A stretch of 64,000 bases of DNA from Nocardia brasiliensis (lineage in GTDB: Bacteria; Actinomycetota; Actinomycetes; Mycobacteriales; Mycobacteriaceae), in assembly GCF_011801125.1 (NCBI RefSeq), contig NZ_CP046171.1, forward strand, positions 310,001 through 374,000, read 5' to 3'. This document shows positions 1 to 64,000 of the stretch, one piece after another. Position 1 is the first letter of the stretch. Every line of letters begins with the position of its first letter. Below the pieces are notes generated by a model. The model did not search any database. It had not been told where the DNA came from and saw only the letters and a program-made list of their open reading frames with translations. The translations under genes were made by a program, and so were the position numbers.

Positions 1-487
1 CGCAGAAGGCGTACCTGTTCTCCGGAACGGTCGCCAGCAACCTGCGCTACGGCAATCCCGAGGCCACCGACGAGCAACTGTGGCGCTGTCTGGAAATCGC
101 GCAGGCCGCCGACTTCGTGCGAGACATGCCGCAGGGCTTGGAAACTCCGATCGCGCAGGGCGGCACCACGGTCTCGGGTGGTCAGCGCCAGCGGCTCGCG
201 ATCGCGCGGGCACTGGTGAAGGCGCCGCGGGTCTACCTGTTCGACGACTCGTTCTCCGCACTCGACGTGGCGACCGACGCGCGGCTGCGCGACGCGCTGC
301 GGCCGGTGACCCAGGATGCCTCGGTCATCATCGTGGCCCAGCGCATCACCACCATTCGCGACGCGGACCAGATCGTGGTGCTCGAGGACGGCGCGATGGC
401 CGGTGTCGGCAGCCATGAGCAGCTGATGCGTGACTGCAAGGAATACCAGGAGATCGTCGCGTCCCAGCTCAGCGCGGAGGAGGTCCG

Positions 488-491
<4 letters not shown>
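1..491 (+). CDS. ABC exporter half-transporter, ATPase domain (5' truncated by window)
   Basis: This is the C-terminal part of an ABC exporter subunit, and the reading frame is already open at base 3. Visible are a Q-loop stretch (QKAYLFSGTVASNLRYG), a canonical signature (VSGGQRQRLAIARAL) and a Walker B region. The Walker B reads LFDDSFSALD, so the catalytic Glu is replaced by Asp. The usual switch-loop His (AHR) is Gln (VAQRITTI). The stop overlaps the ATG of the next half-transporter (ATGA), so the two are translationally coupled. Together they fit a heterodimeric type IV exporter in which this subunit supplies the degenerate catalytic face and the intact signature. The substrate cannot be told from sequence. 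Mycobacterial Rv1273c/Rv1272c-type multidrug or lipid exporters are the obvious relatives. Confidence 0.88.
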
Positions 492-3780
<3,289 letters not shown>

Positions 3781-3814
3781 CCCGCGGTGCGGCCGGTCCG
3801 CGGCCGAGGACGCA

Positions 3815-4597
3815 TCAGCTGAGCAGCGCGGGGGTTTCGCTGGGCGCGTAGGTCGGTTCGTGCTTCTTCAACCAGGCGATCACGCGGTAGGTGATCGGGA
3901 GCACGATGACCTCGGCGAGGGTCTTCCACAGGAAGCCGACGACAACGTAGTTGACGAACTGGCTCCACGAGTCGATGCCGATGGCGGTGGCGGCGATCGA
4001 GCAGAAGATCAGGGTGTCACCGAACTCGCCGACCACGGTGGAACCGATCAGCCGCGCCCACAGGTGCTTTTCCTTGGTCTTTTCCTTGATCAGGACCAGC
4101 GTCGCCGAGTTGAGCAGCTCGCCGACGAAGTAGCCGGCCAGGCCTGCGGCGACGAGCTGGGGCGTGGTGCCGATGACGGTGCGGAACGCGTCCTGGTTCT
4201 CGTAGAACCCGGCCGCGGGCAACTCGATCGCGATCTTGAAGCACACCACGGTCAGCAGCAGGACGCCGAAGCCGTAGTAGATGGCCCGGCGGGCCGACTT
4301 GAAGCCGTAGATCTCGCTCAGTACATCGCCGAGGATGTAGGCGAGGGGGAACAGGAACCAGGCGCCGTCGGTGCTGATCGGCAGCACCTCGATCGGGCCG
4401 ATCCGCACCGAATGGTCGGTGAAGAACTGCACGCCCTTGGTCGCGCAGATGTTGGAGATGATCAGCGTTGCCGTGAACAACGCCACGATCGGTGTGTAGT
4501 ACCCCCGCGCCGCCTGGGCAAAAGCCGCATGTTCCGGTGCGGGGCGCCCAGGTTCTGGGACTTCGGTTTCATTGAGCTGACTCACGGCTTCATCCAA
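3815..4597 (-). CDS. yhhQ: Queuosine precursor transporter (YhhQ/DUF165 family)
   Basis: This 260-residue integral membrane protein matches the YhhQ (DUF165) family, which imports preQ0/preQ1 or queuine-type bases for queuosine synthesis. An N-terminal tail of about 30 hydrophilic residues is followed by about six hydrophobic helices. A conserved-looking region (NICATKGVQFF), a polar stretch (ILGDVLSEIYGFKSARRAIYYGF) and a C-terminal FLWKTLAEVIVLPITY segment can be seen. It faces tgt tail to tail, and glutamyl-Q tRNA(Asp) synthetase lies 1.4 kb away. No de novo genes (queC, D, E, F) are in the window, so salvage is the economical reading. The longest start is TTG at 4597, and a GTG at 4585 is equally possible; neither has a strong ribosome site. 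Confidence 0.88.
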   Translation of the reverse strand: MDEAVSQLNETEVPEPGRPAPEHAAFAQAARGYYTPIVALFTATLIISNICATKGVQFFTDHSVRIGPIEVLPISTDGAWFLFPLAYILGDVLSEIYGFKSARRAIYYGFGVLLLTVVCFKIAIELPAAGFYENQDAFRTVIGTTPQLVAAGLAGYFVGELLNSATLVLIKEKTKEKHLWARLIGSTVVGEFGDTLIFCSIAATAIGIDSWSQFVNYVVVGFLWKTLAEVIVLPITYRVIAWLKKHEPTYAPSETPALLS

Positions 4598-4622
4598 CCA
4601 GGTTGTGGAATACCCTGTAGCA

Positions 4623-5147
4623 ATGACGAATCCCGGCGATTCCGACGAATGGTGGAAGCAGTACGGCGGTCAAGGCGTGTCGCCGGAATCCGGTGCGTCC
4701 AGCTCGGTTCCGCAGTACCCGAACGCTGAGCAACCCTCGGGATACCCGTCGGCGCCGCAGTACCCGCAGCAGCCGGCCCAGCCGATGACGCCCCCGCCGC
4801 AACCGCAGTACCAGCCGGGATATCAGCAGCCGCCCGCCCAGCCCTACGGGCAGCAGCCGAACTACGCCTACCAACCCGCCTATCAGCCGTACGGGATGGC
4901 CCAGCCGCAAGGCACCAACGGCATGGCGATCGGCGCCTTGATCTCCTCGCTGATCGGCTTCTTCACCTGCGGCATCGGCTCGATCGTCGGCATCATCCTC
5001 GGCGTCGTCTCGCTGGGACAGATCAAGCAGACCGGTCAGGAAGGCCGCGGCATGGCCCTGGCCGGCATCTGGATCGGCGTCGGCATGATCGTCCTCGGCC
5101 TTCTCTGGTTCCTCTTCGTGATCATCGCGGGCGCCTCCGGAGTCTGA
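4623..5147 (+). CDS. DUF4190-type membrane protein with Pro/Gln/Tyr-rich tail
   Basis: About 174 residues. The first 95 are low complexity, rich in Pro, Gln and Tyr (QPYGQQP-like runs). The C-terminal 75 hold two hydrophobic helices separated by a short loop (MAIGALISSLIGFFTCGIGSIVGIILGVVSLGQI, then ALAGIWIGVGMIVLGLLWFLFVIIAG). This is the usual DUF4190 layout in actinobacteria. A GTG at 4605 would add six residues, but the ATG at 4623 (MTNPGDSDEWW) looks more natural. It starts divergently, only about 25 bp from the YhhQ start. Function is unknown. The tail resembles that of the RDD protein downstream, suggesting a shared cytoplasmic scaffold or envelope role, which is inference only. Confidence 0.8.
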   Translation: MTNPGDSDEWWKQYGGQGVSPESGASSSVPQYPNAEQPSGYPSAPQYPQQPAQPMTPPPQPQYQPGYQQPPAQPYGQQPNYAYQPAYQPYGMAQPQGTNGMAIGALISSLIGFFTCGIGSIVGIILGVVSLGQIKQTGQEGRGMALAGIWIGVGMIVLGLLWFLFVIIAGASGV

Positions 5148-5159
5148 CCGGGAAAGCGT

Positions 5160-5192
5160 CAGGGGCGCACCCGAATATCGGGTGCGCCCCTG
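5160..5192. terminator. Bidirectional hairpin terminator
   Basis: A perfect 14-bp inverted repeat (arm CAGGGGCGCACCCG at 5160-5173, partner 5179-5192) encloses a 5-nt AATAT loop. It lies between two convergent genes ending at 5147 and 5217. There is no T-run, as is common in high-GC actinobacteria. Confidence 0.8.
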
Positions 5193-5216
5193 TTCGCGTT
5201 CTATGACAGGTCGGCG

Positions 5217-5906
5217 TCAGGCCTTGACGACCTGGGTGCCGCCGGCGAACTTGTCGTGCCAGCCCTGCTTGTTCGGGTCCTGCGAGATGGTGACCATGAT
5301 GTAGATGGCCAGCACCAGCGAGACCAGACCGCCGACGCACGGGATGATGTTCGCCGCGACGAACACGTTGCGCTTCAGCGAGGTGACCGGCTCGATCTTG
5401 GCCGCGCCGCCGGGCGCGAGCACCTTCAGGCCGAGCACCTTCTTGCCGAGCGTAGTGCCCTGCGAGGTCTCCATGCCGACGAAGTAGCCGAGCTGCACCA
5501 CGGTCCAGAGCAGGCCGAGGCCGATGGTCAGGCCCAGGCTGTTCTTCACCAGGAAGTAGATGATCAGGTACGGGATGTAGAGGATGAGGGCGTCGATGAC
5601 GCGCGCACCGATGCGGGTGCCGAGGTCGCCCGGCTGGCCGCCGTAGTTGAAGCCGCCCGGCTGCTGCGGGTACTGGCCGTAGGGATCCTGGGGCTGCTGC
5701 CCGTACTGGGGCGGCTGGCCGTATTGCGGCTGCTGGCCGTACTGCGGCGGCTGCTGGCCGTATTGGGGCTGCTGACCGTAGGGCTGACCGCCCTGCGGGA
5801 ACTGCTGACCGCCTTGGGGGTATTGCTGGCCGCCTTGCGGGTACGGCTGCCCATACGGCTGCCCGCCCTGCGGATACTGGTTGGGGTCGTACCCACCGCT
5901 TGTCAT
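5217..5906 (-). CDS. RDD family membrane protein with Gly/Gln/Tyr/Pro repeat tail
   Basis: This 229-residue protein begins with about 90 residues of short repeats built from YGQQP, PQYG and YPQGGQ units. It ends in an RDD domain with three to four hydrophobic segments. The domain's start is recognisable as LGTRIGARVIDALILYIPYLIIYF, then GLGLLWTVVQLGYFVGMETSQGTTLGKKVLGLKV. RDD proteins are integral membrane proteins of uncertain, possibly transport-related, function. The repeats are visible in the DNA at roughly 5645-5890 as reiterated ctgctggccgta-like units, which are prone to slippage. Its low-complexity tail parallels that of the convergent DUF4190 protein. Confidence 0.88.
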   Translation of the reverse strand: MTSGGYDPNQYPQGGQPYGQPYPQGGQQYPQGGQQFPQGGQPYGQQPQYGQQPPQYGQQPQYGQPPQYGQQPQDPYGQYPQQPGGFNYGGQPGDLGTRIGARVIDALILYIPYLIIYFLVKNSLGLTIGLGLLWTVVQLGYFVGMETSQGTTLGKKVLGLKVLAPGGAAKIEPVTSLKRNVFVAANIIPCVGGLVSLVLAIYIMVTISQDPNKQGWHDKFAGGTQVVKA

Positions 5907-5951
5907 AGTTGTGTCCTCGTCGAGTGATCAGTAGTTGGACGAATGCGTACG

Positions 5952-6869
5952 TTACGGACATCGACTGCGTTGCAACAACCCATTCCCGTCGAGTATCCAC
6001 GGTTCGCGCGGCAGATGTGCCGGGTCGAAACTGTCGAGGAGCTCCGCCGACGAGGTTGCCGCATAGCCCAGCGAGTCGGCGATCGCGGCCACTACCCGTT
6101 CGGGCGTGTTGCCGAGCGCCAGCTGGTCCGCGAGGGTCACCGCGCCGTCCCGCTTGGCCAGTCGCCTGCCCTCGGTGTTGAGCACGAGGGGAACGTGGAC
6201 GTAGCGCGGGACCGGTAGTTCGAGCAACGTCGCGAGGTAGGCCTGGCGCGGGGTGGAGGAGAGCAGGTCGTCGCCGCGCACCACCTGATCGACGCCCTGT
6301 TCCGCGTCGTCGACCACCACCGTGAGGTTGTAGGCGGGGATGCCGTCGCCGCGGCGCAGCACCACGTCGTCGACCGCGCCGCGATAGCGCCCGTGCAGTT
6401 CGTCGAAGATCTCGAACTCGCTGGTCGCCGCGCGCAGCCGCAGCGCGGCCGATCGTCCTTCGGCCACGAACGCGGCGCGCGCCCGGTCGGTCAGTGTGCG
6501 GCAGGTGCCGGGGTAGGCGCCCATCGGACCGTGCGGCGCCGTCGCGGCCTGCTGTATTTCCCTTCGCGTGCAGAAACATTCGTAGGTGCGCCCGGCCGCG
6601 GTGAGCCGGTCGATCGCGGCCTGATAGCGCGGGAGCCGCTCGGATTGCCGGACCACCGGCCCGTCCCAGTCCAGCCCGATCGCGATCAGATCGGCGAGCT
6701 GGCGTTCCTCTGCGCCGGGGCGCACCCGGTCCAGGTCGTCGATCCGGAGCAGGAATCTGCGGCCGGTCGACCGCGCGAAGGCCCAGGCGAGCAGGGCGGT
6801 GCGCAGATTGCCCACGTGCAGGTCCCCCGAGGGGCTCGGGGCGTACCGGCCCGCGCCCGGTTCAGGCAC
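5952..6869 (-). CDS. gluQ: Glutamyl-Q tRNA(Asp) synthetase
   Basis: This paralogue of the catalytic half of glutamyl-tRNA synthetase attaches glutamate to the queuosine base of tRNA(Asp). It is 305 residues and lacks the C-terminal anticodon-binding domain. The class I signatures are present: an HIGH-type motif (PSPSGDLHVGN, residues 11-21) and a KMSKS-type motif (GRRLAKRDGA, 235-244). The GluQ-RS zinc pattern C-x-C ... Y-x3-C is Cys98, Cys100, Tyr119, Cys123. It starts with GTG at 6869. Its presence near tgt and yhhQ means Q made by salvage would be further modified to glutamyl-queuosine. Truncated GluRS is the only alternative, and the zinc pattern and length argue against it. Confidence 0.93.
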   Translation of the reverse strand: MPEPGAGRYAPSPSGDLHVGNLRTALLAWAFARSTGRRFLLRIDDLDRVRPGAEERQLADLIAIGLDWDGPVVRQSERLPRYQAAIDRLTAAGRTYECFCTRREIQQAATAPHGPMGAYPGTCRTLTDRARAAFVAEGRSAALRLRAATSEFEIFDELHGRYRGAVDDVVLRRGDGIPAYNLTVVVDDAEQGVDQVVRGDDLLSSTPRQAYLATLLELPVPRYVHVPLVLNTEGRRLAKRDGAVTLADQLALGNTPERVVAAIADSLGYAATSSAELLDSFDPAHLPREPWILDGNGLLQRSRCP

Positions 6870-6917
6870 GAGCCCGATTCGTCGGGAACGTCGTGTGCAC
6901 GCAGGCCATCGTAGAGG

Positions 6918-7415
6918 TCAGCCGCACAGCCGCGGCTTCAGCTCCGCGGGGCCGATCGGTCGCCGCGTGTCGAGGGCGGCGAGCAGCGTTTCGGCGTAGC
7001 CGATGAGCCCGGAGCGGTCGATGCCGTAGGGCGCGTCGGCATCGCCATCGGGCCGGAACTCGCTCAGCCGGGTCGCCGCGCGGGTCAACAGTGTGCGCGC
7101 GCCCTTCGGATTACCGCGCTGGATGTGTGTGACACCGACAGCGAGCTGGGCGAGTGCCTGCCACAGCATCCGTTCGGCGAACGGCCCGTTCTTCCACGCG
7201 GCCTCTAATACCTCGTGCGCGTTGAATGCCAAACCGTCATCCAGCAGTTGCTGAGCGAAGGCGAGCGTTTGCTGCGGGGGTAATTCAAGATCATCGGGAA
7301 TTCGGGCAACTCCGACACTTCCGGAGGGTAGTGGGCGCCCAAGGCGGTCGCGCGGACGAGAGTTCCTGGCGCGACCTGCGTCGTCGCGATCGCGGTCAAC
7401 CATGCCTTCCATCAT
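6918..7415 (-). CDS. DUF309 domain protein
   Basis: About 165 residues. The C-terminal two thirds carry the DUF309 helical motif (FNAHEVLEAAWKNGP, then LWQALAQLAVGVTHIQRGNPKGARTLLTRAA), a small alpha-helical family of unknown function. The open frame runs back to 7613, but that stretch codes an unlikely segment in AT-richer DNA. The clustered ATGs at 7415, 7412 and 7403 are better starts, and 7415 has a GGCGGG sequence upstream. It is downstream of nothing on its strand and is separated from gluQ by 48 bp, so the two may be co-transcribed. No role in Q metabolism is established. Confidence 0.75.
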   Translation of the reverse strand: MMEGMVDRDRDDAGRARNSRPRDRLGRPLPSGSVGVARIPDDLELPPQQTLAFAQQLLDDGLAFNAHEVLEAAWKNGPFAERMLWQALAQLAVGVTHIQRGNPKGARTLLTRAATRLSEFRPDGDADAPYGIDRSGLIGYAETLLAALDTRRPIGPAELKPRLCG

Positions 7416-7821
7416 GCCCGCCGGCTGCGGTGTCGTCGATGAGACGTTGTCCAAAGAAAGCAAAATTGACGGATCACAGAGCAATAACAGCACCCCAATT
7501 GTTACCAGAACGGTGTCGGGCAGAATGACCGCTCCGAGCTGGCAATGCTCCCGCAACTTCCCATCTTCGCAAACGTGGCAGATGCGATGATTTAAAAAGC
7601 AAGAATCGGGCAAACTTTCGATAGACCTGCTACTGTTTAGCGCGCGGGGGCAACCTCGTGGGGCGCATTCGCCTCGAACGTACCGTGCGATGACGACGCA
7701 CCGTGGAGTTGCGCGCTTTCATCAGGCGCACAGGGGATTCGGCGTTCTGGCCGAGTGCCGGTGCTAGTTAGAACGATGTCAGAAGAAATCTCGTTCTCGA
7801 CGCAGCAAAGGAGCTAGTGCC
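7416..7821. other. Intergenic region between divergent DUF309 and DUF397 genes
   Basis: About 400 bp, visibly less GC-rich than its surroundings (for example around 7440-7520 and 7585-7640). No convincing gene was found on either strand. It holds the divergent promoters. A short inverted repeat (GAACGA at 7771-7776, TCGTTC at 7791-7796) lies just before the DUF397 ribosome site and could be an operator. Confidence 0.5.
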
Positions 7822-8031
7822 GTGGAAGTTGATTTGACTGATGCTGTGTGGCGTAAGAGCACATACAGTGGCCCCGACGGGAACTGTGTGGAAGTCGCAT
7901 TTCTCGTCGACGGCGAAGTCGCGGTTCGCGATACCAAGGACAACGGATATGGCCCGGTGCTGGCCTTTGCGCCGGGACAGTGGGATGCGTTCCTAACCGG
8001 AGTTGCGCAGGGGGAGTTCGGGCGCGCCTGA
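7822..8031 (+). CDS. DUF397 domain protein
   Basis: A 69-residue DUF397 protein, recognisable from the opening WRKSTYSGPDGNCVEVAF and the later VRDTKD and WDAFL elements. The GTG start follows a strong AAAGGAG site at good spacing. In actinomycetes these small acidic proteins usually sit beside an XRE-type regulator, with which they can behave as antagonist partners. No such regulator lies adjacent here, so this copy is solitary. Family assignment is firm; molecular function is not known. Confidence 0.88.
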   Translation: MEVDLTDAVWRKSTYSGPDGNCVEVAFLVDGEVAVRDTKDNGYGPVLAFAPGQWDAFLTGVAQGEFGRA

Positions 8032-8051
8032 AAACAGCAGGTCACCGAACT

Positions 8052-8099
8052 AGGCATACGGGCCCCGGGTCGCACGGACTCGGGGCCTTCGTATTGCCT
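8052..8099. terminator. Long bidirectional hairpin
   Basis: A long imperfect inverted repeat. The outer arms AGGCATACG and CGTATTGCCT and the inner arms GGCCCCGGGTC and GACTCGGGGCC fold over a short loop around 8073-8077. It lies between the stops of the convergent DUF397 gene and qcrB and would terminate both. Confidence 0.75.
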
Positions 8100-8108
8100 G
8101 TCCAATTC

Positions 8109-9767
8109 TCAGCTACCGGACGAACCGTTGCGGTGGGAACCATTGCCGTTGAGCCGGTCTCGTTCCTGGTAATCGTGCAGCACCGCCAGTTGCCTGCGCT
8201 CTTCGGCGTGGTCGGTTTCGTGATTGAGTTCCGACTCGTGCTGGGGGTCGGCGCGGAAGAAGCTGCCGGTGCCCGGCTTGCCCGCCAGGCCGAGCTTGCT
8301 CATCTTCTTGGGCACCGGGGCGCCCTGGTACTCCAGCGGGATCGGGTGGCCGTGGTCGTCGACCGGGCCGAGCGGTTGGTGGATCTCGATGTACTCACCG
8401 TGCGGCAGGCGCTTGATCACGCCGGTCTCCACGCCGTGCTCCAGCACGGCCCGGTCGCTGCGCTGCAAGCCGAGGCACACGCGGTAGGCGATGAAGTAGG
8501 CCAGTGGCGGCAGTAGGAGCAGGCCGATGCGTCCGGACCAGGTGGTCGCGTTCAACGAGATGTCGAACTTGTAGGCGAGGATGTCGTTCACGCAGGAGAG
8601 CGTGAGCACCACGTAGAAGGCGATCGCCATCGCGCCGATCGCGGTGCGCACCGGCACGTCACGCGGACGCTGCAGCAGGTTGTGATGCGGCGCGGTGTCG
8701 CGGGTGAGCCGCTTCTCGATCCACGGGTAGGTGATCAGCACCGTGAACACCAGGCCCATCAGCAGCGCGCCCCATACCGGTGCGGGCACCGTGTAGCGGC
8801 CCAGATACAGCTCCCACGGCGGGATCAGGCGCATCATGCCGTCGGTCCACATCATGTAGAAGTCCGGCTGCGAACCCGCGGAGATCTGTGCGGGGTTGTA
8901 CGGGCCCATGGTCCAGATCGCGTTGATCTGGAAGACGCCGCTCATGATCGCGACGATGCCGAGGGTAAAGGCGAAGAACGCGCCCTGATCCAGCGAGAAC
9001 ACCGGGACGATGCGCGCGCCGATCACGTTCTTCTCGGTGCGGCCCGGCCCGGGGAACTGGGTGTGCTTCTGGTACCAGACGAGTGCGATGTGCGCGGCGA
9101 TCAACGCGAGCATGATGCCGGGGAACAGCAGCACGTGCGCGATGAACAGGCGCGGGATGATGATGGTGCCCGGGTAGTCGCCGCCGAACATCAACCAGTG
9201 CAGCCAGGTGCCGACGATCGGCATGCCGAGCGTGATGGACGAGAACGCGGCGCGCAGGCCGGTACCGGAGAGCAGGTCGTCGGGCAGCGAGTAGCCGAAG
9301 TAGCCCTCGAACATGGCCAGGATCAGCAGTAGTGAGCCGATCACCCAGTTCGCCTCGCGCGGCTTGCGGAACGCGCCGGTGAAGAACACGCGGAACAGGT
9401 GCACGATGATCGATGCCGCGAAAAGCAATGCGGCCCAATGGTGTACCTGTCGGACGAACAGACCGCCGCGTACCTCGAAGGAGATGTTCAGCGCGGTCTC
9501 GTAGGCCCGCGACATGGTGACACCACGTAACGGCTGATAGGACCCGTTGTAGACCACCTCGGTCATCGACGGATCGAAGTACAGGGTCAGGTAGATGCCC
9601 GAGAGCAGCAGAATGATGAAGCTGTACAGCGCGATCTCGCCGAGCAGGAACGACCAGTGGGTCGGGAAGACCTTGTTGATCGACCGCTTCAGGAAGGCGG
9701 CGGCCCGATATCGCTCGTCGGCGGAGTCCGCCTGCGCGCCGACCTTGCTACCAAGTTGAGTTGCCAT
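8109..9767 (-). CDS. qcrB: Cytochrome b subunit of menaquinol-cytochrome c reductase (QcrB-like)
   Basis: About 552 residues. This is the diheme membrane subunit of the bc1 complex, which oxidises menaquinol and passes electrons towards the cytochrome c/aa3 branch. Haem-ligand His pairs are visible in the second and fourth helix regions ([26 protein letters not shown]...[23 protein letters not shown]). The quinol-site block [23 protein letters not shown] and an actinobacterial cytoplasmic C-terminal extension are also present. The ORF is open to 10004, but the ATG at 9767 ([10 protein letters not shown]) matches the family N-terminus. Unusually, qcrC, qcrA and cta genes are not adjacent, so this is probably a second, stand-alone qcrB. 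Confidence 0.9.
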
Positions 9768-9851
9768 ATCCGACACCCCGCCCACGAGAAGTGATTTGCT
9801 TCTACTACAGACGGTAGCAACCGATCGTGCCCGAATCGATGGTTTTCCCGG

Positions 9852-9874
9852 ATGATCTTGTAAATCAAGATCAT
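9852..9874. promoter_or_regulatory. Perfect dyad upstream of qcrB
   Basis: A 9-bp perfect inverted repeat (ATGATCTTG at 9852-9860, CAAGATCAT at 9866-9874) with a TAAAT spacer sits in an AT-rich patch about 85 bp upstream of the qcrB start. It looks like an operator for a dimeric regulator. The 9768-10135 interval contains no gene I can support and must hold the divergent promoters for qcrB and the acyltransferase. Confidence 0.5.
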
Positions 9875-10135
9875 TCGATAGTTTCATGCGTCTTGGAACA
9901 GGGCGATACCCTGCGGTTTTCCGGGATCTGACACAGTACGACGGAGTTCGCCAATGGCCACTGGTTTGCGTGCGGACGGACTGGGTATTGCCTTGCGCTG
10001 TCAAATAATTCGGCCATTAAATGTCATGTCGAGTTCGGGCTCGGTGAGCAGCGCGTTCCGGGCCCAGGATGCTCCGTGCCGAACGCGGATAGGGGCGCGA
10101 TCCGGCGACTTCGCTACTGTCGGACGGTGCGCAGG

Positions 10136-11542
10136 ATGGCCCCGCAGGACGCGACGATGTATTGGTTGGCGGACCGTACGCGCAATGACCTGTTCCTGCT
10201 GTACTGCTTCGACGACGCCGGTCAGAGTCTCGCGCGACTGCGTGCCCAGATCGCCCGGCGCGCCGCCGCCAGCGCCGCCCTTTGCGTCAGGGCCCGCGAT
10301 GTGCCCGGCGATCTCGACTACCCGTCCTGGGCGCCGTGTGTCTTCGATGCCGAGCAGGTCGTGGAACACCCACTAACACAGCCGGATTGGCAGCACCTCG
10401 AGCAGGCGCTCGGGTCGCTGGTCGGCACCGTGCTCGATGCGGCGGTCCACCCGTGGCGACTGCATGTCTTCCGGGGCATCGCCGGTGCGCCGGAGCCGCG
10501 GGGCGGCGAACCCGAAGCGGACCGGAACGAGTGGGCGCCGATCGAACCCGCGCTGGTGCTGGTGCTGCAGATGTCGCACGCACTGGCCGACGGCCAGCGG
10601 GCGGCCGAGCTCGCGCGGACACTGTTCACGGGCCCCGAGGATGCTCCGGCCGGGCGACGGCGGGGGCTGATGGGGAAGGTCGTCGACGCGTCGCGGGCGT
10701 ACGCGGACGCGGTACTCGCGGTGCCCAGGATTCCGATCGGCATGGTGCGCACGGCCTATCGCGGGTACGGGGCGTTCCGGGCGCAGCGCGAACTCGCGGC
10801 GCTGACGGCGGCAGGCGAATTGCCGCAGCCCGGTGCCGGTTTCGCGCCGAACCGGGTCAACGGGATCGGGGCCGCCGGTGGCGGCGCGCATCGGGTGCGG
10901 ATGCTCGTCTACGCCGCGTCGGCGTTGCGGGTGCCCGGCCGCACGGTCACCGTCGTGGTGCTCACCGCGGTGTCGCTCGCGCTGTCGCGCTACCTCGAAG
11001 CCCGTGGCGAGCGGGTGGCTCGCCTGGGCGCGCAGGTGCCGATGGCGCTGTCGGACGAGGCAAAGGCCGAGGCGCACAACAACTATCGCAGCCTCAGTGT
11101 CGACCTGTGCGCCGACGTCGCCGACCTGTGCACGCGCGCCGACGAGATCGCGGCGACGCTGCACGAACGGCGCCGCCGCGCGCGGCATCCGCTGCTCACC
11201 GCGCAGGATCGGGTCACCGCGGTCGTCCCTGCCCCGCTGCTGCGCCGCGACATCGCCCGCTATCCCATCGACATCGTCCCCGATTCGGTCGCGGGCCACA
11301 CCGTGGTATCCAGCGTGCACCGCGGTCCGGCCGATCTTGTCTTCGGCGCCGGTCGCGTGCGCTTCACCGCGGGCTTTCCCGCTATCGGCTCGGTCATGCG
11401 CCTGACCCACGGTGTGCACGGACTCGGCGACACCATCACCGTCTCTGTGCACGCCGACGACGCGACCGTCCCGGACCTCGACGTCTACACGGAACTACTC
11501 CGCGCGGCCCTGGACGAGGTGGTCCACCGCCTGCGGCGGTGA
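10136..11542 (+). CDS. WS/DGAT-like acyltransferase (wax ester/triacylglycerol type)
   Basis: About 468 residues. The N-terminal MAPQDATMYWL resembles the S-x-x-D-A-x-F-x-x opening of bifunctional wax-ester synthase/diacylglycerol acyltransferases. The active-site motif HHxxxDG appears as SHALADG near residue 148, so the first His is Ser. A DNN-like segment (AEAHNNYRSLSVDL) occurs in the second half, as in the family. These enzymes esterify acyl-CoA to diacylglycerol or alcohols at the membrane. The motif is degenerate but the second His, normally the catalytic one, is kept. The ATG at 10136 is preferred over the upstream GTG-type starts of the longer frame at 10076. It faces a convergent methyltransferase gene. 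Confidence 0.65.
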   Translation: MAPQDATMYWLADRTRNDLFLLYCFDDAGQSLARLRAQIARRAAASAALCVRARDVPGDLDYPSWAPCVFDAEQVVEHPLTQPDWQHLEQALGSLVGTVLDAAVHPWRLHVFRGIAGAPEPRGGEPEADRNEWAPIEPALVLVLQMSHALADGQRAAELARTLFTGPEDAPAGRRRGLMGKVVDASRAYADAVLAVPRIPIGMVRTAYRGYGAFRAQRELAALTAAGELPQPGAGFAPNRVNGIGAAGGGAHRVRMLVYAASALRVPGRTVTVVVLTAVSLALSRYLEARGERVARLGAQVPMALSDEAKAEAHNNYRSLSVDLCADVADLCTRADEIAATLHERRRRARHPLLTAQDRVTAVVPAPLLRRDIARYPIDIVPDSVAGHTVVSSVHRGPADLVFGAGRVRFTAGFPAIGSVMRLTHGVHGLGDTITVSVHADDATVPDLDVYTELLRAALDEVVHRLRR

Positions 11543-11555
11543 CAACCTCGGTGGT

Positions 11556-12206
11556 CTATCGGTCGAGCGGTTTGTGCCAGACCAGGGAGTAGCGCCAGAG
11601 CAGGCGCCGACGGACGCGCGCGCCGGGAAGCAGCGCGGTCACCTGTTCGCGCACCTGGCGGGTGGTCAGAGACGGATCGAGCATGACCGGCATGGCGGCG
11701 TGCGTGGGATCGATCGCGTGCCAGTCGCCGGGGCCGAGCGTGCGCAGCAGCGCGAAAACACCGCCGAGCACGCGGTGGGCAAGAGCGGCAAGGAATTCGA
11801 TGGGCAACTCGCGGGGCAGGTCGGTGCGCGGCAGCGCGACGGCCGCGAGCACGCCGCCGGGACGTAGCGCGTCCGCCAGCACCGGAAGCACCTCGTCCAG
11901 CGGCAGGTGGTGCAGCGTGCTGATCGAGACGATCGCGTCGTAGCTCGCGGGCGGGAACCGCTGTGCCAGGATGTTGCCGAGCACGCAGGTGACGTTGGCG
12001 GGCACGACCTGTTTCGCGGCCTCGATCATCGCCGGGGATCGGTCGATGGCGTCGACCCGCTCCGCGTGCCCGGCCAGGACGACGGCGAAAGCGCCTGTAC
12101 CGCAGCCGACATCGAGCACGCGGGTGGCGTTGCCCGGCAGCTGCCGCACGAGGAACCGATGGTAGAAGCTGTTGTGGTTCCAATCGATGCCGGTCACCGC
12201 ATCCAC
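11556..12206 (-). CDS. Class I SAM-dependent methyltransferase
   Basis: About 216 residues. A Rossmann-type methyltransferase with motif I VLDVGCGTGAFAVVLAG, an acidic residue ending strand 2 (DAIDRS), motif ASYDAIVSISTLHHL and post-motif LRPGGVLAAVAL. The C-terminal half (LLRTLGPGDWHAIDPTHAAMPVMLDPSLTTRQVREQVTALLPGARVRRRLLWRYSLVWHKP) resembles small-molecule methyltransferases. The substrate cannot be named. The frame continues upstream to 12566 without a plausible start. GTG at 12206 or 12197 precedes VTGIDWNHNSFYHRF, which looks like the true N-terminus. It ends 13 bp from the convergent acyltransferase. Confidence 0.8.
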   Translation of the reverse strand: MDAVTGIDWNHNSFYHRFLVRQLPGNATRVLDVGCGTGAFAVVLAGHAERVDAIDRSPAMIEAAKQVVPANVTCVLGNILAQRFPPASYDAIVSISTLHHLPLDEVLPVLADALRPGGVLAAVALPRTDLPRELPIEFLAALAHRVLGGVFALLRTLGPGDWHAIDPTHAAMPVMLDPSLTTRQVREQVTALLPGARVRRRLLWRYSLVWHKPLDR

Positions 12207-12306
12207 TCTGCCACGGGATCGCGCGGGCCTCACCGATGTTCCACAGGGTGCCGACGCGTCCCTGTGCGACCTGTGGACGAACTCGGGGCAGGGTACGCGG
12301 GCGGGT

Positions 12307-12792
12307 TCAGTCCAGATCCACTGTCGCGGTGACGGTATCGCCATCGATGGTCGGCGCGTCGGCGGCCAACAGCTTTCGTGCGGCGATGTTGCCGACCGTG
12401 GTGACCGCGACGACCCGTCGTGCGCCGATCTCGGTGGCGGCGACGCGAAGCTGTTCGGCGACGGCGCCGCCGATGCCCTGGCCGCGCCGGGACCGGCCGA
12501 TCCACACACCCGCCTCGACGCCGTGCTCGCCCGGCTCCAGCCGGGCCGCCCCGACCACCCGGCCACCCACCGTGATCACGTAGGTGTACTCCACCGGCGT
12601 TCCGTCGCGCAGCGCACGACCCCGGTGAAACTCCAGAAACGCCTGCTCGCTGCTCGCATCCCACCCGGATGCCCCGGGCACCGGCGGCATCACCTCGAGC
12701 GGGTCGGCGTCCGCGACCGCCGCTGCCAGCAGCTGCGGCAGATTCGCCGCCGTCAGCGGTTCGAGCCCGACCGGCTCCGCGTTCCTGTGCAC
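12307..12792 (-). CDS. GNAT-family N-acetyltransferase
   Basis: A 161-residue GNAT protein. The acetyl-CoA pyrophosphate-binding loop is RSRRGQGIGGAVAEQL (motif A, R/Q-x-x-G-x-G/A). It is preceded by a beta strand HGVEAGVWIG and followed by GARRVVAVTTVGNIAARKLLAA, where acceptor specificity usually resides. Acceptor unknown. It is divergent from the receptor kinase at 12916, and the 123-bp gap must hold both promoters. It could be co-transcribed with the methyltransferase downstream, about 100 bp away. Confidence 0.85.
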   Translation of the reverse strand: MHRNAEPVGLEPLTAANLPQLLAAAVADADPLEVMPPVPGASGWDASSEQAFLEFHRGRALRDGTPVEYTYVITVGGRVVGAARLEPGEHGVEAGVWIGRSRRGQGIGGAVAEQLRVAATEIGARRVVAVTTVGNIAARKLLAADAPTIDGDTVTATVDLD

Positions 12793-12915
12793 AACTGTGA
12801 GCCTGCTCGATCGGACAGGTCGCGGTCAAAGGGTTTCCTTCGAGGCGGGGATCACGGCAAATCCGCAGGTTACGATGGCTGGGCCGACGGTCGGGTCCAG
12901 GTGGGAGAGGACGCA

Positions 12916-15456
12916 ATGCTGCGCGCTGGTGAGATCTTCGCCGGGTACGTGGTCGAGCGGCGGCTGGGGCGGGGTGGGATGGGATCGGTGTACCTGGCGC
13001 GGCACCCGCGGTTGCCGCGGCGGGTCGCGTTGAAGTTGCTCAGTTCGAACCTGCACGCCGATCCGGAGATGCTGGCCCGCTTCGAGCGGGAGGCCGAGCT
13101 GGTCGCGCGACTGGACCACCCGAATATCGTGGCGGTCTACGACCGCGGCATCGAAGAGGACACCAGCTGGATCTCGATGCAGTACGTGGACGGCACCGAT
13201 GCGGGCGCGCTCGATCCGCGCACGCTGGCGCCGCGGCGAGCCGTCCACATCGTCGCCGAGACGGCGAAGGCGCTCGACTACGCGCACGCGGTCGGCGTCC
13301 TGCATCGTGACGTGAAGCCGGCGAACATCCTCCTGGCCCGCGCTACGGCGGCCCAGGAAGAACGAATCCTGTTGACGGACTTCGGTATCGCCCGCCTGCG
13401 CGACGAGTCCCAGCAGCTCACCCGCACCGGAATGTTCGCCGCCACCCTGGCGTACGCGTCGCCCGAGCAGCTGTCCGCCGCCACCGTCGACCATCGAGCC
13501 GACCAATACGCGCTGGCCTGCACGCTGTTCTGGCTGCTGACCGGTTCGGCGCCGTTCGCCGCGGACAACCCGGCGGGCTTGATCGCCGGCCATCTGCAAC
13601 AACCGCCGCCGCCCGTCGCCGACCGGCGGTCTGGGCTTCCGTCGGCGTTGAACGCGGTGCTGGCCAAGGCATTGGCGAAGGACCCCGACGAACGGTTCGG
13701 CTCCTGCACCGAATTCGCCGACACGGCCCGGCGCGCTCTGTCCGCCGCCGTGCCGGGTGCGGCCGCGGCACCGCCGACTACTCCGCAGGCGTGGGTGCCG
13801 CCTGCGGCATCGCCACCGCGACAGGTCGATTCGCCCGCGCGCGCCGCAGCTGTTGCCGGGCAGGCGGAAACCCGGGCTTCGGATCCTGCGGGTGAGGCAA
13901 CCCCTGGGTCTCGTGCGGAGCCGCGGCCACCGCTGTTCCACGGCGCGCGGTCTCCGGGCGCATACCCCGAAACCCGCCCCGCCGAGTGGCCCGCGACAGC
14001 GCCGGCGCACCCGCCCGCAGCCACACGTGCACCGGAAACCACATCCGCCGACGAGCTGCCGACCGGAAGTCTCCCGGTCGAGCGGCCAGGACCGCCGCCA
14101 GGCGATCGGGATGCGGCGTTCAACCGGACTTCCGCGTCGGATCAGGAACAACAACGCCGAGCCGAATCATCTGACGCATCAGCGCAAGACGAGCGCGAGG
14201 CCGCACCACCGGCGCCGAACCGGGCGCTGCGCCGGACCGGCATCGTCGGTTCCGCGCTTGTCATCGGGACCGCCGCGGTGCTGGGCGCCGTCTGGGCGTT
14301 CGGCGGATTCACCGGCGAGCCCACGGCGCCGCGCAGCGTCACCACGGCCATCGCGTGGGCCGGTGCGACCGCGCCGGGTACCGCCGGTGCACCGAGAACC
14401 GTTGCGCCATCGAGTCAGATCGATGCACAGGGCCGAGAACAGGCCAGGGCGACGGCGGCCGCCGACCCCGCCGGCGACGGCGCCGCGACCTGCGCACCGC
14501 TAACCATCGCGGCGCCCGGCCGATCCGGCGCGAACCGATACACCTCAGGTGCGGTCGAGTTGGCGGTCGACCGGTTCACGAAGGCCAACCCAGGTTGCGC
14601 GGTGACGGTGCGGGAGGTCGACACCGCGGCCGCGAGTGCCGCCGAACAGATTTCGCGGGACCAGTCCACGGTCGCTCTGGTCGGTCCGATGGTGTCCGAC
14701 GAAATCAGGGCTGCCGGCGCGGTTTTCGACGGCGCCGGGCTGCCGTTCCTGACGCCGTCGGCCACCGACCCGACACTGTCGGCCAACGGCTGGACCACCT
14801 TCTTTCGCGGTCTGGCCGCCGACGACGCGCAGGGCGCGGCGCTGGCGAAGTACCTGCTCGGCACCGCGCAGTTCCGCAAGATCTGTGTGGTCGAGGACAA
14901 GTCAGGGTACGGCAGGAGCCTGGCGGGCAGTGTCGTCGCGGGCATCGGCGCCGCGGCCACCTCGGCCTGCGCCGCGGAAATCGGCCGCGGCGAGCGCGAT
15001 TTCGCCGCTGTCGTGGCCGATATCGCCGCCGCGGCACCGGATGCGATCTTCTATTCGGGTCTGTACGAAGAAGCCGCCGCGCTGCTGCGACAGCTGCGCG
15101 GTAAGGGGGTCACGGCACCGTTCGTGTCCGCCGAAAGCACGGTGACCGCCGACTTCGTCGCCGCGGCAGGGGATGCGGCCGCTGGTGCGTTGATCTCCTG
15201 CTCGTGCGGACCGGTGCTCGGCGACTTCGCCGCGGAGTACCAGGCGCTCAACGGCGAACCGCCGGGTCCGGGCTCCACCGAGGCGTACGACCTGACCACG
15301 ATCGTCCTGTCCGGTATCGCCGCCGGCCACGTCACCCGCCCGAAACTCCTGGACTACCTGCACAACTACGAGGGCGCCGGCCTGGCGCGCGCCTATCGCT
15401 GGACCGCCGCGGGGGAACTGGCCGCCCCGCACATCTGGCTCTACAAGGTGGACTGA
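12916..15456 (+). CDS. Receptor Ser/Thr protein kinase with extracellular type-1 periplasmic-binding-protein domain
   Basis: About 846 residues. The N-terminal Hanks-type kinase (about 10-270) has the glycine loop LGRGGMGSVY, Lys40, HRD at 130-132 (HRDVKPANILL), DFG Asp155 and SPEQL, so it should be active. A long Pro/Ala-rich linker (about 280-435) leads to one transmembrane helix near 442-463 (GIVGSALVIGTAAVLGAVWAF). The exterior part from about 525 to the end resembles a Leu/Ile/Val-binding-protein fold: an entry strand PLTIAAPGRSGANRY, then VALVGPMVSDEIRAAGAVFDGAGLPFLTPSATDPTL, KICVVEDKSGYGRSLA, and a C-terminal AYDLTTIVLSGI. It probably senses a small extracellular ligand and phosphorylates cytosolic targets. 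The ATG at 12916 follows a good GGGAGAGG site; the open frame to 12172 is not used. Confidence 0.88.
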   Translation: MLRAGEIFAGYVVERRLGRGGMGSVYLARHPRLPRRVALKLLSSNLHADPEMLARFEREAELVARLDHPNIVAVYDRGIEEDTSWISMQYVDGTDAGALDPRTLAPRRAVHIVAETAKALDYAHAVGVLHRDVKPANILLARATAAQEERILLTDFGIARLRDESQQLTRTGMFAATLAYASPEQLSAATVDHRADQYALACTLFWLLTGSAPFAADNPAGLIAGHLQQPPPPVADRRSGLPSALNAVLAKALAKDPDERFGSCTEFADTARRALSAAVPGAAAAPPTTPQAWVPPAASPPRQVDSPARAAAVAGQAETRASDPAGEATPGSRAEPRPPLFHGARSPGAYPETRPAEWPATAPAHPPAATRAPETTSADELPTGSLPVERPGPPPGDRDAAFNRTSASDQEQQRRAESSDASAQDEREAAPPAPNRALRRTGIVGSALVIGTAAVLGAVWAFGGFTGEPTAPRSVTTAIAWAGATAPGTAGAPRTVAPSSQIDAQGREQARATAAADPAGDGAATCAPLTIAAPGRSGANRYTSGAVELAVDRFTKANPGCAVTVREVDTAAASAAEQISRDQSTVALVGPMVSDEIRAAGAVFDGAGLPFLTPSATDPTLSANGWTTFFRGLAADDAQGAALAKYLLGTAQFRKICVVEDKSGYGRSLAGSVVAGIGAAATSACAAEIGRGERDFAAVVADIAAAAPDAIFYSGLYEEAAALLRQLRGKGVTAPFVSAESTVTADFVAAAGDAAAGALISCSCGPVLGDFAAEYQALNGEPPGPGSTEAYDLTTIVLSGIAAGHVTRPKLLDYLHNYEGAGLARAYRWTAAGELAAPHIWLYKVD

Positions 15457-15754
15457 TACCGCCGCCCGATTGATCGGTACGTCCGGCGAACCCCCGGCAG
15501 GACGCGCTGAGCGCTCGCCCGTTCTTTCACCGGTGGCAGGGGACCGCGCCCCGCACGGCGGCCGCGCTTCCGGCCGAAATCGGGTGCTGGGCAATAACTA
15601 CGCGATGACCACGGTGAATCCGGCTCCGCCGCACCGAGTTCCACCGCTCGATGTGCATGACCCACATATTGTCACTTATGGTCGGCTGGAACCCGATATA
15701 CCTCCGATCTGTTCCGCCGCATGTGACCGAGGTGCGTGACCGGCCTTACCCCGT
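15457..15754. other. Intergenic region upstream of the P450 pair
   Basis: About 300 bp without a supportable gene. It must contain the promoter of the P450 operon. The stretch around 15590-15715 is less GC-rich than its surroundings. I could not assign a clear -35/-10 pair. Confidence 0.45.
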
Positions 15755-17041
15755 ATGGAGCTCACTGTTTTGACGACGTCGCAGAACCCCGCAGCCAACA
15801 CCACCGCCCGAACCGGCCTTTGCCCGGTGCCACACGGGTCGTCGATCGATACCGACGGGCCCCGGGTGCGGTTGCACACCGCCGAGTTCGCCGCCGATCC
15901 GCACCGGGCCTACGCCGACATGCGGGCAGGCTACGGCTCGCTGGTGCCGATCGAGGTGGCACCGGACGTCCCGGCAACGCTGGTGGTCGGATATCAGGCC
16001 GCACTGCGAATCCTCAACGACCCGGAGCACTTTCCGGCCGATCCGCGGACCTGGCAGCAGAACATTCCCGCGGACTCCCCGGTGAAGCCGATGATGGAGT
16101 GGTATCCGAACGCGCTGCGCAACAGCGGTGCGGCACATGCGCGCTATCGCCAGGCCTACACCGCGGCCATCGATGGAATCGACCTGCACGCACTGCATTC
16201 CACCGTTGAACGGATCGCGATCCCGCTGATCAACACCTTCTGCGCGGCGGGCTCCGCGGATCTGGTGACCCAGTACGCGTTTCCGCTCGTCTTCGAGGTG
16301 CTCAACCAAATGGTCGGCTGCTCGGCGGAATTGGGCCAGCGGGTAGCCACCGGCATGGCCGCGCTCTTCGACACGGTCAACGCCGCCCAGGGCATGCAGA
16401 TGCTCAGCGAGGCGCTGATGGAACTGATCCAGCTGCGCCGGGCCGAACCCGGTGACGACGTCACCTCGCGTTTGGCACACCACCGCGCCGAACTCGACGA
16501 TGTGGAGATGCTGTCCCAGCTGATCAGCTTCTACGGGGCGGGCATCGAACCGCAGCAGAACCTGATCACCAACACGCTGCTGCTGATGGTCACCGACGAT
16601 CGCTTCGGCGGCGATGTGCTCGGCGGCAGCATGTCCACCCGGGACGCGTTGGACGAGGTGCTGTTCAACGACCCGCCGATGGCGAACTTCTGCACGTCCT
16701 ACCCGCGCCAGCCGATCCTGATCGACAACAACTGGTTGCCCGCGCACCAGCCGGTGCTGATCAGCCTCGCGGGCTGCAACAACGATCCCGAGATCCGCGG
16801 CGGCGACCGCACCGGCAACCGTGCGCATCTGGCGTGGGGTGCCGGTCCGCATGCCTGCCCCGCGAAATCCGTTGCCTACCTGGTGGTCCAGGACGCCATC
16901 GATCAGTTGCTCGATGCGCTGCCCGAGCTGCGACTCGCCGTACCGGCCGCCGAGTTGACGTGGCGGCCAGGTCCTTTCCACCGTGCGCTGGCCTCGCTCC
17001 CGGTCGTCTTTCCCAAGTCCCCTCCGTTGAACATGATGTAA
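15755..17041 (+). CDS. Atypical cytochrome P450 lacking ExxR (CYP157-like)
   Basis: 428 residues. The haem-ligand loop is intact (LAWGAGPHACPAKS, Cys368) and the flanking J-K-L architecture is recognisable. Two otherwise near-universal elements are missing. The K-helix ExxR is EVLF (Glu301 to Phe304). The I-helix A/G-G-x-D/E-T-T is GAGIEPQQ (261-268), with no Thr. This is the reported hallmark of the Streptomyces CYP157 family, members of which sit beside CYP154 genes. The next gene begins 10 bp downstream behind an AAGGAG site. Whether it is a monooxygenase, peroxygenase or accessory protein is unknown. The start at 15755 is a plausible ATG; a TTG at 15770 is also possible. Confidence 0.85.
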   Translation: MELTVLTTSQNPAANTTARTGLCPVPHGSSIDTDGPRVRLHTAEFAADPHRAYADMRAGYGSLVPIEVAPDVPATLVVGYQAALRILNDPEHFPADPRTWQQNIPADSPVKPMMEWYPNALRNSGAAHARYRQAYTAAIDGIDLHALHSTVERIAIPLINTFCAAGSADLVTQYAFPLVFEVLNQMVGCSAELGQRVATGMAALFDTVNAAQGMQMLSEALMELIQLRRAEPGDDVTSRLAHHRAELDDVEMLSQLISFYGAGIEPQQNLITNTLLLMVTDDRFGGDVLGGSMSTRDALDEVLFNDPPMANFCTSYPRQPILIDNNWLPAHQPVLISLAGCNNDPEIRGGDRTGNRAHLAWGAGPHACPAKSVAYLVVQDAIDQLLDALPELRLAVPAAELTWRPGPFHRALASLPVVFPKSPPLNMM

Positions 17042-17051
17042 GGAGCCTCCG

Positions 17052-18269
17052 ATGGCGCATGAACCGATAGTCCTCGACACCACCGGTGCCGATATCCAGG
17101 GTGAGTGCGCGCGGATTCGCGCCACCGGGCCCGTGGCGCTGGTGGCGTTACCCGGTGGCGTGCCCGCGTGGTCGGTGACCGACGCCGTCCTGCTCAAGAC
17201 CCTCCTGGCCGACCCGCGCGTATCCAAAGACCCACGCCAGCACTGGTCTTCGTTCATCAACGGTGAGATCACCGAGGCATGGCCGCTGCTGCCGTGGGTG
17301 GCGGTGGACAACATGTTCACCGCCTACGGCAGCGAGCATCGGCGGCTGCGCAGGCTGGTCTCGCCCGCGTTCACCCACCGGCGCAGCACCGCCCTGCGTC
17401 CGCGCATCGAGGAGATCACCGCGCATCTGCTCGACGCGCTGGCCGCGACGCCCGCGGGCGAATCGGTGGACCTGCGTGCCCGTTTCGCCTACCCGGTGCC
17501 GATCAAGGTAATCACCGAGATGATGGGTGTGCCCGAGCATCTCGGACCCGATCTGCACCGGTGTGTAGACGGCTTCTTCGACTCCTCGTTCACCGCCGAG
17601 CAGGCGCAGGCCAACTACCTCGAAATGTACGGCCTGGTCAGCGAATTGGTCGCGTTCCGGCGGGCGCAGCCGGGTGACGACGTCACCAGCGTGCTGATCG
17701 CCACCCGCGACGAGGACGGTTCGCAGCTCGTCGAGAAGGAGCTCGTCGACACCCTGATGCTGGTGATCAACGCCGGGCACGAGACAACGGTGAACCTGCT
17801 CGACCAAGCGATATTCGCGTTGCTGACCCACCCCGACCAGCGCGCCGACGTGCTCGCGGGCCGGGTGCCCTGGTCGGACCTGGTCGAGGAGACATTGCGG
17901 TACGAGGCGCCGGTGGCGCACTTGCCGCTGCGCTACGCGGTCGAGGACATCGACCTCGGCGATATCCGTATTCCCAAGGGGGAGGCCATTCTCGCCTCCT
18001 ACGCGGGCGCTGGTCGCGACCCGAAGGTGCACGGCGCGAGCGCCGACACGTTCGACGTGCACCGGACAAACAAGGAGCACGTGTCCTTCGGGCACGGCGC
18101 CCACCACTGCATCGGTGCGCCGCTGGCGCGGCTCGAGGCGACGATCGCCTTGCCCGCACTGTTCGAGCGGTTCCCGAAGCTCAGGTTCGCCGTCGACCCG
18201 GCCGAGCTCGCGCCGATGGGCAGTTTTATCTCCAACGGGCACCGCACGCTGCCGGTGTACCTGACGTAG
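17052..18269 (+). CDS. Cytochrome P450 (CYP154-like)
   Basis: 405 residues with all P450 hallmarks: I-helix AGHETT, K-helix ETLR, the PERF-region equivalent (ADTFDVHR) and the haem loop FGHGAHHCIGAPLAR. This is a soluble class I bacterial P450 needing ferredoxin and ferredoxin reductase, neither of which is nearby. The overall pattern (VDNMFTAYGSEHRRLRRLVSPAFT; VINAGHETTVNLL) resembles CYP154/CYP105-type hydroxylases of steroids, macrolides and terpenoids. It is translationally linked to the preceding ExxR-less P450, matching the CYP157-CYP154 pairing known from Streptomyces. Substrate not predictable. Confidence 0.92.
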   Translation: MAHEPIVLDTTGADIQGECARIRATGPVALVALPGGVPAWSVTDAVLLKTLLADPRVSKDPRQHWSSFINGEITEAWPLLPWVAVDNMFTAYGSEHRRLRRLVSPAFTHRRSTALRPRIEEITAHLLDALAATPAGESVDLRARFAYPVPIKVITEMMGVPEHLGPDLHRCVDGFFDSSFTAEQAQANYLEMYGLVSELVAFRRAQPGDDVTSVLIATRDEDGSQLVEKELVDTLMLVINAGHETTVNLLDQAIFALLTHPDQRADVLAGRVPWSDLVEETLRYEAPVAHLPLRYAVEDIDLGDIRIPKGEAILASYAGAGRDPKVHGASADTFDVHRTNKEHVSFGHGAHHCIGAPLARLEATIALPALFERFPKLRFAVDPAELAPMGSFISNGHRTLPVYLT

Positions 18270-18270
18270 G

Positions 18271-18293
18271 CGCGGGGCCGTGCCGCCCCCGCG
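18271..18293. terminator. Short hairpin between convergent genes
   Basis: CGCGGGG (18271-18277) pairs with CCCCGCG (18287-18293) across a 9-nt loop immediately after the P450 stop. It could terminate the P450 operon and, from the other side, the MmpS-like gene. Confidence 0.4.
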
Positions 18294-18314
18294 TGGGCGG
18301 TCCGGCAACGCGTT

Positions 18315-18845
18315 TCAGTCGAGCGTGCAGATGGCGTTGGCCTGCGGCCCCTGCGCCGATCGCTCGGTGCGCACGCTGCCGTCGACGGTGATGCGGCAGG
18401 TCAGGTCGGCGTCGTCGTCGCCTTGCGCCGTGAGTGTCAGCAGGACGTCCTTCTGCGACGTCACGACCTCTTTGGACCAGGGTGAGGGGGCTTTGATCTC
18501 GGTATGCGGGCCCGCGTCGTCGATGTAGTGCAGCCGCGGCACCATCCCGGTCGACGAGAGGACCTCGTAGCGCACCATTTTCGGGGTGGCGCGGTGTTCG
18601 GTCCTCGGGCCGGCCGGTGGCGGCGTCGGTCGACCGGCTTGCGGTGGTGTCGGTCGACGCGTCTGCGGTGGTGTCGGTCGATGGGTTCGCGGTGTCGTCG
18701 GTGCTGGGGTGGCGGTGCCGCTCGTGTTCTTGTCGGCCACCACCGCGGCCGCGACCACACCACCGCCCGCCACCAGTGTCACCACCACGAGCAGCACCCA
18801 CAGCCAGGTCGGTAGTCGCGGCGGCCGGTACTGCGGGTTGGTCAT
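18315..18845 (-). CDS. MmpS-like membrane-anchored protein
   Basis: 176 residues. A short cytosolic N-terminus and one membrane anchor (LPTWLWVLLVVVTLVAGGGVVAAAVVA) are followed by a Thr/Pro-rich linker with repeated RPTPPQ units. The C-terminal beta-rich domain (VRYEVLSSTGMVPRLHYIDDAGPHTEIKAPSPWSKEV ... ADLTCRITVDGSV) fits the MmpS family, extracytoplasmic partners of MmpL lipid or siderophore exporters. No mmpL is adjacent; the window's MmpL is 15 kb away. ATG at 18845 (MTNPQYRPP) is a sensible start, and the longer frame to 19049 is not needed. The linker repeats are visible in the DNA around 18600-18690. Confidence 0.75.
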   Translation of the reverse strand: MTNPQYRPPRLPTWLWVLLVVVTLVAGGGVVAAAVVADKNTSGTATPAPTTPRTHRPTPPQTRRPTPPQAGRPTPPPAGPRTEHRATPKMVRYEVLSSTGMVPRLHYIDDAGPHTEIKAPSPWSKEVVTSQKDVLLTLTAQGDDDADLTCRITVDGSVRTERSAQGPQANAICTLD

Positions 18846-19184
18846 GGTGCGCCCATCGTTTGCACTGCTGCCGCCGCGCCGAGGTCGGGAGAACGGTTCC
18901 GAGTCGGCCGGCGGCGGGTCTGCCGCGCAGGACAGTACTGCGCGGCGCGGCACCCCGCATCCGCCGGCACGGCTACGGCGACGGTCGCGGCGGCACCAGC
19001 AGCGCGGTGAGTAAAGCGGCCGAAAGACTTTCGGCGTTGGCGCGCTCATCGAACCAGGATCGGGTGGTGATCGTCATGGCGTGCGGCGCGGGTGCGCCGA
19101 GGCAGTGCGGTGCGAGCGCGGCGAAGAAGTCGTCGGGGTCGACCAGGGCTTCCGGGGTGTGCACGCCGGGGGGCGGCGGGCAGC
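18846..19184. other. Region without a clear gene, probably decayed coding DNA
   Basis: A 63-residue minus-strand ORF (18973-19164, starting MHTPEALVDPDDFFAALAPH) has protein-like composition but no recognisable family and only a weak case. The stretch leads into the decayed oxidoreductase fragment at 19185, so it may be eroded coding DNA. It also holds the upstream region of the MmpS-like gene. Confidence 0.35.
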
Positions 19185-19493
19185 GTGGTCCGTTGTCGGT
19201 GCTTCCGATCGACGGCGCGCTACGTGTTCCAGGTATGCGGGAAATCCGCGTGGGTGGCCAATGTTAGTGCGGCATCGACCGTCACGCTGTCGCGCGGTCG
19301 GTGCTCGTCGACCGTGCGGCTGGTGGAATTGCCTGTGCGGCAATGTCGCATGCTGCTGCGCGAGCACATCGCGAACGGTCCGGAACGGCTGGACGGATGG
19401 CTCGTGAAGACCGGGCTCGTCACCGAGGCGACCCCGGAGGCATTGGCCGATGCGGCCGAGCGGATCGCGGTGTTCCGTGTCGAGCCCGTGTGA
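19185..19493 (+). pseudogene. C-terminal remnant of a deazaflavin/nitroreductase-type protein
   Basis: The + frame ending at 19493 reads like the C-terminal half of the small deazaflavin-dependent nitroreductase-like family. Visible are a strand pair (YVFQVCGKSAWVANVSAASTVTLSRG), then TVRLVELPVRQCRMLLREHI, and a C-terminal ATPEALADAAERIAVFRVEPV. The expected N-terminal half is absent: upstream codons are Arg-rich nonsense and no ribosome site is present. A GTG at 19185 is the nearest in-frame start. I interpret this as a truncated relic. A short functional protein cannot be excluded. Confidence 0.45.
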
Positions 19494-19673
19494 CGCTTAT
19501 CGAATGACACATTAGGCGCCTGCTTGTCGCTCGTGGTAACCCGGTAAATCAGCTGGTAGCGTTTCATCAGCTGCTCCGGCAATAGCGAATAGTTCGCGTT
19601 GGATCATTCCCGGAAATATCGAATCAGGCGGCTGCGCGCACGCGTTGACAGTTCTTACTCATTCGGAGGCGGC

Positions 19674-20414
19674 ATGGACTGGGAGCGGTGGCAGGAGAGC
19701 TGGGATCGACAGCAGGAGTTCTATATGCCCGACCGCGAGGAGCGGTTCCGGGTGATGATCGACATGGTCGAGGCCGTGGCCGGCCCGGCACCGCGGGTGC
19801 TCGACCTGGCCTGCGGCCCGGCGACCATCAGCAGGCGGCTGTTCGACCGGCTGCCGGACGCGACCTCGGTCGGCATCGATCGGGATCCGGCCCTGCTCGC
19901 CATCGCCAGCGGCAGCTTCGCGAACGACCCGCGAATGACCTTCGTGACCGCCGACATCAAGACGCCGGACTGGATGTCTCAGCTCTGCGACGAACCGTTC
20001 GACGCGATCGTCACCGCGACCGCGCTGCACTGGCTGAAAGCCGAACCGCTGGTCCGGCTCTACGGTGACCTCGGCAAACTGCTCCGCCCCGGCGGCATCT
20101 TCCTCAACGCCGACCACATGCCCGACTCGGGCACCCCGCTGCTCAACGCCCTCGACGAGGTGATCCAGCGATCCCACCGCGCGCGAGTGACCCAGGCGGG
20201 CACCCTGGACTGGGACAACTGGTGGCTCGCCGCGGCAGCCGACCCACACCTGGCCCCCGCCGTCGCCGCCAGCCGCGAAATCCTCAACGCCCACGTCACC
20301 GGCGAGGTCCACCCCGCCGACTGGCATCTCACCGAACTACGCGAAGCAGGCTTCCTCGAAGCCGCCGTCATCTGGCGCTCCGTAACCGACGCCCTCACAG
20401 CCGCCATCCGCTGA
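19674..20414 (+). CDS. Class I SAM-dependent methyltransferase
   Basis: 246 residues. Motif I is VLDLACGPATISRRLF, followed by SVGIDRDP, FVTADIKTPDWM, FDAIVTATALHWL and LRPGGIFLNADHM, a complete class I methyltransferase core. The C-terminal helical lid (HADWHLTELREAGFLEAAVIWRSVTDALTAAIR-like) has the TELREAGF element typical of ubiquinone/menaquinone-type and antibiotic methyltransferases. The ATG at 19674 lies behind GGAGG at good spacing; the longer frame from 19599 is not used. It is monocistronic by position. Substrate unknown. Confidence 0.85.
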   Translation: MDWERWQESWDRQQEFYMPDREERFRVMIDMVEAVAGPAPRVLDLACGPATISRRLFDRLPDATSVGIDRDPALLAIASGSFANDPRMTFVTADIKTPDWMSQLCDEPFDAIVTATALHWLKAEPLVRLYGDLGKLLRPGGIFLNADHMPDSGTPLLNALDEVIQRSHRARVTQAGTLDWDNWWLAAAADPHLAPAVAASREILNAHVTGEVHPADWHLTELREAGFLEAAVIWRSVTDALTAAIR

Positions 20415-20445
20415 AGTGTGTCGACGCGAAAGCCGTATGGGTGCC

Positions 20446-20619
20446 TCAGGTTTCGGTGCGCCGTCGGGATAGTAGGGCGCGGACTATGCGGAGGTGCGCG
20501 GCGGAGCGGGGGGTGTCTGGTGTCTGGGGTCTGGTGCGGGGGCGGGTCGGCCATGGTCTGCCGGGTTCGCCCAGTACGTCGCGTTCGTAGACCAGGTACC
20601 AGTGTTCGTGGTCAGGCAT
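20446..20619 (-). CDS. Small basic protein of unknown function (57 aa)
   Basis: This ORF opens with MPDHEHWYLVYERDVLGEPG and continues into a Pro/Arg/Thr-rich tail ending RIVRALLSRRRTET. The ATG at 20619 is preceded by AGGAGA at correct spacing, which is the main reason for calling it. No family is recognised. The WYLVYE start resembles small actinobacterial hypothetical proteins. It is convergent with the methyltransferase ending at 20414, and its upstream region runs to the terminator at 20818. Confidence 0.5.
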   Translation of the reverse strand: MPDHEHWYLVYERDVLGEPGRPWPTRPRTRPQTPDTPRSAAHLRIVRALLSRRRTET

Positions 20620-20817
20620 TGCTGTCTCCTCGATGGCCGGACGCGGATCGCGTTCTTGGCGTCCCGGATTCGAGGGTCGGCCGACACCCGCCGACGCGGC
20701 AACGTGCGGTGCCGGTTTTGCACGTGCAGCGTGCCGTGCGCGTAGGCGACGTTAGGTATGGCTGCGTGATCTCGCCGGTTCAGCCCTGGTCGACCGTCAT
20801 CACCTCTGGCAGCCATT

Positions 20818-20851
20818 GCCCCCGCCCAGCCGAAAACGGCTGGGCGGGGGC
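20818..20851. terminator. Strong hairpin terminator
   Basis: A perfect 15-bp stem (GCCCCCGCCCAGCCG at 20818-20832, partner 20837-20851) with an AAAA loop. It lies 22 bp beyond the stop of the acetoacetate-decarboxylase-like gene on the minus strand and ends the three-gene operon. The 20620-20817 interval holds nothing else I can identify. Confidence 0.85.
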
Positions 20852-20872
20852 ATTTGTCGGCCGGGATGTTGT

Positions 20873-21784
20873 TCAGTGCGACTTCGACAGGGTCGGGAGG
20901 GAGGTGGGGAGGGGCATGTACAGGGTGAGTTGGCCTTCGCGGATCACGCTGGCCGAGATGATCTGCTGGGCGTGCACGGATCGCAGATCGTCGCTCATTC
21001 GCCCGGATCCCAGGGTCAATTCGATCTCGCGGGGTAACGCGACGCTGCCCGCGGACAGGATGTTGGTCTGGTTCCTGTTCTCGCCCCAGACTCCGTCGAG
21101 CTGGGTGAGGGAGGTCCAGGTGGTCATGTTGGTGCCGGAGGGGTAGTCCTCGATCGGAGGGAGGGGCAGATCGATGGCGAGGTCGGTGCCGCCGTCGTCG
21201 TTGCCGATGCGTGCGGTGACGCGCCGGTCGATGTCCAGGTCGACGTCGGTCAGCCACTTCGGCAGTCCGTAGTTGTATACGCCACGCACACGCGCGATCT
21301 CGGAGGTCACCGGTAGGGAGAGGACGTACGAGTACGCGGTGCCGTTCGCCAGCGCGGCGGCCGCGTCGATCTCCGGCGACCCGCCGTGCCGCGGGGGCCG
21401 GACGGGGATCGTCACGGCGGCCTCGCGGTAGGGGTCGATATCGCTCACCCGGTAGTTGTAGACGGCGATCGCCACCATGCCGATGCCGGGCATGAGCGCA
21501 AGGGGCTCTAGCGGTTCGGGCAACCGGTCGTGCAGCGCGTCCAAGGGCGCGAGCATCGTCAGCTGCAGAATCGATGCGCTGTAGTAATAGGTGGGATTCG
21601 CCGTCTCGCCGAGCGGCGAGTCCATCACGCGCTTGCGCAGCGATCGGAAGTAGTCGACGCTGCGGACCTGTGGATCGCGAGCGACCTCGTCGAGGTCGGC
21701 CCGCATACGGTAACGATCGAAGTAGCCGCCCTTGGGAACCTCGACGGCGTGGGTGCCCAGTTTCACTTCGACGAACTCGGTCAT
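20873..21784 (-). CDS. Acetoacetate decarboxylase family protein
   Basis: 303 residues. The acetoacetate-decarboxylase fold is recognised from RVRGVYNYGLPKWLTDVDL, where Lys176 would be the Schiff-base lysine, and from the preceding region (GMVAIAVYNYRVSDIDPYREAAVTIPV). Family members include decarboxylases and enzymes acting on larger beta-keto or aldol substrates. It is the last gene of an operon with a crotonase and an alpha/beta hydrolase. A ring- or chain-degrading sequence (hydrolase, hydratase, decarboxylase or aldolase) is a reasonable inference, but the substrate is open. ATG at 21784 with GGAGGT upstream; the frame to 22309 is not used. Confidence 0.8.
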   Translation of the reverse strand: MTEFVEVKLGTHAVEVPKGGYFDRYRMRADLDEVARDPQVRSVDYFRSLRKRVMDSPLGETANPTYYYSASILQLTMLAPLDALHDRLPEPLEPLALMPGIGMVAIAVYNYRVSDIDPYREAAVTIPVRPPRHGGSPEIDAAAALANGTAYSYVLSLPVTSEIARVRGVYNYGLPKWLTDVDLDIDRRVTARIGNDDGGTDLAIDLPLPPIEDYPSGTNMTTWTSLTQLDGVWGENRNQTNILSAGSVALPREIELTLGSGRMSDDLRSVHAQQIISASVIREGQLTLYMPLPTSLPTLSKSH

Positions 21785-21855
21785 GATCGCACCTCCAAAG
21801 CTATGTGGATTTCGTTGTCGGTTGCTTTCTTTCGGTTGCCATTCAGGTGCACGGG

Positions 21856-22659
21856 TCAGCTCCCCATACCGTCGAACTCGTAGGGGCCCCGGGTATTCAC
21901 CCCCTTGGCCAGCGCTTCGCGCGCGATCTCCGCGGCGATTTCCGGTGACTCGCGCAGCTTCTTGAAGTCCTCGCCGGCCCGCAGGAAATCCTCGAGCGGG
22001 GGCAGATAGCGTCGATCCACGCTCGCTTTCGTCACCTCTACCGCGGTCGCGTCGAACCCGGCGATGCGGGCGGCCAGCGTATCGACGAATTCGTCCAGTT
22101 CGGAGTCGGGAATGGCGCGGTTGACCACGCCGTAGCGTTCGGCGGTCACGGCGTCGATATCGCGTCCGCTGAGGACCATCTCCAATGCCCGCGCCCGTCC
22201 GATCAACGCCGGTAGCATCTGCGTGCCCGCGCCGCCGGGCGGCAGGCGGAACTTGATCTCGGGCTGCCCCAGCAGCGCGGTCTCGGTGGACGCGAAACGC
22301 ATGTCGCACAGCAGGGCCAGTTCATGTCCGCCCCCGCGGGCGCGGCCGCGGATCTTGGCGATGCTGACCAGTCGTGGCGACCGCAATGCCGCACGGGTCC
22401 GGGCGTATGCGCGCATCGCCACGTCGTTCTGCTCCAGGCTGAGCGTGGCATCGAGGTGCGCGACGAAGAACTCCGGATCGGCCGATTCCAAGACGACGAC
22501 CCGGGTCTCGGGATCGGCTTCGAGACGCTCCAAGGCGTCGGCCAATTCGGTGTGCACGCGATCGTCGAGCACGTTCACCGGCGGGTTGTCGATGCGCAAT
22601 GTGACCCAACGGCCGGGATGTTCGACGGTCAGCACGGTTGGCGCGTGGCTGGTGGTCAT
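21856..22659 (-). CDS. Enoyl-CoA hydratase/isomerase family protein
   Basis: 267 residues, crotonase fold. The oxyanion-hole region is KIRGRARGGGHELALLCD with Glu113 at the first catalytic position. The second catalytic Glu is in GQPEIKF (Glu134), followed by LPPGGAGTQMLP. Both acids present suggest hydratase-like chemistry on an acyl-CoA. Another typical feature is the PPVNVLD loop near residue 28. It is the second gene of the minus-strand operon, with a 73-bp gap after the alpha/beta hydrolase and an AGGGAG ribosome site. Confidence 0.85.
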   Translation of the reverse strand: MTTSHAPTVLTVEHPGRWVTLRIDNPPVNVLDDRVHTELADALERLEADPETRVVVLESADPEFFVAHLDATLSLEQNDVAMRAYARTRAALRSPRLVSIAKIRGRARGGGHELALLCDMRFASTETALLGQPEIKFRLPPGGAGTQMLPALIGRARALEMVLSGRDIDAVTAERYGVVNRAIPDSELDEFVDTLAARIAGFDATAVEVTKASVDRRYLPPLEDFLRAGEDFKKLRESPEIAAEIAREALAKGVNTRGPYEFDGMGS

Positions 22660-22732
22660 TACACTCCCTTCGGTCAGCGACCGGCTGGGTCGCTGTCGGC
22701 TTCGGGGTTGCTGCTCAATCGTTCGTCCGGCA

Positions 22733-23704
22733 TCAGTTGCCGCCGGACCGATCTGCCGTCATCGGCAGTCCTGCGTTGTCCGGTCGGGCGAAACCATTTG
22801 TGCCGACCGGATGTTCGGGTGCGTGTGCGAGATGTTCGGTGAACCAATCGACGGCTGCTTGCCGAGCCGGCTCGCTGGCATACAGGTCCCAGTGGGTCCC
22901 GGGCAGCAGGACGAGCCGCTTGGGTTCCAGCGCCCGCTCGTAGGCGGCGAGTTGGAGATCGGTGTAGGTGGTGGTGTCGTCGGTCGCGACGATCATCAGC
23001 AATGGTGTCGGTGCGATGCGGCTGATGTAGTAGCCCGGCTCGTTGTTGCCGTCCGCTTCCAGGGAGCGCAGGGTGACCTGATTGAGCCAGTTCGGCGCCG
23101 GGTCGCGGGTGTAGGTGGCGATGGAGTCGGGGTCCTGCCACGCGGCGGGCTGCTCGGCATGGGCCACGGCGATCACGGCGGGGTCGGCCCCGTGGAAACG
23201 GGCCCGCCGGTCGCGCAGAAAAGCGGCGCGGAAGGCGGCGAGCTGCTCGCCACCCCTGCGGCGCAGAATTTCCGAGCCGCTGATCGTCGGGACCTGAGCT
23301 ACTACGCAGCGCACGCGGGAATCGATGGCGCCGAGCATGAGCACATGCCCGCCGCCGAGGCTCCAGCCCCAGGCGCCGATCCGGTCGGGGTCAACCTCGG
23401 GTCGGTCCTCGAGAAACGAGATCGCGGTCTGTGTATCGGCGAGCTGCTGCGGGGGATTGATGTCCTGCCGGGGTCTCCCGTCGCTGCCGCCCCAACCGCG
23501 GTGGTCGTGCACCAGCACCACGAACCCGGCGTCGCTGACCCGTCTGGCCAGCGCATCCACCGCATCGCTGCGGACACCGGCGAATCCGTTCACCAGCGCG
23601 ATAGCCGGCCACGGCCCTGCCGCCGCAGCGGCCGGCGCATACAGCCAAGCCCGCAATACGGTGCCGTCGTCGGCAGCGAATTCGACGTCTATACGGTTAG
23701 CCAT
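22733..23704 (-). CDS. Alpha/beta hydrolase (dienelactone-hydrolase-like)
   Basis: 323 residues. The nucleophile elbow is GWSLGG (Ser115), with candidate acid ATDDTTTY and catalytic His in LPGTHWDLY. The oxyanion strand is ALVNGFAGV. It resembles the dienelactone hydrolase/X-Pro-dipeptidase-like group that hydrolyses esters, lactones or C-C bonds. It leads an operon with a crotonase and an acetoacetate-decarboxylase-like protein. Two palindromes in the AT-rich promoter region (23771-23795) imply control by a regulator not encoded here. No signal peptide, so cytosolic. Confidence 0.85.
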   Translation of the reverse strand: MANRIDVEFAADDGTVLRAWLYAPAAAAAGPWPAIALVNGFAGVRSDAVDALARRVSDAGFVVLVHDHRGWGGSDGRPRQDINPPQQLADTQTAISFLEDRPEVDPDRIGAWGWSLGGGHVLMLGAIDSRVRCVVAQVPTISGSEILRRRGGEQLAAFRAAFLRDRRARFHGADPAVIAVAHAEQPAAWQDPDSIATYTRDPAPNWLNQVTLRSLEADGNNEPGYYISRIAPTPLLMIVATDDTTTYTDLQLAAYERALEPKRLVLLPGTHWDLYASEPARQAAVDWFTEHLAHAPEHPVGTNGFARPDNAGLPMTADRSGGN

Positions 23705-23770
23705 GATTCACACCTCTCACTTTGTCGAAGGCAGCCGAAACGACCTGACTTGCGAGATGCCGATCACCTG

Positions 23771-23795
23771 ATCTTAAGATGGCAACTAATTAGTT
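23771..23795. promoter_or_regulatory. Two adjacent palindromes upstream of the hydrolase operon
   Basis: ATCTTAAGAT (23771-23780) and AACTAATTAGTT (23784-23795) are both perfect palindromes in a strikingly AT-rich patch about 65-90 bp before the operon start. The second has the look of a MarR- or TetR-type operator. The rest of 23796-24046 contains no gene I can support. Confidence 0.6.
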
Positions 23796-24046
23796 AACGT
23801 CCATATTCCCAATCCATTGCCCGGCAAGTAGGAATTCAGCGCGTGGACAGCACTGGCGCACCGCCTCGGTATTCGTGATGGGAACACCATGACTTCATCC
23901 AAGGCGCGGCTGGCGGCGGGCGCGAGGAGAGCGCGAGCTGTGGCGTCCGCAACTGTTTGGCAGCGGGGGATGTCTCGCGATGTGTGGGGTGCGCTGAAGC
24001 GAGCCTCGGGTGCACCGGTCGTGCCGAGCGCAAGGGCGTGGCAATG

Positions 24047-24089
24047 CGAAGCGCCCCTGATCGGCAGTCGCGTGATCAGGGGCGCTTCG
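24047..24089 (-). terminator. Terminator of tRNA-Ser
   Basis: A 16-bp perfect inverted repeat (CGAAGCGCCCCTGATC at 24047-24062, partner 24074-24089) directly abuts the 3' CCA of the tRNA gene on the minus strand. Confidence 0.75.
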
Positions 24090-24177
24090 TGGCGGAGGAT
24101 AGGGGATTTGAACCCCTGAGGGCGTTAACCCAACCCGCGTTCCAGGCGAGCGCCATAGGCCACTAGGCGAATCCTCC
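24090..24177 (-). tRNA. tRNA-Ser (anticodon GGA)
   Basis: Read on the minus strand, the gene starts GGAGGATTCGCC and ends ATCCTCCGCCA, a 7-bp acceptor stem with G73 and an encoded CCA. The D-arm (CCTAGTGGCCTATGG), an anticodon loop CTGGAAC with anticodon GGA on stem CTCGC/GCGGG, a long variable arm, and a T-loop GGTTCAAATCC are all visible. At 88 nt with a long variable arm it is a type II tRNA. A TATGCT -10-like hexamer lies on the minus strand at 24185-24190. Confidence 0.95.
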
Positions 24178-24319
24178 GTGGAGCAGCATACCGGTAGGGG
24201 GAGGGCGGACGCCAAATGGGGGCGGCGGACGGGGTGAAGGTCCTGCTCGTTCTGGTTTTCGGCCAGGTTCGAGGACCCGGGGGTTCGGGTGCGGCGCGGG
24301 AGCGGCTACACTGGCCGAC

Positions 24320-24406
24320 GGATCCCGCGCGGCGCGCATCCTGTGAACTCCCCCAGGGCCGGAAGGCAGCAAGGGTCAATGGGCTCTGCCGGGTGCGCGG
24401 GGTCCC
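24320..24406 (+). ncRNA. ffs: 4.5S signal recognition particle RNA
   Basis: The conserved SRP-RNA tip is unmistakable (GTGAACTCCCCCAGG, GCCGGAAGGCAGCAAGGG, TGGGCTCTGCCGGG). The flanking strands GGATCCCGCGCG (from 24320) and CGCGGGGTCC (to about 24406) pair to close the hairpin. It is the short bacterial form. A TACACT -10-like hexamer at 24307-24312 fits a start near 24320. The RNA binds Ffh for co-translational membrane targeting. The ends are approximate. In mycobacteria it has the same neighbours, tRNA-Ser and the Rv3722c-type aminotransferase. Confidence 0.93.
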
Positions 24407-24484
24407 CCTTATATTTCGGGGGCTGCGCACGGACCTGGTCCGGCTGACGGATAACGCCTCCAATTCCGAGCAACACCCGGGTAA

Positions 24485-25885
<1,401 letters not shown>

Positions 25886-25895
25886 CGGACGAACC

Positions 25896-25927
25896 AGCGG
25901 GGCGCGTACCGGGGTACGCGCCCCGCT
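25896..25927. terminator. Bidirectional hairpin terminator
   Basis: A 15-bp inverted repeat (AGCGGGGCGCGTACC at 25896-25910, partner 25913-25927) lies between the convergent aminotransferase and methyltransferase stops. Confidence 0.8.
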
Positions 25928-25941
25928 GTGCTGTCGGGCGG

Positions 25942-26748
25942 CTACTCGGGCTTGTGCGCGAGCACCGCGAACATGGTCACCGAGAGGTGGATGTCGCCGC
26001 TGGCCGCGCCCTCCGCCAGATCGTCGAGCAGCCGGTCGCGCTGCTCGTCGGTGATCACGCCGCGGGCCACCGCCATCGCCGAGATGCGGTTGACCAGCGA
26101 GCCCGCGCCGACCGTGCGGTCCTGCACCAGCGCGTGCGAGCCGATATCCTCGATCACCAGGCCCGCCTTGGTCAGCTGGCCGGGCAGCCTGCGGCCGGAG
26201 AACGGGTTGGTGGTCGCGGAGATCAGCGTGTCGATCACCTCGCGCACCACCGACCGCTCGCCCGGATGCACGATCGCCGTGCCCCAGTCGCTGTCCACCA
26301 CCACGACCCGGCCGCCTGGTCGCAGCACGCGCGCGATCTCGTTGGCGGCGCGGGCGGGCGCGGTCAGATGCTGGAAGACGCGCTCGCACAGCGCGGCATC
26401 GAAGCTGTCCGCGCCGAACGGCAGGCCGTAGGCATCGCCGGAATGGAACTTGGCGGGCGAACCGGTCTGGGCGGCCCGGCGTTCGGCGGCGGCGAGCAGG
26501 CTCGGATCGGGCTCGACGCCCACCGCGGCACCTTCGGCGCCGACCACCTCCGCGAAGGCCAGCACCTCCGAGCCGGTCCCCGAGCCGATATCGACCGCGT
26601 GCTCGCCGGGGCGCAGCGCGAGCGCGTCGTGGGCCCAGGTCCGCAGCCTGCGGATGCCGGGAAGTGCGGCTTGCAGATCGCGTACGTCTACGAGCTGGTC
26701 CTGGCCTGCTCGGTCGAACCGATCCGGGCGCAACGTGTAGGTGTCCAT
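25942..26748 (-). CDS. Class I SAM-dependent methyltransferase (UbiE/MenG-like)
   Basis: 268 residues with motif I AVDIGSGTGSEVLAFAEVVG, GVEPDPSLL, an SFDAALCERVFQHL motif and LRPGGRVVVVDSDWG. The order is that of UbiE-like methyltransferases. The C-terminal part (GRRLPGQLTKAGLVIEDIGSHALVQ ... LLDDLAEGAASGDIHLSVTMFAVLAHKP) resembles actinobacterial small-molecule methyltransferases. The frame is open back to 27012, but MDTYTLRPDRFDRAG at 26748 fits the family and follows a GGAAACGGGAG sequence. Substrate unknown. Confidence 0.82.
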   Translation of the reverse strand: MDTYTLRPDRFDRAGQDQLVDVRDLQAALPGIRRLRTWAHDALALRPGEHAVDIGSGTGSEVLAFAEVVGAEGAAVGVEPDPSLLAAAERRAAQTGSPAKFHSGDAYGLPFGADSFDAALCERVFQHLTAPARAANEIARVLRPGGRVVVVDSDWGTAIVHPGERSVVREVIDTLISATTNPFSGRRLPGQLTKAGLVIEDIGSHALVQDRTVGAGSLVNRISAMAVARGVITDEQRDRLLDDLAEGAASGDIHLSVTMFAVLAHKPE

Positions 26749-26987
26749 GCTCCCGTTTCCATCTCTGACTGACCCCGTCGTGTGGGGCGCCGATATTGGT
26801 ACTGCCGTCGTCTGAGGCATGCGCTGGAGCCTACGCGCGACCGTATTGCCCCGCACCGCGCCCCTGTGACCTGACTCACTGCAGGTGCGGGTGCGCGCGT
26901 GATCAATAGTGCGCGCCCGAGCCGTCGGCACTAATGAGATGATCGAGGCCGTCCGAGCAGTTTCGGTAGCGGTGGGAAGGAACGGCG

Positions 26988-27560
26988 ATGAGTCGCAAGC
27001 TTTGCCTGGCACAGGATGTCGAGGCCGACGAGCTATTGACCGAGGACCACTTCGCCACCCTGCTCGGCATGCTGCTCGACCAGCAATACCCGATGGAGCA
27101 CGCGTTCCGTGGTCCGAAGAAGATCGCCGACCGGATGGGCGGGTTCGACATCCATCGCATCGCCGAGGCCGATCAGCAGGAGTTCGAAGAACTCTGCGCG
27201 ACCCCGCCCGCGATCCACCGGTACGGCCGCTCGATGGCGCGCCGCGCGCAGGACCTCGCCCGCTACATCATCGAGAACTACGACGGCAAAACCGAGAACC
27301 TGTGGAAGCGGGACAAGCCGGACGGCAAGGAGGTGCTGCGCCGGCTGCGGGACCTGCCCGGTTTCGGGGAGCAGAAGGCCAAGATCTTCCTTTCCCTGCT
27401 CGGCAAGCAGCGCGGGGTGCAGCCGGCCGGTTGGCGCGAAGCCGCGGGTGCTTACGGTGACGAAGGGTCGCGCCGTTCGGTCGCCGACGTCACCGACGCC
27501 GAATCCCTCGCGCAGGTACGGGAGTTCAAGAAGCAGGCCAAGGCCGCCGCGAAGAAATAG
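26988..27560 (+). CDS. HhH-GPD-type base-excision repair protein
   Basis: 190 residues. The helix-hairpin-helix is LRDLPGFGEQKAKIFLSLLG, and the N-terminal part (LAQDVEADELLTEDHFATLLGMLLDQQYPMEHAFRGP) matches the start of the HhH-GPD glycosylase fold. Unlike endonuclease III there is no iron-sulfur cluster, and the canonical V-D-T-H segment after the hairpin is absent. It therefore belongs to the short actinobacterial HhH-GPD-type group with undefined activity. The tail is Lys/Ala-rich (EFKKQAKAAAKK), probably DNA-contacting. The ATG follows GGAAGGAACGGCG. Confidence 0.82.
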   Translation: MSRKLCLAQDVEADELLTEDHFATLLGMLLDQQYPMEHAFRGPKKIADRMGGFDIHRIAEADQQEFEELCATPPAIHRYGRSMARRAQDLARYIIENYDGKTENLWKRDKPDGKEVLRRLRDLPGFGEQKAKIFLSLLGKQRGVQPAGWREAAGAYGDEGSRRSVADVTDAESLAQVREFKKQAKAAAKK

Positions 27561-27668
27561 GCACCGCCGCGCACCCAATCCGAGCCAGTGGCGGGGAACT
27601 GGCAGCGGACGGGCATTGCCGGGGACAACGGTCTACCGGGATTGTTCTGGGCGGAAAGGAGAGGTGCG

Positions 27669-28001
27669 ATGAGGCGACGACCGGCGGCGATCGGATATCT
27701 GCGCCGTGATGTATCCGGTGCGAGGCAGCAGTGGGACGAGGTGCTGATCCGGAGCCTGGCCCAGCGTTTCGGGTACAACTTGACGAAGACCGTGGTGTTC
27801 GGTGCGGAGACCGAGGACGTGGTGCGCAGACTGGCCACCATGGCGCGGGGCCTGGGCATCGACGCCGTGATCATCCCCAGCACAGCGCATTTCGAGGGCG
27901 ACATCCCCGATCGACTGGTGCAGGTGTGCGACGTGATCACCGTGGCGCCGGAGTACACCTACGCCCGCGCGTTGCAGCCGCCCTTCGCCGACGGCGCCTG
28001 A
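27669..28001 (+). CDS. Small resolvase-like protein without the catalytic serine motif
   Basis: About 110 residues. The sequence AIGYLRRDVSGARQQWDEVLIRSLAQRFGYNLTKTVVFG, then LATMARGLGIDAVIIPSTAHFEGDIPDRLVQVCDVITVAPEYTYAR, follows the beta-alpha order of the N-terminal domain of serine recombinases. The usual YxRVSt serine motif is replaced by YLRRDVSG, and neither a DNA-binding domain nor a recombinase domain follows. It is probably a domesticated, catalytically inactive relative. The ATG at 27669 lies behind a clear AAAGGAGAGG site; the longer frame from 27588 is not needed. Function unknown. Confidence 0.6.
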   Translation: MRRRPAAIGYLRRDVSGARQQWDEVLIRSLAQRFGYNLTKTVVFGAETEDVVRRLATMARGLGIDAVIIPSTAHFEGDIPDRLVQVCDVITVAPEYTYARALQPPFADGA

Positions 28002-28004
28002 GCC

Positions 28005-29195
28005 TCAGCTCACCGAGCCGGACGGCGCGGTGAACGTATTGCATTGGGCGGCACGGTTTTTGTCGAGGCCGATCTCGAACCATTGGCCGCCGTTCTCGGC
28101 GGTGCCGTGGTCGCGCATGTCGCCGGCCTGGTCGCCGCGACCGTAGGCGTCCTTGCGGGCGATGTTCAGCTGGGAATTGGTCAGCGAACCGCCGCCGGAC
28201 GAGGACGCGATGTACATGCCGTCGAAGCAGTTGGCCTGCAACTCGACTCGGCGCGACAGCTCGAGACCGCGGGTGCTGCGCGGGCCCGCGTCGGCGCGCT
28301 CGCTGTTGGCTTTGCGCAGGATGCCGGACATGGCCTGGACGTGGTGGCCGTATTCGTGCGCGAAGACCGACAGGTAGACCACCCAGTTGTCCTTGAAGAA
28401 ATCGGTCTGCAACTGGCTGATCGGCATGTAGATGGTCTTGTTCGCCGGGCAATAGAACGCAGCGAAATTACTGGTGGTGCCGGTGCACGGGGTGGTGATC
28501 CCGGTGGTGGTGGCGCTGACGTTCAGCGCGGGCGGCCGGAACGGCAGATTCGCCTTCTCCAGCACCGGTTTCCACGCAGCGGCCAGGCACGATGCGGCGC
28601 TCTCGAAGAACTTGCGCGCCGCGTCCACCTGCGTACCCCACGGCGAATAGGGGCAGCGGGCGGGGATCAGCGTCGCGGTCGGGTCGGCGAGCAGCGGGTT
28701 CGCGCCGGTCTCGGCGGGACCGGTCGAACCGTCGGGCGCGAAGGTGAGGCTCGGGGTGACCGTCGACGGGCTGCTGTCGTTGCGACCCACCGAGATCGCG
28801 TTGCGCACCAGGCCACCCACCACCAGGAACACCACGACGACAAGCAGCGCGACCCACGCGCCGCTGCCACCGGAACGGCGGCGCGGCGGGTACGGGGGAC
28901 GACCGGGCGGGCCGTAGGGCATCGGCGGCGGCGCGGGGGTGCGATAGCCGGGTGGCGGCGCGTAGCCGGGCGGCGCCGAATAGCCCGGTGGCGGACCGTA
29001 TCCCGGTGGGACCTGGCCGGGCGGTGCGCCGTAGCCGGGCGGGGGGCCATAGCCAGGGGGCGGACCGTAGCCGGGGGGTGGGCGGTGACCGGGCGGCGGC
29101 TGACCATGCCCCGGCGGTGGACCGTAGCCGGGCGGGGGCGGTACCGGTCGCCCACCAGGCGGAACCGGCCCGTATCCGTACGGTGGTTGTGTCAC
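28005..29195 (-). CDS. Membrane-anchored neutral zinc metallopeptidase with PGY-repeat tail
   Basis: About 396 residues. The N-terminal 110 are PPGYG/PPPGYG repeats ending in a basic patch (PPRRRSGG). One transmembrane helix follows (GAWVALLVVVVFLVVGGLV), then a peptidase domain with the zinc motif FAHEYGHHVQAMSG (HEYGH) and a downstream ELQANCFDGMY element typical of the YpfJ-like Zn_peptidase family. Cysteines near 28625-28650 and 28450-28490 could form disulfides outside the membrane. GTG at 29195 begins the repeat tail; the upstream frame to 29273 overlaps the divergent gene's start. Substrate unknown. Confidence 0.88.
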   Translation of the reverse strand: MTQPPYGYGPVPPGGRPVPPPPGYGPPPGHGQPPPGHRPPPGYGPPPGYGPPPGYGAPPGQVPPGYGPPPGYSAPPGYAPPPGYRTPAPPPMPYGPPGRPPYPPRRRSGGSGAWVALLVVVVFLVVGGLVRNAISVGRNDSSPSTVTPSLTFAPDGSTGPAETGANPLLADPTATLIPARCPYSPWGTQVDAARKFFESAASCLAAAWKPVLEKANLPFRPPALNVSATTTGITTPCTGTTSNFAAFYCPANKTIYMPISQLQTDFFKDNWVVYLSVFAHEYGHHVQAMSGILRKANSERADAGPRSTRGLELSRRVELQANCFDGMYIASSSGGGSLTNSQLNIARKDAYGRGDQAGDMRDHGTAENGGQWFEIGLDKNRAAQCNTFTAPSGSVS

Positions 29196-29271
29196 GCCCC
29201 CGTACCCCCTCGTCTCAGTGATCGCCGACAGCCGATGACGCAGAATAGCAAGCTGTCTAAAGTAGGCAGCC

Positions 29272-30891
29272 ATGCTGACTTTTCGGGGGGCCGCCGTAGG
29301 CGCGCTGCTACTCGCGTCCGCGGGATTGTTCGCGACGGCTCCGGCAGCTCACCCGCAGCCCGCGCCGGCCGGTGTGGCCATCACCGCCGACCTGAAGCTC
29401 AACCGCGAGGGCGTGCTCGAGGTGGTCGAGCAGGTCGAGGTGCCGCAGGACGGGTCGTTCCAGATGTCGCTGCCACTGCGGCTGCAGGTCGGCGACGACG
29501 TCGAGCGCCGCTTCAAGGTCACCGACGTCGACACCAAGGGCGCGGGCACCGCGACGGTCGCCAACGACCAGTTCACCCTCGAGGCCAAGCCCGGCACGTC
29601 GACCTTCACCTACTCGGTGCACAACCTGGTCAGCGACGCGCCGGGCAGCCAGGTGTTCAACTGGATCGGTGTGGTCCGCAGCGACATCGCCTCGATCAGC
29701 GCCACGTTGATCAGTCCCAGCTTCGAGATGGGCATCGTGGACTGCAAACTCGGCCCGCCCGGCAGCACCAGGGCCTGCGCCGACGTGAAGACCGAGGTCG
29801 ACGGCGTGCTCTATCTGGAGCAGACCGACCTGCGCAAGGGCGACGCGATCGACCTGACCCTGCAGTTGCCGCCCGGCACGGTGCCGAGCAATGCCGACGT
29901 GCGCGACGACAGCGCCGCGGGCCCGTTCGCGCTCACCGCGCCGGTGCTCGTCGCGTTCGGCGTGTTGTTGCTCGTGCTGATCGGTCTGGCCGTCTTCGTG
30001 TTGCGGGCGCGGCGCCAGGACGCCGCGGCGGGCACGGGTGCGCAGACCCTCGATCCGCTGCTGCGCGAGGGCGAGCGGGTGCAGTTCGTCTCGCCCGACG
30101 GCGTATTGCCCGGCGAGGCCGGGCTGCTGCTCGACGAGCATGTCGACCCGGTCGATATCGCCGCGACGGTGGTCGATCTCGCGGTGCGCCGCTACCTCCG
30201 GGTGGCTCCGCTCAGCGAAACCGACTGGCGGATCTCCCGGGTCAATACCCCCGATGACCAGCTGCGCGAGTACGAGAAGGCGGTCTATCTCGCGCTGCTG
30301 CCCGAGGGCGCCGACGCGGTCACGATGACCGAGCTGCGCGCACCCGGCCGGGTGCAGTCGGCGCCGGTGCGCACCGCACTGCTCGACGACGCGGTCGCCC
30401 GCGGCACCTTCGCCGACCGGCGGCGCCTCGGCCTGGCCGGTTGGCTCGGTGGCGCGCTGATCGTCACGGGTATCGCCGCCACCATCGGGCTCGCGATCAC
30501 CGCCGGGCACGCGCTGGTCGGCGTGGCGATCGCGCTCGCCGGGGTCGCGACGGTGCTGCTGCCGAAGTACCTGCCGGTGCGCACGGCGCACGGTCTGGCA
30601 CTGTCGGGCCAGATCCGCGCGCTGCAGCGCGGGCTGGAAGCGACTCGGCGCGAACAGGTTCCGCCGATCGATCAGGAGACGGTGTTCTCCCGCGCGCTGC
30701 CGTTCATGGTGATCGGCAGCCGCGCCGACAACTGGATCCGCGCCTTCCGCGACCTGAATCCGTCCGCGGACTCCCAGCCGGGGCTCTACTGGTTCGGCGG
30801 CTTCGAACGTGACCGCAATCTGCAACGGTTCGCCGGCCACTTCCCGTTCTTCATCACCGCGCTGGAAGGGCTGTTCGCGCCGGAACGCTGA
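29272..30891 (+). CDS. DUF2207 membrane protein with signal peptide
   Basis: 539 residues. A signal peptide (residues 1-26, LLLASAGLFATAPAAHPQP) precedes a beta-rich exterior domain (ITADLKLNREGVLEVVEQVEV ... DQFTLEAKPGTSTFTYSVHNL), as in DUF2207. A transmembrane helix (APVLVAFGVLLLVLIGLAVFVLRARRQ), a cytoplasmic segment, a second hydrophobic pair (LAGWLGGALIVTGIAATIGLAITAGHALVGVAIALAGVATVLL) and a C-terminal soluble domain follow. The family is uncharacterised, although members are common in the actinobacterial envelope. Start divergent from the metallopeptidase, with a 76-bp intergenic gap. Confidence 0.88.
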   Translation: MLTFRGAAVGALLLASAGLFATAPAAHPQPAPAGVAITADLKLNREGVLEVVEQVEVPQDGSFQMSLPLRLQVGDDVERRFKVTDVDTKGAGTATVANDQFTLEAKPGTSTFTYSVHNLVSDAPGSQVFNWIGVVRSDIASISATLISPSFEMGIVDCKLGPPGSTRACADVKTEVDGVLYLEQTDLRKGDAIDLTLQLPPGTVPSNADVRDDSAAGPFALTAPVLVAFGVLLLVLIGLAVFVLRARRQDAAAGTGAQTLDPLLREGERVQFVSPDGVLPGEAGLLLDEHVDPVDIAATVVDLAVRRYLRVAPLSETDWRISRVNTPDDQLREYEKAVYLALLPEGADAVTMTELRAPGRVQSAPVRTALLDDAVARGTFADRRRLGLAGWLGGALIVTGIAATIGLAITAGHALVGVAIALAGVATVLLPKYLPVRTAHGLALSGQIRALQRGLEATRREQVPPIDQETVFSRALPFMVIGSRADNWIRAFRDLNPSADSQPGLYWFGGFERDRNLQRFAGHFPFFITALEGLFAPER

Positions 30892-30905
30892 GCGCACCGG
30901 CCTTT

Positions 30906-30943
30906 TCCCGCACCCGATCCGGCGGACGGCATCGGGTGCGGGA
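30906..30943. terminator. Bidirectional hairpin terminator
   Basis: A perfect 13-bp stem (TCCCGCACCCGAT at 30906-30918, partner 30931-30943) with a 12-nt loop lies between convergent genes ending at 30891 and 30970. Confidence 0.75.
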
Positions 30944-30969
30944 CAGCGATCGGCGTCCCGCGCAAATCC

Positions 30970-32259
30970 TCAGTCGGCGAGCGTGGTTCGCCGGATCGCC
31001 GCCAGCGGATCCGCGTAGAGCACGCTCAGCGAGGTGACCACGGCGGCGAATTCCTGCACCTTGCCGCCGAATCCGCTGATCCGGATGTCGGTCGGCGGCA
31101 GGCTGGAGCCCTGGTTGAAGGCGCGGGCCACGTGCGCGACGGCGGGCCGGTAACCGGTGAAGGCCTGACCACCGAGAATCACCCGGTCCGGGTTGAGCAT
31201 GTCGCGCACCATGGCCACGGTGTTGCCAAGGATGGTGGCGCGCTCGGCGAGCAGCTCGCGCGCGGGCTCGGAACCTGCCTCGGCGGCCCGGTACAGGTCG
31301 GCGATGGTCGAGCCCGCGGTTCCGTTGTGCGCGGGGATGATTCCGCGCCCGACGGCCCGTGAGTGCAGCGCGCGATCGCCGACGGTGACCTCGAGGCAGC
31401 CGCGCCTGCCGCAGGTGCATTCGACATCGGAGCCGGTCGGCAAGTGCGCGATCGAGCCGGGACCGTTGCTCGGGGTGTGTACGCGACCATCCAAAGTCAC
31501 TGCGACACCGGCGGTTTCCCGGACATAGAAGTAGAGGCTGCTGCCGCGCTCGGGGCCCGCGGCACGACCGGACCCCGCGTCGCGCGATTCGATGGTGGGC
31601 AGCAACAACTCCGAGGCCGCCATCGCCTCGACGTGCGGCGCCACCGACACCGGCAGTTCGAGCACCTCGCCGAGCACGGCACCGATCTGCGCGCCCTGCC
31701 ATTCCAGCTTAGGGTGGTCGACCACACCGGTGACCGGGTCGACCCGGCCGCCGATGGCGACGCCCGCCCACAGCGGCTTGCGGCGATGCCACCGCTGCAG
31801 GAAGGCCTTGGCGCTGCGGGCCACCGTGGTGGTGGCGAATTCCTGACCGGTCTGCGGGGTGGCGATGGCGAGCCCGCCGAGGATGCGGCCGCGCAGATCG
31901 GCCGCCACGATCTTGGTCACCGCGGCGCCGATGTGCACGCCGAGGGTGAGATACGCCTCGTGATCGATCTCGAAGGGCACCCGGGGCCGGCCGACCGCGC
32001 CGGAGGCGGTCAGATCGGGCCGTTCGCGCAGCAGGCCGGCGGCGAGCAGCGCGGACACCTGACGGTTGACCGTCGCGATGCTCAAACCTGTTGTGCGCGC
32101 GGCATTGTCGCGGGAAACGGGACCGCCGGTCGCGGCCCGGAGTACCGCGGCCGCCGGGTTGTCACCGAGGCGCAGTTCGGGCGCGACGACGGGGCGCTGG
32201 ATTCGAACACGACCGTTGGTGACCCTGGCGGTCGAGCGTTCGAGGGTAGGGAGGGACAT
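30970..32259 (-). CDS. ROK-family transcriptional regulator
   Basis: 429 residues. An N-terminal winged helix (about 35-90: GPVSRDNAARTTGLSIATVNRQVSALLAAGLLRE) is followed by a ROK sugar-kinase-like domain. Visible there are a phosphate loop (LTLGVHIGAAVTKIVAADL), the zinc-binding CTCGRRGCLE and a second ATPase element (GIIPAHN ... AGSTIADLYRAAEAG). The architecture is that of NagC/XylR-type sugar-responsive repressors. A close mycobacterial relative may be Rv0485. No sugar genes lie adjacent, so the target is elsewhere. ATG at 32259 with AAGGAAT upstream. Confidence 0.9.
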   Translation of the reverse strand: MSLPTLERSTARVTNGRVRIQRPVVAPELRLGDNPAAAVLRAATGGPVSRDNAARTTGLSIATVNRQVSALLAAGLLRERPDLTASGAVGRPRVPFEIDHEAYLTLGVHIGAAVTKIVAADLRGRILGGLAIATPQTGQEFATTTVARSAKAFLQRWHRRKPLWAGVAIGGRVDPVTGVVDHPKLEWQGAQIGAVLGEVLELPVSVAPHVEAMAASELLLPTIESRDAGSGRAAGPERGSSLYFYVRETAGVAVTLDGRVHTPSNGPGSIAHLPTGSDVECTCGRRGCLEVTVGDRALHSRAVGRGIIPAHNGTAGSTIADLYRAAEAGSEPARELLAERATILGNTVAMVRDMLNPDRVILGGQAFTGYRPAVAHVARAFNQGSSLPPTDIRISGFGGKVQEFAAVVTSLSVLYADPLAAIRRTTLAD

Positions 32260-32639
32260 AGTGCGGATTCCTTGCCGAGGTCCCGCGGCGAAGCGGGATG
32301 TGCCTACGTGGGCGACTGGGCAGTAAGCAGGCCGAAAAGGCCGCTCAGCTGCAGCAAGGGCGACAACACAGTTCGCGCGTCAAGGGCAGCCGGAGCCCGA
32401 GCGCGGCGGTCACATAGGTGACCCGCAGTGCGGTCGGTCGGCTGGCAGACATGTAAAAGAAATTAACACCGCGCACCACGACTCACCAAGCCTCAAACCG
32501 CCGTTGTGTTCTCCCACACACCGTTTTCGCAGGTCACATCGGTGCATCGCACAGTAGGGGTCGGCGTCGGTTGTCCGATACGAACAAACCCCGCTCAGCA
32601 CGGGGCGGCTGGGTGGGGTCTGCGCGAAGGGGCTGTGGA
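32260..32639. other. Intergenic region with an intrinsic terminator
   Basis: About 380 bp without a supportable gene. On the minus strand a CCCCG/CGGGG stem (32589-32593 and 32601-32605) with a TTTGTT tail, about 35 bp beyond the secreted protein's stop, is an intrinsic terminator. The remainder holds the ROK promoter. Confidence 0.55.
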
Positions 32640-33347
32640 CTACTTCGGCGGGGCCACGAACGGCTGATTGATCGTGGTGAAGTACTGGATGGCCGCGCCG
32701 ACGGCGACCGGAGCGGTCACGAAGATCTGTCCGGCGACCGTGCCGAGAGCGCCGACGGCGATGACGCCGCCGAGGCAGCCGATGGCGGCGGCGGGAATGA
32801 AGGGGCCGAACAGGCCGACGATGGTGGCCGAGGCCGCGGTGGCGCCGAGAATGCCGCCGAGCACGCAGCCGACGGCCGCGCCGCCGAGACCGCCGACGAG
32901 CGTGCCGATGGTGGCGCCGGCACTGATGGTGCTGGTCAGCCTGCTCCACGCGGCCTGTTCCCGGTCATATTCGGTCTTCCACGGCGCCTTGTCCTCGAAC
33001 GGCAGGGCCACCGGCTTGTAGACGGCGTGCGCCTCGTCGATCTGCGGGGTGAGCGTCGCGGTGCGCTGCGAGATCTGGGCGGCGATCGGGAACTCGAAGT
33101 CGTCGATGCGCAGCGTCAGCGGGGTGGCGGCGACGGTGGTGCCATCGGCGGCCTTGACCTTGAAGGCCCCGTCCTCGACCACGAGCGAGCCGGCGTCGGT
33201 CTCGATGATCGACGACGTGTCGGTGGCACGGGCGGTGAAATTCACCGGCCCCTCGGCGGTTTCGGGCGCGGCGACGGCGGTGCCCGCGGCCACCCCGGTC
33301 GCCATGGTCACCAGTGCCGCGACGACGGCCAGCTTCCTCATCCTCAT
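32640..33347 (-). CDS. Secreted or membrane-associated protein of unknown function with glycine-rich hydrophobic tail
   Basis: 235 residues. A signal peptide (MRMRKLAVVAALVTMATGVAAGTAVA) precedes a small beta-rich domain (PVNFTARATDTSSIIETDAGSLVVEDGAFKVKAADGTTV). The C-terminal 100 residues contain Gly/Ala-rich hydrophobic segments (GTLVGGLGGAAVGCVLGGILGATAASATIVGLFGPFIPAAAIGCLGGVIAVGALG) with glycine-zipper spacing that could insert in a membrane or oligomerise. It resembles a Nocardia-type family I have seen listed as DUF8020; that label is tentative. ATG at 33347. Confidence 0.65.
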   Translation of the reverse strand: MRMRKLAVVAALVTMATGVAAGTAVAAPETAEGPVNFTARATDTSSIIETDAGSLVVEDGAFKVKAADGTTVAATPLTLRIDDFEFPIAAQISQRTATLTPQIDEAHAVYKPVALPFEDKAPWKTEYDREQAAWSRLTSTISAGATIGTLVGGLGGAAVGCVLGGILGATAASATIVGLFGPFIPAAAIGCLGGVIAVGALGTVAGQIFVTAPVAVGAAIQYFTTINQPFVAPPK

Positions 33348-33451
33348 CTACTGCATTCCCTCGATCTCGATGTGCGTTTCAGAGGCAAAGCATCGAGGAG
33401 AAACCGCAGGAGAACGAGGAAATAACGCAGGCAGATTCCAACCAGGCGGCC

Positions 33452-34129
33452 TCAGCCCGCGTCGCGTTGCCCGGCCACCCAAGCCATCAGGTCGGCAGGC
33501 GCCGGATCATCGCCGATCAGGTCGACCACCACGTGGCCGACGCAGGCCGCGCGCAGCACCCGATTGGCCACCGCCTCGGTATCGCCCCACGGGATGAACG
33601 GTTTGGCGATCAGCAGCGAGGCGATGCCGTGTGCGGCCGCCCACAGGTCGAGCACCACCGGCAGGGTGTCGCCGGGCGCGAACACGCCCGCGTCCATGCA
33701 GTCCTGCACGGTCTGCGAAAAGTGTTGGAACGCACCGCTGGTCATCACCTGATCGATCGCGCTGCTCGACTCGGTGGGCAGGGTTGCCAGCCGGTACTGC
33801 TCGGGATGTTCGCGGGCGAAGCGGACGTAGGCCAGTCCCTGCTGCTGCATTCGGATGAGCGGTGGGTCGGTGGGATCGGTAGCGGCCACGATCGCGGCGT
33901 CCAGATTCTCGAAGACCCGCACGACGACGGCCTCGATGAGCTCGTCCTTGTCGGCGAAGTGCCGGTAGATCGATGGCGCGCTGACCCCGACCCGCTGGCC
34001 GATGGCCCGGATCGATACCGCGTCCGCGTGGCCGGTGCGGCTCAGCAATTCCGTTGCAGCGTCCAGGATCTCGGTGCGCAGCTGGGCGCCGGTACCGCGA
34101 GCCGAACGGGATCGGCCTGCACCGATCAT
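33452..34129 (-). CDS. TetR-family transcriptional regulator
   Basis: About 225 residues. The N-terminal helix-turn-helix is LRTEILDAATELLSRTGHADAVSIRAIGQRVGVSAPSIYRHFADKDELIEAVV, a standard TetR DNA-binding domain. The C-terminal helical ligand domain contains AREHPEQYRLATL. The ATG at 34129 overlaps the stop of the mmpL gene by 4 bp, so the regulator is the distal gene of an mmpL-tetR operon. The palindrome at 36436-36464, just upstream of mmpL, is the natural autoregulatory operator. Confidence 0.9.
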   Translation of the reverse strand: MIGAGRSRSARGTGAQLRTEILDAATELLSRTGHADAVSIRAIGQRVGVSAPSIYRHFADKDELIEAVVVRVFENLDAAIVAATDPTDPPLIRMQQQGLAYVRFAREHPEQYRLATLPTESSSAIDQVMTSGAFQHFSQTVQDCMDAGVFAPGDTLPVVLDLWAAAHGIASLLIAKPFIPWGDTEAVANRVLRAACVGHVVVDLIGDDPAPADLMAWVAGQRDAG

Positions 34130-36408
34130 TTGCGCCCGGCCAGCACGGGTTCGGCCGGGCCGGGATCGCTTTGCTCGCGTAGGCCGATCCGGGCGTGCAG
34201 CCGGGCCAGCGGCTTGGGCGCCCACCAGTTCGCGGTGCCCATCAGCTTCATCAGCGCGGGCGCGAGCATGGTGCGGATCAGGGTGGCGTCGGCGAGCACG
34301 GTCAAGGTCAGGCCGAGGCCCATCAACTGGATGAACGACACCTTCGAGGTGACCATCGCGCTCATCACGATGGCCATGAGAAGCGCTGCGGCCGTGTAGA
34401 TCCGGCCGGTGCGCGCGATGCCGACCGCGAGCGCGTGCACGTTGTCCTTCGCGGTGCGCACGACGACGCCGTCGACGACCCGGCCGGTGGCCAGCCACTC
34501 CTCCCGGATCCGGGACAGCAGGAACACCTCGTAGTCCATCGACATGCCGAAGGCGAGGCAGAACATCAGAATCGGGGTCGTCGGCGTCAGATAGCCCACC
34601 GCGGTGAAACCGAGTAGCTCCGAAAGATGCCCGTCCTGGAAGATCCAGACCATCGCGCCGAACGCGGCGGCCAGCGAAAGCGTATTCAGGGCAAGGGCTT
34701 TCAGCGGCAGTAGCACGCTACCGGTGAACAGGAACAGCACGACGAAGGTGGCCAGCGCGATGAGGATGACCGCGGGCACCATCCGTTTGGTCAGCGAGTC
34801 GAGCGCGTCGGCGTTCACCGCGGCGGCGCCGCCGAACAGGGTCGGCCCGGGGGCGGGCACGTCACGCAGTTCGAGCAACTGCGCCTTGCCCGCCGGGGAG
34901 AACGGGTCCGGTCGGGTCGCGACGCTCAGGTATTCGCCGGTGGCGTTGGCCATTCCGGGCGGGCCCGCTGCCACGCGCGCGCCCTTGATGTAGATGCCCG
35001 CACTGGACAGCACCGCCGAGACGCCGTCCACCCGCGACAAGCCGGTGGCGTACGCGCCGATCGGCTCTGGCCCGCCGTGGAATCCGTCCAATACGATGGT
35101 GGTGTTGTTGCCGGAGTTGGCCGCCGGGAATTCCGCCCGCAGCACATCGCCGACCTGACGGCTCGGTGCCGAGGTCGGCAGCACCCGGTCGTCGGGGTAG
35201 CCGAATTTCACCGAAAGGAACGGTGATCCGAGCGCGAGGAACAGTGCGACCAGCAGCACGGCCACCGGCACCGAATGCCGGGTCACCCAGGTCACCGTGC
35301 GGTACCACAGGCTCTGTTGCGGGTCTTGGGCGTGCAGCGGGTCGGGTGCGGACCGACCGAACATGCGGCGCAACGGGATTCGAATGTCCAGCGCGTTCAC
35401 CCGATGGCCGAGCAGCACGAGCGCGGCGGGCAGGATCACGATGGCCGCGGCCGCGGCGGCGGCGACCACCGCGACACCGGCATAGGCGAACGAGCGCAGG
35501 AAGTAGATGTCGAAGATGCTCAGTACGGACAGCGAAAGCGCCACGGTCAGCGCGGAATACAGCACCGTGCGGCCCGCGGTCCGCACCGCTCGGATGGTGG
35601 CGGGGATCGGGTCGAGGCCGTTGGCGAGTTCTTCGCGGTACCGGCTGACGATGAACAGGCTGTAGTCGATCGCCAACGCCAGGCCCATCGCGGTGGTCAT
35701 GTTCAGCGCGTAGATGGAGACATCGGTGAACAGCGTGCACATCCGCAGGATGGCCAGGGTGGTGAGGATCGCGAAGATGCCGACCGCCAGCGGCAGCCCG
35801 GCGGCGATCACGCTGCCGAACACCAGCACCAGCACGATCAGCGAGATCGGGATCGCCACCCCCTCCGCCACGGCGAGGTCGTGGGTGATCTGCTTGTTCA
35901 CATCGTGGAAGACCGACGCGATGCCGCTCTGCCGGACCGTGATGCCGTCGGTGCTGCCCGCGAGTTGTTCGGTGAGTTCGCCCGCGGTGCGCTGGGCCTC
36001 GGTGTCGTCGCCGGTCAGGTAGGCGAGCACGAGCGCTTCCTTGCCGCTGGTGCTGCGCAGCGCGGAGCCCACCGCGGGTGGCGCGGTCCAATACGACTGC
36101 ACGCCTCTGACATCGGGACGGGCCCGCAGCGTGTCCACCAGCCGGGTGCCGACCGCACGGGTGACCGGTGCGTCGGCGCCCGCGTCGGAGCTGACCAGCA
36201 GGATGTAGTTCGGCGCGGCGCCGTCGAAGTTGTCCGCGAGCAGGCGGGTGACCTCGGAGGAGTCGGCGTCGGGCGAGGTGAAGCCCGCCGACTTCAGGTG
36301 CGCGGGCGCGGTCGCGCCGAACGCGCCGCAGGCGATCGCGAGCGCGGCCGCCGCGATCAGGATGGCGCGCGGATATCGAGTGACCAGCTGTGCGATCCGG
36401 ACCAGCAT
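34126..36408 (-). CDS. MMPL-type RND transporter
   Basis: 760 residues. Two symmetrical halves, each with a helix plus a large exterior loop followed by five helices. The conserved charged helix pairs are DYSLFIVSRYREE (first half, near residue 250) and SMDYEVFLLSRIREEW (second half, near 630). This is the small, trehalose-monomycolate-free MmpL size class (about 750 residues), used to export lipids, siderophores or drugs by proton motive force. Ribosome site AAGGGAG, 6 nt before ATG 36408. The downstream TetR gene is coupled. No mmpS is adjacent, and the substrate is unknown. Confidence 0.9.
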   Translation of the reverse strand: MLVRIAQLVTRYPRAILIAAAALAIACGAFGATAPAHLKSAGFTSPDADSSEVTRLLADNFDGAAPNYILLVSSDAGADAPVTRAVGTRLVDTLRARPDVRGVQSYWTAPPAVGSALRSTSGKEALVLAYLTGDDTEAQRTAGELTEQLAGSTDGITVRQSGIASVFHDVNKQITHDLAVAEGVAIPISLIVLVLVFGSVIAAGLPLAVGIFAILTTLAILRMCTLFTDVSIYALNMTTAMGLALAIDYSLFIVSRYREELANGLDPIPATIRAVRTAGRTVLYSALTVALSLSVLSIFDIYFLRSFAYAGVAVVAAAAAAAIVILPAALVLLGHRVNALDIRIPLRRMFGRSAPDPLHAQDPQQSLWYRTVTWVTRHSVPVAVLLVALFLALGSPFLSVKFGYPDDRVLPTSAPSRQVGDVLRAEFPAANSGNNTTIVLDGFHGGPEPIGAYATGLSRVDGVSAVLSSAGIYIKGARVAAGPPGMANATGEYLSVATRPDPFSPAGKAQLLELRDVPAPGPTLFGGAAAVNADALDSLTKRMVPAVILIALATFVVLFLFTGSVLLPLKALALNTLSLAAAFGAMVWIFQDGHLSELLGFTAVGYLTPTTPILMFCLAFGMSMDYEVFLLSRIREEWLATGRVVDGVVVRTAKDNVHALAVGIARTGRIYTAAALLMAIVMSAMVTSKVSFIQLMGLGLTLTVLADATLIRTMLAPALMKLMGTANWWAPKPLARLHARIGLREQSDPGPAEPVLAGRK

Positions 36409-36435
36409 GCGCGGCTCCCTTGCTCGGCGCAGTGA

Positions 36436-36464
36436 GCTAACGGCGTTAGCGTAACGCCGTTAGC
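36436..36464. promoter_or_regulatory. Perfect inverted repeat, likely TetR operator of the mmpL operon
   Basis: GCTAACGGCGTTA (36436-36448) and TAACGCCGTTAGC (36452-36464) form a perfect 13-bp inverted repeat with a GCG spacer, 28 bp upstream of the mmpL start codon. Each arm is itself nearly palindromic (TAACG-C/G-CGTTA), as expected if two regulator dimers bind. The adjacent TetR gene in the same operon makes it the prime candidate ligand. Confidence 0.8.
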
Positions 36465-36494
36465 CGCGCGTCGATAGAGCCTGCGTGCCGCAGA

Positions 36495-37799
36495 TCAGTG
36501 ATCCCGGTCACCCGCGTTGCCGTGGCCGAAGTGGCCACCCTCGCCGAACCGGCGCGGCGCGTGACCGTGCACGCCCTCGGCGTAGGCGGTCTCGGCGTGC
36601 AGCGCGAAGTCGATGCCCGCCGTCTCGTCCTCTTTGCTCACCCGGAAGCCCATGACCCGGTCGATCAGCTTGCCGAGCGCGAAGCTCACCAGGAAGGCGT
36701 AGGCCGCGACCGCGAGCACGCCGACCAGTTGCTTGCCGAGCTGGGCGAGGCCGCCGCCAAAGAAGAGCCCGTCGACGCCGCCGGTCATCACCTGGGTGGC
36801 GAGCAGGCCGATCAGCACCGTGCCCACGACGCCGCCGACGAAGTGCACGCCCACCACGTCGAGCGAATCGTCATAGCCCGCCTTGAATTTCCAGCCGACC
36901 GCGAACGAGCACAGCACGCCCGCCGCGAGCCCGACGAGCAACGCGCCGAGCGTGTTCACCGACCCGCAGGACGGGGTGATCGCGACCAGGCCTGCCACCA
37001 CGCCGGAGGCCGCGCCGAAGGTCGTCGGCCTGCCGTCGCGCACCTGCTCGACCGCGAGCCAGCCGAGCATGCCCAGGCAGCCGGCCACCAGCGTGTTCAA
37101 GAAGACCGCTGCCGCAATCCCGTTCGCGGACAACGCGGACCCGGCGTTGAAGCCGAACCAGCCGAACCAGAGCAGGCCGGCGCCGAGCAGGACGAAGGGC
37201 AGGTTGTGCGGGCGCATCGCGTCGATCTTGAAGCCGACGCGCGGGCCGAGCACCAGGGCGAGCGCGAGTGCCGAAGCGCCGGAAGCGATTTCGACGACCA
37301 ACCCGCCCGCGTAGTCCAGCGCGCCGAACGAGGCCAGCCAGCCGTCGGGCCCCCACACCCAGTGCGCGATCGGCGCGTACACCGCCAGCGCCCACACCGG
37401 CACGAAGACCATCCACGCGGCGAACTTCGCCCGATCCGCGATCGCGCCGCTGACCAGTGCCGCGGTCAGGATCGCGAAGGTCAGTTGGAAGGTGGCGAAC
37501 AGCAGCTCCGGCACCGCGCCGTGCACGGTGCCCGGATCGATGTTCGCCATCGCGAAGTGGTCCAGGTCGCCGATCAGGCCGCCGCCCGCGTCGTCGCTGA
37601 ACACCATGCTGTAGCCGAACAGCAGCCAGGCCACGGTGACCAGCGGGATCGCGATGAAGTTCATCATCAGCATGTTGAGCACGCCGGTAGAGCGCACCAT
37701 GCCGCCGTAGAACAGCGCGAGCGCCGGGGTCATCAGCAGCACGAGGGCGGTGCTGACGAGCAGCCAGGCGGTGGCCGCGGGATCGAGGGGTGTCGGCAC
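36495..37799 (-). CDS. amt: Ammonium transporter (Amt) with Glu at the first twin-His position
   Basis: 434 residues, eleven hydrophobic helices, with the Amt signature WFGWFGFNAGSALSANG and VGVHFVGGVVGTVLIG (second twin-His, His319). At the first twin-His position the sequence is GALDYAGGLVVEIASGASA, so Glu170 replaces the usual His. The reading frame opens at 37814, but a perfect GGAAGGAG ribosome site sits there. The real start is the GTG at 37799 (VPTPLDP), 5 nt after the site. The C-terminal tail is His/Gly-rich (HGHAPRRFGEGGHFGHGNAGDRDH). No glnK (PII) gene follows, unlike the common amtB-glnK layout. Confidence 0.88.
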   Translation of the reverse strand: MPTPLDPAATAWLLVSTALVLLMTPALALFYGGMVRSTGVLNMLMMNFIAIPLVTVAWLLFGYSMVFSDDAGGGLIGDLDHFAMANIDPGTVHGAVPELLFATFQLTFAILTAALVSGAIADRAKFAAWMVFVPVWALAVYAPIAHWVWGPDGWLASFGALDYAGGLVVEIASGASALALALVLGPRVGFKIDAMRPHNLPFVLLGAGLLWFGWFGFNAGSALSANGIAAAVFLNTLVAGCLGMLGWLAVEQVRDGRPTTFGAASGVVAGLVAITPSCGSVNTLGALLVGLAAGVLCSFAVGWKFKAGYDDSLDVVGVHFVGGVVGTVLIGLLATQVMTGGVDGLFFGGGLAQLGKQLVGVLAVAAYAFLVSFALGKLIDRVMGFRVSKEDETAGIDFALHAETAYAEGVHGHAPRRFGEGGHFGHGNAGDRDH

Positions 37800-37951
37800 G
37801 GTAGCTCCTTCCACGCAGGATGCGTTGCAGGGAAACTACCGAACCTTCGTTACGGGATATGCGCTGGTCCGCGTAGTGCGAGCGATTCTGGACATGGGAT
37901 GTTTCGCCCGGAATGTGGGATCGGGGCGTTTTCGCTACCTGCCGGTAGGGC

Positions 37952-38776
37952 TCAGCAGGCGCGGGCTTTGCGCGCGATCGCCCGCAGGCCGCGCTTGCCG
38001 GGAATGGGCAGCTCGTCCTCCAGTGCGACCCAGTCCGCGGTGGTCAGCCAGAGCTCCTGGGCACGGGCGTCGGCGGTGTTGTGGAAGACCCGGCGGCCGC
38101 GATCGTCGCGCAGCTCCTGGGCGACGGTGGACCAGCGCGGCGGGCGGCCGTGCTCGGTCCGGTAGTCGGCGAGGTAGCTCGCGACGGCGGTGCCGATGGT
38201 GTTGACCGGCCGCAGCGACACCCGGTTGCCGTACTGATCGGCGTGGAAACGCCGGCCCGCGCACAGCGATCCCGGGTTGGCGTTGGAGGCGATCCAGCCC
38301 GCCCGCTGCGCGCGCTCGATCAACCACAGATGTTTGACGGCCGTGGGGGCGATATCGCCGATCCTGGACCGGATCAGGGCCATGACCTCGTCGGAGCACA
38401 GTACGTCACGCCGTGTCGGGCCGATGCCGTGTGCGCGCCAGTGCGCGTCGGCCAGCACGGCCAGCGCCCGGCCGAAATCGTCGATGCTGCGCTGGGCGCG
38501 ACGGCCGAGACGCTCGATGCGCTCGGCCTCGCGGCGCATCTCGTTCTGCGCGGTGAGCGTGCGGATCGCGGCCATCGTCGGCACCTGGCCGCGTTCGAGC
38601 AGCTCCAGGATGGCGGTGGAGGTGGCGGGATCGGCCGCGGCGGTCACCGGGAGCGAGTCGCGTTTGATCGCGAAGTCCTGGGGGCTGATCGCGCGACTCA
38701 ACAGGTCGACAGCGGAGCGATTGCCGGCGAAATCGGTGCTGGACAGCAGCGCGGCGGCGATGTCGTCGGGCGACAC
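37952..38776 (-). CDS. Uncharacterised protein (274 aa)
   Basis: Soluble, helix-rich protein with a basic C-terminus (GKRGLRAIARKARAC). No family recognised. Features are RGQVPTMAAIRTLTAQNEMRREAERIERLGRRAQRSIDDFGRALAVLADAHW, an extended helix with alternating charge that could be a coiled coil, then a domain with PTAVKHLWLIERAQRAGWI and RPPRWSTVAQELRDDRGRRVFHNTADARAQELWLTTADWVALEDELPIPG. GTG at 38776 is chosen because GGAGGAAC precedes it; the longer frame from 38998 is rejected. A DNA-binding or regulatory role would be speculation. Confidence 0.65.
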   Translation of the reverse strand: MSPDDIAAALLSSTDFAGNRSAVDLLSRAISPQDFAIKRDSLPVTAAADPATSTAILELLERGQVPTMAAIRTLTAQNEMRREAERIERLGRRAQRSIDDFGRALAVLADAHWRAHGIGPTRRDVLCSDEVMALIRSRIGDIAPTAVKHLWLIERAQRAGWIASNANPGSLCAGRRFHADQYGNRVSLRPVNTIGTAVASYLADYRTEHGRPPRWSTVAQELRDDRGRRVFHNTADARAQELWLTTADWVALEDELPIPGKRGLRAIARKARAC

Positions 38777-39249
38777 GGTGAGAAGTTCCTCCGATGGACG
38801 TGGCACTCGGTGGCACTGGAACTTTTGGGTGCTGAGCTGGTGCACTTCGGTTGTGCCCCGGTCGGGATGAGGGACCGGCCGGGGCAACCAACCTGATGAA
38901 GGTTTGGCTACCGAAGTTGCCGACTGCCACGGTAGCCAGACGATTGCGTCGATGTCATCCCCGTTGACGCTTTCGTTATCTCCATAAACCTGCGGCAAAC
39001 CGGGGTATGAGTTTTATTTTCTGCTCTACTTGGGGGAATTGGGCGGCAGTTTCCCCGCTCCGACCGGAGTCGCTTCCGTGATTGCCGGTACGTTGCCCAT
39101 ACTGTCGCGGGTCGACGGGGTGTAATGGGGGACTCGGAATCATGTGAGTTGAATCACAGTTGTTGTGCGGTCTTGCCGGGTTTCCACCGCGCCGCACACC
39201 ACGACGAGCGCGAATGTTCTTTGTCGGTGCACGCCGGTAACCTCTGCCC
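38777..39249. other. Intergenic region upstream of dnaX
   Basis: About 470 bp with an AT-richer patch at 38960-39030 and no supportable gene. TAACCT at 39238-39243 sits exactly 7 nt before the dnaX GTG, the position of a -10 element for a leaderless transcript. Confidence 0.45.
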
Positions 39250-42200
39250 GTGGCTCTGTACCGGAAGTACCGACCGGCAACGTTCGCTGAGGTAGTGGGT
39301 CAGGAGCACGTCACCGACCCGCTGAGCACCGCCCTCGACACCGGGCGGATCAGTCATGCCTATCTGTTCTCCGGCCCGCGCGGCTGCGGTAAGACCTCCT
39401 CGGCCCGCATCCTCGCGCGCTCGCTGAACTGCGCGGACGGTCCGACCTCCACCCCGTGCGGCACCTGCCCGTCCTGTATCGCGCTCGGGCCGGGCGGTCC
39501 GGGCAATCTGGACGTGATCGAGCTCGACGCCGCCAGCCACGGCGGTGTCGACGACACCAGGGAACTACGCGACCGCGCCTTCTATGCCCCCGCCGAATCC
39601 CGATACCGGGTGTTCATCGTCGACGAGGCGCACATGGTCACCACGGCGGGCTTCAACGCGCTGCTGAAGATCGTCGAGGAGCCGCCCGCTCACCTCATCT
39701 TCATCTTCGCCACCACCGAGCCGGACAAGGTGCTGCCCACCATCCGCTCGCGCACCCACCACTATCCGTTCCGGTTGCTGCCGCCCGCCACCATGCGCGG
39801 GCTGCTCGGCAAGATCTGCGACCAGGAGCAGGTGCCGGTCGAAGAAGCGGTGTACCCGTTGGTGATTCGCGCGGGTGGCGGTTCACCCCGCGACAGCCTC
39901 AGCGTGCTCGACCAGCTGCTGGCCGGCGCGGGCCCCGAGGGCGTCACCTACTCCAGGGCGGTCTCGCTGCTCGGCGTCACCGACGTCGCGCTGATCGACG
40001 ACGCGATCGGCGCGCTCGCCGGCGACGACGGTGCCGCGCTGTTCGGCACGGTGGATCGGGTGGTGGAGGCCGGTCACGATCCGCGCCGCTTCGCCGTCGA
40101 CCTGCTCGAGCGTCTGCGTGACCTGATCCTGATGCGCGCAGTCCCCGACGCGGTGGACCGCGGCCTGGTCTCCGGACCCGGCGATGTGCTCGACCGCATG
40201 CGCGAGCAAGCCGAACGGCTCGGTCCCGCCACCCTGACCCGCTACGCCGAACTCCTGCACGAGGCGCTCGGCGAGATGCGCGGCGCCACCTCCCCGCGCC
40301 TGCTGCTCGAGGTCGTCTGCGCCCGCATGCTGCTGCCCTCGGTCTCCGACGCCGAATCGGCCACCCTGCAACGTCTCGAACGCCTCGAGCGCGGCTTCGC
40401 CGGCGGCGCCGTCCCGCCCGCCGCACCCGCCACCAGCGCTGCCCCCGCCGCAGCGGCAACCCCGGCCCCCGCGCCCGCCGCTGCCGCCGACCCGAACCGC
40501 CGCCGCGGCGCCGAGGCCCTCGCGGCCATCCGCCGCGAAGCCGCGGGCAAGGGCGGTACCGCGGGCGGACGCGGTGAGCCCGTCGGCGCGCCTGCCGCGG
40601 CACCGGCGCGGGGTGCAGTGGGCGCGCACGCCGCCGGGCCGGGCGACAGCGGTGCTTCCGGCAGCCCGGCATCGAGTGGTGCCCTACACCAGGAGGCCGC
40701 AGGCTCGCGAGACGTAGCGTCCACCCAGGCCTCCGCTGGTGCGAGCGGCGATGCGGCGCTCGGTGACGCGGCCGCACACGGTTCCGCTGCCGGTGTGGCA
40801 CAGGGGCTTCCCGGTGGTGTTCCAGCGGGATCGGCCGCGGCGTCCGACTCGGCGACCGCAAGCGCGACGCCCGGCCGAGATGCGGATTCCCGTGGTGCCC
40901 AAGGGGAGCCCGGCACGGCGAGTGGTGGCCGACAGGCCGCCGCACCCGCTCCGGCCCAGCGGGGCGAGGCGGCAGCTCAGCAGGTTGCGGGTTCCGCTGC
41001 TGGGGCTGCGACAGTGCGTCCCGGGCAACCGGACGATCGGGCCAGCGCAGGCGAGGCTGCGCCGCGTCAGGCAGTCGGCGGCGACAGCGGTGCGGCTGCG
41101 GGTGCTGGTGCCGAACCTGAAGTGGTGCAGTCGGTTTCCTCGTCGGCGCCCTCGAGTTCAGCGCAGTCCGCGGCGGTGCGGACATCCGGGGTGGCGCAGC
41201 CGGAATCGGTGCGGTCCGGAGTGGCGCAGTCCTCTGCTGAGGTGCCTGGATCGGCGCAGTCGCCCGCGGCGGAGGCGCAGTCCGCGTCGGTGCCGTCCGC
41301 TGTGGAAGCGCAGTCCGATGCGGCAGCGAAGTCCGAACTGGCGCAGCCTCTTTCGTCGCAGCCTGACCAGGCGCCTGCCGCAGCGCATGGCCAACCGGTG
41401 CGGTCCGGAGCGGTGCGGGACCCTGCGGCGGTGCAACCTGAATCGGTGCGGTCGCATGCGCAGGCGCGGTCCTCCGCTGCGGCGGAGCCGGAGCAGGCCC
41501 AGCCTCCTGTGGTGACGCAGCCTGAGGCGGTGCAACCCGCTGCGGCGGTGCAGGCGGGCCAAGTGCGGTCTGACGCCGCGACGCAGGCTGAGTCGGCGCA
41601 ACGTGCCGCGATCGCGCAACCGGACCAGGCGCAGCCAGCTGCCGCGGGGCAGGTCGAATCGACGCAGCCGGCTGTTGTGGCGCCGGTCGAACAGGCGCAG
41701 CCTCCTGTTGCGGCGCAGGTCGAATCGGTGCAACCCCCCGCAGCGGCGCAGGTCGACCAGGTGCAGCCAGCTGCCGCGGTGCAGGCTGAGTCCGGGCAGG
41801 AGGGGGATCTGCTGCGGGAGGTGGAGGCCGCTTGGGGGGATATTCGGGCGAAGGTGCGGGAGTTCGGGGCGGCGGTGCAGGCGATGCTGGCCGGGGCCTC
41901 CGTGGCGCGGATCGAGGGCGAGGTCATCGTGTTCGCGCATCAGCACGCGCCGCTGGCCCAGCGGCTGTCCGATCCGCGCAACGTGACGGCGGTGCGTTCC
42001 GCGGTGCGTGCGGTGCTGGGACGGGAGCTGGATGTGCGCTGGGAGGCCGGGGGCGCCGCGAGCAGGCCCGCGGCCGCGCAGCGGGCATCGACACAGGCGA
42101 AGCCGCAGCGGGCGGCGGGTCAACCGGCCGGGCGCGAAGCGGGCAACGCGGGTGGCCGCGGGCCGGACGCGCCGCCGCCGCCGCGGTTCTCGCGGCCGAG

Positions 42201-42519
42201 CCAGGCCAAGAACGCCGCCGTTAACAAGCCGCGGGCCTTCGGTGACGACGATATTCCGCCGCCGGACTACCCGGATCTACCGGATGATCCCGGCCCTTTT
42301 GACGGTGCGCCGGCCGAGTCGGCGCAGCCCTCGGCCGGAAGCGACGCGGGTAGCGGCTGGTCCGCGGACCGGCCCGTGCCGGTGGATACACCCGAGGACG
42401 AAGAGGAGATGATCCGCGCCGCCGCGGTGCCGGTGGCGCCCGAGGATCGGCGCGACCCGGACGAGGTCGCCCTCGAATTGCTGAAGAGTGAGCTGGGGGC
42501 CACACGCCTGAGTGGTTGA
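39250..42519 (+). CDS. dnaX: DNA polymerase III tau subunit
   Basis: 1089 residues, long for the family. The AAA+ clamp-loader part has Walker A GPRGCGKTS (42-50), zinc Cys 61, 70, 73, 76, DEAH at 125-128, then SRC-type and lid motifs to about residue 370. A low-complexity insert (about 385-855) precedes the tau-like C-terminal domain (LLREVEAAWGDIRAKVREFGAAVQAMLAGASVARIEGEVIVFAHQHAPLAQRLSDPRNVTAVRSAVRAVLG), which should bind DNA polymerase alpha and DnaB. Within the insert, 41488-41784 is a nine-unit 33-bp repeat. It starts with GTG and may be leaderless. I see no obvious frameshift signal for a separate gamma product. Confidence 0.95.
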   Translation: MALYRKYRPATFAEVVGQEHVTDPLSTALDTGRISHAYLFSGPRGCGKTSSARILARSLNCADGPTSTPCGTCPSCIALGPGGPGNLDVIELDAASHGGVDDTRELRDRAFYAPAESRYRVFIVDEAHMVTTAGFNALLKIVEEPPAHLIFIFATTEPDKVLPTIRSRTHHYPFRLLPPATMRGLLGKICDQEQVPVEEAVYPLVIRAGGGSPRDSLSVLDQLLAGAGPEGVTYSRAVSLLGVTDVALIDDAIGALAGDDGAALFGTVDRVVEAGHDPRRFAVDLLERLRDLILMRAVPDAVDRGLVSGPGDVLDRMREQAERLGPATLTRYAELLHEALGEMRGATSPRLLLEVVCARMLLPSVSDAESATLQRLERLERGFAGGAVPPAAPATSAAPAAAATPAPAPAAAADPNRRRGAEALAAIRREAAGKGGTAGGRGEPVGAPAAAPARGAVGAHAAGPGDSGASGSPASSGALHQEAAGSRDVASTQASAGASGDAALGDAAAHGSAAGVAQGLPGGVPAGSAAASDSATASATPGRDADSRGAQGEPGTASGGRQAAAPAPAQRGEAAAQQVAGSAAGAATVRPGQPDDRASAGEAAPRQAVGGDSGAAAGAGAEPEVVQSVSSSAPSSSAQSAAVRTSGVAQPESVRSGVAQSSAEVPGSAQSPAAEAQSASVPSAVEAQSDAAAKSELAQPLSSQPDQAPAAAHGQPVRSGAVRDPAAVQPESVRSHAQARSSAAAEPEQAQPPVVTQPEAVQPAAAVQAGQVRSDAATQAESAQRAAIAQPDQAQPAAAGQVESTQPAVVAPVEQAQPPVAAQVESVQPPAAAQVDQVQPAAAVQAESGQEGDLLREVEAAWGDIRAKVREFGAAVQAMLAGASVARIEGEVIVFAHQHAPLAQRLSDPRNVTAVRSAVRAVLGRELDVRWEAGGAASRPAAAQRASTQAKPQRAAGQPAGREAGNAGGRGPDAPPPPRFSRPSQAKNAAVNKPRAFGDDDIPPPDYPDLPDDPGPFDGAPAESAQPSAGSDAGSGWSADRPVPVDTPEDEEEMIRAAAVPVAPEDRRDPDEVALELLKSELGATRLSG
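41488..41784 (+). repeat. Nine tandem 33-bp units inside dnaX
   Basis: In-frame array of nine 33-bp units, each coding an 11-residue module of consensus (P/V/A)(E/D)(Q/S)(A/V)QP(A/P)(A/V)A(A/V)Q: PEQAQPPVVTQ, PEAVQPAAAVQ, AGQVRSDAATQ, AESAQRAAIAQ, PDQAQPAAAGQ, VESTQPAVVAP, VEQAQPPVAAQ, VESVQPPAAAQ, VDQVQPAAAVQ. More degenerate related units extend upstream to about 41150. Confidence 0.85.
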
Positions 42520-42549
42520 CAACCACCGCCGTCACGACGTTAAGTTAAC
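42516..42549 (+). promoter_or_regulatory. Candidate fadAB promoter and operator
   Basis: TTGACA (42516-42521, overlapping the dnaX stop) is followed by the palindrome GTTAAGTTAAC (42539-42549), placed where a -10 element and operator would overlap. A second -10-like TAAGAT occurs downstream, around 42570. The rest of 42550-42810 holds no gene I can support. Confidence 0.4.
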
Positions 42550-42810
42550 CGGAGTTCGCACGCCACGCTAAGATGAACGGGTGGCCGTGAGCTCCGGTAC
42601 GACGAGGTTCTATGGTATGCCCAGGCGTATGGGCGATCGGAACCTGCGTCCGCCGTCGCATGCCGCGTTTTGTACAGCGTCAGGACGGTCGGTCGCAGGA
42701 CCGGTCGGCGAGGTTACCCGCGCCTACGCCGCATAGCGCGGGGTAGGCGCACAGAGCGCTCGGGCGGACCACGTCCGGCCGCCGCACCTTTAAGGAAGGA
42801 ACACTCCGAT

Positions 42811-44025
42811 ATGACCACAGAGGCCTACATTTACGAGGCCATCCGCACTCCGCGCGGCCGCGGCAAGAAGAACGGCTCGCTGCATTCGGTCAAGCCGATC
42901 GACTTGACTGTTGGTCTCATCCAGGAGCTGCGCGGCCGTTTCCCCAACCTCGACGAGGCGCGGATCTCCGACCTCATCCTCGGTGTCGTCAGCCCGGTCG
43001 GTGACCAGGGCATGGACATCGCCCGCACCGCGGTGACCGTGGCGGGCCTGCCCGACACCGTCGGCGGCTTCCAGCTGAACCGCTTCTGTGCCTCCGGCCT
43101 CGAGGCCGTCAACCTGGCCGCGCAGAAGGTGCGCTCGGGCTTCGACGATCTGGTGCTCGCCGGCGGTGTCGAGTCCATGTCGCGCGTCGCGATGGGCTCC
43201 GACGGTGGCGCGTGGGCGCTGGACCCGGCCACCAACTACGACACCTACTTTGTGCCGCAGGGTGTTTCGGCCGACCTGATCGCCACCATCGAGGGCTTCA
43301 GCCGCGACGACGTGGACGCCTACGCGGTGCGCTCGCAGGAGCTGGCCGCCAAGGCCACCACCGGCGGCTACTTTGCGAAGTCGATCGTCCCGGTCAAGGA
43401 CCAGAACGGCATCGTCGTGCTGGACAAGGACGAGCACATGCGTCCCGGCACCACCGCCGAGGATCTGGGCAAGCTGAACCCGTCCTTCGCCGTGATCGGT
43501 GAGATGGGTGGCTTCGACGCGGTCGCGCTGCAGAAGTACTACTTCGTCGAGAAGATCAACCACGTGCACCACGGCGGCAACAGCTCCGGCATCGTCGACG
43601 GTGCCGCGTTGGTGCTGGTCGGCAGCGAGGAGGCGGGCAAGGCCTCCGGTCTGACCCCGCGTGCCCGGGTCGTCGCTACCGCGACCAGCGGCGCCGACTC
43701 GACCATCATGCTCACCGGCCCCACCCCGGCCGCCAAGAAGGCGCTGGCCAAGGCGGGTCTGACCATCGAAGACATGGACCTGGTCGAGATCAACGAGGCG
43801 TTCGCCTCCGTGGTGCTGAAGTTCCAGAAGGACCTGAACGTCCCGGACGAGAAGCTGAACGTCAACGGTGGCGCGATCGCCATGGGCCACCCGCTGGGCG
43901 CCACCGGCGCGATGATCACCGGCACCATGGTCGACGAGCTGGAGCGCCGCAACGGCCGCTACGCCCTGATCACTCTGTGCATCGGCGGCGGCATGGGCGT
44001 GGCGACCATCATCGAGCGCGTCTAA
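42811..44025 (+). CDS. fadA: Acetyl-CoA C-acyltransferase (thiolase)
   Basis: 404 residues. Thiolase with the nucleophilic Cys93 in [12 protein letters not shown], the GMDIARTAV start region, the active-site His in [12 protein letters not shown] and the second Cys in LCIGGGMG. It cleaves 3-ketoacyl-CoA in the last step of beta-oxidation. It is the first gene of an operon with the multifunctional alpha chain. The order and content match Rv0859-Rv0860 (FadA/FadB) of M. tuberculosis, where the two form a trifunctional complex. ATG at 42811 with AAGGAAGGA upstream; the longer GTG-started frame is spurious. Confidence 0.95.
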
Positions 44026-44064
44026 TCCCAACCGGCAGCTGAAAGTACAAGGAGACACAGAGCT

Positions 44065-46221
44065 GTGACCAGCACCGAAACCAACATGATCGGTTGGGAG
44101 CAGGATTCGGACGGCATCGTCGTGCTGACGATGGACGACCCGAACCAGGGCGCCAACACGATGAACGAGCTGTACAAGTCGTCGATGACCGCGACCGTCG
44201 AGCGCCTCGAGGCCGAGAAGGACAGCATCACCGGCGTGGTGATCACCTCGGCGAAGAAGACCTTCTTCGCGGGCGGCGACCTCAAGAACATGATGAAGGT
44301 CGGCCCGGACGACGGCCAGGGCGTCATGGACGAGCTCAGCACCATCAAGGGCGCGCTGCGCCGCCTGGAGACCCTGGGCAAGCCGGTCGTGGCCGCCATC
44401 AACGGCGCGGCGCTCGGCGGCGGCCTGGAGATCGCGCTGGCCTGTCACTACCGGATCGCGGCCGACGTGCCGGGTTCGCAGATCGGCCTGCCCGAGGTCA
44501 CCCTCGGCCTGCTGCCCGCCGGTGGCGGCGTGATCCGCACCGTGCGCATGCTCGGTCTGCAGAACGCCCTGATGCAGGTGCTGCTGCAGGGTCAGCGCAA
44601 CAAGCCGGCCAAGGCCAAGGAGATCGGCCTGGTCAACGAGCTCGTCGGCACCGTGGACGAGCTGGTTCCGGCCGCCAAGGCGTGGATCAAGGCCAACCCG
44701 GACAAGGGCGTGCAGCCCTGGGACGTCAAGGGCTTCAAGATCCCCGGCGGCACCCCGTCCAGCCCGGCCTTCGCGGCCAACCTGCCCGCTTTCCCGGCGA
44801 ACCTGCGCAAGCAGCTCAAGGGCGCGAACATGCCGGCCCCGCGGGCGATCATGGCCGCCGCGGTCGAGGGTTCGCAGGTCGACATCGACAACGCGTCGCT
44901 GATCGAGTCGCGCTACTTCGTGCACCTGCTCACCGGGCCGGTCGCGAAGAACATGATCCAGGCGTTCTTCTTCGACCTGCAGTCCATCAACAACGGTGGC
45001 TCGCGGCCGAAGGACGTGCCGAAGAAGGAGATCAAGAAGGTCGGCGTGCTCGGCGCGGGCATGATGGGCGCGGGCATCGCCTACGTCTCGGCCAAGGCCG
45101 GCTACCAGGTCGTGCTCAAGGACGTCACCATCGAGGCGGCCGAGCGTGGCAAGAACTACTCGGAGAAGATCGAGGCCAAGGCCCTTTCCCGCGGCAAGAC
45201 CACCGAGGAGAAGTCCAAGGCGCTGCTCGATCGGATCACCCCGACCGCCGACGCCAAGGACTTCGACGGCGTCGACTTCGTGATCGAGGCCGTCTTCGAG
45301 AACACCGAGCTCAAGCACAAGGTGTTCCAGGAGATCGAGGACATCGTCACCCCCGACGCGCTGCTCGGCTCGAACACCTCGACCCTGCCGATCACCGGCC
45401 TGGCCAAGGGCGTCAAGCGCGAAGAGGACTTCATCGGTATCCACTTCTTCTCGCCGGTCGACAAGATGCCGCTGGTGGAGATCATCAAGGGCGAGAAGAC
45501 CTCGCCCGAGGCGCTGGCGCGGGTGTTCGACTACACCCTCGCGATCAAGAAGACCCCGATCGTCGTCAACGACAGCCGTGGCTTCTTCACCTCGCGCGTG
45601 ATCGGCACCTTCGTCAACGAGGCGATCGCCATGCTCACCGAGGGCATCGAGCCCGCGACCATCGAGCAGGCCGGCCTGCAGGCGGGCTACCCGGCCGCGC
45701 CGCTGCAGCTCTCGGATGAGCTGAACATGAAGCTCATGCAGAAGATCGCCAAGGAGACCATCGAGGCCGCCGAGCACGGCGACACCACGATGGGCAAGAA
45801 GCGCCACCCGGCCCAGGATGTCATCGACTACATGGTCGGTGCGGGTCGTCCGGGTCGTCTGGAGAAGGCGGGCTTCTACGAGTACGACGAGAACGGCAAG
45901 CGCACCGGTCTGTGGCCCGGCCTGCGTGAGCACTTCAAGACCACGGCGGATTTCACTGTGCCGCTGCAGGATCTGATCGACCGCATGCTGTTCGCGGAGG
46001 CGATCGAGACCCAGAAGTGCTTCGACGAGGGCGTGCTGGAGACCACCGCCGACGCGAACATCGGCTCGATCTTCGGCATCGGCTTCCCGGCCTGGACCGG
46101 TGGTGTGCACCAGTTCATCGTCGGTTACCCGGGTGGCCAGGCGGCGTTCGTGGAGCGTGCCGACTACCTCGCCAAGACCTACGGCGAGCGTTTCGAGGTT
46201 CCGGCCTCGCTGCGTAAGTAG
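44065..46221 (+). CDS. fadB: Multifunctional beta-oxidation alpha chain (enoyl-CoA hydratase/3-hydroxyacyl-CoA dehydrogenase)
   Basis: 718 residues. A hydratase domain (about 1-300) has the oxyanion element INGAALGGGLEIALACHY and catalytic PEVTLGLLPAGGG. An NAD-binding domain (from about 325) begins KKVGVLGAGMMGAGIAYVSAKAGYQVVLKD. The dehydrogenase catalytic His is in FIGIHFFSPVDKMPLVEI. A C-terminal domain carries VNDSRGFFTSRVIGTFVNEA. It converts enoyl-CoA through hydroxyacyl-CoA to ketoacyl-CoA for FadA. It starts with GTG at 44065 behind AAGGAG, 39 nt after fadA, so the two form an operon. Confidence 0.95.
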   Translation: MTSTETNMIGWEQDSDGIVVLTMDDPNQGANTMNELYKSSMTATVERLEAEKDSITGVVITSAKKTFFAGGDLKNMMKVGPDDGQGVMDELSTIKGALRRLETLGKPVVAAINGAALGGGLEIALACHYRIAADVPGSQIGLPEVTLGLLPAGGGVIRTVRMLGLQNALMQVLLQGQRNKPAKAKEIGLVNELVGTVDELVPAAKAWIKANPDKGVQPWDVKGFKIPGGTPSSPAFAANLPAFPANLRKQLKGANMPAPRAIMAAAVEGSQVDIDNASLIESRYFVHLLTGPVAKNMIQAFFFDLQSINNGGSRPKDVPKKEIKKVGVLGAGMMGAGIAYVSAKAGYQVVLKDVTIEAAERGKNYSEKIEAKALSRGKTTEEKSKALLDRITPTADAKDFDGVDFVIEAVFENTELKHKVFQEIEDIVTPDALLGSNTSTLPITGLAKGVKREEDFIGIHFFSPVDKMPLVEIIKGEKTSPEALARVFDYTLAIKKTPIVVNDSRGFFTSRVIGTFVNEAIAMLTEGIEPATIEQAGLQAGYPAAPLQLSDELNMKLMQKIAKETIEAAEHGDTTMGKKRHPAQDVIDYMVGAGRPGRLEKAGFYEYDENGKRTGLWPGLREHFKTTADFTVPLQDLIDRMLFAEAIETQKCFDEGVLETTADANIGSIFGIGFPAWTGGVHQFIVGYPGGQAAFVERADYLAKTYGERFEVPASLRK

Positions 46222-46230
46222 CACCAATGC

Positions 46231-46267
46231 CGAAGCCCGCCACCGCGACTCGCGGTGGCGGGCTTCG
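46231..46267 (+). terminator. Strong hairpin terminator of fadAB
   Basis: A perfect 17-bp stem (CGAAGCCCGCCACCGCG at 46231-46247, partner 46251-46267) with an ACT loop lies 9 bp after the fadB stop. Confidence 0.88.
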
Positions 46268-46399
46268 CTGTCTTCGGGGCTTGACCGGCCGCCACCGCCG
46301 GTACGCACGCGAAATCGGAGATCCGCAAGCGGCAGGCGAGATCGGATCGTGCCGGTTTGTGCGGTGTTCACCCGCCGGTACCGTGCGCTGGCTAGCGTG

Positions 46400-47509
46400 A
46401 TGCGGGTGCGACTACGGGTGATGCGTGGGCAGACATTGGTGATCGCGACTCTCGCGATGGCGCTGGGTGCGGCGCCTGCCGCGACGGCGGAACCGGACAC
46501 GGCCGCCGTGCGGCTGCTCGGCGAGCAGGTCGTGCCGAACGATCTGATCTTCCAGGGCACCGCCGTCGGCGGCCTGTCCGGGATCGACTTCGACTCGCGC
46601 ACCGGCGATTACGTGCTGATCAGCGACGACCGCTCGGAGCGTGATCCGGCACGGTTCTACACCGCGCGTTTCACGGTCGGCGCCGACGGGCTCGGCCCGG
46701 TGACGTTCACCGGCACCCGCCCGCTGTTGACCGCGAACGGCGCGCCCTACGCGCCGAAGTCGTTGGACCCGGAGGAGATTCGGGTCGACCCGTGGACCGG
46801 CAACTACGTCTGGACGCAAGAGGGGGAGCGTACGGCCACCGTGCTCGCCGATCCCTCGGTGCGCATCGCCCGCCCCGACGGTTCCTTCGCGGGCGAGCTG
46901 CCGATCCCGGACAACGAACGGATGCAACCGAATTCGGGCCCGCGCCAGAACAGCGTGCTGGAGGGGGCGAGCTTCGCCGCCGGTGGCACGCTGTTGGTGA
47001 CCTCGGTGGAGGCCCCGCTGCTGCAGGACGGCCCGGAGCCGACGACGACCTCGGGCGCGCCCGCCCGGCTCACCGTGCAGGCCAGGACCGGCACGGTGCT
47101 CGCCCAGTACGCGTACCCACTGGAGCCGGTGTTCGCCGAGTCCACCCCGGTCCCCGGGCGAGGTGGCAACGGCATCGCGTCGATCCTGGCGGCCGATCCC
47201 TATGATCCGTCGCGAATCCTGGTGCTGGAGCGGGCCTATGTGGCCGGCGTCGGCAACAAGATCCGGATCTACGAGGCCGACCTCGGCGGCGCGACCAACG
47301 TGCTCGACGCCCCGATCGGCGATGCGCGCCCGGTGACCAAGCGGCTGCTGGTCGACCTGGCCGATGTCGGCCTGTCCGCACTCGACAACGTCGAGGGCAT
47401 GACCTGGGGCCCGCGCCTGCCGTCCGGGGAACGCACGCTGATCCTGGTCAGCGACAACAACTTCGCGCCCAGCCAGATCACCCAGTTCATCGCGCTCGCC
47501 GTCCGCTGA
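46400..47509 (+). CDS. Secreted phytase-like esterase domain protein
   Basis: About 369 residues. A signal peptide (MRGQTLVIATLAMALGAAPAATA) precedes a single domain of the esterase-like activity of phytase family. Visible are VGGLSGIDFDSRTGDYVLISDDRSERDPARFYTARFTV, LDPEEIRVDPWTGNYVWTQEGERTATV, GGNGIASILAADP and the closing LDNVEGMTWGPRLPSGERTLILVSDNNFAPSQITQFIAL. This is a propeller-like fold with metal-binding acids (SDDRSERD, SDNNF). It is expected to be exported and may hydrolyse phosphoesters. ATG at 46400 is preferred; 46421 is an alternative. Confidence 0.85.
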   Translation: MRVRLRVMRGQTLVIATLAMALGAAPAATAEPDTAAVRLLGEQVVPNDLIFQGTAVGGLSGIDFDSRTGDYVLISDDRSERDPARFYTARFTVGADGLGPVTFTGTRPLLTANGAPYAPKSLDPEEIRVDPWTGNYVWTQEGERTATVLADPSVRIARPDGSFAGELPIPDNERMQPNSGPRQNSVLEGASFAAGGTLLVTSVEAPLLQDGPEPTTTSGAPARLTVQARTGTVLAQYAYPLEPVFAESTPVPGRGGNGIASILAADPYDPSRILVLERAYVAGVGNKIRIYEADLGGATNVLDAPIGDARPVTKRLLVDLADVGLSALDNVEGMTWGPRLPSGERTLILVSDNNFAPSQITQFIALAVR

Positions 47510-47536
47510 GCTCGGCGGTAGGCGCGAGCGCCTGCC

Positions 47537-47992
47537 TCAGCTGCTCGGTGGACGCAGCTCCTCGGTGGCCTCGCGGAATGCCGTTGCGGCACGGTCGAAG
47601 TAGTCGAAGAGCACCGCGCGCTGTTCGTCGGTGTAGCCGCCGATGATCTCGCCGACCCGGCGGCGGGCGGGCGCGAGGACCTCATCCAATTCCGCAGGCG
47701 TGCCGACCAATTCGACGAGCACCTTGCGCCGGTCGCCTGCCACCGGAACGCGGCGTACGTATCCCGCGTCTTCCAGGCGGTCGATGAGCCGGGTCGTCGG
47801 GCCGGTGGTCAGGCCGCTGCGGGTGCCGAGTTCGCCCGGCGTCATCGGTCCGGCCAATTCCAGGATGTTCAGCGCGTACAGGTCGGTCGCGCCCAGGTCG
47901 ACCGCCCGGGCACCGGCCTGCCCGTGCAGCATGACGGCGCTCAGGTAGCGCCGGTAGATCTCGTGCGCCGCCCGCTCGGGGTGTGTTGACAC
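47537..47992 (-). CDS. MarR-family transcriptional regulator
   Basis: 151 residues. A winged helix (LNILELAGPMTPGELGTRSGLTTGPTTRLIDRLEDAGYVRRVPVAGDRRKVLVELV) with the wing Asp-Arg-Arg-Lys is typical of MarR. It starts with GTG at 47992 behind GGAGG. It is divergent from the SnoaL-like gene at 48085, and the 92-bp gap holds palindromes at 48033-48047 and 48051-48060. It most likely represses both, responding to a ligand not known. Confidence 0.9.
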   Translation of the reverse strand: MSTHPERAAHEIYRRYLSAVMLHGQAGARAVDLGATDLYALNILELAGPMTPGELGTRSGLTTGPTTRLIDRLEDAGYVRRVPVAGDRRKVLVELVGTPAELDEVLAPARRRVGEIIGGYTDEQRAVLFDYFDRAATAFREATEELRPPSS

Positions 47993-48032
47993 GGGTTACC
48001 TCCACCATTAATCTCGTCCTCAAAGAAGAGAC

Positions 48033-48060
48033 TTCTTCAAAGAAGAAAGCTCTCTAGAGA
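48033..48060. promoter_or_regulatory. Two palindromes in the MarR/SnoaL intergenic region
   Basis: TTCTTC-AAA-GAAGAA (48033-48047) and TCTCTAGAGA (48051-48060) are perfect dyads in a purine-rich patch. Related CAAAGAAGA copies lie just upstream. They are natural operators for the divergent MarR protein. Confidence 0.65.
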
Positions 48061-48084
48061 AGAAATCTAGCACGGAGATCACCC

Positions 48085-48546
48085 ATGAGCAGCAGCTACG
48101 CCGTGGCACCGCACGCGGAAATCCAGGCTCTCTTCGTAGAACTTGCCCAGGCATGGGGTCGCGGCGACGCCGACGCCTACGGTGCGGCGTTCACCGAGGA
48201 CGCGACCTACACCGCCTGGTTCGGTACCCTCTACCAGGGCCGCGCGGACATCGTCGAGTCGCACCGAGCCCTGTTCGGCAGCTTCCTGAAGGGCACCGAA
48301 ATGGCTGTCGACATCGTCGGCATCCGTTGTTACGGAGCCGACTTCGCGATCGTCAACAGCCGGGGTGACCTCTACAAGGGCGGCGCGAAGGCGCCGCGGC
48401 GCCTGGGCAAGGCGCAGACCTACACGCTGGTCCGCCAGGACAACCGCTGGCGTGTCGCCGCCTTCCACAACACCAAGCGCAAGAAATTGATGGAGCGCTT
48501 TACCTTTCGCTACAGCCCGGCCGCCCGTCCCGCCGCCCGACGCTGA
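48085..48546 (+). CDS. SnoaL-like/SgcJ-type small protein
   Basis: 153 residues of the NTF2-like fold. The N-terminal helix is ALFVELAQAWGRGDADAYGAAFTEDATYTAWFGTLYQGRADIVESHRALF, the strand set that defines SgcJ/EcaC/SnoaL-like proteins. Members include polyketide cyclases, stress-induced enzymes and ligand-binding proteins, so the chemistry is uncertain. It is regulated by the divergent MarR gene. A decayed tandem copy follows at 48560. Confidence 0.85.
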   Translation: MSSSYAVAPHAEIQALFVELAQAWGRGDADAYGAAFTEDATYTAWFGTLYQGRADIVESHRALFGSFLKGTEMAVDIVGIRCYGADFAIVNSRGDLYKGGAKAPRRLGKAQTYTLVRQDNRWRVAAFHNTKRKKLMERFTFRYSPAARPAARR

Positions 48547-48559
48547 CCCGCGGCCCGCG

Positions 48560-48819
48560 ATCTGCTCGACGAACGCCCGCCCGCCTGGAACAACGGTGAC
48601 GCGGATGCCTACGGGGTGGGGTGACCGGTCGCGGCGACATCTATAAGGCGACGCGTAGGGGTCCGCGCAGAGCCGACCAAAAACTCAGACGTACACACGC
48701 TGGCGCGACAGCAGCGTGGTCGGCAGATCGCGGCATTTCACAACACCAAGCGTCAGAATGTAATGGAGCGGATCTTGTTTCTGTCGGCATCGGACGCCAG
48801 GCCGGCCACCCAACGCTGA
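48560..48819 (+). pseudogene. Decayed tandem duplicate of the SnoaL-like gene
   Basis: Aligning by eye, CTGGAACAACGGTGACGCGGATGCCTACGG corresponds to the parental GGTCGCGGCGACGCCGACGCCTACGG. CATTTCACAACACCAAGCGTCAGAATGTAATGGAGCGG corresponds to the parental CTTCCACAACACCAAGCGCAAGAAATTGATGGAGCG. Both copies end in a CGCTGACC context. Roughly 180 bp of the parental middle are missing and the frame is interrupted. It is a relic and no product is expected. Confidence 0.7.
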
Positions 48820-49012
48820 CCTGGGCGGAATTATCCGAAGGGTGGTGGTGGAAATCATCTCGATTCGAAACTTCTGCCGACCGGTGCCGGGCCGCGCTAC
48901 GTTGGAGTATGCGCAGACATATCGGACACCAGGGGTTTTCTCGTGGTGTCCGCGGTCGGCGCGCCAGTTGGTCGCCGGTGACGCCGATTCGATGTGAGTT
49001 CGAGGTGGTCAC

Positions 49013-52000
49013 ATGAATCCACGGACGCGTTCAGCAGAGGTCGGTCCCGACTCGACCCCTGCCGACTCGGATACCCAGCGGCACCCGCTGCTCGGCATCG
49101 CCGACGAGCTGGAGGCGATGGGCCTGTCCGAGGCGAAGGAGATCGGCCGGGGCGGCTTCGGCGTGGTGTACCGCTGTGTCCAGCGGGCGCTCGAACGCGT
49201 CGTCGCGGTGAAGGTGCTCTCCTCGGAGATCGAGGTGGAAAGCCGCGAGCGATTCCTGCGCGAGGAACAGGCCATGGGCCGGTTGTCCGGCCACCCGAAC
49301 ATCGTCGACATCCTGCAGGTCGATGTGACGCCGAGCGGTCTGCCGTTCATCGTGATGCCCTACTGCACCCGCGGTTCGCTGGAACAGGTCATCCGCGATC
49401 AGGGCCCGCTCACCTGGGCCGATTCGCTGCGCGCCGGGGTGAAACTCGCGGGCGCGATCGAGAGCGCGCACCGGGCCCAGATCCTGCACCGTGACGTGAA
49501 ACCGGCCAACGTGCTGCTCAGCGGTTACGGCGAACCGCAGCTGACCGACTTCGGGATCGCCCGCATCCCCGGCGGCTTCCAGACCTCCAGCAGCATGATC
49601 ACGGGCTCGCCCGCGTTCACCGCGCCGGAGGTGCTCAAGGGCGACGATCCGACCATCCGTTCCGACGTCTACGGACTGGGCGCGACGCTGTTCGCGTTGC
49701 TGACCGGGCATGCGGCGTTCGAGCGGCAGGCGGGGGAGAAGGTGGTCGCGCAGTTCCTGCGGATCACCACTCAGCCCGTGCCCGATCTGCGGGAGCACGA
49801 CATTCCCGCCGATGTGGCCGAGGTGATCCAGCACGCGATGGCGACCGATCCCGATGATCGGCCGACGACGGCCTACGACTTCGGGCAGCTGCTGCGGTCG
49901 GTGCAGCGCGACCACGACCATATGCCCGACGAGATGGCGTTGCTGGAGACCGTCGCCGCGCCGGAACCGATCGATCGCGACGGGGAGACCTCGTCGTCGC
50001 GTCCCGCGGTGACCGCCCGGCGCAGTTGGCCGTTGACGTTGCGGCCCGCGTTGTCCCAGCACACCGGCGGACGGCAGCAGGGCGCGGGGGCGACCCTGCC
50101 GCCCACCGCAACGACCAAATTCCGGCCGCCGACCCCGGCCAGGGAACCCGTGGCCCGGCCACGGCTGCTGGACGTGTTGCGGGCCGGTGGCAGGCGCAGG
50201 CTTGCGGTGATTCACGCGCCGGCGGGCTTCGGCAAGAGCACGGTGGCGGCGCAGTGGCGCAGCGACCTGACCGAGCGTGGCATCCAGGTCGCCTGGCTCG
50301 GGGTCGACCAGGGCGACGACAACGAGATCTGGTTTCTGGCCCATCTGATCCAGGCGATCCGCCGGGTCCGTCCGGATCTGGGCAACGGACTGGACCAGGT
50401 ACTGGAGGAAAGACCAGCCGACGCGGCCGCTTTCGTGATCTCCACGCTCATCGACGAGATCCATGCCGGCGGCAGCACTCTCGTGGTGGTGGTGGACGAC
50501 TGGCATCGGGTCACCGACGCGGGCGCGCATCGGGCGATGGACACGTTGCTGGCCAACGGGTGTCACCATCTGCGCTTCGTAGTGACCAGCCGGGAGCAGT
50601 CGGGCCTGCCGACCAGCCGGATGCGGGTGCACGACGAGCTGGTCGAGATCGGTTCCGCCGCACTGCGTCTGACCGCCGAGGAGACCAAGGAGATCCTGGT
50701 GCGGCGGCACGGGTTCGTGCTCACCGACGGCCAGGTCGCCGAGATCCACCGGGCCACCGACGGCTGGCCCGCCGCCATTCAGCTGGTCAGCCTGTCGCTG
50801 CGCGGCAAGACCGACCCGGCGCAGCTGCTCGCGCAGTTGTCCGAGGGCAATCACGGCATTCGCGAGTACCTCGCCGAAAACGTCCTGGACACACTGGAAC
50901 CCAGGATGCTCGACTTCCTGATGTCGATCGCGGTGACCGAGCGGGTGTGCGCCTCGCTGGCCGCGGCGCTGTCCGACGACGCCGATGCCGGACAACTGCT
51001 GGAGCAGGCCGAGCAGCGGGAGCTGTTCGTGCGCCGGATCGAGCACGACCCGGAATGGTTCCGGATGCAGCCGTTGTTCGCCGAGCATCTGCGGGCCCGA
51101 TTGGAACGCGCGCAGCCGGGGAAGTCGAAATCCCTGCACCGCAAGGCCTCTCGCTGGTACGCCGAGCATCAGCTGCTGCGCAAGTCGGTGGATCACGCGC
51201 TCGCGGCCACCGATCTCAAGATGGCGCTCGACCTGCTCGAGGTCGGCGGCATGGACCTGATCGACCGCTCCCGCCTGGCGACGCTGCTCGGCACGGTCTC
51301 GAAACTGCCGATGCAGCAGGTGGCTTCGCGGTCCAAGCTGTTGATGGCGGTGGCGCGGGCGAATGTGAACCTGCAGCAGTCCGGCGCGGCGCGCACCGCG
51401 CTGGGACGACTGTCGAATCTGCTCGCGCGCGGCGGGTCCACCGATGAGGACCTCACGCAGCAGCGCTGCCAGGCCGCCGTGCTCGGCGCCGCGGATCAGA
51501 TCGCGAGGGACCGCACCGAGGGGGTGCTCGATCGGGTCGCGGACTGCCTGCAGACCCCGGAGAACCTGCCCGCCTGGACGGTGTCGACCGCGGCGAATCT
51601 GACCTCGTTCGTGCGGTTGTGCGAGTTCGACTTCGACGGCGCGCGGGAGATCCAGGACTGGGCCGCGCCCTACCACGCGCGGTCCAAGGATCCGCTCGGC
51701 GCCGTGTTCGGGATGTGCGGGCGCGGCGCGGCCGCCTACGAGCAGCTCGACATCGCCACCGCGACACAGTGTTTCCAGCAGGCGTGGGAGCTGGCCAAGA
51801 CCCGCTCCGGCCCGCGCTCGCACGCGGTGCGGGTCGCGGCGGCGCTGCTCGGCGAAGTGAACTATCGCCGTGGCGATCTGGACGCCGCCGACCGGCTGCT
51901 CGACGAGAGCCATCAGCTGGTCGCCCGGGTCGGCCCGGTGGACTTTCTCATCGCGACCTTCGTGATCGGTGCGCGGGTCAAAGCGGTGCGTGGCGATCTG

Positions 52001-52570
52001 TTCACGGCCGCGGCCCGGCTCGACGAGGGCGAGCGCATCGCCGCCGACAACCGGCTGACCCGGCTCGGTGCGCATATCCGCGCCGAGCGCATGCGGCTCG
52101 GTCTCGGGCCGGAGCGCGACGACGGTTCGTCCGCGCAAGCTCCGGTGGGCGCGCTGCATCCGGGGCATCGGATGACCGGTGCCGCCGTGCTCGCGGCCGA
52201 GGCCGAGGAGATCGCGGCCATCCGCACGCTGCTGGCCGAGGGCAGCCTGGGCTCGGACGATCGTGCGGTACGCCGAGCGCGCGCCCTGCACGCCCGCATG
52301 GCCGACAAGCACCGCCCCCGTGCGGAATTGGACGCCTCGCTGCTGCTCGCCGAATGCCTGGCCGCGTCCGGCTGGGTCGGCGAGGCGACCGGCCTGCTGC
52401 TGCCCGCGGCCGCGACCTGCGCCGAACTGGGTTGGACCAGGCCGCTGCTCGACGCGGGCCCCGGCGTCGTCGCCATCCTCGGGGTGCTACGCGCCGAAAT
52501 GCCCTCCGCCGCGGCGCATACCGGAGACATAGAACTGCCCGCCCTGTTCCTGGACGAACTCCTGGACTAG
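49013..52570 (+). CDS. pknK: Serine/threonine protein kinase fused to a MalT/LuxR-type ATPase (PknK-like)
   Basis: 1185 residues. The kinase domain (about 42-300) has IGRGGFGVVYR, Lys67, HRDVKPANVLL (Asp161) and DFG Asp179, so it should be active. A STAND-type ATPase domain follows from about residue 385 (Walker A APAGFGKST near 402; Walker B VVVVDDWHRV), then TPR-like helical repeats to the C-terminus. No C-terminal LuxR HTH is visible. The order and individual motifs match M. tuberculosis PknK (Rv3080c, about 1110 residues), which links kinase signalling to transcription factors and growth control. The ATG follows GAGGTGG. Confidence 0.93.
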   Translation: MNPRTRSAEVGPDSTPADSDTQRHPLLGIADELEAMGLSEAKEIGRGGFGVVYRCVQRALERVVAVKVLSSEIEVESRERFLREEQAMGRLSGHPNIVDILQVDVTPSGLPFIVMPYCTRGSLEQVIRDQGPLTWADSLRAGVKLAGAIESAHRAQILHRDVKPANVLLSGYGEPQLTDFGIARIPGGFQTSSSMITGSPAFTAPEVLKGDDPTIRSDVYGLGATLFALLTGHAAFERQAGEKVVAQFLRITTQPVPDLREHDIPADVAEVIQHAMATDPDDRPTTAYDFGQLLRSVQRDHDHMPDEMALLETVAAPEPIDRDGETSSSRPAVTARRSWPLTLRPALSQHTGGRQQGAGATLPPTATTKFRPPTPAREPVARPRLLDVLRAGGRRRLAVIHAPAGFGKSTVAAQWRSDLTERGIQVAWLGVDQGDDNEIWFLAHLIQAIRRVRPDLGNGLDQVLEERPADAAAFVISTLIDEIHAGGSTLVVVVDDWHRVTDAGAHRAMDTLLANGCHHLRFVVTSREQSGLPTSRMRVHDELVEIGSAALRLTAEETKEILVRRHGFVLTDGQVAEIHRATDGWPAAIQLVSLSLRGKTDPAQLLAQLSEGNHGIREYLAENVLDTLEPRMLDFLMSIAVTERVCASLAAALSDDADAGQLLEQAEQRELFVRRIEHDPEWFRMQPLFAEHLRARLERAQPGKSKSLHRKASRWYAEHQLLRKSVDHALAATDLKMALDLLEVGGMDLIDRSRLATLLGTVSKLPMQQVASRSKLLMAVARANVNLQQSGAARTALGRLSNLLARGGSTDEDLTQQRCQAAVLGAADQIARDRTEGVLDRVADCLQTPENLPAWTVSTAANLTSFVRLCEFDFDGAREIQDWAAPYHARSKDPLGAVFGMCGRGAAAYEQLDIATATQCFQQAWELAKTRSGPRSHAVRVAAALLGEVNYRRGDLDAADRLLDESHQLVARVGPVDFLIATFVIGARVKAVRGDLFTAAARLDEGERIAADNRLTRLGAHIRAERMRLGLGPERDDGSSAQAPVGALHPGHRMTGAAVLAAEAEEIAAIRTLLAEGSLGSDDRAVRRARALHARMADKHRPRAELDASLLLAECLAASGWVGEATGLLLPAAATCAELGWTRPLLDAGPGVVAILGVLRAEMPSAAAHTGDIELPALFLDELLD

Positions 52571-52590
52571 AGCGGGCAGTTTCGCGTGTC

Positions 52591-53907
52591 CTAGGCCTGC
52601 CACCAGGGGCGCAGCGGAACCGTCCAGGTGCCGTCCTCGGGCAGCTTGACCCCGAGCACCTGGTGCAGCTGAACCACGTTGCGCTGGAAGCCGAGTCGGC
52701 AGCCTGCCATGTACAGGCCCCACACCTTCGCGGTGCCCTCGCCGACCTCGGCGACGCAGGCGTCCCAGTTGCGTACCAGGTTCTTGCACCATTCGTGCAG
52801 GGTGAGCGCGTAGTGCTCGCGCAGGTTCTCCTCGTGCAGCACCTCGAGCCCGACGTTCTGGATCTCGGAGATGATCCGGCCGGAGCCGATCAGCTCGCCG
52901 TCCGGGAACACGTAGCGGTCGATGAAGTCGCCCGCCTTGGTGGTCCTGGTGTTGTCCGGCCGGGTGATGCAGTGGTTCAGGAACAGGCCGCCGTCGCGCA
53001 GCTTGCTCTGGATGTAGTCGAAGTAGAACGGGTAGTTGTGCACGCCGATGTGCTCGGTGAGGCCGATCGAGGACACCGCGTCGAAGCCGGATTCCGGGAT
53101 GTCGCGGTAGTCGGAGTGGCGCACCTCGGCCAGCTCGGACAGGCCTTCCTCGGCGATCTTCGCCTGGGCCCATTCGGCCTGCTCGGCCGAGAGCGTCGCA
53201 CCGATCACCTTGACGCCGCGCTTGGCCGCGTAGCGCACCATGCCGCCCCAGCCGCAGCCGATGTCGAGCAGCCGGTCGCCTTCCTTCAGCCGCAGCTTCT
53301 CGAAGACCAGGCGGTACTTGTTCTCCTGCGCCTGCTCGAGGGTCTGTTCCTCGTTGTCGTAACACGCACAGGTGTAGGTCATCGAGGGGCCGAGCACGTA
53401 CTCGTAGAAGGCGTTCGAGACGTCGTAGTGGTGGTGGATGGCCTCGGCGTCGCGAGTCTTGGAGTGCCGCAGGCCTTCCAGCGCGATTCGCCGCCAGCGC
53501 GGCAGCGTCTCCTGCGGTGGCGGCGCGATCGGCTTGAGCCGCTCCCAGCCGAGCGAGCGGGCGATGGCGAGCAGGGCCAGCGCGGACGGACGCCGGAACT
53601 TCAGGCTGTCCATCGCCTCGAGGATGTCGTACGGGTCACCGGGATGTACGCCCTCGGCGGTCATGTCGCCCGCGATGTAGGCGCGGGCCATGCCGAGATC
53701 GCCGGGCGCGGTCGCCAGGTAGTTGATGCCGCGCGGTGTCTTGATGTCGAGTTGGTACTTCGAGTCCGCAGGCCCCGCCGTGCTGCCGTCGTAGGCGGTC
53801 AGCCGGATCGGAACCTCGCCCTCGACCAGCGTCTCGAAGATCTCGGCAATGCTGAGTTTGGTCCCGAGATCGGCTAAGACGTCAGAACGGTCCTTGAATG
53901 TCGTCAT
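52591..53907 (-). CDS. Cyclopropane-fatty-acid-synthase family methyltransferase (Rv3720-like)
   Basis: 438 residues. SAM-binding motif I is LLDIGCGWGGMVRYAAKRG, with upstream YDVSNAFYEYVLGPSMTYTCACY (the typical CFA active-site/lipid-entry region) and downstream GFDAVSSIGLTEHIG and YVFPDGELIGSGRI. It methylates unsaturated acyl chains of phospholipids. Its ATG overlaps the stop of the preceding FAD oxidoreductase (53904-53907), so the pair is translationally coupled. The pair resembles Rv3719-Rv3720 and, more broadly, the methyltransferase-plus-FAD-reductase pairs (BfaB/BfaA, TmsB/TmsA) that make 10-methyl-branched fatty acids. Product not proven. Confidence 0.9.
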   Translation of the reverse strand: MTTFKDRSDVLADLGTKLSIAEIFETLVEGEVPIRLTAYDGSTAGPADSKYQLDIKTPRGINYLATAPGDLGMARAYIAGDMTAEGVHPGDPYDILEAMDSLKFRRPSALALLAIARSLGWERLKPIAPPPQETLPRWRRIALEGLRHSKTRDAEAIHHHYDVSNAFYEYVLGPSMTYTCACYDNEEQTLEQAQENKYRLVFEKLRLKEGDRLLDIGCGWGGMVRYAAKRGVKVIGATLSAEQAEWAQAKIAEEGLSELAEVRHSDYRDIPESGFDAVSSIGLTEHIGVHNYPFYFDYIQSKLRDGGLFLNHCITRPDNTRTTKAGDFIDRYVFPDGELIGSGRIISEIQNVGLEVLHEENLREHYALTLHEWCKNLVRNWDACVAEVGEGTAKVWGLYMAGCRLGFQRNVVQLHQVLGVKLPEDGTWTVPLRPWWQA

Positions 53908-55352
53908 TTGCGTTGCACCGCCTTCGAATACAAATCCAGCAGCCGCTGGTCCGGGTCGTAGCGCTTCTTCAGTTCTGTGTAGGTATTGCCGCCGTACAGC
54001 GCCGCGAACTCATCTTTGTCGTAATAGGAATCCGAGTACAGCGACTTATGTCCGTCGAAGTCGGTCACGGTGCGCTCGATCGCCCGGTTGGCCGCGCCCT
54101 CCGGCGCGCCGGGCACCGTGGGCACGGCCGACCAGAATCCGACATTGACGTAGGTCCGGTTCGGCTCCAGCGGGTACAGGGGCCAGGTGCGCTCGGTGCT
54201 GCCCGAGGTGTCGCCGGTGTCGCGCAGGCGCAGCGGGCACAACCAGATCGGCTCGATCGGGATCTCGCGCAGGAACCATTCCACGAAGTCGGCGGTGCGT
54301 TCCACCGGTACCTCGATGTCCTGGACCACCCGCTCGCGCGGCGGGTTGCCCTTGCGGGCCTCCAGCTTGTCGGCGATGTCGTACTTGTGGTCGAGCGCGA
54401 TGAGCTTCCAGTAGAAGCTGCTGCGCCGATAGCGTTTCGGCCAGAACCGGCGGATTCGCGGGTTCTGCGTGCCGAAGGCGCGCGAGCACCAGAACCAGTC
54501 GGTGTCCCAGCGCCAGAGGTAGTCGTGGATGGTCAGCCGGTCGCGCTTGGGGACAGCGTCGTCGTGCTGGATGGACCGGTAGTAGATGTCCATGTCGGTG
54601 TAGTCGCTGACCGGGCCGGGTTCGTCGGTCTGCCTGCCCAGGGTCAGATAGCTCTCCTCGGCGGTGAACACGACCCCGTCGAGATAGTCCACCCGCTCAC
54701 CGGCGTAGGACTTCTCGGTGACGATGTCGGCCAGCGTGCGCTCCAGCTCGCGCAGGTCGTGAAAACGCAGGTGGCGCAGGGCCACGAAGGGCTGCACGGT
54801 CTCCAGCTCGATCTTCAGCCGGACCGAATAGCCGAGCGTGCCGTAGGAGTTGGGGAAGCCGCGGAACAGCTCGGCGTGCTCGTTGTCCGGCGTGGCGGTG
54901 ATGATCTCGCCCGCACCGGTCAGGATGTCCATCTCCAGCACGGACTCGTGCGGCAGGCCGTTGCGGAACGAGGTGGACTCGATGCCCAGGCCGGTCACCG
55001 CGCCGCCCAGGGTGATCGTCTTGAGCTGCGGCACCACGAACGGCGCGAGGCCGTAGGGCAGGGTCGCCGCGACGAGGTCCTCGTAGGTGGTCATCCCCGC
55101 CACGTCGGCCGTCTTCGCGACCGGATCGACGGCGATGACACCGGCGAGACCCGAGACATCGAGGCCGGGCGCGGGGTTCTTGGCTCTGGCCCGGAAGAGA
55201 TTGGAGGTTTTCTTCGCTAAACGGACATTTGCGTTCCGGGGAATAGCGCGGTAACTCGCCAGGAGTCGTTCGACTCCGGCGCGGTGCGCGGTAAACCCGG
55301 ATTCGCGTGCGACCGGCACGCGTCCGGCCTTGCCCATCAGACTCACTGCCAC
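53904..55352 (-). CDS. FAD-binding oxidoreductase (Rv3719/BfaA-like)
   Basis: 482 residues of the PCMH/VAO-type FAD family. The FAD-binding region is recognisable in GLDVSGLAGVIAVDPVAKTADVAGMTTYEDLVAATLPYGLAPFVVPQLKTITLGGAVTGLGIESTSFRNGLPHESVLEMDI, a typical p-cresol-methylhydroxylase-like fold start. The C-terminal substrate domain has FAALYGGNTYTELKKRYDPDQRLLDLYSK. It is the first gene of the coupled pair with the CFA-type methyltransferase, so a role in reducing a 10-methylene intermediate is a reasonable inference. GTG at 55352; a GTG at 55346 or ATG at 55337 are possible starts. Confidence 0.9.
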   Translation of the reverse strand: MAVSLMGKAGRVPVARESGFTAHRAGVERLLASYRAIPRNANVRLAKKTSNLFRARAKNPAPGLDVSGLAGVIAVDPVAKTADVAGMTTYEDLVAATLPYGLAPFVVPQLKTITLGGAVTGLGIESTSFRNGLPHESVLEMDILTGAGEIITATPDNEHAELFRGFPNSYGTLGYSVRLKIELETVQPFVALRHLRFHDLRELERTLADIVTEKSYAGERVDYLDGVVFTAEESYLTLGRQTDEPGPVSDYTDMDIYYRSIQHDDAVPKRDRLTIHDYLWRWDTDWFWCSRAFGTQNPRIRRFWPKRYRRSSFYWKLIALDHKYDIADKLEARKGNPPRERVVQDIEVPVERTADFVEWFLREIPIEPIWLCPLRLRDTGDTSGSTERTWPLYPLEPNRTYVNVGFWSAVPTVPGAPEGAANRAIERTVTDFDGHKSLYSDSYYDKDEFAALYGGNTYTELKKRYDPDQRLLDLYSKAVQRK

Positions 55353-55554
55353 CCCTCGACGCTAGTACTCACCTCATTGTCAGACCACCGCGAGGGCGGG
55401 GTCTCGGGAGAAATGTCACGCATATGTTGCGAACCGGAATATTCGACCCGGGTAGAGAAGTTCGCCACACGGCTGTACCGGTATACGGCGTGGCGGCCAC
55501 TACAGGGCAGGATGGTGACCGGTCGAGTTACCGTACCCGGACAAGGAGCTCATT

Positions 55555-55989
55555 GTGGGACAGGTCAGCGCCAGCAGTTCGATCGCCGTTGCGGCGGACC
55601 CGCAGCGCACCCTCGAAGCCATCGCGGACTACGAGACGGTGCGGCCGCGCATTCTGTCCTCGCACTACCGCGATTACAAGGTGGTCGAGGGCGGCAAAGG
55701 CGCGGGCACCGTCGCCGAGTGGACGCTGCAGGCGACCGAGAAGCGTTCGCGCAACGTGCACGCCGTCGTGACGGTGTCCGATTCGATTGTCACCGAGCGT
55801 GATTCGAACTCCACCCTGGTCACCACCTGGACGGTGACCCCGGACGGCGCGGGCTCGCAGGTCACCCAGCGCACCACCTGGCAGGGCGCGGGCGGGATCA
55901 AGGGCATCTTCGAGGGGATCTTCGCGCCGTTGGGCTTGAAGAAGATTCAGGCCGAGGTGCTGGGCAACCTGCAGAAGGAACTCGCCTGA
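55555..55989 (+). CDS. SRPBCC-fold protein (Rv3718c-like)
   Basis: 144 residues with the Bet v1/polyketide-cyclase-like order: VSASSSIAVAADPQRTLEAIADYETVRPRILSSHYRDYKVVEGGKGAGTVAEWTLQ, and a long C-terminal helix LKKIQAEVLGNLQKELA lining a cavity. GTG start behind AAGGAG. It is divergent from the FAD oxidoreductase gene, as Rv3718c is in M. tuberculosis. Such proteins bind or transfer hydrophobic ligands. A supporting role in lipid modification alongside the CFA pair is plausible but unproven. Confidence 0.88.
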   Translation: MGQVSASSSIAVAADPQRTLEAIADYETVRPRILSSHYRDYKVVEGGKGAGTVAEWTLQATEKRSRNVHAVVTVSDSIVTERDSNSTLVTTWTVTPDGAGSQVTQRTTWQGAGGIKGIFEGIFAPLGLKKIQAEVLGNLQKELA

Positions 55990-56007
55990 CCTAGTCGTAC
56001 ACACCAA

Positions 56008-56041
56008 CGGAGCCCGGCAACCCCTCAGGTGCCGGGCTCCG
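56008..56041. terminator. Bidirectional hairpin terminator
   Basis: CGGAGCCCGGCA (56008-56019) pairs perfectly with TGCCGGGCTCCG (56030-56041) over a 10-nt loop, between convergent genes ending at 55989 and 56055. Confidence 0.8.
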
Positions 56042-56054
56042 CTGTCGTTCGGGG

Positions 56055-56405
56055 CTACTGGACGCCGATATCGAAGAGGTTGCCTTCGGGATCGGCCAGC
56101 GTGCTCCACTGCTGGCCGTACTCGTCGAAGTCGCCGATGTGCTTGGCGCCGAGTCCGATCGCGCGTTCGACCTGCCCTGACTTGTCCGCGGTGAGCAGAT
56201 CCAGGTGGATGACGTTCTTGCCCGGCGTCTTGTCCGGCACCCGGAGGAACATCAGCATCGGCGAGCGGCCCGCCGCGCGGCCGACGGTGGCGAACTCGGC
56301 CGAGGCGTCCGCGTCGACCGGCACTTCCAGCAGTTCGGACCAGAAGCCCGCGAGGGCCGCGGCGTCGGTGCAGTCGATGGTGACGCTCGCTAGCGACAGT
56401 GTCAT
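56055..56405 (-). CDS. VOC-family (glyoxalase-like) protein
   Basis: 116 residues of the vicinal-oxygen-chelate fold: LASVTIDCTDAAALAGFWSELLEVPVD, then KNVIHLDLLTADKSGQVERAIGLGAKHIGDFDEYGQQWSTLADPEGNLFDIGVQ. The metal-site pattern (HLDL ... DPEGNLFDI) is present. It is the second gene of an operon with the MerR regulator, separated by only 15 bp. It may bind or transform the effector recognised by that regulator, or confer resistance; specificity is not predictable. Confidence 0.88.
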   Translation of the reverse strand: MTLSLASVTIDCTDAAALAGFWSELLEVPVDADASAEFATVGRAAGRSPMLMFLRVPDKTPGKNVIHLDLLTADKSGQVERAIGLGAKHIGDFDEYGQQWSTLADPEGNLFDIGVQ

Positions 56406-56420
56406 GGGGTTCTCACTTTC

Positions 56421-57236
56421 TCAGAGCAGGCCGATCGGCCAGCAGACCTCGGTGCGGTAGGTGTTCGGGTCGTCGGTGCTTTCCGGGCAGATCAGGTAGC
56501 GCTCGCGGATCGGCTCGGCCAGCGACTCGTCGTGTTCGGCGACGTGGCTGCCGAGCGCGCCGTAGGTGCGGTCGAAGTCGTCGAACGGCCCGTCGTGGCG
56601 GGCGACGGCGAAGCGCCGTGCGGGTAGTTCGATGCGGGAGACCCCCTCGGGCAGCGCGATCTCGGTGCCCACCGGGATGGGGACGAAGGCGACCACCGCA
56701 CCGATGTCGTTCTCGAAGAACTCCATCGAATAGGTCGCACCGTCGACGCCGTCCGGCGCGACCCCGGCCGCCGCAAGCGTGCGGTGCAGCAAGGTGAACG
56801 ACGCCTCGCACCACGGGCCGATCCCCGCCCTGGTGACCACCTCGGCGACCGCGAGCGCCGGGAACGCGGGTATCGCTCGGTATTCGACCGCCGGCGCAGC
56901 GGTGGGCGTCAGCAGCGCGCGCAGCGACGCCACCACGTCCCGAGTCCGGGCCAGTTCGGCTTCCATCCGCTCGAGATGCGCGCGCAGCGCGGCGTTGCGG
57001 GTGTCCTCGTCGACGGCGTCGAGCACCGCCTTGATCTCGGGCAACGGCATATCGAGCTGGCGTAGCCTGCGAATCAGATGAGCCTGCGGCACCTGCTCGA
57101 TCGAATAGCGCCGATACCCGGAGCCTGCGTCGATCGAGACCGGCGCCAACAACTCGATGTCGTGGTAGTACCGCAGCGTCTTCACGGTCAGGTACGTCAG
57201 CCGGGCGAACTCCCCGATCGACACGGTCGCTGTCAT
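56421..57236 (-). CDS. MerR-family regulator with GyrI-like effector domain
   Basis: About 271 residues. The N-terminal winged helix is VSIGEFARLTYLTVKTLRYYHDIELLAPVSIDAGSGYRRYSIEQVPQAHLIRRLRQLDMPLPEI, the canonical MerR. A coiled coil (DEDTRNAALRAHLERMEAELARTRDVVASL) follows, then a GyrI-like/BmrR-type ligand domain from about residue 125 (VEYRAIPAFPALAVAEVVTRAGIG ... FDRTYGALGSHVAEHDE). It probably binds a hydrophobic or cationic drug and activates its own operon with the VOC gene. ATG at 57236 is preferred over the frame start at 57251. Confidence 0.92.
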   Translation of the reverse strand: MTATVSIGEFARLTYLTVKTLRYYHDIELLAPVSIDAGSGYRRYSIEQVPQAHLIRRLRQLDMPLPEIKAVLDAVDEDTRNAALRAHLERMEAELARTRDVVASLRALLTPTAAPAVEYRAIPAFPALAVAEVVTRAGIGPWCEASFTLLHRTLAAAGVAPDGVDGATYSMEFFENDIGAVVAFVPIPVGTEIALPEGVSRIELPARRFAVARHDGPFDDFDRTYGALGSHVAEHDESLAEPIRERYLICPESTDDPNTYRTEVCWPIGLL

Positions 57237-57249
57237 GTCCCCAGCGAAC

Positions 57250-57280
57250 ACCCTCCCGTAACTGTAATGTCAACACATTC
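57250..57280 (-). promoter_or_regulatory. Likely MerR-controlled promoter
   Basis: On the minus strand TTGACA (57273-57268) begins a run TTACAGTTACGGGAGGG leading to the MerR gene. The TTACaGTTAC dyad/direct-repeat element lies between -35 and -10, where MerR proteins bind. The -10 is not clear. Confidence 0.5.
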
Positions 57281-57425
57281 AGCTGCCAAGGCGTGTTGTG
57301 GCTGGTCAGTGCTCGTTAGGACAGCGCTGATCCAATACCGGACCCAGCTGCGGGCTTCGTAGCTCGTGCGCTGATCGCGTGGTCGTCTGTCTCTCGCGGA
57401 TAAGTTGGGCCCCAGAACCCCCACC

Positions 57426-57435
57426 AGGGTTGAGC
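57426..57435. repeat. Left copy of the 10-bp IS target duplication
   Basis: AGGGTTGAGC immediately outside the left terminal repeat of the insertion sequence. The identical 10-mer is at 58275-58284. Confidence 0.9.
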
Positions 57436-58274
57436 CAGGGCTGCGGCATTCTCGTTAGGCGGTCAGTGACCAGCGGTTTTCCGGGGTCAACGGGTGCAGG
57501 CCCCGCATCGGGTCGAACGCGGTCTCGCGACACGCTTCGGCGATATCGACCGCGTCATCGAGCCGATGGAGGTTCAGGGCGGTGTTACGAATGGCTGCCA
57601 TGACCTGCGGCGTGCCGCCGGTGCGGACCGCGGAGAAGTCGTCGTGGGGCAACCAAGCGGACTGCGGCCGCGCCCATGCGTTTGGCCAGTCGTAGCGTCT
57701 TCCCGTCGACGGCGACCGCGACCGCGACCAACGAGGTTGCGGCGGTAGCGAGCGCGGCGACAGTGAAGTAGGCGCCCAGGCACCGGTCGAGGTCGGCGGG
57801 GTCGAGCAGGGCGAACCCACGCCGGAATGTCTTGTCCCTGGGCCGGTATCGCTTGGCGAGGCCGAGCGCGGCCAGGACTTCCGGTGAGGCGTTGCGGGCC
57901 CAGCTGGCGTAGCCGGTGAAGCCGCGCATACCGGCGGCGGTGGCCAGGATCGCCATGGCCGGCAGCATGGCCATCGGGTAGCGCAGGCCGCGAGGATCGC
58001 GGGGATCGGGGACTGTCCGAAGAACGTTCAGCAATCCGCTGTCTAAGGTCGCTGCGGGCAAGGGGGTTTCGGTGACATGCCGGTCTAGGGTGTCGGGGAT
58101 CAGGGATGTCGGCGATACTGTGCCGGCGGGCGCGGGCACTCCGGGAACGATTCTGGTGTAGGAACCCTCATCGATATCTGAAAGTGCCTGTGCCCGCTCA
58201 CATTCGGATCGGCGTGTCGCTTGTGTGCTGTCACCACAGGTCAGCTGCGGTCAGACGAGAACGCCGTAGCCCTG
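57436..58274 (-). mobile_element. Internally deleted ISAs1-like insertion sequence
   Basis: 839 bp. The terminal inverted repeats are CAGGGCTGCGGCATTCTCGT (57436-57455) and the complement of 58255-58274, matching at 18 of 20 positions. A perfect 10-bp target duplication (AGGGTTGAGC) flanks the element (57426-57435 and 58275-58284). The transposase is in minus orientation but lacks its catalytic middle. So the ends and duplication are intact while the enzyme is dead: a non-autonomous copy that a full-length relative could still move. Confidence 0.9.
57455..58139 (-). pseudogene. ISAs1-type transposase, internally deleted and frameshifted
   Basis: The N-terminal part (58139 down to about 57660) reads LLNVLRTVPDPRDPRGLRYPMAMLPAMAILATAAGMRGFTGYASWARN and reaches AVDGKTLRLAKRMG, which carries the first DDE aspartate. 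The frame then changes by one. The C-terminal fragment (about 57640 to 57455) reads DDFSAVRTGGTPQVMAAIRNTALNLHRL, the typical ISAs1 end. Compared with intact members as I know them, about 200 codons with the second Asp and Glu are lost. The stop codon touches the left terminal repeat. Confidence 0.85.
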
Positions 58275-58284
58275 AGGGTTGAGC
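58275..58284. repeat. Right copy of the 10-bp IS target duplication
   Basis: AGGGTTGAGC directly outside the right terminal repeat, identical to the copy at 57426-57435. Confidence 0.9.
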
Positions 58285-58291
58285 GTTCGCA

Positions 58292-58837
58292 TTATTGGTT
58301 CAAGGGACGTATCGCACACACACGCCAGCGATCTGTATTCTTCAAGCCAAAGAGTACGGGTCGACCTTTTTTGTCGGGATCTTTGTCGTCCCCGAGGTAT
58401 CGAATGTAGGCAACCAGCGTTACGCCGCGATCGGTGAGATCAGTTGTTTCAGTTCCCCAGAACAGCGCGAGTCCTCGCCTGTCGACATCGTTCTTCGCTT
58501 GTTCAGCGAACTCTCGGGGAGACTGCTGAGCGAATTCATCATGCAGGCCATCGCAACTGAAATTCAGCACGTCCGACTGGTCGCCCCTTTCGTACGCATC
58601 GAGTAGGGCGACAATCACTGATTGCGCCTTGGTTGCGAAATCGTCATCAGCTGTCGAGACCTCTTGCTGAGGGAATTGCTCGGCATCATTGGTGCTACGG
58701 TGCGTGAGTCGTATGGTCGTCAAGCAAACGATCAACAGTATGACGGCGGTCGAGACTGCTCCGATCCAGAAGACTGCCCGATTCCGTTTTCTACCATTCC
58801 GAGGGGTCGGTGCCGACCCCGCAGCCTCGGCGCTCAT
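58292..58837 (-). CDS. Single-pass membrane protein of unknown function
   Basis: 181 residues. A basic N-terminus (TPRNGRKRNRA) and one transmembrane helix (VFWIGAVSTAVILLIVCLTTIRL) lead to an extracytoplasmic domain with acidic, mixed alpha/beta composition (DDDFATKAQSVIVALLDAYERGDQSDVLNFSCDGLHDEFAQ ... GRPVLFGLKNTDRWRVCAIRPLNQ). The layout resembles DUF4878/NTF2-like lipoproteins. Codon use is noticeably less GC-rich than neighbours. The ATG overlaps the stop of the SMI1/KNR4 gene by 4 bp, so the two are coupled. The IS lies 8 bp past its stop. Confidence 0.7.
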   Translation of the reverse strand: MSAEAAGSAPTPRNGRKRNRAVFWIGAVSTAVILLIVCLTTIRLTHRSTNDAEQFPQQEVSTADDDFATKAQSVIVALLDAYERGDQSDVLNFSCDGLHDEFAQQSPREFAEQAKNDVDRRGLALFWGTETTDLTDRGVTLVAYIRYLGDDKDPDKKGRPVLFGLKNTDRWRVCAIRPLNQ

Positions 58838-59325
58838 GTCAGCATCGCCACTTCGCGATCGAGGAACTCATGCAGATCGACGTATGTCCTGGTATTTCCG
58901 GACATGTATTGAAAGATCGTCAGCACGGGGCTCTCGCCGTTTGCATACCCGCCCGCTGCGACGATGTTGTATGAGTACGGTGAATTGAACAGGGGAATCA
59001 TGTGATTGCGTAGCGGATATTCCGTTGATGCGGATGGCTTGATATCGTAGCGATCGGGGTCGCTCATACTCTTGTCTCCGAACATGCCTATGGACTCTTC
59101 GAGTTCGTGCCGCGCGGACAGCCAATGCTCATCATTGGTCCCGATCACTTCGGTTCCGAACAGTGTTTCACTTTTGTTGAATAGCTCCCATCCGTTCACG
59201 GCGTGGAGCAGTTCAACGTACTGCTTGGGAAGGTGGAATCCCAATCTTTCCTCAGCTGCATCGATATCGGCTGCGGTAGCGCCTGGGTTCGGCTGCGTTT
59301 CGCTGTGCTGGCGAAAAAAATTCAC
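58834..59325 (-). CDS. SMI1/KNR4-family protein
   Basis: About 163 residues. The family opening ATAADIDAAEERLGFHLPKQYVELLHAVNGWELF is clear, and the fold continues through LFNSPYSYNIVAAGGYANGESPVLTIFQYM. SMI1/KNR4 proteins frequently act as immunity proteins to polymorphic toxins, but no toxin gene is adjacent. The GTG at 59325 is the first usual start codon, yet it has no ribosome site. The same frame reads on upstream as LEEIGIVCTTWSEYV, and a strong GGAGGAG (59365-59359) sits 6 nt before an ATC (59352). A non-standard start, or a damaged 5' end, is possible. Confidence 0.8.
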   Translation of the reverse strand: MNFFRQHSETQPNPGATAADIDAAEERLGFHLPKQYVELLHAVNGWELFNKSETLFGTEVIGTNDEHWLSARHELEESIGMFGDKSMSDPDRYDIKPSASTEYPLRNHMIPLFNSPYSYNIVAAGGYANGESPVLTIFQYMSGNTRTYVDLHEFLDREVAMLT

Positions 59326-59375
59326 GTATTCGGACCATGTGGTGCAGACGATGCCAATCTCCTCCAGGGGTAAGG

Positions 59376-59649
59376 ACTAGCTTTCCCGAAGCCGCTAGAG
59401 CGACGGCGAGGGCGTCGAAGATGCGATAGCTAATAGGTGGCGAATATGTGCTGATGAGCGTGGACGGCTGCGCCGGTCTGGCTGATTTTCCCTGTTCGCG
59501 CCTCAATGCCATGCCAGAACCCCCCGGAATGCACAGCTAATGCACGCTGTGCAGTAAGCAATATATGAGGTCATAGTGCACTAATGGCAACAGATTGGCA
59601 ACCGGGGAGATCGAGCGCTGACTCTCGTTGCAAAGTTCGCGCGCGTTGG
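59376..59649. other. Intergenic region, AT-richer
   Basis: No gene supported. A minus-strand frame through 59252-59512 overlaps the SMI1 gene and looks non-coding. The composition matches the horizontally acquired-looking SMI1 block rather than the flanking genes. Confidence 0.4.
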
Positions 59650-60231
59650 TCAGGTGAGGACGAAGGTGAGGAGCAGGGTGGTTTGCAGGCCGCCGCGCCA
59701 CCAGGAGTAGCCGAACCAGACGCCGGGGGTGACCTCGCGGATCTCGTCGTAGACCTGAGGGGTTGGGGAGGGGGCGTAGTCCAGGGCCCAGGTGGGGTTG
59801 CCGTCGAGCAGGGCGGGGGCGGAGTAGACGTAGGCGGGCCAGGCTTCGTAGCCTGCACCGGTGACCCGGTTGGTCAGGGTGCCGCCGTCGGGGCCGGTGT
59901 AGAAGATCTTGCCGATCCAGAACGCCGACGAAATGCCTTGGATGGACGGCGGTCTGGTCACCCAGCCGTCTTTCACGCCCATCGGCGCCGCACCGCGCGG
60001 CGCGTCCCGGAAGATCGCGTCTTGCTGCTCGGGGCCGCAGCGCAGGCGCAGCGCGTCGATGGTGGCGGCCCGGTTGCCCGGATCGAGCACACAGCCGCCG
60101 CCGTAGTCGGCGGCCGCCGCGGTGACACCGGGATCGGCGCCGGCTGCCGGAGCACAGACGCCGAGGAAAATGGCGGGAACGCCCAGCGAGAGCACGAGCG
60201 TGCTCAGCAGGCGTGCTCGGATAGCGTGCAT
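59650..60231 (-). CDS. Secreted protein of unknown function
   Basis: 193 residues. Signal peptide MHAIRARLLSTLVLSLGVPAIFLGVCAPAAGADP, then a mature domain with two Cys (GGCVLDPGN ... LRCGPEQQ), probably a disulfide, and WVTRPPSIQGISSAFWIGKIFYTGPDGGTLTNRVTGAGYEAWPAYVYSAPALLDGNPTWALDYAP, ending YDEIREVTPGVWFGYSWWRGGLQTTLLLTFVLT. The pattern GK-x-F ... NRV ... LDG-x-P ... YDEIREV-x-PGVW suggests a small lipid- or ligand-binding domain. I do not recognise the family with confidence. ATG at 60231. Confidence 0.7.
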   Translation of the reverse strand: MHAIRARLLSTLVLSLGVPAIFLGVCAPAAGADPGVTAAAADYGGGCVLDPGNRAATIDALRLRCGPEQQDAIFRDAPRGAAPMGVKDGWVTRPPSIQGISSAFWIGKIFYTGPDGGTLTNRVTGAGYEAWPAYVYSAPALLDGNPTWALDYAPSPTPQVYDEIREVTPGVWFGYSWWRGGLQTTLLLTFVLT

Positions 60232-60418
60232 AGCTTTCTCCAGAACTGCCGCACCGGTCTCCCGACCTACCTTCGATATTAGGTAGATCTTGATCGGGTG
60301 AAGGTGGAACTACCCAACCTGTTACCAGTCATGCGCCCCGGTCGGCGCCGCCCACAGGGGCGGTGCCGCGTCCAGGCACTAGGCTGATCAATGACACTTT
60401 CTTCAGAGAGGACATGCC

Positions 60419-60748
60419 GTGCAGCCCGGTGGTCAGTTCGACATGCAGCAGCTACTCGCCCAGGCGCAACAGATGCAGCAGGCGGTGATGCAGGCCCAGG
60501 CCGAGCTCGCCGAGGCCGAAGTGGAAGGTCAGGCGGGCAACGGGCTGGTCAAGGTGACCGTCAAGGCGACCGGTGAGATCGTCTCGCTCACCATCGATCC
60601 CAAGGCGGTGGACCCGGAGGACGTGGACACCCTGCAGGACCTGGTGATCGGCGCGGTGAACAGCGCGATGGCCACGGCACAGCAGCTCGCCGCCGAACGC
60701 CTCGGCCCCCTCGCCGGCGGCGGTATGCCAGGGTTGCCGAACTTCTGA
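60419..60748 (+). CDS. ybaB: YbaB/EbfC nucleoid-associated protein
   Basis: 109 residues. N-terminal helix [56 protein letters not shown] matches YbaB. It forms tweezer-like dimers on DNA and is usually cotranscribed with recR, as here (recR begins 42 bp downstream). The GTG at 60419 follows GAGAGG; the neighbouring ATG at 60414 is out of frame. Equivalent to Rv3716c. Confidence 0.95.
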
Positions 60749-60789
60749 CCACCACTACCAGTGCCGTAGAGGCGAAGAGGACGTAGCCG

Positions 60790-61398
60790 TTGTACGAGGG
60801 TCCGGTTCAGGATCTGATCGATGAGCTGGGCAAGCTGCCCGGTGTCGGTCCGAAGAGCGCGCAGCGCATCGCTTTTCATCTGTTGCAGGTGGAGCCGCCG
60901 GAGATCGACCGGCTACAGGCCGCCCTGCAGAAGGTGCGCGACGGCGTGCAGTTCTGCGTGTCCTGCGGCACGGTCTCCGACGGCGAGCTGTGCCGCATCT
61001 GCGCCGACCCGCGCCGCGACCGCACCATGATCTGCGTGGTCGAGGAGCCGAAGGACGTGCAGGCCATCGAGCGCACGCGCGAGTTCCGCGGCCGCTACCA
61101 CGTGCTCGGCGGCGCGCTCGACCCGCTCAGCGGGATCGGCCCGGATCAGCTGCGCATCCGGGAACTGTTGGCGCGCATCGGCAATCAGCAGGACGGCGTC
61201 GACGTCAGCGAGGTGATCATCGCGACCGACCCGAACACCGAGGGCGAGGCGACGGCCACCTATCTGGTGCGCATGCTGCGCGACTTCCCCGGGCTCAGCG
61301 TGACCAGGCTGGCCTCCGGCCTGCCGATGGGCGGTGACCTGGAGTTCGCGGACGAGCTGACCCTCGGGCGCGCCCTGTCGGGACGCCGCGCGCTCTAG
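60790..61398 (+). CDS. recR: Recombination mediator protein RecR
   Basis: 202 residues. N-terminal HhH ([17 protein letters not shown]), the Cys4 zinc finger Cys56, Cys59, Cys68, Cys71 ([16 protein letters not shown]), a Toprim domain ([16 protein letters not shown], then [17 protein letters not shown]) and the C-terminal Walker-like element. It loads RecA with RecO/RecF at gaps. Starts with TTG at 60790 behind GAAGAGG. Equivalent to Rv3715c. Confidence 0.96.
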
Positions 61399-61488
61399 AT
61401 TCGACGGGTGATTCAGCCCGCGACCTGCCGGTCCAGCCCCGAATCACCGGGGGTTGCGCTCGGTTCGCCGCGGGTTACTGTGTCGGAA

Positions 61489-62106
61489 ATGAGCATCGAA
61501 TTCCTGCTGACCACGCTCGTCATCGTGGTCACCCCGGGCACCGGCGCCTTGTTCACGCTGGCCGCCGGTCTGTCCCGGGGCGCGCGGGCCGGCGTGGTCG
61601 CGGCCTTCGGCTGCACGCTGGGCACGGTCCCGCACATGCTCGCCGCGATCACCGGCCTGGCCGCGCTGCTCAACGCGAGCGCCATGGCCTTCCAGACGTT
61701 GAAGTACCTGGGTGTCGCGTACCTGGTCTACATGGCGTGGAGCACGTTCCGGGACAAGGGCGCGCTGGCCGTCCCCGAGGAGCACGAGCCGCAGGCGCAG
61801 TCGGCGCGCAAGGTGATCGTGTCGGCGGTGCTGCTCAACATCCTCAATCCGAAGCTGACCATCTTCTCCTTCGCGTTCCTGCCGCAGTTCGTGCCAAGCG
61901 GCTCACCGAACGCGTTGGCGCGCATGCTCGAATTGAGCGGCATCTTCATGCTCGCCACGTTCGTGGTGTTCGCGATCTACGGTGTCTGCGCGGCCGCGCT
62001 GCGTGCCCACGTCATCACCCGCCCGGTGGTGATCACCTGGATGCGCCGGGTGTTCGGCGCGTCGTTCATCGCGCTGGCGGGGCGTCTCGCGGTGCAGAAC
62101 CAGTAA
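61489..62106 (+). CDS. LysE/RhtB-family amino-acid exporter
   Basis: 205 residues, six hydrophobic helices. The LysE opening MSIEFLLTTLVIVVTPGTGALFTLAAGLSRGARAGVVAAFG and the second-half element LLNILNPKLTIFSFAFLPQFV are both present. It exports amino acids or small metabolites by proton antiport. ATG at 61489 fits; the frame from 61408 is too long. It ends immediately before the convergent gene at 62107 (stops adjacent). Confidence 0.92.
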   Translation: MSIEFLLTTLVIVVTPGTGALFTLAAGLSRGARAGVVAAFGCTLGTVPHMLAAITGLAALLNASAMAFQTLKYLGVAYLVYMAWSTFRDKGALAVPEEHEPQAQSARKVIVSAVLLNILNPKLTIFSFAFLPQFVPSGSPNALARMLELSGIFMLATFVVFAIYGVCAAALRAHVITRPVVITWMRRVFGASFIALAGRLAVQNQ

Positions 62107-62751
62107 TCAGAGTTCCACGCGCGACCAGGGCAGGGTCTGCAACCGGTCCCGATTGCCGGTGGCCCAGTCCCAGATCAGGGCGGAGACGGTGGCGGCGTCG
62201 AGCACCGTGGTGCCGAAGTGCTTCTCGGGCGAGCCGTCTCGATATTCGAGGGTGAACGCGCCGGTCTTCTCTCGGTAGGTCTGCATGTAGACCTGGTCGT
62301 CGCGCTCCACCACCAGGTAGGGGTTCGGCGGTGCCAGCTCGGAAACCCATTGGTCGGCCAGGGGTTTCGTCAAATAGGGGAATTCGCCCGCGCCGCCGTG
62401 GGTGACCGTGGCAGGCACGTGCCCGGCCGGGTCGATCAGCCACGCCAGCTGCGGGTCGTAGACCGCGTAGTCGAGCGGGGTCGCGACCGAGAAGAGCAAC
62501 TGCCGCACGAAGCCGATCGCGTCGTAGGGGCAGCTGACCTGCAGAGCCGCGCCGGTCGCGGCGCCGCCCACCGGGGCGTTGCTGAGGAAGTTGTCGTCGG
62601 CGGGCAGCTCGTCGTTGCGTTTGTTCAGCTCGGTCGCGATCTGCGCGACCACCTCCGACTCGTGCACCCCCTGCTGGGTGCTCAGGTAAGCGTCGACCTC
62701 GGGGATCGATGACGCGACACCGGACGGCAACAAGACGTGGTCATAGCTCAC
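62107..62751 (-). CDS. Uncharacterised protein (214 aa)
   Basis: Soluble, acidic; no family recognised. N-terminus MSYDHVLLPSGVASSIPEVDAYLSTQQGVHESEVVAQIATELNKRNDELPADDNFLSNAPVGGAATGAALQVSCPYDAIGFVRQLLFSVATPLDYAVYDPQLAWLID resembles SMI1- or IMM-type immunity proteins in style, without a definite match. The ending RDGSPEKHFGTTVLDAATVSALIWDWATGNRDRLQTLPWSRVEL is distinctive. ATG at 62751. The convergent exporter ends 1 bp away. Confidence 0.65.
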   Translation of the reverse strand: MSYDHVLLPSGVASSIPEVDAYLSTQQGVHESEVVAQIATELNKRNDELPADDNFLSNAPVGGAATGAALQVSCPYDAIGFVRQLLFSVATPLDYAVYDPQLAWLIDPAGHVPATVTHGGAGEFPYLTKPLADQWVSELAPPNPYLVVERDDQVYMQTYREKTGAFTLEYRDGSPEKHFGTTVLDAATVSALIWDWATGNRDRLQTLPWSRVEL

Positions 62752-62772
62752 CCGAATAGGGTACGGGTCTGG

Positions 62773-62979
62773 TCAGGCCCGGCGACGGGCTACGTCGGGC
62801 TCCGCGCAGGGGCACCCGCCCGCCACGTCGCCGCAATCGACGACGAAGGTGTGCCGGGCGTAGTCGAGATCGACGCAGCCGTCCTTGGTGCATTCGGTGC
62901 GCCGGGTGGCATGGACGACCAGGGTGCCGTGACAGTGGTCGATCGCGGATTCGCAGCATGAACAGTCCAGCTCGCGCAT
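62773..62979 (-). CDS. Small cysteine-rich protein
   Basis: 68 residues with nine Cys at 6, 8, 9, 16, 30, 35, 49, 56 and 58, plus His15/17, so likely a zinc-binding module (DCSCCES ... HCHG ... ECTKDGC ... VDCGDVAGGCPC). ATG at 62979 has GAGGT upstream. It resembles small actinobacterial hypothetical proteins; no function is known. It is probably transcribed together with the 214-residue gene, 22 bp downstream. Confidence 0.65.
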   Translation of the reverse strand: MRELDCSCCESAIDHCHGTLVVHATRRTECTKDGCVDLDYARHTFVVDCGDVAGGCPCAEPDVARRRA

Positions 62980-63151
62980 GATTACCTCGCAGCGGGGACG
63001 AAGGGCTGAGATCGGTCCGTCATTTCGTGTGTAGCACTCCTGCGGGTCGGGCCGGGGGAGGCCGGCGCCGTGTGTCGCGTGGTGGCCTCGGTGCGGCGAC
63101 TCTCGGGAAACTCCACGTCCATGCCGTGCTCAGGTGTGGTGAACTTGCTGC

Positions 63152-64000
63152 ATGGGCATCAAGGTGTCGCTCGAACACCGGACCGTCTACACCTTCGACC
63201 GGCTGGTCGAGGTGCATCCGCACGTCGTGCGCCTGCGTCCGGCTCCGCACTCCCGCACCAAGGTCGAAGCCTACTCGATGCGGGTGACCCCGGCCGCGCA
63301 TTTCTGTAATTGGCAGCAGGACGCCTTCGGCAATTTCCTTGCGCGGCTGGTCTTTCCGGAGCCCGCCCGGGAACTGTCGGTGACCGTCGGGCTGATCGCG
63401 GACCTCGAGGCGATCAACCCGTTCGACTTCTTCATCGAGGAGTACGCCGAGCATTTCCCGTTCCGCTACGGCGCGGATCTGCTCGCCGACCTGGAGCCGT
63501 ATCTGCGGCCGGTGGACGAGGCGGGGCCGGGCTCTGGCCCCGGTGCCGGGGTGCGCGACTGGGTGCGGGCGCACGCCGGCACCGCGCGGCCGCGCACCAT
63601 CGACTTCTTGGTCACCGTCAACCAGGCCTTACGGCACGACGTCGGCTACACCGTGCGGATGGAGCCGGGCGTGCAGACCCCCGATCACACGCTGCGGGCC
63701 GCGCTCGGCTCGTGTCGCGATTCGGCCTGGCTGCTGGTCTCGATCCTGCGCGAGCTGGGGCTCGCCGCGCGGTTCGTGTCCGGCTATCTGGTGCAGCTCG
63801 CCCAGGACGTGCCGTCGCTGGACGGACCGTCGGGCCCGCAGGCCGACTTCACCGACTTGCACGCCTGGACCGAGGTGTATCTGCCCGGTGCCGGCTGGGT
63901 CGGGCTCGACCCGACCTCCGGCCTGTTCGCGGGGGAGGGACACATCCCGCTCGCCGCGACGCCGCACCCGGTCTCCTCCGCACCCATCACCGGGGCGACC
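63152..64000 (+). CDS. Transglutaminase-like protein (3' end beyond window)
   Basis: At least 283 residues, still open at the edge. N-terminal domain MGIKVSLEHRTVYTFDRLVEVHPHVVRLRPAPHSRTKVEAYSMRVTP (transglut_N type), followed by the catalytic core: Cys in LRAALGSCRDSAWLLVSILRELGLAARFVSGYLVQ, His in DLHAWTEVYLP and Asp in GLDPTSGLFAGEGHIPLAATP. This is the full Cys-His-Asp set. The architecture matches the large bacterial transglutaminase-like proteins (followed by DUF2126) seen in mycobacteria, e.g. Rv2566. ATG at 63152. The usual partner gene is not visible within the window. Confidence 0.9.
   Translation, partial: MGIKVSLEHRTVYTFDRLVEVHPHVVRLRPAPHSRTKVEAYSMRVTPAAHFCNWQQDAFGNFLARLVFPEPARELSVTVGLIADLEAINPFDFFIEEYAEHFPFRYGADLLADLEPYLRPVDEAGPGSGPGAGVRDWVRAHAGTARPRTIDFLVTVNQALRHDVGYTVRMEPGVQTPDHTLRAALGSCRDSAWLLVSILRELGLAARFVSGYLVQLAQDVPSLDGPSGPQADFTDLHAWTEVYLPGAGWVGLDPTSGLFAGEGHIPLAATPHPVSSAPITGAT

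Follow-up and report, generated by a model that had tools for sequence, protein, structure and literature searches.

The window, the whole stretch of 64,000 nucleotides of Nocardia brasiliensis DNA analysed here, carries on its + strand an open reading frame at 12916-15456 whose translation (846 residues) places a kinase and a binding-protein domain in one chain. The features of the locus are listed below, with LIVBP residue numbers given for pocket equivalents.

12903..12910, + strand: Shine-Dalgarno-like GGGAGAGG 5' of the ATG at 12916, spotted by eye and unscored
12916..13752, + strand: Hanks Ser/Thr kinase domain, residues 1-279, PknF/PknI/PknB-like, catalytic residues intact
13753..14235, + strand: Pro/Ala-rich juxtamembrane linker, residues 280-440, predicted disordered (pLDDT mostly <50), fast-evolving
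14242..14301, + strand: single transmembrane helix, residues 443-462, predicted from hydropathy
14410..14490, + strand: segment matching LivJ, residues 499-525, corresponding to the mature N-terminal part past the lipobox (LivJ translation, alignment)
14491..15453, + strand: type-1 (Leu/Ile/Val-type) solute-binding domain, residues 526-846 (Pfam, PDB sequence match, AlphaFold2, Foldseek, VIA)
14512..14550, + strand: shortened beta1-alphaA loop, residues 533-545, whose LIVBP counterpart should bear Tyr18 (C526-to-G546 spacing)
14695..14697, + strand: Ser594, equivalent of the LIVBP ligand contact Ser79 (alignment; PMC13103812)
14764..14766, + strand: Thr617, equivalent of the LIVBP ligand contact Thr102 (alignment; PMC13103812)
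14908..14910, + strand: Tyr665, equivalent of Tyr150 (alignment; PMC13103812)
15061..15063, + strand: Leu716, at the position of Tyr202 in LIVBP and in 52 of 52 standalone relatives (alignment; PMC13103812)
15133..15135, + strand: Glu740, equivalent of Glu226; Asp in 51 of 52 standalone relatives (alignment; PMC13103812)

The kinase half matches PknB (E 1.9e-57), retains the catalytic Lys, the HRD Asp and the DFG Asp, and has a complete kinase fold as judged by Pfam, the sequence, the AlphaFold2 model and VIA, with an activation loop of low confidence in the model. A hydropathy window of at least 1.6 lies between the two domains in 39 of 40 sequences, the window protein among them, and the exterior half scores above the Peripla_BP_6 profile cut-off and is predicted to adopt a two-lobed type-1 fold. 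The first-pass annotation had described just this arrangement, a catalytically intact-looking kinase linked by a single helix to a domain of the Peripla_BP_6/type-1 kind, and Pfam, AlphaFold2 and VIA bear it out. Structure prediction of the exterior domain, which it had recommended, recovered the type-1 fold (AlphaFold2, Foldseek and VIA, the VIA comparison speaking for listed families and leaving unlisted ones possible), and the search that it had suggested for the same architecture found relatives with identical Pfam domains among the best 8000 candidates scored. With its predicted single transmembrane helix and exterior domain, the protein is, by predicted layout, a Hanks-type receptor Ser/Thr kinase. 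A PASTA domain or another established sensor was considered and rejected: the exterior is Peripla_BP_6 with no PASTA match in Pfam, and the score of 278 from the NCBIfam PASTA-kinase model falls below its cut-off of 450.

The gene also bears the marks of selection. In comparisons with three of four close relatives (L045 was left out), dN/dS was 0.21-0.23 for the sensor, 0.14-0.15 for the kinase and 0.35-0.44 for the linker, and amino acid identity of the linker to three close relatives was 43-48%. On these estimates the sensor diverges faster than the kinase and is kept under purifying selection. An artefactual or chance reading frame is ruled out by sensor relatives at 47-81% identity, by a dN/dS of about 0.2 and by the fold match, and the kinase-sensor fusion is confirmed.

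The absence of transporter genes beside the fusion, part of the original description, holds for the four flanking ORFs searched against Pfam: one is a methyltransferase, one a GNAT acetyltransferase and one a P450, and the fourth had no match. An ORF that we take to be cytochrome b, the methyltransferase, the GNAT gene, the fusion and a pair of P450-type genes occur as a conserved group in two further Nocardia (loci L041 and L042). This grouping gave no functional link, so an operon function drawn from synteny was rejected. The P450-type pair lies directly 3' of the fusion (window 15755-18269, + strand) and is 85-94% identical in L041 and L042, as against only about 58-74% for the kinase fusion in the same loci; the first P450-type gene downstream had no Pfam match at 1e-3. 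L041 itself holds two kinase-SBP fusions about 8 kb apart, one on either side of its P450 pair, and in L092 two such fusions stand in tandem (2359-4764 and 4768-7056). Elsewhere in the window, a second Ser/Thr kinase gene (49013-52570, + strand, ORF of 1185 residues, Pkinase match) runs on into an apparent ATPase and a helical-repeat region, and is presumably PknK-like.

The host genome, a single contig of 7.95 Mb, contains five Peripla_BP_6 matches, and the sensor's nearest relative among its own proteins is a standalone SBP encoded at 2,656,446-2,657,516, with 50% identity in the genome search and 48% by blastp. This protein has a lipoprotein-type start with a lipobox-like LTGC (by eye); its gene is followed by a pair each of BPD_transp_2 permease and ABC ATPase genes (Pfam), and upstream lies a gene for an ANTAR-domain response regulator. 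The order livJ-H-M-G-F is that of a LIV ABC operon, 2.3 Mb from the fusion. The sensor and LivJ align from a point past the lipobox of LivJ (SQIDAQGREQARA..ADPAGDGAATC versus QVDTNGKEVAKV..ADPAGDGKATC; in another excerpt, SQIDAQGREQARA..ADPAGDGAATCAP versus QVDTNGKEVAKV..ADPAGDGKATCAP), and in the fusion the kinase and transmembrane helix stand where a signal peptide would be. Because homology starts just past the lipobox, the simplest reading is that the mature LivJ was copied whole, with the kinase's membrane helix replacing the lipid anchor. The earlier proposal that a transporter-type receptor serves here as a kinase sensor is thus strengthened by close kinship to the LIV transporter's own binding protein, in identity, operon and tree.

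For that tree, a quick IQ-TREE search with SH-aLRT and no bootstrap was run on 115 of 118 rows (all but L040, P0038 and P0036), with each set of identical sensors represented by a single entry and near-copies retained. Set A1 comprised 39 of the 42 proteins P0001-P0042 (P0033, P0036 and P0038 were left out). The 45 distinct kinase-linked rows of this family group together in a single branch (SH-aLRT 98), next to the standalone SBPs of Nocardiaceae. Of these 45, L074 belongs to a different genus within the family, and the rest, bar P0002 and P0026, are from Nocardia genomes or records. Six other sampled kinase-SBP fusions branch elsewhere, namely P0037 and P0039-P0042 from Streptomyces and L088 from another family of the order, with long branches (P0037, L074 and others) that make exact placements unsure. 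The kinase label needs four changes on the tree, and strongly supported branches force at least two, which argues that the same kinase-SBP combination probably arose more than once.

The receptor is conserved across some Nocardia. A match at E <=1e-40 occurs in 107 of 118 Nocardia genomes, and 19 of the 118 were confirmed to encode kinase and sensor within a single frame (G000, G008, G017, G019, G022, G041, G043, G063, G065, G074, G075, G081, G085, G087, G088, G092, G095, G109 and G127). A second copy in G088 (L091) has its kinase matched only in part. Copies in G040 (L095) and G044 (L098) have kinase and sensor in different frames, either broken copies or sequencing errors; L095 carries a second kinase match nearby, and a further piece from G040 (L099) stops at a contig end with no kinase seen. 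The remaining 97 genomes had no fused frame among the matches listed, which were mostly open frames of about 400-490 residues, and two loci checked from these genomes (L103 and L104) gave no kinase match. The frame-split copies in G040 and G044, together with the 97 genomes with no fused frame listed, suggest that the receptor is probably dispensable. Standalone relatives keep different company: a livH relative adjoins 51 of 52 rows, with an ANTAR gene in the fetched stretch of 49 of 52. Beside fused loci no livH was found in 16 genomes (cut-off 38% identity, flanks of about 1.5 kb or more, loci L093-L104 left out of the scan). Weak ABC-ATPase matches of 28-32% lie no more than a few kb from two of the fused loci, L074 and L092.

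In the available text on LIVBP, hydrogen-bond contacts to the ligand are given as Ser79, Ala100, Thr102, Tyr202 and Glu226, and packing contacts as Tyr18, Leu77, Leu78, Tyr150 and Phe276 (PMC13103812). In the HMMER alignment the window protein has Ser594, Ser615, Thr617, Leu716, Glu740 and Tyr665 at positions 79, 100, 102, 202, 226 and 150. In the set of 45 kinase sensors, counted by alignment and many of them closely related to one another, position 79 is Ser in 42, position 102 Thr in 40 and Ser in four, position 150 Tyr in 37 and Phe in seven, and position 226 Glu in 34 and Asp in 11; Asp792, Tyr791, Glu789 and Glu/Asp740 are retained in all 45. Position 202 is far more varied (Tyr in 17, Phe in 13, others in 15). 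The 52 standalone relatives are nearly uniform, with Ser79, Thr102, Tyr150 and Tyr202 in all 52 and Asp226 in 51. Ten rows, the window protein among them, are N. brasiliensis-like; their residue at 202 is Leu (six), Gln (two) or Arg (two). The C526-to-G546 spacing in all ten is 17-20 residues, compared with 25-26 in 42 of 52 standalone rows, the other ten having short spacing from a later alignment start and a loop that looks intact on reading. Of the 45 kinase sensors, 20 have a short Tyr18 loop and 25 one of at least 25 residues.

The first-pass annotation had called the sensor branched-chain-amino-acid-type: as a statement of family this stands, given the Peripla_BP_6/type-1 domain and the kinship to LivJ, but loss of the Tyr202 contact and shortening of the Tyr18 loop make a classical branched-chain ligand doubtful for the N. 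brasiliensis-like clade, the window protein included. Since the residues that hold the head group are mostly kept, and one head-group contact and the side-chain loop have changed, we read the pocket as one with a retuned ligand, which appears likelier than lost binding.

Could the protein nonetheless be a classical amino-acid receptor, much as the first-pass annotation had proposed, whose exterior binds Leu, Ile or Val, as the ancestral transporter protein presumably did, and whose kinase reports nutrient supply without import? Its 50% identity to the binding protein of the LIV operon and its equivalents of Ser79, Thr102, Tyr150 and Glu226 would fit, as would the 30 of 45 kinase sensors with Tyr or Phe at 202 and the 25 with a long loop; against this, Tyr202 is lost and the Tyr18 loop shortened in ten of ten rows of the clade, both being reported LIVBP contacts (PMC13103812), and we consider this reading unlikely. 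Alternatively, the LivJ-like domain could dock LivHM or another membrane partner, with the kinase monitoring or phosphorylating the transporter and a ligand-free cleft under relaxed constraint. The sensor is indeed related to a transporter's docking subunit, and parts of the clade show relaxed cleft residues in a domain that is still under purifying selection; however, Ser79 (42 of 45), Thr102 (40 of 45) and Glu/Asp226 (45 of 45) are kept above expectation for a free cleft, leaving docking without sensing a distinctly improbable account. Finally, a fast-evolving, near-dispensable accessory kinase under little ligand regulation, with the sensor as an anchor or stability domain, would suit the 19 verified in-frame genomes, the two more with split frames and a sensor that evolves faster than the kinase, but is hardly credible beside a sensor dN/dS of about 0.2 and residues 792, 791, 789 and 740 of invariant class in 45 of 45.

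The reading that we favor, and think reasonably likely to be right, is that the fusion encodes a Ser/Thr kinase acting as a membrane receptor, with a sensor copied from a Nocardiaceae LivJ, and that this receptor probably senses an amino-acid-like, non-branched-chain ligand. Homology and the tree suggest that a copy of LivJ, stripped of signal peptide and lipid anchor, became fused to the transmembrane helix of a kinase of the PknF/PknI/PknB-like kind. On the pattern of PASTA kinases and of receptors with PBP-type domains, a small exterior molecule would most likely close the two-lobed domain, and this closure, or pairing of the exterior domains, would bring the cytoplasmic kinases together; the paired kinases would then autophosphorylate and go on to phosphorylate their targets. 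Activation by ligand-induced pairing is described for PASTA kinases in the available text of PMC12189002. The ligand is probably zwitterionic and amino-acid-like, held through the equivalents of Ser79, Thr102 and Glu226, and in the N. brasiliensis-like clade it is probably no plain branched-chain amino acid. If the receptor reading is true, the cell may sense an exterior compound without importing it, and the fusion would show a route from transport protein to signalling receptor. What stimulates bacterial Ser/Thr kinases is named an outstanding question in the accessible part of PMC6069109. With a well-understood fold, a cleft already known and LivJ from the same genome as a natural control, the ligand question here becomes a direct binding experiment.

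Related sensors carry other partners. Among the matches listed, 17 long-frame loci outside the genus were picked by hand from across the order: two have a kinase on the sensor's frame (L074 and L088), six are Hsp70-like, three have a Gln-rich tail and six have neither. In other families of the same order an Hsp70-like ATPase, a hydrophobic stretch (by eye) and a Peripla_BP_6-type domain occur together, an unusual receptor-like architecture. Pfam found HSP70 and Peripla_BP_6 in three of three such loci tested (L037 4391-6790, L079 960-3737 and L080 1962-4385). L038, L082, L084, L085 and L087 were called Hsp70-like from a GGTFD-type motif, which we take to be that of Hsp70. L039, L081, L083 and L086, which form one branch in the tree, combine a Gln/Tyr/Pro-rich tail, a hydrophobic stretch and an SBP-type exterior, Peripla_BP_6 being confirmed by Pfam in L083. 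In L040 (2705-5335), Peripla_BP_6 is followed by a weak match to a neurotransmitter-gated channel membrane region (E 7.9e-06, below the cut-off). Tentatively, and short of even confidence, we suggest that LIV-type proteins of Actinomycetota may act as plug-in exterior sensors, re-anchored by a transmembrane helix to kinases more than once and elsewhere in the order to an Hsp70-like ATPase or Gln-rich tails, with the Nocardia kinase branch having been retuned.

Several known systems resemble the fusion in part. PASTA receptor kinases (PknB, PrkC and StkP) have a cytoplasmic Hanks kinase, a single transmembrane helix and a C-terminal exterior sensor; the fusion shares this layout and itself has no PASTA domain in Pfam. 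In NCBI records the label 'bifunctional serine/threonine-protein kinase/ABC transporter substrate-binding protein' is given to many proteins of this kind; among the best 8000 candidates scored, relatives in Nocardia (47-81% sensor identity) and proteins in Streptomyces carry identical Pfam domains, and the nearest named fused relatives are from Nocardia. The architecture is already named in those records and hence is not unseen. The five Streptomyces members have sensors only 27-28% identical and are placed elsewhere in the tree, and four of the five lack equivalents of Ser79, Thr102, Tyr202 and Glu226. LivJ and LivK have fold, sequence and part of the pocket in common with the fusion's sensor, but they carry a lipoprotein signal, whereas the fusion has a kinase and a transmembrane helix and no adjoining livH (16 genomes). 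Type-1 PBP domains also occur in receptors, and the available text of PMC549065 describes PBP-I-fused bacterial ligand-gated channels and, in animals, metabotropic glutamate, taste and NMDA-type receptors. As in the fusion, the type-1 domain lies outside (PMC549065), but the output domain is another one, and the fusion's sensor is C-terminal to its membrane helix.

The nearest functional parallel is GlnH-GlnX-PknG of Mycobacterium and Corynebacterium, where the proposal is that GlnH, a free-standing SBP, acts through GlnX to control PknG (PMC6069109); in the available text the authors name a sensor role of SBPs for Ser/Thr kinases as new. What the two would share is an exterior SBP that, as proposed for GlnH (PMC6069109), reports on amino acids to a Ser/Thr kinase in the cytoplasm. 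That system is made of three proteins, whereas the Nocardia fusion is one chain with a PknF/PknI/PknB-like kinase; by analogy, it would be a single-chain version of GlnH-GlnX-PknG. The host genome (G000) also encodes three PknG_TPR-domain proteins (at 7436696, 1020709 and 4660327), away from the fusion. A search of the open-licence literature, itself weak evidence of absence, found no study of a directly fused SBP-Ser/Thr kinase. What is new here is that the sensor can be tied to the transporter's own binding protein, that its pocket has changed and that related sensors are used more widely, with different domains on the inside.
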